Below, piece after piece: positions 1-64,000 of a DNA stretch of 64,000 nucleotides. The notes beneath the pieces are model-generated. The model had not been told where the DNA came from, ran no database searches, and saw nothing but the letters and a program-made list of their open reading frames with translations. The number at the start of each line of letters is the position of its first letter. Within the stretch, counting starts at the first letter, position 1. Position numbers and translations under genes: made by a program. Where the stretch lies: assembly GCA_025449115.1 (NCBI GenBank), contig JAHLKC010000058.1:124001-188000 (forward strand), read 5' to 3'. Source of the DNA: Chytridium lagenaria (taxonomy: Eukaryota > Chytridiomycota > Chytridiomycetes > Chytridiales > Chytridiaceae).

Positions 1-1306
1 CTCTACTGAAACGGAGAGAACCTATATAGATACATGATTGTTAGTGACTATAAACGAGCTCTGCAAGGATAATACCTGTCCCTTCCTGTTGACTCCAATA
101 ATACCACTGTGCTCTCCAACTCAGCAGTGACGAAAATGGTGTCTCCACTGATACGATTCATGAGATGCAAGTTCCAGTTTCCAAGTCGTAAAGGTGGATA
201 AGCGTACTTATGACCAAGAAGATGACGTTGTGCTTCTTGCTGATCTGCATTGCGACAGGGAAGTCATTCACAGCCTCGGGAGGGAAGAAACACCACCGTT
301 CTTTTGGAACACGGGCTGACCCTCCTTGTGATCATCTCAACAACATGCAACTAAAAAGTGTCCATTAGGCGATCCCTAACAACAAAGTACCTTGGCGGCA
401 GTTGCAGTTCTGACGGCGAAAGTAAAAGCTTGGAGTTAGCTGTTGCACCATCGAGCCTAATCTCGGCAAATGCGGCAGCATGTCCTTCTAAAGGCTGGCT
501 AACTCCCTTCTCCTTCGAGTACAGTTGCATATTGCCCACAACGCGGTTGTTCTTCAGCTGTCAGTTTTCGCACGTTCTACCTAAAGCATACCTGAGCAGA
601 AATGCCAATGAGAAGTAACCACTTTTCCTCAGGGTCAACACGGTAGTTAATAATCTGAGCTCCAACAAGGTTGGGGTTGCGGTCGAATTGCCTGAACCGG
701 TTGGGACTCGCCTTCCACAGACCTTTTTCCAGCGTTAATAGACAGAAGCAGACATCGAATGCAAACCAGTGGAAGACTGTCTTCTCGGTAACAATCGCAA
801 TAGTGTTCACACTAATCCATTTCCAGAAACGATGTCGTCAGTCATTACGTGCGCCTTGACCTTTGCCTTCATCTCAATGTTAAGATCTGGATTTGGCGAC
901 CGGCTGTTTACAGTGTCAATACATCCACACGCGGATCAAACCACCTTTTAAAGCGATCACTTTGGTTGCAGGGTTCATAATGGCGGAATCAGCAGTGATG
1001 GGGCGACGAATGAGATTTTGGGGATCGTCATGTCGAGGATGACGACTTGGTTCTGTTCGCCGACTTTTTCCCGAACACAGATGAATTTATCGGACTCCAT
1101 GGTGAGGGTGTTGAAGCCAATGTTGGCGGCATTGATACCAGTGCTTGAAGCTGGATCAAAGAAAGAAAGGGTGTTGAGTACAATGATCCTTTGCCTTAAG
1201 AAAGAAGAAATGCGAGTACGCGCAGAGTTCATCCTGCCACTCGACCTGGATGACGGAGGTTTACCTGCACATGCTCCTGGAACCGAATTGGTAGAGTTTC
1301 CCCCAT
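1..1306 (-). CDS. CHC1: Clathrin heavy chain, N-terminal part (partial, runs off left edge)
   Basis: Encodes the N-terminal beta-propeller of clathrin heavy chain, the triskelion leg that coats vesicles at the plasma membrane and Golgi/endosomes. Start ATG is at 1306-1304 ([14 protein letters not shown]), followed by an intron from 1264. Seen downstream in order: [57 protein letters not shown], then [20 protein letters not shown] and NRKGQVLSL near the left edge; all are hallmark clathrin terminal-domain stretches. The frame is broken by single-base indels: an A4 run (1016-1019) where five are needed, a missing base near 1149, and one near 105. Introns lie between the blocks, for example after GISAQ. 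The rest of the roughly 1,700-residue protein lies left of the window. Family assignment is very secure; exon ends are approximate. Confidence 0.93.
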
Positions 1307-2351
1307 GTTGGCCGTCCTCTCTCTTAGAGATTTGAACACGGAGAAATTTTCAGAAGAGAAAATGTGGGCGATGCCTCAATTTTGGCTTTTGCTTCAGTAT
1401 GCAGTTATGCAGTTGCATCGGATGCTGCGGGGAAACGCGTGTTTTTGGATGCCATTCGAAGGGAAAGTTGATCTTGCTACTGTAGTTTCGATATTCTTTG
1501 AGGTGACAAAGTATGCTGTGTGTTGCTGTGTACCTGTATGTGTGTCTGTGTGTTTTGTGTATTGTGGTAGATCTGGCTGCTTCACTCTTTTTGGATCAGG
1601 TTTATTTGGATAACATCACTGGTGTTTATCGTCTAAGCTACTTTGTTTCCGCAAGATATTCTCTCTCCGTCTTGTTTTAGCTTCCGTTTACGATCTGCTC
1701 TCGGTGTGTGCACATACAACAAACCACACGAAGTGGCTACTACGTTGAGATCCGGCTTTGCTCATCCCAAGAGTATCGTCGTTTAATTGCCGAAACATTG
1801 TGAGGACAGATACATACGCTAGATTGGGTATCATCATGCAATACACATTTTTAAAAAAAAGACAATAATAAGTAACACCACTACTGTGATGTTAAAAATA
1901 TCATGCATTTATCACATCCCTCTATAATATTCACGAAATGTACACACATTCCACTATAACGTGTACGAGATACACATTCGTAGTGTCAACTCCAGTAGAC
2001 GACATTGGATGGATGGATGGAATCCATGCAGCTTGAGTTGCCGTACGCGCGTCAGCAGCATACAACAATAAATTAAAAATAATAAAGTAATCACAATCTT
2101 CCTACGTAGTTACCTACTTTGAACGGGCATGGAGGATAGTGGAATGGGAGGATGTTCTTGCTTTGTACGTCACGAAAAGTATTACCTTTGACTTCTTGTA
2201 TGAAATTTTGCAACCAAAACAAATCGACCAAAACAAACATTTTTTGGATTCTGACACCAAGACGAAGGCCTGCTGCTACCACTGATCAGGTGAGTATCCC
2301 TCCCAGCTACCTTCAAATCTGTCCACCAAGTACTTATCATCATCTCAGGTC
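1307..2351. other. Intergenic, divergent promoters of clathrin and the next gene
   Basis: About 1 kb separates the clathrin start from the next plus-strand start. It holds AT-rich sequence, a short TGGA run (about 2006-2018) and no open frame with recognisable protein. It presumably carries both promoters. Confidence 0.5.
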
Positions 2352-4869
2352 ATGGATTCCCGATTTGGACGTGGAGCAGAAATTGCTTCTACGTTGGCGC
2401 GGGATCAGTGGCAAAGGCTCAGTGCGGAAAAGCATCGATATCAGGAACCTACGTCTTTGGTAAAAATGCAAGCTCAGGGACAGGGTAGGCCTATTTGATG
2501 TATATCTGGATTTTAAACGCTATTCTAAGACTCCAGCATGCAGCTCCAGTCCAACACTCGATTGCAGGTGCAAGGCGCGACAGATGACTGTAACGATACG
2601 ACAGAGCAATTGAAGGATATGATTGCGAGAAAACAAGCATCACTTACTAGCTTACAGGCTCGAGCACAAAGTACGTTAACTCCCAGATGCTATTCGTTAC
2701 TAACCGTTACAACAAGGCTCGTCAAGCAATTGCGATGAAAACCTTCAACTGCAACGTTCGCATTCTATAGAAGCTTTAACCGCGCAGATTGACGCGGCAC
2801 AGATCAAACTCGCATCATACAATAATTCACAAAATGCAGGATCATTCCCTGTATCCATATTCAGCCCCTACTCTACGCAAAACGTGATCAGCTTCTTGGA
2901 AACCCGATTGAACGATTACCGTTTCAACAACAGCAACCGCACCCGATGGGTACCTATTACTAGAACAGATTCCGTTTTCAGTCTAAAAGAGGGTGACATT
3001 CTTTCTGATACAAATGTGGGAAGCGTGCCCCTAGAGTATGTGGATAAGGTCATGCTTGAACTTGAAGGATCTTGGTCGGTATTTCGAAGGAATGGGACTT
3101 GAAGATGCACCTATAAAGGGAACGGATGAAGATATTTTGATGAAGGAAGATGGTGTGACCTGTAATAATCCTTCCTCGTACTTGGTTCAGAGATCACCAC
3201 CTAGTGTCACGAAGCTTCCGCGTCAGGATTCTAAGGTACACACTGTGATGGATCCTTCTGTGAAATCCTCTGTTAAAGAGCCAATGGAAACGGTATCGTC
3301 TCGGTTGCAACAAAATCAATGGACGTGGACATGGCTTCAAAACTCTCTCAGCCATCAATTAGACAGGAAACACCTTCATCAGATTTTACCACAAGTACGA
3401 CTAATGATCTTGACCTTTCGTCAAAGTTCTCAAAAACTCCCATCAAGAATTCCACGCCTACAATGAAGCTTCTAGAGAGTCTCCTACAGGATATCATAAT
3501 GCTAATCTCCTTACCACTGCAGTAAACGTCGATTAATGCTGGTCGTGTCGCAAAAAGCTACCAGCTCCGTTCAGCAGTTAAATCAAGTGAAATGAAAAAT
3601 GTGGACTTTTCAACGTTATCCTCACAACCGGTTGGCCCTTCGGCTGGAGGAAACAGAAATGTCGTTGGGCTATATAATATGTTGGACGAATGTGGAACCG
3701 ATGCTTCAAAGTCTCGTATCGTTGACGCACAAAAAGCTGAGGCGAGCTCACGTAGTTTCGAAGCTATGAAGATTTTCAAAGCAGCTGAAGTTAATCATGT
3801 AAAATCATTGAGTGTACCAGGCGTGCGCCACCTGAACAGAGCACCAGACCCTCACACTGTCTTTACGAAAAACGCTATCATCGATGCAAACTTTTCTCAC
3901 CCTATTCGAGGAGTGACCAACGCGCAGACGCGAATAGGACTTGAGAAGAGCGCCAAGGCTGTATCGAGACGGGAGCCATCTAGGAATCACCATTATGAGT
4001 CTGATATGAGCAACTCTTCGACCTTAATCAACAATGACCGCTCTTCTAAAATCGACTACACTGATCACCATAACCAGGTGTCTCAAAACAAGCCTGCAAA
4101 CAGAACTGCATCGCATATATCTAGAAATGACTTCCACTCTCCCTCAACTTATGGTCGCGACGAACCCTACGTCAAGAGAGGACATGATAACGATTCCCCG
4201 CCCAAGGAAAACAAGGCAGGACGCAACGTCGTTCCCTCTAAATCGCGTAGAGTAGAGCCCACAAAGTCCCGTGTCAGCACCACACCTCCACGTATTGTAG
4301 AACCCATTACCACGAAACTCTCACCCATACCCTCAAAGCCAAGTCAGCAAAGCCCTATTAAAGCTTTATTACAACCACCCATCGGCCGCCAGCCTACACC
4401 CGCCTTTGTTAACCATCGTCCAGTGCAAATGCCCAATGGAGCAAGGTCTGCCTGGGTACAGGGCGACTCAAGACTCCAACAGCCTGTTCGAGCCGCACCT
4501 CCACCCATGATGGATCTCGATCAACTTATCGAGGCGACTTCAAAGACTAACATCTCAGCCCGACCCATCGATATACAACCAGACAGAAGAAACGCCTCTA
4601 TTGATACCTTGCGATACGGCAGAGCCTACGAATATGCTCCTAAGGAGCAACAAAAGAGAATGAATGAGGAGCTGGATGATAACGTTCAAAAAAAGCAGAG
4701 AATTGACGAAAGTGGTGCATCTATACTTTCACAGAAAGAATTACCGAGGTGTGGGACTTGTAAGAGGCGGAGAATACCGATATGTATTGGGAATCCCTGC
4801 TGTGGGTGTATCGCTGCCAGACTCGAAGGAAAGTGCAGACCGTCGACCGAGAGAGGGTATTCACGTTGA
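2352..4869 (+). CDS. Hypothetical protein with C-terminal Zn2Cys6-like cysteine cluster
   Basis: I do not recognise the family. A first exon beginning MDSRFGRGAEIASTLARDQW (ATG 2352) leads through short introns and at least two frame changes into an uninterrupted 425-residue frame (3592-4869). The N-terminal third contains probable coiled-coil stretches (TEQLKDMIARKQASLTSLQA). The middle is disordered, rich in Ser, Pro, Arg, Lys and Asn. The extreme C-terminus has six cysteines, CGTCKRRRIPICIGNPCC followed by GCIAARLEGKC, spaced C-x2-C-x7-C-x4-C-x2-C-x8-C with a basic stretch after the second Cys. This resembles the fungal Zn(II)2Cys6 DNA-binding cluster (usual spacing C-x2-C-x6-C-x5-12-C-x2-C-x6-8-C), but sits unusually at the C-terminus. 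A transcriptional role is inference only. Confidence 0.6.
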
Positions 4870-5077
4870 TGAAAGTCTTGTTAATTTGGCGAGCTTTCGT
4901 TTTTATGCAGTGCTTTTGGAGAATGACGAGTGTGGAGAAGTTACTCTGAGGTTGAGTTTGAGAAAGAAACATAACAAAAACAAAGGGAACGAAAGAAAAC
5001 TAATAATGCATATTTAATTGTAAAAATGGACTTCAACGTTTTTTTAAATCTCAAAAACTTGTCATAAGACTAGAAAG

Positions 5078-5697
5078 ATGAACCGAATTAATCAATTTCG
5101 CCAACACCTCCATCCCTCACGGGCCCTCTTCTCTACGACGTCTGCCTCGAAAACATCTACACCCGACTCCGCTCTATCGTTCACCTCCCCGTCTCTCTAC
5201 AAATTCTGGATTCCCATCCAAACAAGGTTTCGTCTTTGCTTCTTCACCGCTGCTTACCCGTCACAAGATGGAACGACAATGACCAATACGGCCACGTCAA
5301 CAACAGCGTATTTTATAGCTACTTTGATACCGTCGTGAACGTCTATTTGAGTCGCCATTGCGGACACGACCCGGCAACATCCTCGATTCGTGGTCTCGTC
5401 ATCTCTTCCACATGCAGATATTACAATCCGATATCATACCCTTCCATAGTGCATGCGGGAATGGCAGTGGAGAAGCTTGGGAATTCGTCAGTGACGTATC
5501 GATTGGGAGTGTTTGTAGATTCGGAAAACAAAGTATTTTCGGAGAAGAGCAAGACGCTAGTATGTGCTGCGAGTGGATCGTTTGTGCACGTCTTTGTAAA
5601 TTCGCCAACGCGTGAGGGGTTGAAGGATGAAGGAAGGCCAACGCCGATGCCTGAAGCGTTTCGGGAAAACTTTGCAAAGCTGTTGATAAAGACATAG
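5078..5697 (+). CDS. Hotdog-fold thioesterase (YbgC/4-hydroxybenzoyl-CoA type), probably mitochondrial
   Basis: Predicted acyl-CoA thioesterase. The core reads RWNDNDQYGHVNNSVFYSYF, matching the family pattern with the active-site Asp followed by Y/M-GH-x-NN. Further conserved features are RGLVISSTCRYYNPISYPS and the strand VTYRLGVF. About 205 residues are expected, normal for fungal members. The N-terminus (MNRINQFRQHLHPSRALFST) is basic and Ser/Thr-rich, consistent with a mitochondrial presequence. The first 50 residues and the catalytic domain lie in different frames (switch near 5225-5240), explained by a one-base indel or a missed short intron. It ends 80 bp from the convergent ATP23 gene. 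The substrate cannot be inferred. Confidence 0.8.
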
Positions 5698-5776
5698 TGA
5701 TATTATTTGACAGTAATGTTGTTTATGGTATCTATTATTGTGGGCAATTAGATGGAGAGGGAAAGGTGTAGTAGAA

Positions 5777-6629
5777 CTAAGCGATTTCATCGAACGGAGC
5801 AGTATCGTTGAAGCAGCTGTCCCATACCAAACGTACAGCATCTTCTGCCACACCTTTTCGACTACACGGAGGAATTTGCTGCAGTGCAAAGATGGCCCTC
5901 CGACGAACACAAGCCTGATGATAGCGAATAAAAGAAAAAAGAGGTGAACACGATATACGATGGAAATGAACTAAAACGAGAAGAAGATAAAAGCGAGTGA
6001 AGAATCGGCTACTAAAGCCAAATACCGTAAACAACATAACAAAAATAAAAAAACTGCTAGCCTCCTAACCTGATGATGCTTTGCAAATCCAAAGAACCCT
6101 CTTGAAATCTCTCGAGTGAACTTGCATTCGCCGCTCAAATTCGCAGCCCTAATCTCTGAACATGCGTATTGCTCACAGTTATTCCAATTGATTTTTGTTG
6201 TACAGTGATCAAACGCATGAATGAGCTTGAAAGAAGTTTTCAGCACATTTTCAAACGTATTGTAAAAAGCACCGAACCTCATGCGTCATAAACATCCTCC
6301 ATATGTTGTTTCCCTTTAAACCGGTTTTGACATAACACAATCCCAAATTCTGGCGCAAACCCTCCGGCCCTTGTCATATCACAGGGAGTGCAACGAAAAT
6401 GGTCTTTGGTCATTGGGCATCCAACTCGTTCCAGATGGTCCATCATAAACTTGACCATTGGGCCTTTTTGGCGAATGTTAGCTGAACAATGGAGGAATGT
6501 GAGACTCAACTGTTTCGTAAGAGCTTCTCCCTTCCATCTCTCGCACTTTTTGAGATCTCGCTCAAAGGCTCGACGTTCGCTCTCCGGGATGATCGACGTT
6601 GTCGCAGGTGATGGTGCAGGATCCGACAT
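5777..6629 (-). CDS. ATP23: Mitochondrial inner-membrane metalloprotease Atp23
   Basis: Atp23 processes the Atp6 precursor and chaperones F0 assembly in the intermembrane space. ATG 6629 begins MSDPAPSPATTS; an upstream ATG at 6683 is also in frame. Seen: FRCTPCDMTRAGGFAPEFGI, VLCQNRF, then after an intron the zinc motif HELIHAFDHC (HExxH split by the splice), EIRAANLSGECK, and after a second intron CVRRRAIFALQQIPPC, SCFNDTAPFDEI. This is the full diagnostic set, including the conserved cysteines. The exon 1-2 junction near 6280-6295 needs a one- or two-base correction (GTTTATGACGCATGAG) to read through THE into the intron. The gene is convergent with the thioesterase. Confidence 0.92.
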
Positions 6630-6683
6630 AGTGGAAAACTGCAAACTTATGGCCTGGATTGTCACGTCCTGAAGAGGCAACAT

Positions 6684-7182
6684 CAACGTGAAATTGAGGT
6701 GGCATCGATACCTCCGCGCATCTCAATCCTTGTATGTATGAAATATGCAGCTCAGGCTCCGCACTCTTTCAAGAAATGCGCTGATCCTATGAATTTGCGC
6801 ATGGTGGTGTAAAGATGATCATCGCCATTGAAGCCTGTTTTGTTTTTTTGGTCCAAGTTCTTGTGCCTCATTTTTGAATTTTGGCTCTGATTTCCCATCA
6901 TCGGTTTCTTCTCAAAAGGTGGCAGCTTTCTGAGCGGTCCTCCTCCTCATCTTCAAAACACTCTGCAAGGACGCTCACAGTTTTGCTCGTCGCCTTCCAT
7001 CGTCACCCATCACCACCCCCTTTACTCTTAATATTAAGGATAGGCTAAGCACAACTATGACTATCAGTTATCTCAGGTGCGGGATGGAGATTTGGTTTGC
7101 AGTCGTTGGCTTTCGTGTGATTTGAAAGTGCTCGCTGTTGTACATTGTTTCGTACCTATTCTCTCCAGCATCCTTAATCTGA
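6684..7182. other. Intergenic region upstream of the WD40 gene
   Basis: No protein-like frame recognised. It presumably contains the divergent promoters of ATP23 and the DUF2415 WD40 gene; the extreme 5' end of the latter may extend into it. Confidence 0.4.
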
Positions 7183-8639
7183 TGCCATCGAACCACGATC
7201 TAACCCCTCTCCGTTGTCGTCGCTTAGAGAGGATGTGGAGTTTGTCAAGCCCGTCCCAAAGAAACACCCACAACGTTCGAGCATCCAACATTGGTAGAAT
7301 TTTGTTTCTGTCCTCAATATTTGTTTTTGGGATCTCAGCATCTGGGTCATTGATTGCATTGCTACCGGAATAACATTTGCCACTTGCTAGGCAACTACGC
7401 GACCTAATCGCTTGCCCTAAATCAGATCGGAGTTCATTTATGTCAACCAGAATAACGTTCTTTCTTTCAATACGGACTCAAAGGAGGTTTGTTATAGGAT
7501 ATTAGTATTGAACCTGATAAAATATTTGCAGACGACCACACTTTTTAAAGATCTCACATTTTCGCCAACGTCAATGACAGCAGGGTAAGTTAGGGCTTTT
7601 TTAAGATTTCTAACTGAGATTTATGTAGGCTAGGGTATTTGGCAAGCTGGTGGCCAGAGGAGTCAGCTTATTGGTACGACAACTTAACAGCACTTGGTAA
7701 GTTAAATATTGGTTTTTGCCTTCCTTGCAAGGACAACCCTAATTTGTATGGCAAAGGTTTGCACAAACTACCGTCGGAGGCTCCATTAACAATGCCATGT
7801 GTCTATCCTCGCATCAAGGCCAAACAAGGCTCATGATTTGTAATAACGATGAAACAATCAAGGTATACAGTTTTACCTAGTCTTCAACGGATTGCGAGTG
7901 TGTCACTCCCGACGGCAGTGAATTATTGCTCAGTCAGCCCTGATGGACGAAAATTGGCGGCTGTGGGAGATTCGAACCAAGTTTACCTTTATGATGTAAC
8001 GTCTTCGGGGAATTACCAGAAGGTTGCTGTAATGACAGGTGAGGACTCTTGGGGTATTCGTCTAAACGCCTTTTCTTGTTTTACAGCCACAAATGATGCA
8101 GGATTTTCTTGTGCGTGGAATCAAACATCAGATCAGTTTGCGGTTGCGAGTCAAGATGGGTTTGTGTGCGTCTGGGATATTCGGAGCACAGAAAAACTGG
8201 CAAAGCTTGGATCTAAGCAGGTATATTAAATCTTCCACAATGTCTGCTTACAATATTTAGAATCCTCAAGTTAAAGGAGCTTGTCGTTCTGTGAAATTTT
8301 CGCCTGCGGGGTCGATTGATTTGCTCATGTACAGTGAGGTAAGTTAACAGGCAGGTAGATCTTCGTCTAATTTAATGACAGCATGTATCGTACGTTAACC
8401 TAGTAGATGCACGGACGTACAACGAGAGACAAACGATCCGCGTTGCCCCGCCTCACTCTGACCAACACATATCTGGCATTAGCTTCTCTCCGGATAGTAA
8501 AAATGTGTTTGTTGGTACGTAGTTCTATATCAATACATTGCCCCCAAAGCTAATTTTTTTAGGGTTGGAGAGCACAGTTTTGCAGTATGAGGTTGATACG
8601 ATGAGCAGACGGTCGTTTCCTGAAGGAAGCATCATTTGA
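7183..8639 (+). CDS. WD40-repeat protein with DUF2415-type segment
   Basis: A fungal beta-propeller protein of unknown function. After several short introns the frame reads NQNNVLSFNTDSKE, TTTLFKDLTFSPTSMTA, GYLAS-GGQRSQL, INNAMCLSSHQGQTRLMICN, NYCSVSPDGRKLAAVGDSNQ, QFAVASQDGFVCVWDIRS, then ACRSVKFSPAGSIDLLMYSE and HVSYVNLVDARTYNERQTIR, the last two being characteristic of DUF2415 proteins. The stop is at 8637-8639. Several one-base frame breaks occur (near 7456, 7650, 7860). The 5' end is unresolved: a plausible upstream exon at 7183-7297 (VEFVKPVPKKHPQRSS) precedes an in-frame TAA near 7371. The window gives no evidence on function beyond scaffold-like propeller architecture. Confidence 0.75.
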
Positions 8640-8840
8640 TGATGAAGATACCAACGAGCGACAACCAGAATGCTTCCACATCTTCCCATTTACACAACCC
8701 CTTTGCTTTTATCTACTATTTAATGCTTTCATTCACTACCCATACTTTTTATAATATATTCAAAATGCACATCCAGTTGGTTTTTGACAATTCAGCATAA
8801 CAAATCCCAGTGACAATCACATCAAAAGTAGGCAAGAGCG

Positions 8841-11800
8841 ATGCCAGTGCTCTTTGGGGATCTGGAAGTGAGGTAAAGTCATTGTGGGGCATCATGTATA
8901 AAGATTTGGGCGTTCAATTATCATGTTGCTCATTAGCCGCCAGATACTTTTTACAATGTTGCATCTGGACTTGAATAACTTTCTTCTTTGTATCTTACAG
9001 CAAGTCACTAGGTCACACTCCAACAAACTACCCTCAATTCATCGGTCCATCAACACTCTGCTACGTTTCTGGGAGTTGCATCAACTTCTTTGATACCGAG
9101 GCTGCTCTCCCACCCTCTTCCCAGCAAAATGACGAGGAACAGACTGTGGCCGATTTAACGAAGCAGAAAGGGATCACACAATTACGCCCCGTCGTTGCGG
9201 AATCACAGGTGACTGCGTTTGCAGTTTTAAGCAGGGAGAGCATTGTTGCATATTCGGAACAGGGTTCAACGAATGTTAGGCTTGTGAAATGGCCTGCATT
9301 GTCCCCTGTCGTACCGGGAAGTGGATACTTGCAAGGTGCATACTTGATTGTGTTAAGCAGGCTGACACCCTTTAAAAGCCGACCCCAAAGATCTAAGCGT
9401 CATTGCTTTGGCCTTTTCGTTTGATGGTAGATACCTTGCGGCTTTAAGCAACCTCCCTCAGTACACGGTTACCGTTTGGGACTGGAAGTCAAACATCATG
9501 ATATGCTCCGAATCCAACCATGAGCCCGCAAAATACATATCTTTTGATCCCATGGATTGCCGCAAACTATGCACATCGGGAGGTGATGGTCATATCAAAT
9601 TCTGGGACCTCGAAATAGGGTACAAGAAAAGCTCGCTAAAGTCACGGTAAACATCCCATACTTACATATATTCTGAGTGCTTATAGAGGAGGAATGAGTC
9701 AAGTGTATCAAGACCATACTACTCGCGAACAGCCCAGCGAGTCTGTCAACGTTATTGATCTCGCATTCAGCAAAGAGGAGGAACGTGAAATTCTCACAGT
9801 CTCTGTTGATAAACACGTATGGCTTCCTGATCATAAAGTTTTGGCGACAACAAAAACGGGGAATCAGATTCTTCTCTATGATCCGCATGATGGAAATTGT
9901 ATTTTTTACACCCCAGAAACGGCCTTCACTGTGGATGAGGTTGTGAGAGCTGATGGGGAAGAGGAGTATGCGGCGTCGGTAAAAGAGGAACAGGGCGGGG
10001 AAGAGGGAGCAGAAAAGCCAGAGGTAGTGGAAGTGATGGGAGGCGTAGACGTTGAGAGCGGTGAAGGAGCAGATAATATACAGAAGGAGGATTGTGACGT
10101 GAATCTCTCGCCACCACTTGTTCCGGAGATTGAAGAGAAATTCCGTTCACTATTGATCACAAAAAGTCACGTTATCTCTGGAGGAAACGTTTGTATCCCC
10201 GCTATTCGTTTGGTCTTGAAGTTAAACATCCTCTAGGATGGAATTTTAAGGTGGTACGTTATGGCTGGCGGTGCCCTTACGTTGGACCACGAGATGAGGG
10301 TTTCAGAGAACGCGACTCCCATTGAATATCTCAGTATATCACCGGATTATAAGGAAATTTCTATCAGTTTTAGCGACAGATCTATCATTTCGTTTAAATT
10401 CGACCATGAACATTTAATCAAAGTACGTCGATAACCTTTAATGTTATTCTTTATCTTATTAATTCGTTAATTACAGGTTGCAGATGGCGAGACGTCCGGA
10501 ATTTCAGTCATCTGTCCATTCTATTTAGCCAATATCGTCGTTGCGGCTGGCTCAAATGGTGATATCAAATTCTTTGATATGGAATCCCGCACCGTCCTTC
10601 GAAAATTCAGGATCAATGGTGAACCCAACACCATCGCAGCGAGTGTTTTTGCGCCAGTTGTTGCGGTCGGGACAACTAATGGCGTTCTTCGAATTTATGA
10701 TTCAGAGAGATTTCCAGAAAAAGAACCTCGACTCGTATACCGTAAAAAATTATTTGATACCGAAATTAAAAAGGTTTGATCGTAAAATTGTCTTTTATGT
10801 GTGGACTGATATTTCGGTTAGCTTCTTTTTGATCCTACTGGTCACTACATGTGTGTGATCGGCTCTAGCCACGAAGTTTACATATTTGACATGTTCACCA
10901 CATTTTCCCACGTCGGTTATTTTACCGTCCCAAACAAGACAATCTCCGTAGCCTGGGATCTCGAAGATATCGAAGACGATACTATGTCTGAAAATAATTC
11001 AGTGGTTTGCCTATTTGCCAATTTGAATCGTTCTAAATTTTGAAAGAACATTGTTTTGTTGGTCTTGACGAGAGTTCCTGGAACGAGAAGTTCAATTATT
11101 TACAGATATGCGTTCCCCATTGATACTGAATTGCAAGCTGAAGAAGATCTGGTTATAACCAGCATTACGTCAAACGTAGGGTTTACTTCAAATTTTATGC
11201 TAAAAAACTCAAAAGGCGATTTCTTTCCGCGCGGATGATGTAGCATCGGATTTCGCTCCAGTCGCGTCGTAAGTCTTTGCCGTTGTTAAAATACTAACAT
11301 ATTTCAGCGATGTTTCTACCTCAAGAGGGAGCTTCTACTTGATGTCATCTGATAAACATTTGAAATTGTACAGCGCCTCCTCATCGTCTTTAAGCACACG
11401 GATAGATGAGCCCACTTTCTTGGTGCGCTCTCTTTGAGGTACCCCTACATTTACACTTTTCGCGTCTTTAACTGTTTAAAGTACACTGATCACGAGAAAC
11501 CCGGTGGTCGCGTGGCACTCTCTATAACCCGCGATTGGCTTTACACATGGGCTCCCGACGGTTTCCTCACAGCCCGCACACTTCTTGAACCCGATAAATC
11601 CGTTAAAATCTTCTGTCATGATTATAAGCATGGCGGTGTGAGAGATATCGCTGTGAGCAGGGATTCGAGGTTAATTTATACGGTGGGGGATGATGGTCTT
11701 TTGAAGACTTTTGAGTGGAGGGGGAATACGGCGGCTGTCAGAAGAGCGCTATCGGAGGCAACTGGGAATGCGGAGGCGAGCGTTGAAGCGCAGGCGCCAA

Positions 11801-14800
11801 TTTCGCAGGCTGTTTTAGGGAATTTGGTTGTTGTTGCGGTAGGTTTCTTTTTCCTGTGTAATTATTAACGTGGAAAGGGTTTGACTGAGGATGCGCTTGA
11901 TAGCGTATTGGAACGGAAAGTTCATGATTTGACCCATGACAGTCAAGCCGCAAAGGTCTAGAATCAACAGAAAAAGATGTAAGTTGGGGCTCCCTACTTC
12001 ACCCCGTTCTAACGTTGCTTTAGATAATAAAAATCCAATACTCAAGCAAGCTTCTCGGTATTCGTGAAAAAATCATCAGATTAATGCAAAAGAACGATAC
12101 TGTGCCTGTTCTTGAAAAACTTGGAAAAGATGATTTTATAGTAGATTTTGGGGAACGGGATCGGCTGGTGGCGTTGAGTGAGACGAAGATTCGGGAGGTG
12201 AGGAGGAATATTGAGGAAGAGAATTTGAAGAAACGGGTTATTCGGAATCGATTAAAAGTACGTGTCTGTGCATATTTTTTTCTGATGGGTTAGATTGAAT
12301 GCTGGGACTCTATGGAGGTTATTGGACAGAGCGTGAAATCATTTAGGGTGGATGGGGTGACTACCCGGATGATTGAGGTGACAAATTTTCCGATTAGCAA
12401 ACGGCTTGAGGAGGAGAAGGCAAGAGTTGCAAGGGTGAAGCTTTTAAGAAAGGTACAGCTTCTTGTGGCAAGTATGACAAAGGTATCAAAAACGCGTCAT
12501 GAATTGAAACTTACATTTGTAGCCGAAGAAGAATATTAGCAGAATCGTGGACCTAAACGATGAGGTTTTGAGGATCTTCGCGTTCCTTTTTCTAACATCG
12601 TGTAGATTGAAGAAGGCGCCGAAGCTACCCATGAACAGCAGCCCAAACAAGCACCTCCACCGATAGAGTCTTTAAAGATGGACACCAAATCCCTCCTTTT
12701 TGACCCTCTAGAACTCACCACAAACGAACGCCGGCGCACCCAAATTTTCCTGCTTAAAGAAGTCAATTTCGATATTAAAGTACACATCTTTCCCATTTCT
12801 TTTGTTCTAATCAACTTTTCAAGTCCGAATTCAACAACAGATTTAAGGATTTTGCAAAATTGAAGAACGATGAAATCCTCAAAATTGAGGACAAGAATGA
12901 ACGTATTTTAGCGATCATAAATGAATTACAGGTTTGTGCGGGCGTGCTTTGAACGGACTGCTCATGACTTTAGATCTCGGAAAGTATGTTTCATCCAGCT
13001 TTGGATGAGGATGAAGTGCCGGAACGGATCGTCACGGTGGATGATGAGGAAGTTAAAGCTGAAAAGGTTTGACAAAATGCTGGAGGTGAATGTATTAAAC
13101 TGGGGTTTTTGAAAGTTTATCAGCCCTGAAGAGCAAAAAAGACAGGAGGAGCTTAAAAGGCAGGAGGAGGAGCGTTTGAGGGCGAGCCAGGAGGACAATT
13201 CTCGAGAACGCGCACTTATGATGATGATGGGTGGAAAGCTTGAGGATAGGTATTCATAGCACAGTGACGCCGTCTAATTGGGACAGATCTGAGGAGACTG
13301 AAAAAGAGGAACTCGTCCGTCCAGATTGGATGAACAAACCTAAAGAAGAAATGAGTGACGAAGAACGGAAGCTCCTCAAAGAATTTGAGAAAAAGCTTGC
13401 AGTGCTTAAGGTTTTTTTTTAAAAATAAAACCTCGAATGTCTAACGTTTGTAGGAAGAACAAGAGAAATACCGGAAAGCTCTTGAAACGGAGTTGAAAAA
13501 ACTACAAGGCGTCATTAACGAGATCTGTGAGACGTTTGATGTTAAGCTGAAAGAGTTTTTCGGAGTCAAGTTGGACGCTGATCAAGAAATCTATAAAAAT
13601 GAATTGAAAATCATCAAGCTTGCACAATCTGTGATTCAAATTGAAGGGGATGAACTGAAGGTAAGACTCAGAGTTAGAATTCGTTAACATTCTTAGGAGA
13701 GCGAAATCAACGCTAAGCTGGAAAGCTTAAAAGCGGAGAAAGCTAGAATCTCAGCAGATATTCCGGATATCAAGGTAATTTTGAAAGAAGGAAGAGTTTT
13801 CTAAGAATGCTATAGAAAGAACTTGAAAAATGTAGAGATGAATATGATGCAGTTGTGAAAAAAGACAAGGAAATTGAGAGACAGTTTAAGAAAGACTTTC
13901 ACAGTGGTGACCTTCTTTTCGAAAATCTTTTTAAGCTCTTCAAACAACGTGATCCCGTGAGTCTTAAATATACCGTTTCGTTCTATTTATGCTCCAAATG
14001 AAATATTCTAAAATTCTTAATCTTATTATGTAATAGATCCAAGACAATCGATCCCGTCTCTCTAATCACGAAGACACCCTATCACCTTTCTCTGATTTTG
14101 AAAAAACTATTGCAATCCCTGACGAACCCATCCGCCCCCTCGACCCCGCTCGCGACTGTCCCGAAAATCTCGCGCCAGACACCTGGGCGCGTCTCATTGA
14201 GATCCGTGAACGCAAAATCGCCATAGAAGCTGATGTCCGTACCCATCACAAAAAACTGCAAGAAGTGCTTCAAATATATCAATATATTTTGGATGAGAAC
14301 GAGAGGATTCGGAAGGAGTCGGAACGCGTTAATGCGGAGATGGCGGCTTTTGCCGAGTATAAATTTCAGTGTACTTATAATTGGAAACGCTGTTGAGTTA
14401 AAGCAGGGACAAGTGAGTGGCTTTTGAAAACGTAGCTGACGATTTTAGGTAGAAGTTCCTCAAGCCCCCTAGTTACAGATTACACCGACTCGTTCTCCTT
14501 CATCGGGGTGTAGTCGAGAAATCAATGACAACATCGTTACTCTAGCCGTTCAAAGTTGACGCCCTTAAAGAAATGAAGAATACAGAAAGGTATTCACGCT
14601 TTAGAATGTAAATATGCGTCCATTAAGAAGTCTTACATATTTAGGGAGAACAAAATGCTCGACTTCCAAGCTGAAGATCTCGTCATCCGCACCCGTGACA
14701 TCCAACTCCTTCGCGTCACCAAACAGATGCAAGAATACATTCGAGGAGGTGATGAACATAAACAGTCATCAGAAATTGTTGCACTGGAGAAACGCGCAGA

Positions 14801-15272
14801 TTATAGCCAAAAGGTCGGATAATTCGAATTTCCCCAAAGTTTAACTATAGAATAGGCGCACGCGACAAGCTCGAGGAAATGATGCGTATTGCATCAAAGT
14901 TTGATAAAAAGATTAAAATGAAGGCAAGAGAGAATAGAACCTTGGAGCATCAGCAGCGGGAACTTATGTTGCTGTAGGAGAACGTACACGGATTCGGGAT
15001 GTTCAAGGTATATTTTTCTAAATCGAGCTTTTTGTTACAGGATTATATTAACTGTAGTCTCTTTTTAGCCAAACGCTTACCTGATGCTGCGATAAAGATG
15101 ATAAACTCAAGAACATCTACACACGCCGGCGACTAATTGATCTGCAAAATCACAAGCACAAGATATCGCTATCCTTCGTGAAGAAGTGGAAAGGCTTCAT
15201 GAAACTTACCCTGCTTTCCCTACCATCCGCGACCCGACCTATTTAACTTCTATGTGTTTTTCTTTACAATAA
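8841..15272 (+). CDS. CFAP43: Cilia- and flagella-associated protein 43 (axonemal WD40/coiled-coil protein)
   Basis: CFAP43 forms, with CFAP44, part of the tether at the inner dynein f base on axonemal doublets. Exon 1 is 8841-8872 (MPVLFGDLEV) and splices in frame over 8873-9000 to SKSLGHTPTNYPQFIGPSTL. The N-terminal propeller blades include FDGRYLAALSNLPQYTVTVW and YISFDPMDCRKLCTSGGDGH, which align with human CFAP43 rather than CFAP44. The last blade (HGGVRDIAVSRDSRLIYTVG) is followed by a long coiled coil with the family signature ECWDSMEVIG and a final ERLHETYPAFPTI. At least 20 short introns and several single-base indels break the frame. The stop at 15270-15272 depends on the last exon frame being right. 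Its presence indicates motile flagella in the life cycle. Confidence 0.92.
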
Positions 15273-15642
15273 ATGGATAAGTTTATATACTTATTTTGGA
15301 GAGCTTACCTTTAATCCGTGTTCTCCTTGAGCTTTTAGCCAGTGATGCTCTTTAATTCCCTTAACTTTGGCGTTGGAACTTAGAGAAATTGCCGTTCATT
15401 TTATTCTTAACTTTTATGTTTTTTGTACTAAATGCTAATATATCCGGGGCTACTCAAAATTATGCTGAAGGGAATTGCGAAAGGGTACGAGGGTGAGGTA
15501 GATACAAATAAGTTATAAAGAAGAAGACCACAAATTCTTAACCCATACAAAACCTTCCCCTTACTCAATGCCACTTCAAATAAATTATAACAATTTTAAT
15601 TTAAAAACCAACCCAAACCAAATCAAAACAATATAGGTTAAG
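15273..15642. other. Convergent 3' intergenic region
   Basis: AT-rich spacer between the CFAP43 stop and the stop of the minus-strand methyltransferase gene. No further gene seen; probably both 3' UTRs. Confidence 0.5.
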
Positions 15643-18570
15643 CTAAACTCTCTTTGGTCCCTTGGGACCTTCCGCAACACTTGCCACACTTCCTACAGAT
15701 GACCGTCCAATCAAGTCCTCTAACCCAAACGAAATAGGCGTTTGAGGTTTTGCCAGAATCGGGGCTGGTTTTGGTGCAGTCGCTGATGCTGCTAAGAGCT
15801 CAGCTTGGGTCGGTGGAAGGGCCAAAGATTTTGCTGGTGCACGACTTGACGAAGTCGGTTCTGGAGCATTGTTTGTCTTCCATCTTTTCCCACCAAGCTC
15901 GCACAAATTCATGGCAGCGGCTGCGAGTTCCTCCATCCTCCCTTGAGCGTGTGGAGTGGGTTTGGGGTCAATGATAGACTCCCATGGTGAAGATGCTGCT
16001 TGCAGAAGTGACGCAACGTTGGCAGTGGGTTTGGGGGTTGATCTGACGGCTGGTTTGGCGACTGGCTGGGCAATTCGAGCTGACGGAGTGGGTTTGGAGG
16101 ATTGATGTGCAGCCTGAGCTGAAGGATTAGGTTTGGAGGGTTGAAGTGTTTGTGTTTGTTGGAACTGAGGTACAAGTGGCTGCAGCACGGCGAGTAGATC
16201 AGCGATCGTTGATGGTGGAGGTGCGACTATTCCTTTAGGTAGGATGTCATTAACGGAATTCACCTGGTCTCTATTCGGTGATGGGATATCGACCGCCATA
16301 GAAATATTCTCGTAATCATCTACAAGCTCTTCCTGTCTTTGTTCTTGTACAGCTTGAGGTGCATCTGCATTTTGCGGAGTCACCGGGGATACGGTATTGG
16401 GTGTTTGCTGTTGACTTTGGGAAGCAAGCAGAGACGTGACATTCGCTGTTTGCTGTTGCCTAGCTTGATTCGTGGCTGCACTTTGCAAAGCGAAAATGGA
16501 TGTAGCGTTCGGTGTTTGCTGTTGCGCGGCATGATTTGCACGTAGGGATGCCACGTGTGATGTTTGTTGTTGCCCAGCTTGATGTTCGGCTACACTTTGT
16601 GAAGCAAGCAGAGAAGTAACATTCGGTATTTGCTGATGTCCAGATTGAGACGCGGCCGAATTATGTGAAGCCAGCAAGGCTGCGATGTATGGCGTTTGCT
16701 GTTGCCCGGCTGGACCTGCGGCTGCATGTTGTGACGTAAGCAGAAGCTGTTTTCCAGATTGAGACGCGACCGCGTTATTTGAAGCCAACAAGGCTGTGGC
16801 GTAAGGTGTTTGACGTTGCGCAGCTTGGTTTACGCCTGAACTTTTAAAAGCAAGCAAGGATGTGAAGCTCGGTGTTTTCTGCTGACCAATTTGATTTGCA
16901 CCTGCGTTTGATGTAGAAAGTAGAGACGATACGGCCAATCTTCGCTTTTGTCCATCTTGATTTACAGATTCTACCGGTGTTTGCTGTGCATCTGCTGTGC
17001 CGCCGCATTTTTTTGATGCCAGCAGAGCTGTAACGTATTCTGCTGAAGGTGTGACATTTACTGATGGCAAGACAGGCTTGATGCCGTACTGCCTTAAATT
17101 TGAGGCATTGGGGCTGAAGTAGGAATTTTGAAGGTCGGCGAGACTAAATTGGAGATTGTTATGCTCGCAGGCCGTACTGGCTTCTTTGGAAAGCCCTTGA
17201 CACCATGTGTTCACTCCGGGAATAGAGCCCAAGTTTTTAAACTTTTCGCAAAAGAGTTCAACATGAGGACCCCTGAAGATTATGGGTAAGTATTCACTAC
17301 AAGATATGACGAGAAGCTTACATGTATACCAACATATGCGCGTCATCTGGAAAGACTTTCTCTCTCCCAGTAGGCGTTGAGAATATAATCTTATGATGGA
17401 AAAAGCAATGCGGGTAATTTAAGACCCTCACAAACCAAGACTGTCCCAAATCCACTTTCAATAGGATACAGGCCGATCTAATAGTCTTTGCAAAAAACTG
17501 ATCCTCTGCATGAAAAAACCATTTGGCTTGTTTAGAAGAGCCTGCGGGGTTGATGCCGTACGGTGGCGATAACCATATATCACCAAACCATGGCTTAGAG
17601 AGACCGTCGACCGATTCGTCATAGAAGGTTACTGCTAGTTGGTTTTGGTGATTTGCGTTGGCGTGTGCGGTGGTGGCGGGGTCGAGGTCGAACGATTCCT
17701 TCCCGATTACTTGTTTGGCGAGGGTGATAATGTGTTTAGGTGTGTAGATTTCACTGTTAAGGTCCGTAAAAGAGACACCAGATACTGGAAACAAATTGAA
17801 GTGCGTTATTTATCTTTTCTTCCTTTGCTCTAGCTAAAGAACCAGAATCCTTACCAAACTTTGCTGTTGTCGAGAAAACCTGCTCCTCCGTCACGGGTTG
17901 CCCAGATCTACACACCTCTGCCCAAATAAATCGTCTTATCTCCGGCGGAAACTTATGCAGAGACCGAATGTGAGAGATATTGATGGGCACTGGGAGCTTT
18001 GGATCTTCCGCCAACGACGCATAAACGCTCCTATATAATGCGAATTAAACCGTAAGTTTTCAAATATACAACTTACGCTGAACACAGATAGGTGTTGGTG
18101 GTGCGTCTGTTAAACGCAAACTTGTTAGATGCATATATATAAATATTCTTCTCCGGTTCTATTGTTGTGTCAGTAACAGTCTTTTGACATCCTATGAGAA
18201 AAACAAACATCCACCATCACACACCATACATCCTCGCATCCTCAATCTCCCTCAAAGCCGCGGCTACAAAATCATCAGCCTACACTTTATAGAGCATATC
18301 CTCACCAACAAGGAAAAACTTCCCAGTTCCCAAATGCTCTCTAATGACAGCCTCCAACTCTTCAATCCTTGAACCATACTGGATAGCCACAGGCGTCGGT
18401 CGTCCGTCAATGAGAATGGTCCCCGAGGGTCCTGCCGTATCCTCCATCCGTCGAATCTGTTTTGGTTCCTTTGGTCTTGCTGGCGCTGAAGACTGTGTCT
18501 TGCGCTTCAATGGAACCGCTGCGAATGGTGCAACAGTCTTTGATGCACTCGGAAGCAGTTGGTTCTGCAT
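15643..18570 (-). CDS. Phage Dam-like DNA methyltransferase domain with SPPY motif, N-terminal helical region and Gln-rich repeat tail
   Basis: Inferred exons (5' to 3'): 18570-18225, 18191-18077, 18030-17855, 17784-17322, 17272-15643. All four introns are GT-AG and phases agree, giving about 909 codons. Exon 1 has an in-frame TAG at 18280-18282. Residues from about 18000 down (HIRSLHKFPPEIRRFIWAEV, then SGQPVTEEQVFSTTAKF) recall the helix-turn-helix part of ParB/KorB-like proteins. Next comes a domain like phage N-6-adenine methyltransferases (Pfam Dam type): YTPKHIITLAKQVIG, FDLDPATTAHANANH, GLSKPWFGDIWLSPPYG, and near its end DDAHMLVYMGPHVELFCEKF. The catalytic tetrapeptide is SPPY, where N6A enzymes usually have D/N-PP-Y/F and many N4-cytosine enzymes have SPP-Y/F. 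The tail is Gln/Ala/Ser/Pro-rich with tandem repeats. A possible 5' exon (18853-18773, MFERPQRNAVAESQ) would join in phase at 18564. Target base and activity are inference. Confidence 0.72.
16360..17040 (-). repeat. Degenerate tandem protein repeat in the methyltransferase tail
   Basis: About nine to ten imperfect copies of roughly 24-28 residues with the core QQTPxxxSLLAS followed by xxAxxxQAGQ (for example QQIPNVTSLLASQSVAEHQA and QQTPYIAALLASHNSAASQS). Copies vary in length and some are truncated (LLLTSQHAAAGPAG). In DNA the unit shows as recurring tgttgctgttg-type blocks on the plus strand. It is expected to be disordered or a low-affinity interaction region. Confidence 0.8.
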
Positions 18571-19399
18571 CAATGAGGAAGGAATGTGTGGGAATGGTGG
18601 GTGAGTGAATGTTGTCGTTGGCCCGACAAAATCGTTTGTTTGGGCCCGTGTCGGAACTCGAAATAAATATCAAAATTGTAAACATAGATTGACGCTGTTG
18701 AAGTCCACCCGATCCATCGTAAGCGCAACGTCGACCTATTTCTGAATCATCATCTCTTACACACCCTTTTACCTCGACTCGCTTACCGAAATAGAGACAG
18801 ACTCCTCCTCCCTGCGACTCGGCGACGGCGTTCCTTTGGGGCCTTTCAAACATGTTATGGTCAGGTTCTTTCAAAACTATCTCCTTGAACACGGCAAAAA
18901 TGGTCGTAAATCTACGAAACACGGTCCTATCGTCATGAGCGAGTTGTGTCTCTTTGGTTGTTTTCTAGTTTCTATTCCACATCCTTCTTCCTTTCCTTTT
19001 CTTCAATGCCGCATCGAAGTCCCATTTTTCAAAGATATTTGAATTATGTGGGTCAATGTCCAGTTCGAGGGTGGTTTAGGTATCGAAACCAACAGCTGGA
19101 AATGCGGCATGCTTTTGTTTTTCTGTCTTTTGCTCTTTGTGAATATTTGTTTGAAAAAAAACACATTCAGCAGCTTAAAAGATAAAAACGTAACGGTAGA
19201 AAAACGTTAAAGGCGGAAAACAGGTTGTGTAAGGTAAACAAACAATTTAAAAAAGCCAGTTTAAAGAACAAGATCATGACGAAATGGAGATCAGAGTGAA
19301 AGGAAGCGTTTGGTATCCAAAACAAAAAATAGCCTTTGCCTCTACTATCTTCTCCAATCTAAAAGTACAACAAAATATGTAAAAGGGATATACACAAAA
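18571..19399. other. Region between methyltransferase and GATA genes
   Basis: Contains the candidate upstream exon 18773-18853 (minus) of the methyltransferase gene and otherwise AT-rich sequence without a recognisable protein. It probably also holds the 3' UTR of the GATA factor. Confidence 0.45.
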
Positions 19400-22300
19400 T
19401 TACGGGGAAAAAATAAGGACACTATCGCATTTACTAAGTTTAAACATCAATCTCTCACCTCCCCATATCACCCCCTCTCTCTGCTGTTCTCTCGTAATCC
19501 TATCATGCATCTCGCGCATCCTCACCATCTGCTCTTGGGTCTGTCTCATATGCTCAGACATATCTACTCCTGGCGGTCTCCACGCAGCAGGCGCAGGCGC
19601 ATGCACAGGCACATTCAGCAACCCAAACGTTTGTGACGAGGACACAGGCGACGAAGCCGTCGGAGTAGATGGAGGAGGTCCAGGCGGAGGCATCCCTATG
19701 ATGTTCCTCTTCTTTCTTGGCTTCTGACAGAAGAACCCGTCTCACCCTCCACGTCCTCCGCTTTACTCACAACTCCAGCACTCCCAGGAATAGCCGTAGC
19801 AGCCATCACCGCTCTCTGCCTTTTCCTGCCCGCAACTACACCACCGGAACCCCCAGCAGCTGCACCTCCGGGGGCGCTAACCTGTCGATGTTCACGATGC
19901 AACTTGTGGTAAAGCCCGCAAGCATTGCAAAGCGGTCGTCCTGCCTCGTCTCTTCTCCAGAGTGGGGTGGTACGTGTGCGGCAATTAGTGCACTCGACAC
20001 TAGGAATCTCGACATTGGCGGAACCGAGAGGAGGCAGCGGAGTGCCGTCTTTGGCGACACCGGCGGACGTACGGGAATGATGGTTGGGGCGGAAACTGCG
20101 GGGCCGGTTTTTATTGTGGAGTTTAAGGCTAAATATTCAAAAAAGGATAAAATGCCGTTAAGTAAATAAATCGGAAAAGGCGTAAAAAAAAGTGGACTCA
20201 CTAAAGTCCACAAGCATTACACAAAATGCAGTTGTCCAACCCCCTCCTCCAAAGAGGCGTACTTCTCTCGCCACAATTTGAACAACATAAGTCTAAGCCG
20301 GCGCCAGCACCAACCGGCCCGGTCGACGGTGCAGGTGCAGGTGCAGATGCACTTGGTCCCGCCGGAGGAGCAGAAACGGTCACAGAACCCGGTGCTTCTG
20401 GTGCACACCCAGAGGGTGCTGCCGTCGCGGCTCCCAAGAACTTTCTACGTTTGGTAATGATGGGCCTGGGTGCCTGAGCACCCGCATTGTCTGAAACAGG
20501 TGCAACTGAATTTTGCGGGTTGGATGGAGGCGATGCAGCAGCTGAGGATATGGGTGACGCATCCCGAGACCAGGGATGGCGGTGGAGAAGACGGACGCGA
20601 CGGACCTGCCCCAGCAGGCGCGGTGGGAACCAATGCAGCATCTCTCTCATCAATGTGACTGCGAACAATTAGAGCAAATCATGGTGCAACACAGCAGGGG
20701 ATTCCCTCATCGAAGTCTGTTGTTGGGACTGATATTGATGGTGATATCTGTGCTGCGGTTGATTAAAATTCTGGTATTGATGCTGTTGTTGTTGTTGTTG
20801 CTGTTCTTGTTGAGATGGTTGGGGTTTGATGTTGATGTTGGTGATGTTGGTGGCTGCTGCTCTTGCTGATGACTCTGAGTATCATGCATGACATGAGCAT
20901 CCTCTTGCGGTAGAGAAGCTCCCAGCATTAGCAGCATACAGGCCGCAACGTAATTTGATATATCCATTGATAACAAAAGTTCTGTAAGCTCTCTTCACAA
21001 TAGTGGATCCGATGGCATGCGAAGAGGAGGCGCAGCGTCGCTGTAAATAGGCCCCAACGATCCCGCAGCAGTCAAAACCCCACCATGACCATTCATCCCG
21101 GCAAACACGTCAACAAAATCAATGGCGTCGCTGTTGTTAACGGAAAGAGGTAGAGGGAGTTGCGCGGAACGCATCATTCCTGCCGAGGTATCACCAAGCC
21201 CTGATATCATGGAGCCTTCGTCATCGTGAAGGAGCATAGAGTCTAACTGATCTCCTCCGTTCATATCTTCGTGTGCTTGTGAATCTAATGGCTGATGCTG
21301 TTGGGGTAAAACACCATCATATGAAAATCCAAAGGACGGAGGAGAAAGGTCGGCAGGGTTCAGGACCTGATCTCCTTGTTGAGTGTAAACCAAATCTCCC
21401 AATTCTGGAGCATAGATTTGACTAAAAGGCATCTCCACTTGCGGATCGAAAAAGTGAACATGCCCGGCATGCTGGTGTCGATTATATAATGTTAGCGTGG
21501 ATTGCCGAACGGCTGCCTCCAAAAGGGCAGAGTTGGCAACATCATCGTTGACGACGTTTGATGGAGGTGAGGGGTTCGTGGGCCCAAGCGCCGCGGCGGG
21601 GGAGGCTGTTTGGGAGATAGGCTCGCAGAGAGCAGCAGCCTCCAAAAACGAAGACGGACCCGCCTCCTGAGAATGGTGGTTGTAATGGTGAATCGGTGGC
21701 TGAAGCTGCTGGGGTGGACGCTGTTTTGGGAGGGGACGTGAGTGAGCCCGTAGAGTTTTCGCTGACGCATTAGGGTTTGACGTTGAAACATGAGTCCGTG
21801 GGTGGGAGATATGCTGGGAGGCATGATGGTGCTGATTGTGGTGATTCCGATGCTGCTGTTGCTGGATTGCGTGGACAGGGTCGATATGCTGGGACGGCGC
21901 CACATTCTCTGATTCCACAATATCCTCCATCGCATTGACATACTCGTGGTCGTATTGCTGCTGTTGTTGCTGTTGCTGTTGCTGTTGCTGTTGTTGCTGG
22001 GGAGCTGGTACTTTACGATTGTGCGGGGGAGCTATGGGCAAAAGTACGGGGTTGGACGTGAAAAGAGTGAGATCGCTGGAAGAAGGTCTTCGCGGCTGCT
22101 GTGATGATTGTTGTGGCTGTTGGTGAGGCGGTGATGGGGACGGAGACCGAATTGGGTTTTGGATATTAGTACATCCTTGGTTATTAGAATGAAGCTGCTG
22201 GTAATGATGGTGGGTTGCGGCTCTGTGGACAGCAGCTTGACTATCGACATCCATACCGCCGAGAGGAGACCCAGCGGCACTCGATATTGTATTTACTGCA

Positions 22301-22514
22301 GCATCGAGCCTAGGTCGAAGCAGTCTTGAGGCTGCAACCGCAGGAGACGTCGAAGAAACTTCCGTTTCGTTGAGCTTCTTTGTTGTTCTGCAAGCACGCC
22401 GCCTGAACTGAGGCTGGGTCATCTTTTTTGACGACACCATGGCCTGGTGAAGATGCCATAAACGCCATGAAAGGTTCTCCAAACGACTACCGTGCTCCAG
22501 AGCATCCTTCACCT
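19400..22514 (-). CDS. GATA-type transcription factor with two zinc fingers, AreA-like N-terminal motif and poly-Gln
   Basis: Sequence-specific nuclear regulator. Near the N-terminus, after an acceptor at 22514, [20 protein letters not shown] matches the motif at the start of fungal AreA/NRE nitrogen regulators (DUF1752). A long Gln/His/Pro/Ser-rich region follows, with 15 consecutive Gln. Two class IV fingers lie near the C-terminus. The first is [20 protein letters not shown] ending CNACGL (20300-20205), and its basic tail [14 protein letters not shown] is encoded after an intron (donor GTGAGT). The second is [20 protein letters not shown] ending [16 protein letters not shown] (about 19990-19885). 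Both are C-x2-C-x17or18-C-x2-C. The basic stretch QKPRKKRN follows in another frame and the C-terminus is Pro-rich. Frame interruptions occur near 20995, 20680 and 19735. The first exon upstream of 22514 is unresolved. One finger is typical of AreA; two fingers are typical of SreA-like iron regulators, so the physiological role is open. Confidence 0.85.
21955..21999 (-). repeat. CAG/CAA repeat encoding poly-glutamine
   Basis: A pure run of CAG/CAA codons (read as ctg/ttg on the plus strand) coding for 15 glutamines inside the GATA factor, between a Pro/Arg-rich stretch and [14 protein letters not shown]. Interspersed CAA codons should limit slippage. Confidence 0.95.
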
Positions 22515-22703
22515 ATACACAATAATGCGTAAGAGACAGCATTGATAAATCTATAAATAAAATAGGGCTGGCCCGAGGGTTCGTCGGAATCCATCAACCT
22601 TCTTTAACTCCTACTAGTGCCTCCTCTACCGCTCATTTGGGTCATCCAGATCCTGTAATCCATACCGTGCGTCCGCAGTGCAAACAATGCCTCCTTAAAG
22701 ATG

Positions 22704-24229
22704 AATTACCATCCAGCCTCCATGACTCACGCTTCAGCATCCCGCTTCAGCATTAGACAGAACAATCCCATGCCTTCCAAACCAAACATAATGCGTATCA
22801 ACATCTTTGTTGGTTCCACTTCACGCTTGGTTCTCTCGTTCTCACCTTTGTGCAGACCTTCCATGCACGGGCAAGGTCATCTCCATTTTCCATCTCGGCA
22901 AAGGGCGAAAAGTTATCATTCTTGGAGGCCTTGATCTTGAGCACGATAGGTGCCATTTATGCTGATGCGAAAGTCGGAGAGAGCAATTTCTATCAGGCTT
23001 GCTTTTGGTAGTGACCTATTGACCTGGTTGTGTTTATGGATGATGAAGGGGGGTGCGAGCAGGCAGCGCGAGCCTTTTCTTCTGTCCTTTCCTTCCTTTC
23101 CTTTCCTTCCTTTCCTTTCCTTTCTTCCCTTCTTTTCACAAAAGCTCCTCTCCCCTCTCTTTCAGAAAGCAGAGCAGAATGTAACGGTGGAATGAAGCTG
23201 ATGACGGCCTCTGTCGAGTGTAGGTAGCGACGCTTGCTGTTGCGCAGGGTCTTTTTCCTCCACAAATGAAATAATAGTAAATTTGGGGGATGGTGTGTTT
23301 TCAATTTAATTTCATAAATGATAAAAAAACGTGAGTTTAGGGCTTGCCCCTGATGAATGAGACAGGCAGCAATTTGAAAAAATAAAAATAAAAATAATAA
23401 TAACTAATGCAAATAAATATTAGATATTCAGCATGAATAATGAAACGGAGGATATTCAACCACCGTTCATCCCTCCGTCCCTTAATAAATAGTAAAAGTG
23501 GCTGGCTGCTGGCAGAGTTGGGGCATTAAAGTTGTTGGTTGCTGTACTTGTTGGCTTTGTGCTCTTGCAATGTGCTCATGGGACAGAGGCCATAAAAGAT
23601 ACCTTTACGAATAATCCTAATGTACAATTCACGGCACAAACTCTGCTATATACACGTTTGACGCGTTTACACCACCATCCAGATGTATATTTTCGGTGAA
23701 CAAAAAAAACACGTTATAAAATAATTGAATTGAATGGCGTCCATAATGATGAGCCCTCCATTTCCAACCGCATCCAGCGCAATGATCCGTCGATACCTTC
23801 TCGCTGACTCAAACAGCTGCCCACCCTTCCGTCTATCCTCGCCTTTTCTCTGCCTTTGGCTTTCACTGTTGTTACCTTTTTTTGAAAGCCCGGAATTGAC
23901 AAGCTGACAATTCCACAGCCCACAACAAAATAAAAAACACTTTGAACGTTGCCCACTCCAACTTGTTCCGGCGAAAATGGCAAGTTATCACAATAAATAT
24001 ACAGTCTTTGGTACATATTTTAAATACACGGATTAAATCCTCCCCTCAACCCATATTACCAACATATCTGCACGCATTTGACGAAAAATATCTGCGGCAC
24101 GTCTCCTCCATATCCTTCCCTCCTCTTCTTCCAGCATCAATCCAATAGTTGCACAGGTTATACCTCCCAACCCCATCAAATCACCCCTCGCTCAACCGTC
24201 CTTGACATTCCTTTTTCTTTAGCAAACTC
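22704..24229. other. Long intergenic region upstream of the GATA gene
   Basis: About 1.5 kb without a convincing gene, apart from the possible first exon of the GATA factor just below 22704. It includes a pyrimidine-rich tract (23083-23137) and AT-rich stretches around 23380-23440. It is the longest gene-free stretch in the window, so an extended GATA-gene promoter is plausible. Confidence 0.5.
23083..23137. repeat. CTTTC/CCTTC pyrimidine microsatellite
   Basis: Imperfect tandem units of tttcc/ttcct on the plus strand, with almost no purines over about 55 bases, lying upstream of the GATA gene. Such tracts can adopt non-B structures; no function is shown here. Confidence 0.85.
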
Positions 24230-27200
24230 TTAAACCATTGCACTACCTTGCGCTTTTTTTTTTACGTCTCCAACCACCATCGCTTCTGCCGCAAACGTTA
24301 GCCAATACCCGCATCGACCCATCGTACTGATTGCCAGCCGTTCAAAAAGCCATTTACTCGCCCTGGCCAGCAGAGGCGCGATATTGCGCAAAGATCTACC
24401 CCCACTCGCGATCTTGGTATGTGCACATGAACCCACAAAAGGTATATTGCAACAAAGAATGCGCGTCCAACACTTGACTCCACAGTGACGTGCCTAATTC
24501 TTCAGCTAGATCCGCGACAGCCTCTGAGACAAGCTCTGGACGGGAACACACTGGCTCAACAGCGTGAGTTCGAGAAAGCAATACCATGATGAGTCGCGCT
24601 AAAGTAGGGGTCGATCCAACCATAAAGAATTGCGGTCCCGATACACGCGTATGAAGCTCCTCAAATACGGAATACGCAAGAGTCGCGTTGTCAAGGCGAT
24701 TTAGCAGAAAACTCTCAATCAAAATGTAACTTGCTAGCCCCATAGTCCACACAGGGCTTTTTACAGCCATTTCCTTGATCAGCGGCATGGTATCTCCCAA
24801 AGTATCGTGAACTTGCCCAAGAAGAAAGTTGGGCAATATAAGAAAACCCTTTGACTTTAAACTCCATCGGAATTCGTCGCTTTGTCCACACATTTAAAGA
24901 AACTGTGCAGGCTGCTACACTTTCCCTTATATCAACTAAATACATGGCGAGATTATGCGCATGCGTGTTGAAATGGACGCAATCGTTTCTTCTTCTAAAA
25001 ATTTGCGGCATTCCGTGCTCCGTAGAGTAATTTTTCGGCCAAGTCCGTTCAAGGCCCTAGATCTCATTAAAACTCGACCGCGATCATCAAGGAGAAGAAC
25101 CAAAAGGATGGCCATGATTGACACCTCTCAATAGAGGACCACCAGCATAAGAGCGAGGCCGTAAACCATCTTATGCCTCTCGATTTCAGGATCAAAAATA
25201 AACGACCCCATCAGCCCTGCCATTGCATATTGAAGGCTCGGTGTTTTCTTATATCGCGAGAAGTATACGTAATGTTCTTTACATCTCTCCTGCCCCTTCG
25301 CGTCTTTCTCCACAATACACCAAACTGAATTAGCAATTTCAACGTTAGCGATGTCGCTTCTTTGACAGTGCTCGGCCAAGCCAGAGAATGAGCTTTCAAG
25401 CCCATAATCCCGTACTGCTGAGTTTTCTTGTATGGTGAGGATATTTAAGGATGACCACGCAAGAATTCCAAAGGCCTCGCCCTCAAAACTGCATCCAAAA
25501 CTTTGGTGTCCAAATCCGTTATTAACGATTTCGCTTTTCTCAATAAATTCACAAATCTCCTTTAACGTACACGTGCTCTCATACAAAAGGCCATCAAACA
25601 TCAATGAAATCCTGCAAAATCAACACATCATATCAGCCAAAGAGGAAAAAAATCGTGGATGTTTTACCCAAACTGCACATTCCAGTATATCAACTTGGGC
25701 ACACATCCTGACCTCCAATAATGATAACACGTCTGAGGCATCGCAGCCTTCCTTTCCGCCTCCCCCTTAATCATTTCGTACCGTTCAGCCATCTGCAAAT
25801 GCATAGTCTGTCGGGACGCCATAGAAATGCTCTCGTAAATGGCATTACGGATCGTGATATGACGAAAAGAAGTGCTCTCAAAAAGATCGTCTGCAGATAA
25901 TGAAGGATCTTTTGCGATAAACCCATACGTATCTTCTGATAGAACGATTTCGCGAACTTTAGTCACGGTCAAGTTTTGGTCGTTTAGAAGGAACACGACG
26001 TCGACGAGAGAAAATAGTGGCCGAGGATTGAGGCAACTTTGAGAATATCTTGAAAACCAGGGTCCAGCCTAAAGATGGTTAGCCTAGAAAATTCCTTAAA
26101 TGACTATAAAAATATTACCCGTCCATTTGAGCTATGATGATGGACTCAACTTTTTCTGAAAGGATGTTTTCAAAAGATTGCGCACTCCAAAATCCAGCGT
26201 CCATGCAAAGATTCTTGCGAGCACGGCCTTTTGTGTCGAAATGATGTTCTTTCATCCTAGAGATTAATGTGTCCAATTGTAGCAGGTTGCCCCCTGTTTT
26301 CTTATGAATGGCTGGAAGGAAAACACAGTTATCAGTGACAGGGCAGGTATAACAATTAAATATCATACTTACAAACACAAAGCTCATCCTCGACAGATCT
26401 GACGTTCAAAGATTTTATCTGTGTAAACGTTAGTATCGGTTTCAATTGTGAACAGAAGTGGAACGGACAATATATGCTTTGATGTCTGCTGGACTTGCAC
26501 CAGTAAGTTCGACTGTTTGATCCAGCGCAATATTTTCTATCGCCCTTCCATTTTCAAGGGGCCGTGAAAAGATGTACAAGCACACCTAACAATACACAGC
26601 CATAATTTAGATAATCTACAGAAAAGATCTGGGCAAAAGACGATACAGGTGATAGTTTGCCTACGTAGACTTACGCGTGTGGAAGTTGACGCAAACATTT
26701 ACGATAGCTTCAATGGATCCCGAATCAATCCACTACTCTCAAATATCAGTGAATACGCCGCAAAAATCGCACTCACCTGAAAATCATCCAATATAATCGC
26801 AATTCTATCTTCTTCAACCACATTCAACAGAATTTTTCCTACCAGCGACGCCAATATCGACATTTTTGAGTCCCAAACTTCCTTGACCGATGCATCATCG
26901 TTGACGCTTCCCGGAAACAACCACTCAAGGACAAGGTTGAGGTAGGAGCGGTCCTCGTTGACTTTATCGAGGAGATTGCCGACAAAGCGGCTGGCAGTAT
27001 CGTAGGCGATGTTAGAGACATCCTCAAGTTTTTCAAAAATGTGAAAAAGGTTTATAAAGAGGGTGCGGAATCACCGAGTGGTCTGGTTATTTAAATAGAG
27101 AAGGTTTTAGTAAAGATGAGAGGTGAGGTAGATTCTAACATTGTTTGATCCAAATCGGCACCTCTCGCGTAGCTTAATATTAAATTCAGTCAGTACGGAT

Positions 27201-29450
27201 GACTGTAAAGATATAAAAAAATACACGCACCAGTGCATAACATAACGGTTTCTCATATAGCTCTGCAAATGCATCAATAAACTCGTCTTCCCAATTCCGC
27301 TAGCTCCCTGGATCAATACAATATGTTTCTTATCTCTGTCTAAAATCCATTCATCAAACCCCGCTTTCACCCTTTGCCATTCCTGCGTGTTCCCAATAAT
27401 CCCCTTTTCCATCTGGACAGATGTATTCGAGTCCATGTCTTCGCTTATCCCCCATATCTGCAAGGACTTGTTCTTCCCTTTCACTTTAACTCTTCCTAAG
27501 TCACGGCATTTACAGATTTGTTTGACTAACGCATAGGTTCGTGGTTCGATGATGATGCGACATTCTTCTGATTGGGTTCCCAAAAGCCTTGCGGCAGTGT
27601 TGAAGACCTCGCCTGAAACGTTAGATATTATTGACGGATGTTTTCACCTAGTAGCCCCGCTTCCTTTCTATCATCAACTCCTAAAGTTGTGAATAAAATG
27701 TCACCTGTCGCGATTGACACCACAAAGTTATTTCTGTCTTGACCTTCAATTTTTTCCGCGGCTTTTACAAAAGCTTTTGCGGCTTTTACGCAATTAATGC
27801 TACATGTTCCATTCGAGTATGGCTTTTTATGGTAAGATAACGAGACATGTTATAAACGTACTGGAAGTCCAAAGCAACCAAGCAGGGTATAACCCTTATC
27901 ATCAACTACAAAATAAATAAAAATGCCGAACAAAGGAGACCGTACCTGAAAACTGCTGAAAAACACCTTGAAATTCATCCAATTTATCTAGAAAAACCTC
28001 AATGACCTTTTGCATCATCCTCAACGTCGTCTCCACCAAAACCTTTACAAAGATGACATTAAGCGTGCGGTACTCGCTTTTGAATTTTAAAATTTTGCCG
28101 TTGAATGCTTTCGATTGTTTTCCGTCAGAGCTCTTCGATCGATTAACTACGTCCACTTTCACCGATCCCAAAACTCTGTACAATAGCGATTGATTGATAA
28201 ACAGACGTAGTAGATTCAAATTAAGGGTTTTATGAAGTGGTTCCTTCAATCGGTACGGTTGGGTTTTGCTGTCGGGCGACGGATGTTGTAAAACGCTTCG
28301 ATCTCAGAAATGTTGAGAATGTTATTGCGATTAGATTTAAACGAGATAGAGAGGAATTTCGCCATTTCGTCGGATACCCCCATATGACCTTTTTTTTTGA
28401 CTATTAACGTCACGAAAAAAAACAAACAGAAAATGTACCTTCTTTCGCTGCTTCAAGAAGATCCCTAAATGCCTCAACGCGTCGCCTACGATCGCGTAGT
28501 CTAGGCGTTTCGACAATGACCCAACAATGGCGTGAGAAAACTCACCACATGTCACCGCAATGTGGAGTCCAAGGGCTGTTTGGCCGTCGCGTATCTGCGA
28601 CGTAACAGGACGAGAAAGAGCGGAATTTGTGGGTAAGGTTTGGACGGCGTCTGTCCAACGCTTTACGTCGATCGGGTGACTACCTAGGCTTAAGAGGATT
28701 TGGGAGCAACAGAGTGTAGCGCGTTCGCAAATGGAGTTATGGGGTTCGGTTGGCTTTGCAGCAGAAAATGTGACGAGGATGGCGTCACCTTGTTTGGATT
28801 GGTCAAATATAAGGAGGGTAATGGGCATACCTAAAAACTAGAGAGATGTTAGGCCTTTAACAGCTTTTTAAATGATTCTACCTTCACGATATCTCCGCCA
28901 TGATCCAGCACGACGGATGCAATCTGTTAAAGAGAGAGGTTGTAGTGCTGGAAAGGAGGAAAGTAAGTTCACCCACCTTCGCTAAATACTCTCCAACTGC
29001 TCACTTAGCAGTTCAGAGCTGACTTTCCCAAAAATCGGCCTGGGGAATGAGCGTTAGCATGTAATTTACATCCTTCATCCGTGTGTGCGTCAACGATCCA
29101 ACTCACAAGATACGAAGTTAAACTGCTGTAACCCGTAACATCGATGATCGCCTACAGATTACTTCAGACCACTACCGCTGGAGAATTTCACTAACCACCG
29201 CCATGAACGCATTTTCCACAAAGGATGCCCATCTCCAACTCCTCCATCAACGCACTCCTCCTTACTCTATCCGCTAAGACATCTCTCACATGCTTCGCGA
29301 CATATGAGGAGAGCTGATCCTGCATGGCACACACTAAGAAAGGAAATCTCACTTTCATGGTGATCTCTCCGTTCACCGCTGGACTTATTCATGGACAAAT
29401 TGACACCAAAACTTAACGGGAACTGGGTGATCAAAGGCTTTCAGCGCCAT
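24230..29450 (-). CDS. Soluble-adenylyl-cyclase-like protein (class III cyclase plus ATPase and helical repeats)
   Basis: Architecture matches ADCY10/sAC enzymes. Cyclase half 1 (about 29160-28330): AIIDVTGYSSLTSYL carries the first metal Asp, and DIVK-FLGDAILVTF, joined across two introns, carries the second. LHIAVTCGEF and RLDYAIVGDALRHLG follow. Half 2 (about 28250-27420): EYRTLNVIFVKV, DDKGYTLLGCFGLP, VVSIATGDILF, VFNTAARLLG. A P-loop NTPase follows: IIGNTQEWQRV, LIQGASGIGKTSLL (Walker A, about 27330-27270) and IAIILDDFQ (Walker B, about 26790). The C-terminal 900 or so residues are helical repeats (CYHYWRSG, EEYR-like segments) ending at stop 24230. About 20 introns and several indels occur, for example near 29230 and 29000. 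The putative ATG at 29450 lies 1 nt downstream of the MRM1 stop. In other organisms sAC makes cAMP in response to bicarbonate; activity here is inferred. Confidence 0.85.
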
Positions 29451-29451
29451 C

Positions 29452-30954
29452 TTAGTAAAAACGCCATGCATTACAGAGACTGGACATCGAGTGAATGATA
29501 ATTGCTGCTGCAACAGACACGTTTAAAGATTCGACTTCTCCTCCTATCGCGTCATTGCTACTCCCGTCATCGTTTTCATTAAGCTTCACCGTCCTTACTT
29601 CCTTCGCCTGTTCTTCCTCGCAAAACTCCTGATTCTCTCGGCACCCTCCGCCTATCTCCCATCCCATATCCTCAATAAATATGTGCTTCTGGCATCTCCT
29701 AGACACAACTTCTCTCATTCCTTCACCCTCTGATCCCAGTACAAGAATCGTTGGCCCGCGTCCCTTCATTAGCTCAAACATTTTGGACGAGCCTCCGTCA
29801 TCCTGTTCGCCTCCTTCCCGCACCTCCGGTTCCACGCCGTCCTTGCGATCCTATCCGTCCTTCTCTTTACATAGTTGTCGCCTTCTTCCTCTTGTAAAGG
29901 CTCGCAAACCTCCCGTGACGAATCTCAACTCGCTTAAAGACATTGCATTTTGCGAGTCCATGTCGTACAACGCACATCAACCGTTTACCGCTGATTCCTA
30001 AATTACTTTTGTTAATATCGTACCAACTTTGTCATCAAATATTGCAAGCTTCTTACTCGAGAAACTTTGGTAGATTCATGGTACTAAAGCAGTTCATCAC
30101 CTCCATTGCACTGCGCTTGACTTGGACACAACTGCAGTTAATGGTGCTCTGCAAAGGAAGTAATCAAGTCAGATATGACTTGTCTTTGCAAAATGTGGAT
30201 GTAAGTGCTTACGTTTCTCTCTCGGTCGTGATGACACCATCTAGCCGAAAAAGTGACATGTTCTGAAAATGGCACCCAAGTTCTTTAAAGCATCGAGTCA
30301 GTGTGCATTTGATGGTAAAAATACGTACCTGTGGGTCCACATTCTGTCTAAAGCTACCCATAGGGGTCAGGCTGCGGTGACGGATGTTCCAACATCCTGG
30401 CTTATGTACTCAAAATCCACTGTCTCTTTTGCTGAAACATAACGAGTATCTGTTAAACGTCAGAAGTTGAACTTCGCATAAAAAAGAAAGCACTGTGTAA
30501 AGAATAATGACAACACCTTCCATCCTGCTCCACCTCCCTAATCCTCGTCCTACTTTCACCCACTCACACCGCCAGTCTCCAATATCATCCATTATGCGGT
30601 CTACCTCCCGACATGGCATCCAGCCGCGCGTGTCGTCAACTTGACATCCACACCTCCTTCTCTCGCCAACTCCAAAGCTCTTTTCCTTCGCATCCCCATT
30701 TCCCTCCCACGTTCATCTCCTAAGACATGCAGTCGGTAGATGCGACGACGTCTTGCTGATAGCGCAGAAAGAACTACTGAGGCGCCAAAAAGAAATTCAC
30801 GTGGGAGGCCGGCCGTCTGTGGAAAGAGGGCGGCTCGGAAAGCGTCCGGTGGCAATGGTGATGGTCGATGTACACATATGTTTTCGAAGGGCAGAGGAGT
30901 TTGAATGTATTGGAATGACTTGGATGCGCATTTGATGGACTGTAAGAGCTGCAT
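29452..30954 (-). CDS. MRM1: SpoU-family rRNA 2'-O-methyltransferase, Mrm1-like
   Basis: TrmH/SpoU enzymes methylate ribose 2'-OH; Mrm1 acts on the mitochondrial large rRNA peptidyl-transferase region. Seen: the substrate-binding N-domain start REFLFGASVVLSALSARRRR, then across introns motif 1 DPQ-NLGAIFRTCHFFGLDG, APLTAVVSKSSA-GAMEVMNC, motif 2 TILVLGSEGEGMREVVSRRC and motif 3 VESLNVSVAAAIIIHSM. The knotted-fold SPOUT motifs are complete. ATG 30954 was chosen because a Cys/Ser/Gln-rich leader precedes the domain; targeting is plausible but not proven. Two single-base indels break the frame: one before NVDPQ (about 30335), and SAG-A where a GG is reduced to G (about 30108). The stop at 29454-29452 almost touches the next gene. 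Confidence 0.88.
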
Positions 30955-31060
30955 GCATGCTGCTCGCCCAAAGTCCATCCCGCAATCGAAAACTGGTGAC
31001 AAAAAAAACAACAAAACTTTTGTCGTTGCATATATGTACATTATATTTATTTGGCATAGA

Positions 31061-32055
31061 TTAAAACTCGTCATCTTCATCTCCACTTTTACAGCAAAGC
31101 AGTCCAAGGCATCCATACCTTCCCCCGACTTCGTATCCAACAACTCTCCACTTTTTGGCTACATCCTTCCAAAACTCTGTCCAAACTAACGAGCTCGTTG
31201 GAATCGACTCTGAGTCGGCCGATAATCTTGCCGTTGTTGTATGCCCAAGAAGCGATGTGGACTCGTTAGTCGGAAGCTCGTGCACGAGGGCAGTACCGCG
31301 CTTTTGTATTAAGGAGTCGTTTTCATTCTCGTCACCGTTCTCGGGATGCTCAATAGTGGAAGTATTATAAATATTTAGCGCGGCGTGGAGCTGTGTAGGC
31401 TCTCCTGATGCGTTAAAGCCAGCTGCGAAGAAAAAGGCGAACATGTCAATGCATGCTCAGGTCTCCTGTAACAAAAGTAAGAAATAGCGAAATACAAAAG
31501 GAAAGGACACTAATGTTGAGACAAAACTAAGTTCACTGGCTTTATAAAAACATAAAACTATGCAGCGTTTCAAATTAAATGAAGGTAAAAGGGCATAAAG
31601 TAGATAAGTAAACTTGAGCAATAACAGGTGAAAAAAGGAAATCCAAAGAATAGAATCGAAATGTAACTGCAGATATATAGGCCTGGCTTCTCGGTAAAGC
31701 ATCTCACCTTCTTCCATGAGATATGCAACAACCGGATCCACCTCCCCCTCTCTCCTTCCCCCTTTTCCCTTCAATTCCTTTTCCTCCAACTTCTTCCGCT
31801 TTGTAACAACTTTCTCCAATTTCCGTTCTAATGTTTGTACATGCTCCTCGGAGTCTGTCAAAATCGTCCAAGGACCTTTTCCTTTCTCTTGTGCTGTTGT
31901 CGTTGGTTGCCAGACGAAGCAGCAAGTTCCGGCCATGAATTAAGAGCTTCCGAATGAGATATAGGCGATGAAGATGAGAAAGCGTCGAGTGCAGTTGAGA
32001 ATGGGTTAATGGACGATGTGTCCAAAGGTTGAGGTATTTCGTCTGTGGTCAGCAT
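31061..32055 (-). CDS. Hypothetical protein, mostly disordered with short coiled coil
   Basis: I do not recognise this family. ATG 32055 starts MLTTDEIPQPLDTSSINPFS. A Ser-rich N-terminus changes frame near 31880 into a charged helical stretch (HVQTLERKLEKVVTKRKKLE), then, after an intron of about 260 nt, an acidic and Ser/Thr-rich C-terminal half ending YGCLGLLCCKSGDEDDEF. The terminal CLGLLCC cysteine cluster could be palmitoylated; that is speculation. It is divergent from RPB5, with 139 bp between the two ATGs, so they probably share a promoter region. Confidence 0.55.
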
Positions 32056-32194
32056 CAAGATTGTTCAATTCTGAAATTGACCTTTTTTTTTCTTGCTGGA
32101 GTACTATAAGCATCCGAAAGTTCCTCACCAACGCACGTCCTTTTCTCTTGACATCGTAACGGTTTAAACGGTTATCGAATCGAAGTCTGAGACG

Positions 32195-33713
32195 ATGGAT
32201 GAAGACAGAGAAGTTTCGAGATTGTGGAGGTAAATAAAGGAACCATTAGCGTACGATGCAGAATGTTAGCACTTGTGCTTTGATAAGACGGCTACTCTGA
32301 AGACTACGGCGTGATGATGAACATGGAAAGGGATAATTGTAACGGGAATTCCTTATCTCAGCTTTGTTTTCCGGCTATAACTGTTGGGCTTTCTGGGATC
32401 ATGCAGAGCTCAAATCGTTCAAATGCTTCCAACAAAGTCACCTAAGAGACTGAAGAAATTACGGCCCGTCGATGGATATAGAGGAATGAATAAATACCAT
32501 AGAACTGTGGCCACAGTTGATTTGATTACCAGGATAATATCATAGGAGGTTCGCTGTTGTATTTGGTGCTGGACAGAAACAAACTGTAGTTGGGGGGCAT
32601 TCATCTATGCAATCTTTTCGAAATTCAAACCGTGGCCGATAGGTCTCTCTCTCATCTTGGTTTCAGATTCCCTCTCTTCCATTTCACCTTCAACAAAACT
32701 TCATCTTAGCTTTCTTTTTGAGCACAGTTATAATTGATGCCAATAAATTGTGGTTTTCTTTTTCTTTTTTTTACAAAGGGTTTACCGGACGATCCACGAG
32801 GTGGTTCATGATAGGGTATGTCCTAGTTTCAATAAGCCTCGTTTTTTCTATTGAAGGTTCTAATAGTTTATATATACTCTACCTTTTTACATTCAGGGCT
32901 ACATTGTCAGTGAACGAGAATTGACGTACACATTGGATGAATTCAAGAATCAGCACTTCCGCGGTGGAATTATTGAGTAAGTCTCTATCATCCTTTCTTG
33001 CGATCAATACTAATTTACTTGTAATTTTACAGCCGATCAAGTCTCACTTTCCTTGTTCAGCATACAACTGAAAATGACCAGCTTCTTGTCTTTTTCATCG
33101 AGGACGAGACTGTTGGAATTAAGCCTATCAAGAAGTACGTTAGATATTGCATTCTTCCTCCTTTAATTTCAGGACCAATAACGATTTTTAACATACTAGG
33201 GTTTGCGAGCGTATGATCCAACAGTCCATTATGAAAGCCATTCTTGTTTACCAAAAAAGCTTGACCCCCTCCGCACACAAAGTCATCCACGAAATGGCGC
33301 CAAAGTACCAGATTGAGATTTTCCAAGAAGGAGAGCTTCTTGTCAACATTACTCAACATATTTTGGTGCCAAAGCATGTTGTGTTAAGCAAAGAAGAAAA
33401 ACAACGTTATTGCAGAGATAGTGAGTGTTGTGTGTCTTAGTAGTTTAGTTTAGTTTTTTCTAATCATGGTTGTTTGTTGTTTCTTTAATGTAATAGCCGT
33501 CTGAAGGAGACCCAGTTGCCGCGTATTCAGCAGAGTGATCCTGTTGCTCGGTATTACGGCTTGAAGGTGGGATACGATCATGCATCGATTACTTTCGTTT
33601 TCTAATTGCTGAATCATCTTAATTTTTCTGCTACGCAGAGAGGTCAGGTGGTTAAGATTACACGTCCTAGTGAGACGGCCGGAAAGTATGTCACATACCG
33701 ATTGTGTTGGTGA
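32195..33713 (+). CDS. RPB5: RNA polymerase I/II/III common subunit Rpb5 (RPABC1)
   Basis: Shared jaw subunit of all three nuclear RNA polymerases. Exons resolved: 32195-32229 ([11 protein letters not shown]), 32779-32815 ([12 protein letters not shown]), 32897-32976 ([20 protein letters not shown]), 33033-33134 ([13 protein letters not shown]), 33200 to about 33430 ([20 protein letters not shown]), then [20 protein letters not shown] and [20 protein letters not shown], ending RLCW with stop 33711-33713. Both the N-terminal jaw and the C-terminal assembly domain are complete; length is about 210 residues as usual. Intron 1 is 549 nt, several times longer than the others. An A5 run at 33397-33401 is one base short: adding an A gives TTLLQRY across the next splice. 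Confidence 0.96.
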
Positions 33714-34302
33714 ACTTGGAATTTGGCATTCTTTCTCTATGTTTTGTGCTTATCTGAAGCTACAACATCGTGAGGTCTTTTTACTTTACGTCCTTTCTCT
33801 TCCTCACCACAAAGCTTTTTCTTGCGGAAGCATCTTTGCAAACCCTCTTTGGTTAACTTATTATTCACCCACTTTGTGAAGGTGGTTCCCAGTTACTTTT
33901 TACTCCTTTTTACCTTGGCAAAAATCGCAATTTGAATACATACCACTTTGTTAATTTCTGCTCAGTTTTACTATTGCGCTGGTATTCGGATATAAAAAAC
34001 GGGAAGTGTATTTTTTGTGATAAAATAGGAGTGTAGGAGTGAAGATGGGTCCGACGCAAAGAGAAACAGGCGATAAGATAAAGGTAAAAACGCGAAAATG
34101 AGAAAACATAAGGCAGCAAACAGTGTGGATCAAGGAGAGTGGAAAGCAGAATCCAAACAGTATACTAGCAAGAGCACATAAAATGAATTCCACCAGTAAT
34201 CCAGAAATATGAAAAAAAAACCGGCATGGCTTCGTTTCCCTCCCACCCAATATCCCATCAAAAATTCCACCCAACGTTCCTACTTATTCCGATCTCCTCC
34301 AT
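33714..34302. other. Convergent 3' intergenic region
   Basis: Between the RPB5 stop and the NDUFB10 stop. T- and A-rich sequence with no recognisable protein; presumably two 3' UTRs. Confidence 0.5.
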
Positions 34303-35140
34303 TTAATGCCCATCGGCAGCAGCTGGTGCCTCCTTTGGCAAAGGCAACACAAAAGGCTTAATCCATCCATCCTTCATCTCTCCGATAAGGTCAAGGTACT
34401 GCACGGAAAGGGTAACGGCAGTTCTGGAGGTGGTTGACGCCTTCTCTCCTGTAGCACCACCGAAGTTTGTCTCGGAGGACGAGGATCTCCTCGGTCCTGA
34501 CGAGTTTGCCTCGGAAGTAGTTGTCTTTAGCTTTGAAGACCTCGGCGGCATCTTTTTTTTTTTGGTAAATAGCGGATAGATTCGAAAATAATGGAAGCGA
34601 TTATTGATGTGTGTGGGATGGAAAGGTGAGTCGATTTAGATGGGGGGAGATGTCCGTAGGCAAATGTGAGATGTCGAATCATTCCAACGAAGGTATAAAG
34701 ATTGTTAAAAAGTGCGGTCAGAAAGAGCACTCTATATTCAAGGCTAAAGTCCCAAGAAAGAGTCCTAATGATGAAGAGGCAAGTTCCGGTCATCGAAAGC
34801 AAAACTGACGTTGAACCGGAAAAAAGCTCTCCCTCTCATTTGCACATAACGACAACGCAAATAACAGCCCAATCCCAACAAGTATAAAGTTCTTCTTCAG
34901 TTTACTCACCGTGGACGTTCAGATCCGGGTCAATGACAGGGAGGGGCGTAATCTGAACATTATGGTTAGAAATACGTATTTCAAGAGGACGGCATCCGGC
35001 AACATCATAGCAAAAATATATGTTTACTGGCGTACGCAGGGTATGCGTAGCAAGTGAGAATCATGCAGCATCAGCACAGCAGGATGCTCAACAACGTGGA
35101 CAGTGAGCTTAATTACCTTCATTGGCGCTGTGGAGGTCAT
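34303..35140 (-). CDS. NDUFB10: NADH dehydrogenase (complex I) NDUFB10 / 12-kDa subunit
   Basis: Accessory subunit of the membrane arm of mitochondrial complex I. Resolved exons: 35140-35117 (MTSTAPMK), 34952-34910 (ITPLPVIDPDLNVH), 34551-34303. Phases agree, and the third exon reads GDAAEVFKAKDNYFRGKLVR, ILVLRDKLRWCYRREGVNHL, QNCRY, then YLDLIGEMKDGWIKP. The twin-Cys spacing WCYRREGVNHLQNC matches fungal NUO-12/PDSW-type subunits, whose cysteines are disulphide-bonded. A CCC/GGG run at 34410-34412 carries one extra base between QNCRY and LSVQYLD. The naive frame over 34551 (PPRSSKLKTTT) is therefore a shadow in its first half. Total length is about 105 residues, right for the family. Its existence rules out complex-I-less or anaerobic lineages. 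Confidence 0.82.
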
Positions 35141-35552
35141 TTCGCCAGAGTCGACCTTTGATTTTTTTCCCTTTCGAGTGGGACGAAATTTCAAAGGAGT
35201 TGAGAATGATATGCCAACGATTCTCTCAACGCGGATGTATTAAGCGGCAAGAGGTGGAAAACCAACAGGGGAAGGAGGGAAGGAAACGGAACAGAAAGAT
35301 AGCGAGTAGAGGCAAAAAAAAGAGAGAGACACACAGGGGCAAGGGGTCATTCGCGCATATACAAAACGGAAAAGACTCCGAAACATTCATCGTCGACAAA
35401 ACAAACATAACCTAATATGGGAGTCGCCGTCCCAATTCCTAACAAAATCACATCTTCCCACGTTGAAGGAAGATAAATTACAAAAGATATGAAGCTAAAG
35501 AAAAAAGTGCAAGGAAAAGATTGCGGCTTATGAATCGTTTTTTGGGATGCGT
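35141..35552. other. Intergenic region, NDUFB10 5' side and MGE1 3' side
   Basis: A purine-rich stretch (about 35265-35345, GGAAGGAGGGAAGGAAACGG-type) and AT-rich sequence; no gene recognised. Confidence 0.45.
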
Positions 35553-36389
35553 TCATGACTGGTCGGCGACGACGCCAACCTGGGCGGGACGGATAACCCT
35601 GCCGTGAAGCAGGAACCCAGACTTGGTAACCTCAATGATAGTTCCAGGCTCTTTTCCGGGGATGGGAGCTTGGAAAATAGCCTGATGGATGTTGGGGTCA
35701 AACTTCTCACCAGTTGGGGACGCTCTCCTCAATGCCATGTCTAGCAAAGGTCTTGAGCAGGTTTGTTCGTGTAAGAGAGACGCCATCAAAGAGGTCCTTG
35801 AGGGTGTTGTTGGAGGCGACTTCCGATTCAGGCACGGATTTGAGAGCAAGACCGAGAACATCAGAAGTCTCAAGTAGGTCTTTGGCGAATTTTTGAATGG
35901 CATATTGGGCGGTCGATTCAACTTCTTTCTTTGTCCTTGTACGAATGTTCTCCATGTCAGCGAGTGCGCGACGGTAGACATCCTGAATGAAGTGTAAGAG
36001 GCAGCATGTTAATGGTTCAGAACTATCATAGAAGGCTAAGGAAAGAATGAACGCTCGTAATGCAACTGCCACGTCTATGACTTGAGCGATATGTCATCGC
36101 GCCTTGCAAAGGAGGGAGCATTGGACAAGGAATTGCGATGCCTTACCTGAAGCTGCGTAATCTGCTTGTCCTTTTCAGCGATCACGGCAGAAAGCTTTGC
36201 CTCAGCATCCGAAGCACCTTCCGTGGCAGGAGCATCGGGCTTGGCCTCTTGCGAAGAGTAGGACCTTGAAAAAGCGCCTTGGAAAGGACGGACGGCGGCC
36301 AAGCAAACGGGTGAGGAGACAGGGGTAGAGATGGAAGAGATGACCGATCTTGAGGTCGCAAAGAGCGTACGGCGGGTAGAGGCGAGCAT
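35553..36389 (-). CDS. MGE1: Mitochondrial GrpE homologue Mge1 (nucleotide-exchange factor of Hsp70)
   Basis: Releases ADP from mitochondrial Hsp70 during import and folding. ATG 36389 opens a presequence (MLASTRRTLFATSRSVISSI, rich in Arg/Ser/Thr). The long helix follows an intron: DVYRRALADMENIRTRTKKE, YAIQKFAKDLLETSDVLGLA. The C-terminal beta domain reads FDPNIHQAIFQAPIPGKEPG, TIIEVTKSGFLLHGRVIRPA, QVGVV. Length is about 230 residues, typical. Between the helices and the beta domain (about 35710) one base must be changed to pass from the HGIEE frame into the PTGEKFDPN frame. The MSF1 start lies 245 bp upstream on the other strand. Confidence 0.94.
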
Positions 36390-36634
36390 TGTTTGTGTGA
36401 AGAGTGAGGTTTACGTTATGGAGTGTGCAGGGTTTTGCAGTTTTTTACGTTTTCGTTTTTCTGAAGTAACGGACAGATGAAATCACAGAACAGGGAATTG
36501 TCGTTTTGGATTGCCATGCAGCACTTTAAGATCAGGATCTGGGAAATGCGATGTCCTCCATCACAGACCTTCCTGCGGCTACGGTCCTCAGTGCGCAGTA
36601 TTCATAACCACCGAACTCTGTCAGCACCTAATGT

Positions 36635-38251
36635 ATGGAGAAGCATGCCTGTGCCTGTCCTTTTGCAAGTACCGATTTCGCCTTTATTTGTACTCGTTCA
36701 TTGACAACGGCCCCTGGAGCTGCGCGTCCTGCTGGTAAATGACCCTAAATTGAATATATGTACTCGCCAAGCATAAACCTCGCGGCATTCTGGTGATTCT
36801 AATTGTTATCCTACAGAATTAAATGTAAAGATCCTGGACAGAACATTCAAGCGAGATGAAGTCACAAACATCACCGACTCCCTCCTTTCAAAGATCCCCC
36901 GCCGTCTTCATCTCCTCGAAAATCACCCCTTAAACATCCTTAAACGTCGAATTGAATCTTACTTTCAAGGCACTTTCCCCGGATATACTGTCGTCGATTC
37001 TCTCAACCCCCGCCGTAACGCCTTCCCAAAACTTTGATGCCCTCCTTTTCCCCTCAGACCATCCCAGTCGTGGCCCAACAGACACCTATTACGTCAACGC
37101 CGAAACGGTTCTCCGCACCCATACGAGTGCCCACCAGATGGAGGTGTTATCGTCGAAACGTACGGACGGATATCTTCTCAGCGCAGACGTTTCCGACGAG
37201 ATGAAATTGATTTAAGTCACTACCCAGTTTTCCATCAAATGGAAGGCATCCGGACATTTTCGCGTACAAACTTGAACGAGGAGATTACGAAGGAAACGTC
37301 TGTCAGAAGGGGGAGGTTGAGAATTATTGATGATCATATTGCACCCGTTCCGAGCAATCCATTGCAGAATGTGCATACGGAGAAGGATGCGATGGCTGTA
37401 GTGGAACATCTTAAGGGATCTTTGGAGGGTTTGGTTATTCATCTTTTAGGCGAGGATAAGGGGCTTGAGGTTCGGTGGATCGAGGGTTACTTTCCCTTCA
37501 CGTCGCCGAGTTTTGAGCTTGAGGTCAAGTATAATGATAAATGGTTAGAGCTCTGCGGGTGTGGAGTAATCCAACAATCTATTCTTGACGCTTCAGGTAC
37601 TTCTAGATCATTGCGACTTTTGTCATTACTAGCCTTCTTTCTGACATTCACTCCATTTTCTCTAGGCAATCACGATCGTATCGGATGGGCTTTTGGACTC
37701 GGTCTCGAAAGAATTGCCATGGTCCTCTTTGACATCCCAGACATTCGACTTTTCTGGTCTGAGGACAAGCGTTTCCTCTCCCAATTCGCTTCAGGAAAAG
37801 TAGTCAAGTTCCAACCGTACTCGAAGTACCCAGCATGCTACAAGGACGTGTCGTTCTGGATCTCGGAAAAGTTTCATGACAATGATCTCTTCGAGGTTGT
37901 TCGTGATGTTGCTGGAGATGCGGCTGAGGATGTGGCTTTGGTGAGTTTAATCTTAGTTTATACCTTTGTCGTGTAGTATGTGAGTTTGACATCTATATGT
38001 ATAAACGAAAGATCGATACATTTACGCATCCGAAGACGAAGAAGACCAGCAAATGCTTCCGCATTAACTATCGGTCAATGGACAAGTATGTGATGATGAT
38101 CATGATTTTATATCCTTTGTTTTCGAAGAAGCTCACGATTTCGTTTTTGTGTTTTTATTTACAGAACATTGACGAATGAAGAGGTGACGAGATTCAGGAA
38201 GGAGTGAGGACAGAGCTGACCACTCGTCTGGGTGTTGAACTGAGAGGATAA
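36635..38251 (+). CDS. MSF1: Mitochondrial phenylalanyl-tRNA synthetase (monomeric, FARS2/Msf1)
   Basis: Charges mitochondrial tRNA-Phe. Exon 1 is 36635-36734 (MEKHACACPF..., then RSLTTAPGAARPA) and joins in phase to 36817 (ELNVKILDRTFKRDEVTNIT). Class II features: NFDALLFPSDHPSRGPTDTY, THTSAHQMEVL (motif 2 region), HYPVFHQMEG, FGLGLERIAMVLFDIPDIRL (motif 3). The C-terminal ferredoxin-like anticodon domain follows: QPYSKYPACYKDVSFWISEK, DLFEVVRDVAGDAAEDV, and after introns LTTRLGVELRG, stop 38249-38251. Frame errors: one extra C in the run 37007-37011 (needed for AVTPSQNFD), a missing base near 37183 (ADVYRRDEIDLSHYP), and one near 38178. Length is about 450 residues, as expected. Confidence 0.93.
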
Positions 38252-38978
38252 AGGCGGTGTTTAGCTTCTCTTGGGCGCTTCCGTCGTTTCGTAATTTCTT
38301 CTAATATTTACTATTCTCTTTCATTACTGGTAATAAAATGTATGGAGACTTCACCGAGTTAGACGAATGTATTAGGACTTTTGAAATGATGGGTTAACGG
38401 CGATTCGCTGGATTATAAAAACTTCCTTTGAGGCAGGTTTAAAATAAGCTGAATTTTTTGAGGGGAAAGTAGAAAGGTGATATTGGAGGTTGATTGGATC
38501 GACCGTGCGCACAGAAAAAGGCATCAAGCGCACCGCGATGAGTATAGGCTCCGCTTTACTCTAGCACCCACTTCAATTGTATAAGCTCATAAAGGAGCAA
38601 ATACAGAGTGTGGGGTGCATCAGATCATCGTCAACATTACGTTATCACACAAAGAAGGCAAGAAAAAAACGCAAGGAAGAAAGCAGCTAAGACGACGGAA
38701 AAGGGGGATAGGGATCAAAGGAACTTCTCACTTTTATTTCTCTCAGGACATACAACTAACAAAAACAGAAACGGCACGGATGGATGTATGAATGAATGGG
38801 TAGAGGGGCGAGCATGGAAAAGCGGAGGTGGAAGGCAAGGGAAGGAAAGAATAGGAGGCGATAGGATCAAGCGCAAGAGATGCTCGTCGACATAAAGGAG
38901 AATCCAGACGAGATTTGGATCAAAAACAGATACAGAAAAAAAAAGTCTGAGAAGAAATTTGTAAAGGCTGTGTAACAC
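38252..38978. other. Convergent 3' intergenic region
   Basis: About 730 bp between the MSF1 stop and the inferred SCAI stop, including a purine-rich segment (38640-38900). Open frames here are low-complexity Lys/Arg/Gly or antisense Pro/Leu and are not supported as genes. Confidence 0.5.
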
Positions 38979-41495
38979 CTATTCCGCCTTTTTATGCGGG
39001 GTGTAATGCTGGCCTCTGGTTGTGAACGCATACAGGTTCCGACACGTTGGCTGCCGCAACAAAGCTCCTGGAACTTGGCAGAAAGCTCGGGGAGTGAGCA
39101 ATGCGGTTTCCGGGGGAGAGCAGGGAACGACGATGGGCAGTACTGTGAGGAATGGGCGTGTTAGAATATCTTAAGCTAAAGGTGCTGTTGTATATACCTT
39201 TGGCTCCTTGAAGCTTGAGTGCGATTGAAGGAGAATAGACGACAGCACAAAGCGGATAGTGATTTGACGCAAGAAGTCGTCCTGTAGGAAACGCTTCACA
39301 GATTTGTCTAAAGGAAGAAAAAAGAGAACATTAATACAAAATCAAAGGTTGCCACGCTGCAAATCCATTAAGCAATCGTACCGATAGTGGTGCTAGCCTC
39401 CAAAAGGTCATAAATCAGTTTTTCTAAGGACACTATGATCGACGCGCATTTCTTCCAAGTCTCAGCCGACATCTCCACAGCATCCGACACAAACGAGAAC
39501 GCCTTTACAGGTGAATGCAAGAACAACGTGAAGAGGCTCCCAATTTGTGTTGTATCTGTTTCAGCCAATAAATGTGTCACACTTTACAAAAAAAAACCCC
39601 CAGTAGGCTGGTGTTATTTACGTACCTTTCACCGCGGAAGGATATTCAATTGGGCTCATCAAGATCACAATGGACTGGTTGAAAACTTTGGTGAAGCTCT
39701 GAAATGACAAGAGAGAGAACAATTAATGGAAAAAAATAATAATTCAGCAACAATTAGTCCGTTTTGCCTACCTTGAATGCCACACTGTTGGTGCTGTCTA
39801 CAATAAGGAAAAGAGGCTTCCTTGAAAAAGGAATCAGGTCATTAGGGTGCAAGCAGTGAACGAGAGAGCTCTGATCACGTCAACTCCCTTGTCTATGTTT
39901 TTCCTGGTTGCGTTTTGGGCAGTAGCAATACGCCAGAGTACGCTGTAATGTTGGGGAAAAACGAATGAGACTTATTTAAAACACAACGGAATCGATTCTA
40001 CTCACCAATATCAGAAGAATCAGGCTTAGTCGGTCTTTTAGCGCCGTCGGCAGAGACGTACAAAAGAAGCGCGGAGTTTTCAGAAATGTCCTACCATAGT
40101 TCAGGTATACGTTATACGCACACAAATTACCTTAAATGCTGTGGCAATGTACAACATAAGCTGTGCAAAAAGTCGGTCGGTAAAAAGAAGATACTTGTGA
40201 GGGTTCGTCCTCCTTGTCGCTGTCTTATCCCCCTCTCCATTATTACTTTCCGCCTCCGCCATCGGCGGCTCCATTGGAGTTGCTCCCTTCCCAGGTGCAG
40301 TAGGCTCTCTCTCAAGAGTCTGCAACACCCTATACATGTCAAGAGTGAGCTCAGAGAACTTGATCTGGCTCTGATAGTTTCCAACAAGAATTGCTTCCTG
40401 AAGTTTAAGTTTGGGTTGCCCATCCTTATCGAACTTTGGAGTACGGTCAAGCTGGAGACGGCTCTGAACGGCGGAGGGGCGTGCGTCCGATTCAACAGGG
40501 GTGAGCTTCTTCTCGGCCTACGAAGCTTGTTAGAATTCAAGTGTCAGGAATCCATGTACCTCAAGGAAGGTCGAAATTTCAGAAAGAACTATGTTCCATT
40601 CCGCAGAATCGTTGGGTTTAAAAGTTTTAGTGTAATCGTCAACCAGGGTGGTGAGCTCCTCCATTAACTTCTTAATAACATCGTTACGATTCAAGAGAAG
40701 GCAGACGACGATAAAACGAGCATAGTATCGCAGCTTTTTAATCATTAATGCCGGGCTAAAACGCGCAGAGGTCAGCCGTCGCATGTCACTCCAATAGCAC
40801 AAACCTCTTGGCTTCCATAACATCGCGGAAATACTGGCGGTCCCGGATGGCTTCGTAAAACACGTATGACTCGTATAGGTAGTTGGTCTCAGAAGTGCGA
40901 AGGTAGTAGTGGTAGTAAAGCTCTATTAATCAATGAGATAATACATAAATACATCGGACACTCACGGCCAATCTTTGAAGCAATCTCTCCAATCTCCCAT
41001 CTCTTGAGTCCGTAAAGTTCAACGTTTCCAAAATAGGGCTATATAACAAAAAGTTTAACATCAATGATGATGAGCATTGCATTATTCATACCGATGCTGC
41101 TGTTGGAACTTCCAAAGCTTTGTGTAGACCTCGAAGGTACGCTGAAAATACGGCTGCCAGTTCTTTCCGGTTGGTGGGAGGTCCCTAAACAAGGCATCAG
41201 ACCCCATTCGGCGTTTCATTTTAAGATAATTACCGAAGTCCAGCAAACAACTGCTGCGATTTCTCAAGAAGGTATTGAAACTCTGTAGACACACCGCGTG
41301 AATATCCACCCATCCAGTAGCAAGAAGACAGCTAGTTGCCAAACCTTCCACAGTCTTCACATTAGGATTGGCCCCTCCACTTGCGGTAGCGACCTGAGCA
41401 GCTCCTTGAACACCAAAGTTTCCGGTAGCTCCAGTGCTAGTAGCCACGACCTGATCGTCCGAGGGACCTGCATCCTCTTTCCGGCTGTCCTCCAT
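38979..41495 (-). CDS. SCAI: SCAI family protein (suppressor of MRTF/SRF signalling in animals)
   Basis: In animals SCAI represses MRTF-SRF transcription and functions in 53BP1-linked repair; its fungal role is unknown to me. ATG 41495 (MEDSRKEDAGPSDDQVV). Conserved blocks: FRDLPPTGKNWQPYFQRTFE, VYTKLWKFQQQHR, YGLKRWEIGEIASKIG, LYYHYYLRTSETNYLYESYV, KKLRYYARFIVVCLLLNRND, VGNYQSQIKFSELTLDMYRV, LQTLEREP, NPHKYLLFTDRLFAQL, FSRKPLFLIVDSTNSVAFK, GSLFTLFLHSPVKAF and FLQDDFLRQITIRFVLSS. These match the human protein in order along nearly its whole length. Many short introns occur. The last exon frame (stop 38981-38979) is uncertain. Its ATG is 47 bp downstream of the DHHC gene stop. Confidence 0.93.
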
Positions 41496-41542
41496 TACTT
41501 TTATTTTTGAAAGTTGGGATGGGAATTTTTGTATTTATTTAT

Positions 41543-43118
41543 TTAGAAACGTTTTGGAAGGATCATTTCCTTCAGATTGCCCCATGCTCCCAGATCGTAT
41601 ATGTTGCAGATCTGGCGAGCGGACGAGAGCGGAATCTGCTCAATGTTCTCGTCCTGTGCTAGGGACGAATTTTGCTTTTGAAACTGTTTTCCCTTTGCCT
41701 TTGCGTCCTTTGTGTCGGAACGAGTACCCACTTTGCCGTAATTCTGGTTGTATTCGTAGAGGTCTTTGGGAATACTGGTAATGATCTTTTCCTTAATATC
41801 GTAATTAAGGTCATCCCATTTAAACATTTCGTTTGCTGTTTTAAAATAATTAGATTCCTGACAAAAAGGAGTTATATAGTACTTGTTTTTCCACGGAGCA
41901 CCATCGAAAGTTGGTATAACATAAACACCAGCACGACGACACCTGCTATTCCAGCAAATAGCGCTAGAGCTGAAAGTAATGGCTCGATTTGTCCCACATA
42001 CTGCAGAAAGTTAGATACCTATACATTCAAGATGCAAACCATAATAGCCTGCCAGAAGGTGATAGGCGTCCGTTGTTGAAGCTTCCTGTCGTAAACAACA
42101 AAGTTCCAAACTTGTCGAGTCTCCATCTCATGCTGAAGAATCCGGAACACAAGATAAGTTCCATACATTGCGATTGCAGCGGTGGAGCCCAGGAACATGA
42201 TAAAATAGCGATAGTTGTAATGTCCAACACAGTTGTTGACTATTTAAATCTCTTAGAATATGCAGAATGATAGGCAAACCTACTCCACGCGCAGTGATGA
42301 CTGGAAAATATGTTAGATGCGTGCCAAATGAAAAGAATAACCTACTCTGCTTTCGCCACGCATTTTTTGCATATTGAACAATGTTTTGATCGTGCGGGCC
42401 TAGGTAAAGCATAAGAAATGATGCTTTCCGCTCATTATAGCAACATTACTTGTCGATGAGACACGTGCTGCATATCTTTGGGTTGAAGAGGATGTAATCG
42501 TATTCCCAAACTTGACACGCCTTCTCCACATTCTTTGACGTAATGGTTCCCGGATCGGACCAGCATGCTTTAAAGAAGCATCCATATACCGTGATAATCG
42601 CAGTGGGGACTATGATCCTTTTGAATTATTCGCGAGTGTCAGCCTGCAGAAACAATCGAAGTAGACATACAGATGTATCTCTGAAAGTCGGCTATTTGGG
42701 ATACGATGCCAAGCACAAAATAGGAAAACGGCTACGCATGATGTCACCAAGGTCAAGTAGAATATCTAGTAACAAGTCAATATGATAAACAAAACTACGA
42801 TGTCACCTGAAGAAGGGGATGATTGGTTTCCATAAGGTAGCTATAACAGATATCCACCGTTTTCCTTCCTAAACAGCATCGGAATGCGTAGCTTTATCAT
42901 TTCGTGAGTAGCGGTATCCACACGTGCCACTTACTATATCAAGTTTGGGATCGTCTCAGTGATGAATCGGTGGATCTTTGCAATGAATGTTTGCTTAAAG
43001 ATGTTGCTCTATAAAAGAAAGATCAGCATGCCGCTTGGAGGAGTCTACGAACCTGTCCAAACAGCAGAATGAAGATGAACGAGCATAGCAACACGATGTA
43101 CGTCACCCATCCCCACAT
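41543..43118 (-). CDS. DHHC palmitoyltransferase, Swf1/ZDHHC4-like
   Basis: S-acyltransferase of ER/Golgi membranes. ATG 43118 gives [20 protein letters not shown], a first membrane span. The cysteine-rich domain, assembled over three introns, reads [53 protein letters not shown]; splice phases support DHHC exactly. It runs straight into a further span ([18 protein letters not shown]) and, after another exon, [20 protein letters not shown]. The C-terminus has [11 protein letters not shown] and [16 protein letters not shown]; a NxYDxGxWxN-like ending is common in Swf1/ZDHHC4 proteins. Swf1 palmitoylates SNAREs in yeast, and that substrate class is inferred here. It shares a 53-bp divergent promoter interval with GCV1. 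Confidence 0.9.
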
Positions 43119-43171
43119 CTGGTCGTCTGGTCCCAAAAAAGTTTTGCAGCTTTTCTATATATACTGTAAAG
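43119..43171. promoter_or_regulatory. 53-bp divergent intergenic region between the DHHC gene and GCV1
   Basis: Only 53 bp separate the two start codons. It contains tctatatatactgtaaa (about 43155-43170), a TATA-like stretch next to the GCV1 ATG. Core promoters of both genes must lie here or inside the opposite gene. No factor site recognised. Confidence 0.5.
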
Positions 43172-44720
43172 ATGGTTGTTCTCCAGACCCTTCGATCTGC
43201 CTTGCTCAAGCCCTACCAGCCATGGGCCATGCCATTCCGTGGCCTTGCAACGGCGGCAGCAAAGAAGACGGCATTGTACGATTTCCACGTCGAGAAAGGT
43301 GGAAAGCTTGTGGACTTTGCTGGATGGGAGATGCCCGTAAACTACTCTGACCTCGGACAATTGGCTTCTCACCACTGGACACGAGAGAAGGCCTCCCTCT
43401 TTGACGTTGGTCATATGCTTCAGACACGGTAAGAGGTTTTCTTCCTATGTAAACTGTTTTTTCTTTTCGTCGATGCGATGATTTACCATGCTTTAAAGCT
43501 GGGTGGGAGCCGATCGTGTCAAGTTCTTGGAGAAGCTTATCGTAGCCGACCTGGAAGCCCTTCCCGTGGGATCGTCCACCCTCACTGTTCTTACGAATGA
43601 AAATGGTGGCATCATTGACGATGCTGTCATAAATAAGCAGGACGAGGATGGTTTCTACATGGTGTCCAACGCCGGATGTGCTGACAAGGACCTTGCCCAC
43701 CTTCGTAAACACCTTGCGGCCTTCAAGGCGCAGGGTGGGGATGTTGATTTCACGATCTTGGACAAGTCCCTCATCGCGTTGCAAGGACCAGCTGCTGCGC
43801 CTGTTCTGGAGAAGCTTGTCGGGAAGTCGTTGGAAGATTTCGCTTTCATGTCAGGAAGGCATTTGAACATTAGCGGTATTGACGCGTATGTTTCTCGTTG
43901 CGGATACACTGGAGAGGATGGATTCGAGGTCTGAATTTGAATTCTTGTTGTTTTGACTCACGTGATGATAGATCTCGGTCGCTCACGAAGATGCCGTCAA
44001 GCTCTCCACTCTGTTTGTCGACCAGCCGGATGTGAAACTTGCTGGTCTTGGTGCTCGTGATAGTTTGAGGCTGGAGGCTGGTCTTTGTCTTTACGGCCAT
44101 GACATTGATGACACCACTACCCCCGTTGAGGCTGGACTTTCCTGGACTATCGGTAGAATATTTTCAATTCTCGCAAAGGTTTAAACGAAATGATAGGCAA
44201 GAGAAGGAAGGAGCAGGGTGGGTTTTTGGGAAGTGAGCACATTTTGCCTCAGCTCAAGAAGGGAGCCCCCATTACCAGGAGACGTATTGGATTACTTGTT
44301 CAAGGCGCACCCGCCAGAGGTAAGATCGATCTTAATGAAGAAATGTTATGTTTTTCTTACATCAACATCAAATAGAGCACGCACAGATCCTCGCGTCCGA
44401 CGGTCAAGTTATTGGTATTTAAATTACTCTGCGCTATACACATTAACGGTACAAATTATAATAGGTGCCGTAACCAGTGGCTGCCCCTCTCCAGTGTTGA
44501 AGAAGAACGTTGCTATGGGATACGTGAAGGGTGGTTTCCACAAGCAAGGCACTGAGTTGACTGTAGTGGTCCGGAACAAGCCACAAAAGGCTGTTGTTGT
44601 CAAGATGCCTTTTGTCGAGCAGAAGTGAGTCTCAGGGGTTGGGGGATTATTTGGTATAATAAGATCAGCTCATTTAACTAATTCTTGCGCGTTCTTAGGT
44701 ACTACCGCGGTGCCAAGTAA
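43172..44720 (+). CDS. GCV1: Glycine cleavage system T protein (aminomethyltransferase), mitochondrial
   Basis: Transfers the methylene group from the H-protein-bound aminomethyl to tetrahydrofolate, releasing ammonia, in the mitochondrial glycine decarboxylase complex. Presequence [20 protein letters not shown], then [138 protein letters not shown] and [20 protein letters not shown]. All folate- and lipoate-arm-contacting blocks are present. Length is about 395 residues, typical. The short exon around 44375-44410 reads [13 protein letters not shown]. The stop at 44718-44720 is 37 bp from the convergent PPP4R2 stop. Frames are essentially intact. Confidence 0.96.
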
Positions 44721-44757
44721 ACGGAGGTCGGAGTAGAGTCAGTTATTGCGGTCCTTT

Positions 44758-45220
44758 TTACGCCTCTTCCATCGCATGATTCTTTTCCTCAATTAGAGCC
44801 GGGCCTGTGCTTTGGTGCAGCGAGGATGATGTGATTGAAAGGATCTTTTCAATTGCTCGTTGGAGCTGTCATAACAATTTGGGAAGAAACATTTAGCGTT
44901 AGATATCAATACAAGGATTTGGTTCTTATTACTTTTAGTTCGGTTTTGTGATGTTCTGTTGGCCTTTGAACAAGTTCACAGAGCCGTTGAACGGTGAAAG
45001 GCGGTGAGGTGTCAAACAAGTTTAACGCAGTGATGATGTCTTCAACTGCTGCGGATGTGATGACCTTTCGAAGTTTGAACCGGATGAGAGGAAGGGCCAG
45101 ACTCCATGTGCAGTCCAGCTCGTTTTCATCCGCAATCTTGTTGAGAATTGCATCAAAGCTAGGATCCCATTGCTCGTCTGTTGGGGTTTCATTCTTTGCA
45201 AACTCAACCAACACATCCAT
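44758..45220 (-). CDS. PPP4R2: Protein phosphatase 4 regulatory subunit 2 (PPP4R2/Psy4-like)
   Basis: Regulatory/core subunit of the PP4 phosphatase complex involved in DNA-damage recovery. ATG 45220 starts MDVLVEFAKNETPTDEQWDP; an in-frame ATG at 45295 would add 25 hydrophobic residues and is less likely. Diagnostic block: ALNLFDTSPPFTVQRLCELV, then RPTEHHKTELK, and across an intron (donor in GTAATAAG) LQRAIEKILSITSSSL, matching PFTIQRLCELL...FLRALEKVL of the family. The protein is only about 130 residues, i.e. the conserved N-terminal domain without the long acidic tail of animal proteins. Confidence 0.88.
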
Positions 45221-45451
45221 TTTTGAAATTTTTGTTTGGACAACCCAAGCTGAAAAACCAGCTATGAATACCCACGTCCTCAAGGCTGCCTCCATGCTGC
45301 TTGTACATCTTGTTTGCAGAGGGCAGTAAAACTAGGAATCCTTCATTTCAAAGTGTATTGCCATAATGAGATTTCCATTAACTTTGCGGGTCGATGCAGA
45401 TGGAGGAAAGGAAAAAAACAAGATTTTGAAAAAGAAAATGCATGATGGAGG

Positions 45452-46381
45452 CTAGAGGCTGACGTAACCGCCGCTCCGACGAGAAAGATTTCCTACAAAG
45501 TCCTGAATAAAAAAGAAAATATTTAGTTTTTTTATCGTGGTCAAAAACGACGTACCATAATCGAGTTGATGATATTCTTCCAGAAGTCAAAGTTTGGCAG
45601 CATATCGGGGAACGTGCGCATGCCGTTGATAGTGTAGCTTCAAGATAAAATTCGTCAGTCTTTGAGGGTTGTAATCGACAAAGACTTACTTATAAACAGT
45701 TCCTAGGACAACATAGCAGACTCCACCAATAAAGAGCAGCAAGAAGAAAATTCCAACACCAGACATTCCCTTCTTATCAGTGCTACCTCCGCCGGGAGTA
45801 TCTGTTGCTATGCACCCAACTGATGACTTCCAGCGAACTTCCATGATTGTCTTGTTGACGTTCTGAATTTCGGGCTCTCCTTTCTTAATGTCCTTGGAGC
45901 AGATCAAGCTCAGTCTGTGAAAATGGTGTGAGAACGAGGGTGACGGAATTGGCTATTAACTTTACCTGACGGTTAAGTCTTCGCCAAGGTATCTGCTGCC
46001 TGTGTACTTGATCAGGATTCCCTCATCTTTCAAGTCTTCGATCTCGGTTTTCCCCTCTGTCCAAGGCTTCACACCAATAACCCTCTCCTTCTCCTTTTGA
46101 GAATCCTTGATGTTGGTGGTGATCTCGCAAATGTAAGCCGACTTGTCGCATTGATCCTCGCTTGCAACATCCTTGAGTTGTGTCCATGCCTTACACACAC
46201 TGAAGTACGTCTCAATCCTGTTTTTTGTTGGCGGCAAATCCTCTGTCCGCTTCACAGTAAATACTTCATCAGCGATAGACGACAGATCATATTTATTGTT
46301 GTTCACTTTGAGGTTGCTGCAGTCCAAGGCGAACGCCGCCGAGGAGAGCAGAAGAAGTGCAAGGACTTTGGATGCAACCAT
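45452..46381 (-). CDS. ATG27: Atg27-like type I membrane protein (MRH domain)
   Basis: Atg27 helps Atg9 traffic to the phagophore assembly site. ATG 46381 gives a signal peptide MVASKVLALLLLSSAAFALD. The luminal MRH-type domain has cysteine landmarks (CSNLKVNNNKYDLSS, YFSVCKAW, CDKSAYICEI) and LICSKDIKKGEPEIQNVNKT followed by WKSSVGCIA. The single transmembrane helix is GVGIFFLLLFIGGVCYVVLG. After a short intron the cytosolic tail reads YTINGMRTFPDMLPNFDFWK and ends GGYVSL; MLPNFDFW is the usual Atg27 tail pattern. Length is about 255 residues. Its ATG is only 7 nt downstream of the stop of the TTC16-like gene. Confidence 0.88.
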
Positions 46382-46388
46382 TTTTTTA

Positions 46389-48297
46389 TTACTGGAAGTC
46401 AAGGAAGGGTGTGACAAGAGTGAGCACTGCTGGTTTTTGGCCGCGTTCCTTCTTGGTATCTGAGGCAGACACGACAGGAACGAGCGCGTGGCTGCTGCCT
46501 GAGGAAGATTCAGAGGTGGACGATTCCTGTAGTCTCCCTCTTTGATTGTTGATAGCAAGAACTGGGAGGATGGTGTCATCCGTCTTTCCAGGCTTCTTTG
46601 ATAGCGGTTTTCGTGGAGGGAAAGGGAGGAGGTTGTTGAGAAGAGGACCAGTTTGAAGCCGCATAAGCAATGCTGACGCCTCTCTATGTCCAGGATTGAT
46701 TTCTAAGGCGCTCTCCAGATCAGAACGCGCAGCGTCAATCATTTGCTGAAGAAGGTAAGTTTTTGCTCTCTCAAAGTATAGCTTGGGGTCAGAGGGCCAT
46801 GCTGCTATCGCTTTGCAAAGCTCGATCGTTGCACTACTCATATCACCCATAGCTAGGAACTTTTCAGCGAGACCGTAACGAAGATCCCCGATTTTGCTTC
46901 TAGCCTCGTCGTCACTAGGATCAATGTCCCAGGCCTTTGCTAGATCCTTCAAAGTTTTCTCCACCTCACCGAAGCGCAAGTAACAATCTTTGTACAATTT
47001 AGTATAGAGATGGACAAAAAGTGCCGTTGCCGGAAAACTGTGTAGAGGTTTATACCTGCACGGTTTTTGTACACGACTGGTTCGGACTGATTAAATGACA
47101 GTGCTGTTGTGAAAGCTGTGAGAGATTCTGTAAAGTTCCCGCTTCTGGATAGATTAGAACGTTATGGAATTTTCACTTCTTACTGGAAAAGCGAAACCCC
47201 GAGTTTGTTGTAAACGCTTCCAAGATGCGCGCGAATTTCCGATTCTCTTGTCTTATCATACTCCGGATGCTCGAGAACTGCCGTTAGATCAACGATAGCG
47301 CTTTCAAATTGACCTATTTCCGAGAAAAGAATACCTCTTTCTTTATGTTAGATTCTCCTCGAAGATTTGAAGTTCCCAAACCTCTTGAACAAGAGGACCC
47401 AGTCCATAGGATCCAACTCCAGGGCGTGGTTCAGAAAGTAGATGGCAACATCAAACTTTCCCTTGAGAATTTGATCTGACGCCTTGTTCTTGTACCGAAT
47501 CGCAACAAGCATAGTGTACTCGAGCAATCCCCGAATCTCTGGATGAGAGGGCTGCAATTGTATTGCTCGTTGCGTGTCAATGTTAACGAAGTCAACGTTT
47601 CCTTGCTGCCGATATATTTTCGCTCGAAGAATAAAGAGATCCGCGTGATTTGGATTTCGACTTGTGAGCACATATAGTAATTCTAAAGCGTAATCAAACT
47701 TTCGCATGCCAATATATGTCACGGCCCTTTTACGCAACGTTAAAACGACGCTTTACATAAACTTCTTCTTTACATTCGAGCTAGCACAGCATCCTCGGCC
47801 ATTCCCAGGCCTTTTGCAATTTCAAATTGCTCCAAAGCCTCGCGATATCTCCTTTGATCTAAAAATATTTGACCCCATAGAAAATGAACCTTTCGCTGTC
47901 GTCTATTCAGCCAGACGCTTTCTTTTTAAAAAATTACTGATATCAGAATAAGCTCTTTTTGAACAAGATCACCTTTTTGCTGAGAAGAGTTGTTTGCTAT
48001 GAGATCTATTGCAACTTGATAGTTTGCAATCGCACTCTCAAAGTCGACGACTTTTAAAAACGCTTCAGCACGATTAACAAAAAACGAAGGCTCTTGAGGA
48101 TGCAGGAATATTGCTCTCGAGAACAAAGCTATCGCTTCGACGTAGTGGCTGTGGCCCAGTGCAGTACATCCTTTGTTGTTGCTGTAGTAAAATGGTAAGT
48201 TTTAAAGATGGCAAGTGCCGGACTCGGACTGTGTTTATCATATGCGATCTGGATGTGATGCTTACTTGAGCTCTGATCTTTGTATGTGTTCGATCAT
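46389..48297 (-). CDS. TTC16: TPR protein similar to TTC16
   Basis: A tetratricopeptide protein whose relatives are mainly found in ciliated organisms. Repeats seen in order: ALGHSHYVEAIALFSRAIFL, HPQEPSFFVNRAEAFLKVVD, KRAVTYIGMRKFDYALELLY, NPNHADLFILRAKIYRQQGN, IQLQPSHPEIRGLLEYTMLV, FDVAIYFLNHALELDPMDWV, KDLAKAWDIDPSDDEARSKI, SSATIELCKAIAAWPSDPKL and ALEINPGHREASALL; at least nine TPR-like units. The tail is Ser/Pro/Lys-rich, ending LVTPFLDFQ, stop 46391-46389. At least seven introns occur. The in-frame ATG at 48297 (MIEHIQRSELK) is a minimum start; an exon upstream is possible. Function in the axoneme is inferred from phylogenetic distribution. Confidence 0.8.
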
Positions 48298-48922
48298 GAC
48301 TTCAACGTTCTATAATCCAACAGATTGACATCAATTTGAGTGATTAACATGCATTTCCTCGAAAAAACACAGATAGCCTGGAACTAACTTTCTAGCAAGT
48401 GGAATCGCTGTGCATGTGTATAGTTGTAAAGTCTAGGATGTAGTTTGGTGGAGCGAGGTGTTATGATGTCTGATTGATCACAACGCGTGCATAAAGACGC
48501 GCCTGTTCAGAGCTGGATAAACAACGTCAGCGAAACAACGTTGACATAGAAATCGCTTCAAATAGGAGCACGAAGGGATACCTTCGCGCATTGCAGCGGC
48601 AACGCGTAGTCTATTTTTTCTTTCTCGTTGTTTGGTTGAAAGAGTTAAAATCTTGGAATGTAGGCCAAATGTTATTTTCCAGAACGACCAAGGCTCCAGA
48701 GCCAAAAAAAAATTCATTCAATCACAAAAGAGAAGACCCTCAAGAGGCTCAATCGCTGCTTATAGACTTGAGAAAGGGAGAGATCGCGTTTGCTCCCCCA
48801 TTCCCCCATCCACATCATCCTCTTCCCTCAAGCCGCACGCCCTGCCCGTCGCAAACTACTTCTCTTCACCGTCGTCTGTTGATCCCTACCTCCACTTGAG
48901 CCCCTGATATCCAACAAGAGAA
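48298..48922. other. Intergenic, divergent promoters of the TTC16-like and PSP1 genes
   Basis: May include a missed 5' exon of the TTC16-like gene (minus) and the 5' UTR of the PSP1 gene (plus; pyrimidine/CA-rich 48790-48900). No independent gene supported. Confidence 0.45.
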
Positions 48923-51417
48923 ATGTCTGAGAAGAAACCAGCCGCATTTTCTTATGCTGCTGCCGCTGCCACCAATCGCGCTACCCTGCAGCCGCCTACT
49001 TCAAGTCCATCTGCTGCTCGAAGGAAGTCTGCTCCAGAGAGCTCGTTGAAGATCCCTCTGGTCGACCGCTCGGAATCTGAGGATCCCACTTCAAAGCAGG
49101 AAGCCCTTGCCGTAGGAAGAAATTCTCGTTCGCCGTCCCCGATACCCTCCAAAGTATGGACTAATTCAAGATTGCCTCACAAGAAGTCTAGCGGTAAGCT
49201 TTTGATATTTTGGGGGTGTTTGCTTTTTCCTTATCGTCAAGCTTTGCGGATGATAAGAAAGTCTAATCTCATGATCCACATTCACCTTTGATTATCAAGA
49301 GCACGTTCCTGCTACCCTCGCATCAGGTGCTACCGGGGCTGCAGCTCCTCCTGCAACATTGACAACCCCTTCCATCGCTATAGTGGCGGCTTCGGAGGAA
49401 AACAGCTGGAAAGCCGTCGGTAGTCCCCCTCGTCGTCTCTCTGCCTCGGTCCCACAAACACCCGCTCATGAACCCATCTCTGACCAAAACACTGAAGCAG
49501 ACGACAGTGAGGATCTTGTGTTAATGCGTAAACGCGGGATTAGGACTAGGGCGGCCAGTACCCCCAATCCTCTCATCAATGTTGCTTCGTTGGCACCGAC
49601 TGAAGAGGCTTTGAAGGAGGAGGGTGCTGATGTCGGTGTTGATAACTCTTCGTCTCAAGCGGCTAATCAAAAGTGGGGTGGCCTTGGCTGGGGTCCGTCA
49701 ATTTGGAAGGATAATACTGGTTCGGCAGCTCCTTCGCTTGTTTCAAAGGCACCCACTTATCTTGGTCCAGAGACCATGGCTCCTGGCTCATCTCAACAAG
49801 GAAGGCAGTACAGGAGCTTTTCGTTTTCTCTGGGCGAAGGTGGTCAAGAGGGAGAACAGGGAAATGGTGCTGCTCCTCCCGGAGTTCCTTTCTCGCGCCT
49901 TCCCCAACAGGAACCTTTACGCGGTGGAGACGACGAGGATGATTACTCGGAATATACTTTACCCAAAGCTCGTTCGCGTTCAAAGTCTTCTTCTGCAATC
50001 TACGGTTTGATCGCTGGTGGTCAGGACAACTATATGGTTGGCGGTGAACAGCCGACCGCTGGTGGTCGCAGGGAGAGCGCCGGTTACGCCGAGTTGAACT
50101 CCATTTGGTCAAACTCTCACGCTGATCGTCAGAGCCACGAGCCGTCGCTTTTGCATCGTAGGGCGTCGACTCAGCCTAACAACTATAATGGACCTATGTG
50201 GGAGAGCCTGAGAGGCGGCGGAGATAGTGCTTCAATTAGGGATGGTGACGGGGCTTCGGAATCGGGACACCTTGCGCCTGGATCTGGACCTTCGCCTGAC
50301 CGTGTTGAGAGGTACCGCCAGCAACGTCGTTACTCGCATGCACCGAACTTGTACAACGAGTTTTCCCAGCAGCTTATCAACAGGTTAGAAACGACCTGTT
50401 TTCCTTTTTTTAGAGAATGTTTATTCTTACAAACCTTTTTCTTTTTGATGTTGCGATAGGCCTGGAGGAGAGTCTGAGTTTCAGTACGATTCTCGCCGGC
50501 GGCATTCCCTTGCTGGGCCTCTTCTTTCTGGATCCGGCCGTTACCTCGACCAACAAATGGACGGTCTTTACCTCGACGACCCCAACGACCCCCACCTCTT
50601 TGAGGAAATCGACGACTACTTTGAGAACACGGAGCATCGCACCCGGGCCTGGGTGGAAGCCGGCAAGAACCTCCAAATGCAAGCTTTCCCTCACCCATGG
50701 CCAATCTATGTCGTTGAATTCAAAGCAGGCCGTATCGACTTTTTCTACATATCTGACTCCTCCCATACGATCAAGACTGGGGATCTTGTGATTGTAGAGG
50801 CGGACAGAGGAAAGGATCTTGGGAAAGTGATCAATGATTCGATTGGGAATACGGCGCAGTTACAGCTTTTCCAGAATCAACATGGGGATGCGATGTTGGA
50901 TTCGCATTTCTTAAATAAGGAGGTGCATCCTAAGAGGATTTTTAGGCAGGCACAGCCGAATGAGATTCCAATGTTGGTATCCAAGAGTCAAGATGAGGCC
51001 AAGGCTATGTCAGGTGAGAGATTTGCTGGTGATGGGTCAGCAGCCCTTTTTCCTTTTGTGGATGTATGTTAATTGACTTGTTGCTTTTGCAGTTTGCCAA
51101 ACAAAGATTAGGTTGAAGAAAGTTGCCGATGGAGGTGGTGGATGCTGAATATCAATGGTAATTTTTTTGACACAAACGACATCGGGATTCTAATTATGTT
51201 TTTTTTCCAGGGATCGTCGTAAACTCACGTTCTATTTTGTTGCTGACAGGAGAATTGATTTCCGTGAATTGGTTAGAGGTTTGTATCATTACCCGTCCGA
51301 AATCGTTACCTTTACCCTTTCTATCGGATTTATACTAAATCCCAAATAGATTTATTTAAACTGTACAAGACGAGGATTTGGATGTGCGCCGTCAACCCCG
51401 CAAAGCTCGTTCGCTAG
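48923..51417 (+). CDS. PSP1 C-terminal-domain protein
   Basis: ATG 48923 (MSEKKPAAFSYAAAAATNRA). The first 450 or so residues are disordered (Ser/Pro/Gly-rich, e.g. KARSRSKSSSAIYGLIAGGQ). The C-terminus is a complete PSP1 domain: WPIYVVEFKAGRIDFFYISD, GDLVIVEADRGKDLGKVIND, KRIFRQAQPNEIPMLVSKSQ, then across introns DAEYQWDRRKLTFYFVADRR, IDFRELVRDLFKLYKTRIWM. The domain also occurs in bacterial YaaT/RicT. Yeast PSP1 and PSP2 suppress DNA polymerase alpha and splicing mutants, but those proteins differ from this architecture. Frames change at 50380-50460 and 51030-51230 through short introns. The stop is 51415-51417. The biochemical role is uncertain. Confidence 0.9.
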
Positions 51418-52152
51418 ACATACTATACGCAAATCCGTGTTTGATTTTTTTCCCCTCGTTTGTTTCATACTTCTTTATCCCTTTTTAAATTTTAAGGCTC
51501 CGTGGTTTTTGATTTCCCCCTTTGTTTTGTTTTCGCACATAAAAAGCCCACCGTCTTTCTCTATCCTTCTTTCTCACAGGCCTTGATTCTCTAAAGTTGT
51601 TTTTTCTTCTCTTCTCTTTTTTTCTTTTTCTTTTTTTGGTTCCTTTATTCCCCCCGTTGTAGGCATGATAGTATATGTTTTTGTTTTCGTAGATGAAAGA
51701 GTTGTGTGTTAAAGAAGTTGATGAAGCCCCATTTGTTGCGTTTTTATGATTACCCCCCTCCCCCCCGCGTAAGTGTTCGGGGGTCTTTCTCCTTTGGTTT
51801 TTTCTTTTCTTTTTATTTTTTCGAAAGCCCTCTCCCATACTCTACCGCCTTTAGTTTTTGCAATAGTTTTGCAGATTCACGATGATGTTTTTGCTGTGTT
51901 TCAACACCTTTGAAACTGCTGAGGTGATGTGGGCGTTGGGAAGGGACAAGTTTCCCGTCAGTCTTCTTTGTTTTTGTTTTTTTTTTGGCCTACTTTTTGT
52001 TGTTTACATGTTGTGTTTTGTTTGTTTGGGTTGGTTGTTGTTGCTTGAAGGGTTGTTTTTAGAGTTAGAAGAAGCAGATAAGATAAAATACTATTCTTGT
52101 TACATCCACTATGTTCGCGTTCATGAAAAGTTTTGAGAACGACGAAAAACAA
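51418..52152. other. 3' UTR / intergenic region, T-rich
   Basis: T-rich runs (51600-51640, 51785-51820) downstream of the PSP1 gene. A predicted 84-residue frame at 51882-52136 is Leu/Phe/Cys low-complexity and not accepted as a gene. Confidence 0.5.
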
Positions 52153-54131
52153 ATGGTGGTTGAAATCAAACGAGAGTTGTCAGACCTTTCTGGACAACAA
52201 ACTTTTGAAGATGATGGTTTCGGACGTTCTCACCCCCCCTTTGCACATTGAGACGGTGAATGGATTACGAGAGTAGGAGCGATGTTCATTCACGTTGGAC
52301 TCATTGATGGTCACTTAGGTTCTTGATGACTTGGACAACCATTCCTTTACTTTCAAAAACAAGTCACAGAATGGATTGGCAGCAGCAGTCCCCCAATGAC
52401 ATGGATGACGGCGTGAAGACGACAGAACAGAGAAATTGGATGTTCGAAGCTTGTTACTGTCGCAACCTAAAACATGGAAGCGGAATTACGATTTCATAGA
52501 GTACTCCTTTTTTAACGGTGCGTTGTCTAACTTTGGGAAAAGGAACTCTTCTCGAAACAAGTTCAACTTTTTTGGAACAATCTACAAAGGAGATGTTATA
52601 AACGGATTTTGAGTCAACCCCCGCAATGGAGCTCGAGTGCTGAGATTAAGGAAGCGGGTTGGTCTTGCCGCTTATCTTGTTTTGCTTATGGAGTTTAGAG
52701 ATGAAGAATGATGAGATGAAGACAAAGTTGAAGGCGTATAAGAGGGATTTGGGGTCGGCTTGTGAGAGACTCGCTGAGGTTTTAGAGACGGTTGTTGGAG
52801 GTGAGGAAGGAGTGCTTATTTATTTTTTACTGTCCAGGGAGGAGAAGCTGATGGTCGTGTTTTTTTTTTAATGTAGCGCAATCAGAGGTGATTGCAAAGA
52901 GGAATGAGATTGAGGTTGTTGTGTACTATTAGTGGGCTTGTATGGTGTTTATGGTGGGGTGTTTTTTCTGATTACTTTCTTTATCGATAGGAGGAGGAGT
53001 CGCAGAGGCTTTTAGAGCAGTTTGATCCTAATGAGGTCTATTTAGTTTTGATACTGTTTCGTACTGATGTTTTTTATTTGGGGGTAATAGCCGACTTACG
53101 AGGAATTGCAGACCATCTACACACAGCAGGTGGAGAAACTGTTGTTTACATTGCAGGCTCTAATGTTTTTAAACAGGAGGGTCCCTTGATGCGAGATAGG
53201 GCGGAAATGGCGGACCTTGAAAAACAGATTGAGGATATGAGACGGGAGAATGAGTCGTTAAAGCAGAACCTTGTTCAGGTGTCTGTGGAGATGAGTGAGG
53301 TGGATCAACAGCTAGAAGTAGAAGCGAGAAAGGCGTCGCTAAGGGATCCAGATGAGGAGAAGTATACGTTATGGTATATTTTTTATTATGAAAAGATGTA
53401 AGGCTGACCTTTTCTTTTTCTTTTTTGTAAGGTGTGAACAATGGAGTAAGACGCTGATGGGATTATTGGGCATACAGAATATCACACCGAAGGATTCTTC
53501 GTGCATTTCCATTATATATGATTTGACGGGTGGACGGACGTGTACACTTGAAATCACATTTAAAACACCACATAACTCGCAAAAGTATGCGGTAGAGGGC
53601 AAGGTTGGAACTTTTCAATTCTTTTTGAGTGTGTGCTATATACCTCTGTTGAAATGATTAGCTGTCAGACTGCCCTTGCAATATCTACGATATCGTTGAA
53701 ATTGGCCAACATTTAACGACACTGAGCGGAATCAGAACGTTCAGGATGCCACTTTGATTATTGTCTACGAGACGCGTCGTCGAATCACAAAATACTATGC
53801 ACTTGTGGATGAGGTGGAGACGTTGAGAGCTCAACTGCCGCAACGAAACATTCGGATAGACTTTGATGTTGATAGACGGTTTGGAAAGGTGTGGTTTGGG
53901 GAGGGGTGGTGTTGGAAGTTCGCGTCACGCAAGAATACCCAGGGGATGCATCATGCTTGGATTATTATGTAACGAATGGTGGAAATAAGGATACACAGGA
54001 GATGATGGTAATGTTATCAGCTTCACTTGATATTCATGGGTTTTGGTTTTTTAACATGATCTGTCTCCTAGACCACGCTGAGTATGCACAAGACGTCCAC
54101 CATCACTCAACTTGTTGTTTTATGCTGCTGA
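52153..54131 (+). CDS. Coiled-coil protein, probably Sos7-like kinetochore protein
   Basis: Broken by several indels and introns. Readable segments: VSDVLTPPLHIETVNGLRE (52212-52270), KELFSK then LEQSTKEML then KRILSQPPQWSSSAEIKEA (52535-52645, three frames), a coiled coil KNDEMKTKLKAYKRDLGSAC, PTYEELQTIYTQQVEKLL, LEKQIEDMRRENESLKQNLV, then a globular C-terminus WSKTLMGLLGIQNITPKDSS, IIYDLTGGRTCTLEITFKTP, YYALVDEVETLRAQL and LEVRVTQEYPGDASCLDYYV. The order ELFSKL...LEQxTKExFLxxI...PP followed by a coiled coil resembles fungal Sos7, a KNL1-complex subunit (ZWINT/Kre28 counterpart). Stop assigned at 54129-54131. It could also be another RWD-bearing coiled-coil protein. Confidence 0.5.
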
Positions 54132-54239
54132 ATCATTAATTGTTTTATATGTATGTTGATTAAACTATGGAATAAGCTGTGTCTTTTATGATACCTTTTC
54201 AGTGATTGCGTTTAAGCAGTAGTAGCAGTTGTAGCAGTA

Positions 54240-54408
54240 TGCCTGTAGTGTTATTTTTAAATAGCAGTAAAAAGCCAGTATGTAGTAAATAAATATTTAT
54301 AAAAACAACATTATATTATTTTAATCAATTAATTAATTATTAGTAATTACATAAATATTAAAATAAAATATTTATTTATTATTATATTTTAATTATTAAT
54401 TAAAAGTT
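54240..54408. other. Very AT-rich island upstream of RPL3
   Basis: About 170 bases composed almost only of A and T (taattaattaattattag, aaatatttatttattatta), sharply different from flanking DNA. It lies between the Sos7-like stop and the RPL3 promoter. Confidence 0.8.
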
Positions 54409-54642
54409 TTTCGCTGAGAGGGTGATATTGCACTGGTGGGAACACAAACTGGTCCTTCTTTTTCTCAACACCGGCTTCAATGGTACTGTATATTCAATTC
54501 AATAGGAAGAGGGCATCAGCGGAGACACTGGCATCCCATCCATCCCATCACATCACATCCCCATCGTCAACCATCATCAAAACAACACCTGTGTGGAAGA
54601 GAACAGCCAAAGAGGATAAGGGAGAGAGAGCGTCACTGGATC

Positions 54643-56346
54643 ATGGTCAACGACTTGGGCTTGGACTTTTGACTTAGTGGACACCAAGTGATGTCGAAAG
54701 GAATGATGACTGCTGTGCTACTCCTTTATCGAGCGATTGCCCTCTCCCTCTCACTCTATCATCAGATCATCTATATGCTAACATCTCCTTTCTCTTCCAG
54801 TCTCACAGGTGCGTTTTTGAGACGATAAATGGACTTTGCTCTGTGTGGTTTATACGAATTGTTGTCTGGATATACTTACTGACCCCGTTTCTCTCCTTGT
54901 TTACCTGGTTTCGTTTGGAAACAATAGGAAGGTGAGATCATGGTTGCCTTGGTGAACTCGAGGAAGGAATATCAGTTCTAATATTAACTCTTAAATCTTT
55001 CCAGTTTGAGCACCCCCGTCACGGTTCCTCGGGTTCCTTCCCCGCAAGCGCTCCCGCACCCACCGTGGTCGCGTGAAGTCCTACCCCAAGGATGACGCCA
55101 AGAAGCCCGTCCACTTGGCTGCTTTCCTCGGATACAAGGCCGGTATGACCCACATTGTCCGTGACCTCGAGCGTCCTGGATCCAGTAAGTACTTGAATTC
55201 GCATGAAGATGGATAGGTCAGGATCTTTGGACTGATGACATTACCGTATGATAGAGATGCACAAGAAGGAGGTCGTTGAGGCGGTCACCATCATCGAGAC
55301 CCCCATTGTCGTTGTCGGCGTTGTCGGCTACGTCGAGACTCCCCGTGGTCTCCGCTCCCTCACCACCGTCTGGGCTGAGCACCTTTCCGACGAGGTGAAG
55401 AGGCGGTTCTACAAGAACTGGTACCGTTCCAAGAAGAAGGCCTTCACCAAGTACTCCAAGAAGTACGCCAGCGAGAACGGCAAGCCCATCACTGAGCAGT
55501 TCGAGCGTATCAAGAAGTACTGCCAGGTTGTCCGTGTCCTCGTCCACACCCAAATCGGTCTCATAAGATCGGCATGAAGAAGGTGAGCAGTTTTGTTAAC
55601 TTATCTCTATATCAAGTTTCTTAACTTTTTCTTTGGAAAGGCCCACGTCATGGAGATCCAGCTTAACGGTGGATCCGTTGCCGACAAGTCAACTGGGCCA
55701 AGGACCACTTCGAGAAGCAGGTCCCCGTCTCTTCCGTCTTCGCCCAGAACGAGATGATCGATGTTATTGGTGTCACCAAGGGTCACGGTTTCACCGGTGT
55801 CGTTGCCCGTTGGGGTGTCAAGAAGCTTCCCAGGAAGACCCACAAGGGTCCTCCGCAAGGTCGCTTGTATTGGTGCCTGGCACCCTTCGGTCAGTAACAG
55901 TCACTCTTCATTCCATTTTTGTTTTGTGTCCGTCCTGTTGCTAATATATTGTACAGAGGGTTATGTACTCCGTCCCGTGCCGGTCAGGACGGTTACCACC
56001 ACCGTACCGAGCTTAACAAGAAGATCTACCGTGTTGGATCCAAGGACAACAAGGAGTCTGGTGCCACTGACTTCGATCTTACCTCCAAGAGCATCACCCC
56101 CCTTGGTGGATTCCCCCACTTCGGTATCGTCAACGAGGACTGGATCATGGTCAAGGGTTGCACTGTTGGTGTCAAGAAGCGTGTCCTTACCCTCAGGAAG
56201 TCCCTCCTCACCCACACCAAGCGTTCCGCGCTCGAGGAGGTTAACCTCAAGTTCATCGACACTTCTCAAAGTTCGGACACGGAAGATTCCAGACCGCCGA
56301 GGAGAAGAAGAGCTTCTACGGAACTCTCAAGAAGGACCTTGCTTAA
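54643..56346 (+). CDS. RPL3: Cytosolic ribosomal protein L3 (uL3)
   Basis: Core large-subunit protein at the peptidyl-transferase centre. The conserved start MSHRKF is spread over ATG (probably 54643-54645), TCTCACAG (54801-54808), GAAG (54928-54931) and TTTGAG (from 55005); the last three joins keep frame and have GT-AG borders. Then [162 protein letters not shown], stop 56344-56346. Five single-base errors: near 55027 (C missing), 55561 (C missing), 55689 (G missing), 55851 (C extra), 56264 (T missing). Each is repaired by one base. Confidence 0.97.
54928..54931 (+). other. RPL3: 4-nt internal microexon of RPL3
   Basis: Sequence acaatag-GAAG-gtgaga. It supplies the last base of Arg-4 and all of Lys-5 of the near-invariant SHRKF. 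Removing it would lose RK and shift the frame. Flanking introns are 119 nt (54809-54927) and 73 nt (54932-55004). Confidence 0.7.
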
Positions 56347-56578
56347 ATGCGCTGTTCGTCTTGTTTCCAATAAGCTTAGGTTATTTCTAGTATCATTATT
56401 ATGTATTCAGAAGAACCCATACTTTTGCTTTAGTGTATTGCTTGTGTGTGTGGATTGAGAGTGTGTTTCAATGTGCTTTATATAAATATCTGGTTGAATG
56501 CAAATAGGTACTACTTGGTTGAATGAATGGATTTGCGCGTGAAATGTGTACGAAATAAATATGCCCGCGTTGCTGTCG

Positions 56579-57090
56579 TTAGTGCCGTCTAGCCTCCTCG
56601 AATCCCTTCAACACTTGACAGATAAAGGCAGCCTCTGACGTATCTCTCACAATGTCGACCGGATTTGAAGACCGGCCCGCTTTCGTAGCCTTTAAATCTG
56701 ATAGTCAGACTTCTGTAACTTTCTCCTCCATAATTCTACTCCTTTCCTTACATTAGCTGTCGCCGCATCCGTTCTAAAATCCAAAGACTCTTCCATCCTT
56801 TGAAGTTCTTGCCTCATGTCCTATCGAAGTTGTGTTTTTTATTTTTATTAGTGGGGTAAAGGAAATAGAGTAAGAAAGGATTGCGGATGGTTCGAACAAT
56901 CAATATTACAAAGAGAAGCTTGTTCTATACATACCTGCATAGAGGCCGCCCCTGTTCCAGTGGTTGCTCCCGCATCCACCACAAACTTTCCTGGTTGCTT
57001 CACAAGCGCATCCTGCGACGTGAACCGATGCAAGGTTGTTGTGAAACCCGAGTAAGGCCGACTCGAAGGATAAACGCAGAACCCGCTCAT
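56579..57090 (-). CDS. Small conserved-looking hypothetical protein
   Basis: Not recognised. ATG 57090: MSGFCVYPSSRPYSGFTTTL, then TSQDALVKQPGKFVVDAGAT, TGTGAASMQ, intron (donor GTATGT, acceptor CGATAG), DMRQELQRMEESLDFRTDAA, TAN, then after a further intron or frame change DLKATKAGRSSNPVDIVRDT, SEAAFICQVLKGFEEARRH, stop 56581-56579. About 115 residues with a central amphipathic helix (QELQRMEESLDF). No signal peptide or membrane span. It is divergent from RPN11, with 120 bp between the starts. Confidence 0.6.
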
Positions 57091-57210
57091 GACGACACCC
57101 TTTCAACAAAAGCAACAAAACGAATTGACGGAAAGAAGGGTAGAGGGATGATGGATTCCTTTTTCAAAGTCCACTATCTGTAATTACTCGAAAAATTTCG
57201 AATCAAAAAA

Positions 57211-58794
<1,584 letters not shown>

Positions 58795-59049
58795 TTGTTA
58801 AGACTTTTCAATAGGTCTCCTTACCTGTATTCCCCACCTCTTTAAGACGATGTAGGGCCTTTACCCGCCCTCTCATCTTCTTTATTCCTGTTGTTGTTTT
58901 TTTGTTGTTTTTTTTTTTTTGTTTATTCTCGCATTCGTTTGATGGTTCTTGTGCCTCTTTTTTTTTTGTTTTGTGGGATTTATGGTGTCGCCGTCAAGTA
59001 ATAAAAAAAAAAAAAAAAAATCAAGACAATTTTTAAAGTGTTTTTGGGC

Positions 59050-60444
59050 ATGCAGGACATCAAGGACAATAACGAGTTTGGGAGACCTGGACTTGGAGCC
59101 TTGTCATCTTATGCGGAGGGGTATTCAGAGTCTGGAACTTATACGTCTGCGGTTGGATTGAGACATTTACAAAAGTTGGGATGGAAGCAGGGAGATGGGC
59201 TTGGGAAGCAGAGAGGTATTTTTTTGGTATTAAAGCTTTCTAAAGGATGTTGACTTTTCCTTTTCTTTGTAGATGGGATGACTAGAGCGCTTTCTGTGGG
59301 GTTTAAAATGGATACAAAGGGACTTGGAGCTGGGAGAGAGGAGTTTAGTACATCGTGGTGGTGAGGCTTTTAATATTTTTTTTTGGAGTTGGTTTTGACG
59401 TTGTTGTTGGGGTTTTAGGGATCATATTTTTAATAAGACGACGTCTTCGATCAAGGTTGAGAAGGATGGTGAAGGGGGTGTGAAGGTGCAGTTTGAGAAG
59501 AGTAAGGAGAAGAAGGATACGTCGTTACTCTATGGAGGTTTTGTGAAAAGGTTTTTTGTTATTTCTATCTCTCCCCGTTTTTGGTTTTGTCATGACTTTT
59601 AAAATATGGTTTTGTTGGTTGTTGTTTTTTTTCGTTATTATAACGATGGTTGTTTTTTTTTTTTGATAGCACCGAGACAACGTTACCTGACAAAAAGGAT
59701 TTTTCGTTCGCCATGTCGGATGCTGAGTTATTCAGTGCATGTGGGGGACGGACGTTGAGGAAGGGGGCGAGGGTGCAACAGAATGGCAAGTTGAGTCGAA
59801 CGTCCGAGGGAATTTTGAAGATGAAGGAGGCGTTGGTGAAGATGGAGAGGAGGAGGATGAGGAAGAGGATTTAAAAACGGGGAAGAATGAAGGGGAGGGT
59901 GATGCGGATATTTTGAAGAAGAAGAAGAAGCGGAGGGAGAGTGAGATTGAAGTAACGGTGACGCTGATAACACGGAAAGGAGAAGAAGAAGCGGAGGGAT
60001 GAGAAGGAGGTGGAGAGTGATGCGGGTGACGCAGGGAACACGGAAAAAAAAGAAGAAGAAGAAGCAGAGAGAGAGTGAGATAGAGATGGAGGTGCAGTAG
60101 AGGTGCAAGGTGACGCGGATAACACGATGAAGAAAAAGAAGAAGAAGAGGAAGGCCGACGCGGAGGCGGATGAAGAAAACGCTGTACGGCCGGACGAGGC
60201 CGAGAGTTCGAAAAAGGTCGAGAAGAGCAAGAAAAGAAAGATGTTGGAGGAGACTGAAGAGGCAAGGGAAGAACTACAACCCACGTCTGACACAATATCC
60301 GCATCAACTGACAAAAAGAAAAAGAAAAGCAAAAAGACCTCAGTCGTATCTCCTATATCAACACAAGAACCCACACCTCCACCAGCAATCGACGATAGCG
60401 CACCCAGCAAGCCCAAAAAGAAGAAGAAGCAAATAGAGTCATAG
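59050..60444 (+). CDS. GPATCH4: G-patch domain protein GPATCH4-like, with Lys-rich repeat tail
   Basis: Nucleolar G-patch proteins stimulate DEAH helicases. The G-patch is VGLRHLQKLGWKQGDGLGKQ, then after an intron DGMTRALSVGFKMDTKGLGA, WWDHIFNKTTSSIKVEKDGE: the GPATCH4 pattern including the WWxxxFNKT block. Further: SLLYGGFVKS, FSFAMSDAELFSACGGRTLR, KGARVQQNGKLSRTSEGILK. The tail (59870-60444) is built of degenerate units with a D-A-D/G-N-T-like head, a run of five or six Lys and RESEIE or similar, with frame slips at the AAG runs, ending KPKKKKKQIES. ATG 59050 was chosen by position relative to the domain. Confidence 0.85.
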
Positions 60445-60778
60445 ACAGCAACCAAGTAGATTGTTTTTTTGTTTGAGAATATATTGAGATAAAAGAAAAC
60501 TGGCTTGCAAAAAAGATTTGTTGCCGTTTCCGAGGTGTGCGTTAAGAACAAGGGGAAATATTCGTTTTTCGATAGAGTGCAAGATGCGAAAAACTGTCGA
60601 AGAAACACGACCCCGAGACTTCTCACTTGGGTGTATCGATTCGGGTGGTGTTTTATCGTAAAGGGCTTTACTTCTGTGAAATTGAGAAATCGTGGTTGGA
60701 ATCGACAAAAAAGGACGTTAGATATACCGAAATAGAGCTGAAATAGATAATGAAATGGAGAAAATGTTAAACTAACCC

Positions 60779-61337
60779 CCTTGATCATAGCAGCAACCTG
60801 GAAACCAGAGTTGACGAGGCCAACACCGAGAAAAGTGACGGCAAGGCCAAACCACACGCTGTCGAGCTTCTTGCGAGCGTAGACGGGACGTGGGATTCTT
60901 GCTGTAAAGCCGATCATGAAACAATGTGAGTAAACTTACTTGTGCATAATATTAATGGGGATAATCGTACCTGCCAGAACCTCCTGGACTGGATCTCAGA
61001 GGCACGGATGCCGCTCTAAAGTTTCGAGGAAAGAGTCAGTCATGGCTATTTTTACTCGTATATCTATCGTTTTTCAAGATCCCCTCCATTGATGTATATC
61101 CCTTGTTCTTTCACATGCAATAGAACGGCCATTTGTGAGAAATTCCTTCTTTCCTCTCCAAATCCTCAACATCCATTGATAAGTATGTCCCCCCCCATCG
61201 TTACCAATCTCTCTCTCTCTCCGTATCTCTCTCCTTATCACTCTCTCCATGACCCTCTCTCCTCTCTCTTGTTGCCTTTGGAGTGATGGATGTGAACCCA
61301 CCTCGCCGACCTTGAGGATGGAACGAACAAAAGACAT
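60779..61337 (-). CDS. Small single-span membrane protein, possibly COX7a-like
   Basis: ATG 61337 MSFVRSILKVGE, exon 2 (61015-60971) SGIRASEIQSRRFWQ, exon 3 from 60901 ARIPRPVYARKKLDSVWFGL then AVTFLGVGLVNSGFQVAAMI and KG. About 70 residues with a basic N-terminal half and one hydrophobic helix near the C-terminus, a layout found in small respiratory-chain subunits such as cytochrome c oxidase 7a. One base is missing at the exon 2-3 join, and the last codons and stop are not resolved. Family assignment is tentative. Confidence 0.45.
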
Positions 61338-61562
61338 TTTGGTGATGGAATGAGTCAATAATTGAATAATTACTACTGTGTAAAGTAAAAAAATGAGATT
61401 CAAATTTTCTTTTTTCTTTTTTTCTTTTTCGTTTGTATTTAATAACTTTTTTTATATTTTTAATTTTTAATTTTTTCAGTTCTTGTTCTCATTCATTCAA
61501 CCTTTGATATCTACTGTCTGCTAGTCACACACACACACATATTTACACCCAGAAAGAGAAAA

Positions 61563-62137
61563 ATGAGCAGCAGCACTACGGCTACACTGCGGCAAAGAGG
61601 TTGACGGCGCTAAAGGGGTTACGCTCATCTCTCATGCAGCAAGCATCATCACCTTCATCATCATCACCTTCATCATCACCTTCATCATCACCATCACCTT
61701 CATCCTCTGTTGCTGCATCTGCTTCAGTTCCTTTACATTCAAAGTTTAGGTCCGTGGCTGCAGAGATGCGCGACTACTACTATCCAGACATTGATGTGGT
61801 CAAGCTGGCGCAACAGGACACGGACCTCAATGCTCTGAACCTCAAAGACACTTGGACGCTTTCTCGTCTTGCCAGAGAGGAGGAATGGGCAAAGCGTGGA
61901 AAGATTGTTCGAGTTGGAGGTAATTTCAGGATTTTTTCGATCATAAGCCTGTTTTTTGTTCTCTTTTTCTCCACTTTATTTTATAATAATGAAATGCAAA
62001 TGGAATCTTCGAGTGATGTCTGATTATTTCTTTTTTCGTTTTTCTTTTTCTTTTTTCCTTTGTCATCCATCTACAGTTGTTACCGGCCGGGGAAAAAGGT
62101 AGAGGGTGAAGGAAAGGCCGGACGAAAGAAGAAGTAA
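61563..62137 (+). CDS. Ser-rich hypothetical protein with basic tail
   Basis: Not recognised. ATG 61563 MSSSTTATLRQR shifts frame near 61600 into LTALKGLRSSLMQQ, a Ser/Pro trinucleotide-repeat stretch (61640-61715), then a more ordered segment FRSVAAEMRDYYYPDIDVVK, LAQQDTDLNALNLKDTWTLS, RLAREEEWAKRGKIVRVG. An intron (about 61920-62076) leads to VVTGRGKKVEGEGKAGRKKK with a one-base correction in the A5 run. It could be a small mitochondrial protein, but nothing proves it. Confidence 0.5.
61640..61715 (+). repeat. CAT/CAC/CTT trinucleotide repeat coding Ser/Pro
   Basis: Tandem tcatcatcacctt units on the plus strand encode repeated SSSP in the preceding gene's frame. Likely length-variable. Confidence 0.85.
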
Positions 62138-62264
62138 AATCATCAGACGCGATCCCAAGCAGCAAATTAACGCCGTCAGCTTCTTGGGTCCGACGTTGAC
62201 CGCCCTTGCCATATCCCGAAATATTTCACAAATCTACTCGCTCTCAAATACACGCCTCAATATC

Positions 62265-63367
62265 TTACTTGCCGTCCATGAGCTTCTCGCGCTGCATGAC
62301 TACAAAAATCGAGAAAATATGAAAATGCAATATTAGTTTTCGAAACCACACCATACACATTTGCATAATTTGGAGGGGAAATCTGGATGATGATGATGAT
62401 GGGGGAAAAAGGACGATGGAAGGAAGGAGGCCTTACCGGATTTATCAAACTTGATCAAAATGGTCATCTTTAGAGGATGCTCATCTGTTGCAGTCGAGTG
62501 GGCCGATACTCGGGAAGGCTGAATAATTTTGTTGTGCAGTTTTTGTTTAAATAATGATACAGTGTGGGGTTAGAATATGCATGAATTATTTTCGATAATG
62601 GATATTCTTGGGACTTACAAAGTGGTTTCCGTCCAGAACGGCTTCGATAACACCCGCAATGAATGCACCCGTATTCAGTGTTGAAAGTTCTCTTGGAATG
62701 GAAATAAATCGGTTCACCATTGGGTCGTTGTCGATAATCATGTCTAAATTCGTACAAATACCAAAAATCAATACGATAATAGAGGAATGGAATATTTAGC
62801 ACATACATTCATCCTCGCTATCCCGTGCTCTTTTGTAATGAATCCCGCAGGTTTTCCAAAAAGCGTCTTCCAAATGGTGGTGTTGATAAAATATAAAATC
62901 CCGAGAACTCTTGTTTCCCTCTTTGCATTCTTGTCACGCCACATAGTAAGCTCCAGTACGCGAACTCCCACCCGGTATCCGTAATCGCTCAATCTATTAA
63001 CCAAACATGTGGTTAGTACGTAGCTGCAACAACCAATGCCATGGCGATCTTGGTTAAAAGGGAAATACAACCCTACTTTTTCTCCAAGTCTGTGATTCCG
63101 CCAACCCTTTTCTGGGAGTACTGCACCATCTCTGAAAACAAGAATGCGAAAGCATTGAGCGATACCTAGCAACACAACAATTTGAGTTAAGGCAATTTTA
63201 ACCGCATTCCAAAATATCCCATCATAATCCTCTCAAGATGGATAGAACCTCCTCGTAGAAACTTTATCACCCGTCCCTTCTCCCCTCCAGATACCCATTG
63301 AATAACACACCTCAGACGCCCTCGTCTTGCTCAGATTCCTATCCAAAATGCCCGCCTTCTTCACCAT
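62265..63367 (-). CDS. TRS31: TRAPP complex subunit 5 (Trs31)
   Basis: Bet3-family core subunit of TRAPP, the Ypt1/Rab1 exchange factor in ER-Golgi traffic. ATG 63367: MVKKAGILDRNLSKTRASE, intron, SLNAFAFLFSEMVQYSQKRV (one frame change near 63180), LSDYGYRVGVRVLELTMWRD, KNAKRETRVLGILYFINTTI, WKTLFGKPAG, intron, DNDPMVNRFISIPRELSTLN, TGAFIAGVIEAVLDGNHF, intron, PSRVSAHSTATDEHPLKMTI, LIKFDKSVMQREKLMDGK, stop 62267-62265. Every family block is present, at about 200 residues. Confidence 0.93.
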
Positions 63368-63414
63368 GCTTTCCAAAAACTTGTCCAAAAACTTCGTACA
63401 ACACGGTTCCGAAA
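63368..63414. promoter_or_regulatory. 47-bp divergent intergenic region between TRS31 and the right-edge gene
   Basis: The two ATGs are 47 bp apart. No TATA-like motif is visible. Start of the right-hand gene is inferred from its continuous frame. Confidence 0.4.
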
Positions 63415-64000
63415 ATGCAACCACTGCTCACCCAAGTTTACAGATCGGTGCGTCTCCCCTCCCCAACCACCAAAACCCACACTTCATTACTCATTCTCCT
63501 CCCCCAAAAAACAAAACGAAACAGGGTTTCCTCTTGATTCTATACAAGTTTTGGAAATGGATATACAACATTGCAACTGGAACGTCTGAGTTGTATAGGA
63601 TTTGTGATTCAGCTGCAAAGAGGTTGGCGAAACCGGTTATCACGAATGGGGAGAAGAAGGAGTTGAGTGAGGCCGAGGCCGTCACGGCTGCAGTCTATTC
63701 TCCGAATCTGGTGTATAAGATAGGTATGGTGATGATGTTGAGTTGGGATTCGTCGCGTGGTTGGGAGTGATGACGTGGATGGAGGGTTTTGCTGACTTGG
63801 TTGTTTTTTTTGTATTGATTAGATCGGTCCGTCATGTATTCCAGTAAGCTAGTGGTAAGAAACATATGAGGTCCTTTCTCATATGGACTCTCGTTGTCAT
63901 GAAATCTGCATCCTTTACCCTTTCATGGTTTTTTTTATTAGTCGTTCTCCATACAGTGGTTCGTGAAAAAAAACCGTCTAACGATTCCTTTTTTGTGTAA
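63415..64000 (+). CDS. Hypothetical protein, partial (runs off right edge)
   Basis: ATG 63415 MQPLLTQVYRS, intron (donor GTGCGT at 63448, acceptor CAG 63523), then FLLILYKFWKWIYNIATGTS, ELYRICDSAAKRLAKPVITN, GEKKELSEAEAVTAAVYSPN, LVYKI, a second intron, DRSVMYSSKLV and another donor near 63855. It has a hydrophobic/aromatic segment and a mixed helical part. Not recognised; the 3' end lies outside the window. Confidence 0.55.

Follow-up and report, generated by a model that had tools for sequence, protein, structure and literature searches.

A helix-turn-helix-Dam gene of Chytridium lagenaria and other zoosporic fungi, with probable prokaryotic ancestry and an unconserved motif IV

A gene of Chytridium lagenaria is this species' copy of a conserved protein of zoosporic fungi in which an N-terminal helix-turn-helix (HTH) domain precedes a Dam-type methyltransferase fold. 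With moderate confidence, we propose that the protein acts as a regulator that binds DNA, that its Dam fold is no longer catalytic, and that the gene descends from a prokaryotic HTH-Dam protein captured once, long ago. The computed basis is the two-domain architecture, a single fungal clade, a retained fold and DLDPA motif, and motif-IV contact positions that are not conserved. The gene was examined in a window of 64,000 nucleotides (contig JAHLKC010000058.1, positions 124,001 to 188,000), to which all coordinates refer. The initial annotation had read the SPPY motif of this gene as a possible sign of a horizontally acquired 4mC enzyme or one of altered specificity. This tempting but probably false eukaryotic 4mC writer is replaced here by a testable claim, that of an old, conserved chytrid gene which came from prokaryotes and retains the fold of a DNA methyltransferase without its catalytic residues. 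If the protein reads or senses rather than writes, it would be a chytrid regulator of a kind that the papers found do not describe; among the papers listed by limited title/abstract and gene-tag searches of an open-licence library, none concerned this family. For 44 early-diverging fungi surveyed for gene transfer, the one methyltransferase passage of the main text concerns TrmO (PMC11291939).

Gene structure and domains

A spliced nuclear gene is predicted on the minus strand, with a coding sequence at 18570-15643, six coding exons, and 884 residues (Table 1). Translation from the in-frame ATG at 18570 runs through the six exons with zero internal stops, and the five GT-AG introns are small (42, 66, 46, 70, and 49 bp), with the frame closing across them. 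Four phase-consistent GT-AG introns had been counted previously; the spliced nuclear gene stands, but the number is five, with the frame open throughout. The gene start had been placed at 18853. When the GT donor of this alternative start is joined to the acceptor before 18564, the product is out of frame and meets a stop after 74 residues, so that the 5' end of the model is provisional. Of three environmental relatives, two (P0002 and P0003) stop at the Tyr-Met at which an intron lies in the window gene, and the third reads on. The exon 6 tail is long and rich in A, S, Q, and P, and a Pfam search of 15643-17271 returned zero matches at E<=10.

Table 1. Features of the HTH-Dam gene in the window
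Feature	Position	Strand	Remarks
Coding exon 1	18306..18570	-	In-frame ATG at 18570; 5' end uncertain
Intron between exons 1 and 2	18305-18264	-	42 bp, GT-AG
Coding exon 2	18225..18263	-	Protein alignment to P0001
Coding exon 3	18077..18158	-	Holds start of conserved helix-turn-helix (NRRTTNTYLCSA)
Coding exon 4	17855..18030	-	Most of remaining N-terminal domain (NISHIRSLHKFPPEIRRFIW)
Coding exon 5	17322..17784	-	Bulk of Dam-type domain
Coding exon 6	15643..17272	-	End of Dam domain, then long tail; terminus SVASVAEGPKGPKRV-stop
N-terminal ParB-like helix-turn-helix, about residues 73-198	17855..18354	-	Exons 1-4; last dozen residues in exon 5
Dam-type domain, residues 199-361	17215..17752	-	Intron 17321-17273 inside
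DLDPA motif, end of first strand	17675..17689	-	D222 invariant in both non-redundant sets (31 fungal rows, 171 prokaryotic)
Motif IV SPPY (TCG CCA CCG TAC)	17558..17569	-	Aligned with NPPY of phage and bacterial relatives

The phage Dam-like methyltransferase domain of the initial annotation was confirmed. The segment 17324-17809 (minus strand) matches Pfam Dam (PF05869) at 7.5e-7 with 29.4 bits, just above the cut-off of 28.1, as the sole Pfam family listed at E<=10, and exon 17784-17322 matches the DNA methyltransferase family phrog_111 of PHROG at 1.2e-14. The window protein scores 24.6 bits with TIGR01712 (phage N-6-adenine-methyltransferase, equivalog), below the cut-off of 97.05, under which the bacterial relatives P0033 and P0029 also fall. 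When eight fungal orthologues were scanned with Pfam Dam, only P0009 was listed, at 25.6 bits, below the cut-off. A search of the 41.9-Mb genome with exon 5 matched only the exon itself.

In the predicted structure (pLDDT 92.9, a confident model), GDIWL forms a strand, and SPPY opens the loop that follows it. Together with the alignment to the NPPY relatives, the model agrees with the earlier placement of SPPY as motif IV in the catalytic loop. Both points on which that annotation depended thus held, the profile match being significant and SPPY lying inside the catalytic loop by homology. In a viral structure library, two rows without a name rank first (E 5.7e-8), and the named rows at the top are phage N6-adenine methyltransferases (e.g., E 1.1e-7, TMq 0.72). 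Foldseek searches of the PDB with both models returned no hit at E<=0.001, the best match of the window domain being T4Dam (E 0.025), and sequence searches of the PDB found no relative, the matches at E 0.06-0.6 being unrelated proteins. From class I methyltransferase topology, we place the DLDPA motif in the putative SAM site. The domain resembles the phage and bacterial N-6-adenine-methyltransferases (PF05869, phrog_111, and TIGR01712) in motif order, DLDPA, and PP, whereas the N and Y of motif IV are not conserved in the fungal copies.

The conserved N-terminal region was absent from the initial annotation. A profile of this region from 11 fungal rows (P0008, P0012, P0016, and P0024 were omitted as broken or short, and others have no N-terminal part) was compared with the N termini of prokaryotic Dam relatives, namely, the 80 of 100 with at least 90 residues ahead of the Dam domain. 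Twelve of the 80 matched at E<=1e-3, the best at 8.1e-14; in the controls, the best of 80 reversed sequences reached 0.37 and the best of 800 shuffled sequences 0.042. These profile matches indicate kinship to bacterial HTH-Dam proteins, not by themselves to ParB. For some Dam relatives, the source record gives the name "ParB family chromosome partitioning protein". Pfam ParB HTH families gave no match at E<=1 in eight fungal proteins, and HTH_ParB matched the bacterial P0033 weakly (0.14). Among 3,853 frames of the collected loci, a single one reached E<=0.01 with the fungal N-terminal profile; it lies on a contig of an Actinomycetota MAG (L041), in which one frame holds both the N-terminal and the Dam part. 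An IMG/VR viral contig (L009) and the metagenome protein P0017 carry the same Dam domain (identical tree rows); their N-terminal regions do not match the fungal profile, and the source name of P0017 is ParB family.

Fungal copies and their motif IV

Three environmental relatives were found by a first search. Two profile searches (the best 120 of 5,239 matches in the first; 32 listed in the second, which included fungal members) gave orthologues in at least 20 species of zoosporic fungi among the matches listed: Borealophlyctis nickersoniae, Blyttiomyces helicus, Batrachochytrium salamandrivorans, Batrachochytrium dendrobatidis, Geranomyces michiganensis, Geranomyces variabilis, Rhizophlyctis rosea, Phlyctochytrium arcticum, Phlyctochytrium planicorne, Paraphysoderma sedebokerense, Globomyces pollinis-pini, Dinochytrium kinnereticum, Spizellomyces punctatus, Powellomyces hirtus, Fimicolochytrium jonesii, Polychytrium aggregatum, Thoreauomyces humboldtii, Polyrhizophydium stewartii, Cladochytrium replicatum, and a record labelled Hompol1, which we take to be Homolaphlyctis. 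A taxonomy check of four of these species placed three in Chytridiomycota and Paraphysoderma in Blastocladiomycota; the remaining species presumably also belong among the zoosporic fungi. Fungi outside the zoosporic groups were not among the matches listed, which, in a search that depends on shared words, is no proof of absence. In the fungal set, B. salamandrivorans and Rhizophlyctis rosea are each represented by two models, and 12 rows lack a species name, so that its copies are not all independent species.

Identity to the orthologues is 54 to 74% in the N-terminal region (13 compared) and 34 to 61% in the Dam part (14 compared). The N-terminal region is the more alike of the two in 13 of 13 comparable orthologues (64% versus 34% in Paraphysoderma and 73% versus 56% in Spizellomyces); these are 13 and not 14 because Dinochytrium aligns over merely 20 N-terminal residues. 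These identities, the intact frame through six exons, and the occurrence in at least 20 species make it hardly credible that we are dealing with a decaying gene or an annotation artefact, a reading that could otherwise appeal to the low-complexity tail and to the weak Pfam scores of several members.

Motif IV was readable in 34 of the 35 fungal copies (within the set it is unreadable in P0133, where it is not covered, and in P0135, which has a gap there). It reads SPPL in 11 copies, SPPV in 4, SPPS in 3, and SPPY, SPPG, SPPH, and SPPI in 2 each, with SPPQ, SPPA, HPPN, HPPC, FPPF, FPPL, FPPT, and APPE as singletons. The first place is taken by S, H, F, or A, and never by N or D (0/34); at the fourth there are 14 kinds of residue, with Y, F, or W in 3 of the 34. 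In contrast, among the proteins classed as prokaryotic, which are mostly metagenome proteins assigned to this class by exclusion, motif IV begins with N in 99 of 101 readable cases and is NPPY in 96. The two exceptions to N, the prokaryotic-type P0095 and P0136, read SPPY and SPPR. NPPY was also found in all 80 GTDB loci kept (the best 80 of 88), although the scan pattern permitted N/S/H and Y/L/C. Among the phage and IMG/VR rows, every one of the 24 begins with N (18 NPPY, 3 NPPF, 2 NHPF, and 1 NPPG).

Conservation was compared over 152 sites in the 31 fungal and 171 prokaryotic rows left after removal of those more than 90% identical. Site 260 changes from N (98%) in prokaryotes to S (80%) in fungi, and site 263 from Y (97%, 0.20 bits) to a mixture (3.30 bits). 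The latter is the largest loss of conservation of any site (3.11 bits, the next being 1.53), and site 263 ranks as the sixth most variable in fungi. Mean entropy over all sites is 1.45 bits in fungi versus 2.04 in prokaryotes, the prokaryotic mean being raised by a larger and broader set. On a 32-row fungal tree built without sites 260 and 263 (the trees exclude P0008, P0012, and P0133), site 263 must have changed at least 19 times, and no fewer than 4 changes are needed for the trait Y/F/W/H versus the rest. The nearest copies to that of the window on this tree come from two other Chytridiaceae, which points to Chytridiales as the probable order of the genome: the window copy (Y) is sister to P. 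planicorne (G) with support of 97/87, and D. kinnereticum (H) comes next (99/98). Each of the two SPPY copies, that of the window and one environmental copy, has an SPPH copy nearby. This counts against the reading of a released site, as some fungal lineages might retain a use for a ring residue at site 263.

These distributions bear on the 4mC reading. SPPY at motif IV favors an active N4-cytosine methyltransferase in that the bdelloid rotifer N4CMT, a tested 4mC writer captured from bacteria, uses SPPY, so that this motif can be a eukaryotic 4mC motif (PMC8885841). The two cases are also alike as prokaryotic amino-methyltransferases captured by a eukaryote; in the window family, however, SPPY is unconserved and an HTH domain is present. 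Its prokaryotic relatives, in nearly all the proteins and loci examined, are Dam-family NPPY enzymes, the Y is not shared with the sister copies (SPPG and SPPH), and N6_N4_Mtase (PF01555) did not match the window domain, for which Dam alone was listed at E<=10, nor any place in the genome in an exon-wise search in which one candidate was scored. SPPY/F is not kept among the orthologues, and the variant, when sought in other chytrid copies, was present in only 2 of the 34 fungal copies, the window's included. Because motif IV varies among orthologues, we rejected 4mC as deduced from SPPY, and an active N4-cytosine enzyme appears very unlikely. In the window copy, SPPY seems to be one of the states taken by a released site, not a 4mC signature. 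Base specificity should not be called from four residues in one species.

Ancestry of the gene

A quickly built tree of 87 Dam domains sets its 32 fungal rows on one side of a branch with an SH-aLRT value of 99. The fungal stem is long (2.27), and support beside it is weak (39); the best prokaryotic loci include Chloroflexota and an Actinomycetota MAG. The bacterial HTH-Dam proteins have both domains in the same order as the fungal protein, and because this architecture is common to both, capture of a whole prokaryotic protein is favored. The bacterial proteins in the alignment keep NPPY, whereas it is absent from the fungal copies; the window copy has, in addition, a long tail and introns. 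The best reading of these alignments and trees is a single ancient capture of a prokaryotic HTH-Dam protein, which may have been chromosomal, phage, or plasmid borne. Horizontal acquisition, raised as a possibility in the initial annotation, is supported in so far as a prokaryote-derived Dam-type domain lies in a spliced nuclear gene of a fungus that groups with chytrids.

DIRS retrotransposons, whose pol protein carries a Dam-type domain that is also detected with PF05869 (PMC3783388), were considered as another source. A whole-genome Pfam Dam search found at least two other places; it was not exhaustive, because the window's own exon went unlisted. Both matches sit among reverse transcriptase-like or recombinase-like frames, as a DIRS origin would suggest, yet none of the frames at these two loci matched the fungal or bacterial Dam profile at E 1e-3. 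The window gene carries a bacterial HTH domain, and orthologues of it were found in B. dendrobatidis and S. punctatus, both reported without DIRS-type elements (PMC3783388). A DIRS origin is therefore disfavored and, in our view, highly improbable; the DIRS domain is part of a mobile pol protein and, on present evidence, is not the source of the window gene. The two loci themselves are DIRS-like by reading of their frames. One (L001, G000:C228:6137-9457) has reverse transcriptase-like and recombinase-like frames and a Dam-like domain with INPPW, and the other (L002, G000:C109:45548-48646) has reverse transcriptase-like frames around the Dam match. Such frames occur here although two other chytrids have been reported without these elements (PMC3783388).

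Retained residues and proposed function

D222 is invariant in fungi and prokaryotes alike, and P223, A224, W253, G255, P261, and P262 are at 100% in fungi. Other positions are newly fixed or nearly so in fungi, namely, N230, S291, C350, P360, and G361 (100%) and E244 (96%). The kept and the newly fixed residues together indicate that the gene is under strong but changed constraint. SAM binding stays putative because W200, found in 98% of prokaryotic rows, has given way to L or I in most fungal ones.

The retained fold, DLDPA, and PP would also suit a family that still makes 6mA, with less strict demands on motif IV, and robust 6mA has been reported in early-branching fungi (PMC12695648). However, active Dam-type N6-adenine methyltransferases require D/N-PP-Y/F/W, and here the first contact residue is altered in all 34 copies and the fourth is highly variable. 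MT-A70 matches at four places in the genome (exon-wise search) could account for any 6mA in this species, and we regard continued 6mA methylation by this family as unlikely. The new constraint at the fungus-specific, invariant or nearly invariant N230, E244, S291, C350, P360, and G361 could instead reflect action of the Dam fold on a substrate other than a DNA base, or a role as partner subunit of another methyltransferase. Inactive partner subunits occur in MT-A70 complexes; the present analysis identified no partner or substrate for the fungal Dam fold, and this explanation seems quite doubtful.

Rather than a new DNA methylase, the protein is probably a regulator that binds DNA, because key catalytic residues are no longer conserved; the residue pattern suggests that methylation activity has probably been lost. 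By homology, the helix-turn-helix would bring the protein to DNA, and the Dam fold would keep binding SAM or SAH or act as a scaffold, base methylation being gone. The protein would then be a DNA-binding regulator, presumably located in the nucleus, with a long low-complexity tail, and the SPPY of the window copy would be one state of a site freed from catalytic constraint. More tentatively, it may be a SAM-responsive, sequence-specific regulator of transcription or chromatin in zoosporic fungi, in which the catalytic pocket, once motif IV had been released, turned into one that binds a ligand or reads DNA, its target being SAM or methylated adenine. A comparable history has been described for the fungal SBF/APSES regulators, which derive from a viral KilA-N domain (PMC4862756). 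As in the case proposed here, a phage- or virus-type DNA-binding protein was gained early in fungi, but the SBF/APSES domain is unrelated to that of the window protein, and a methyltransferase part is absent.

Directly upstream of the HTH-Dam gene, the minus strand carries a GATA zinc finger at 19699-20136 and, at 20998-22512, a GATA_AreA motif; the stretch 19699-22512 perhaps encodes an AreA-type nitrogen regulator. At higher coordinates on the same strand, 27110-27643 gave an NPHP3_N/NACHT-type NTPase match, as in a STAND-like gene.
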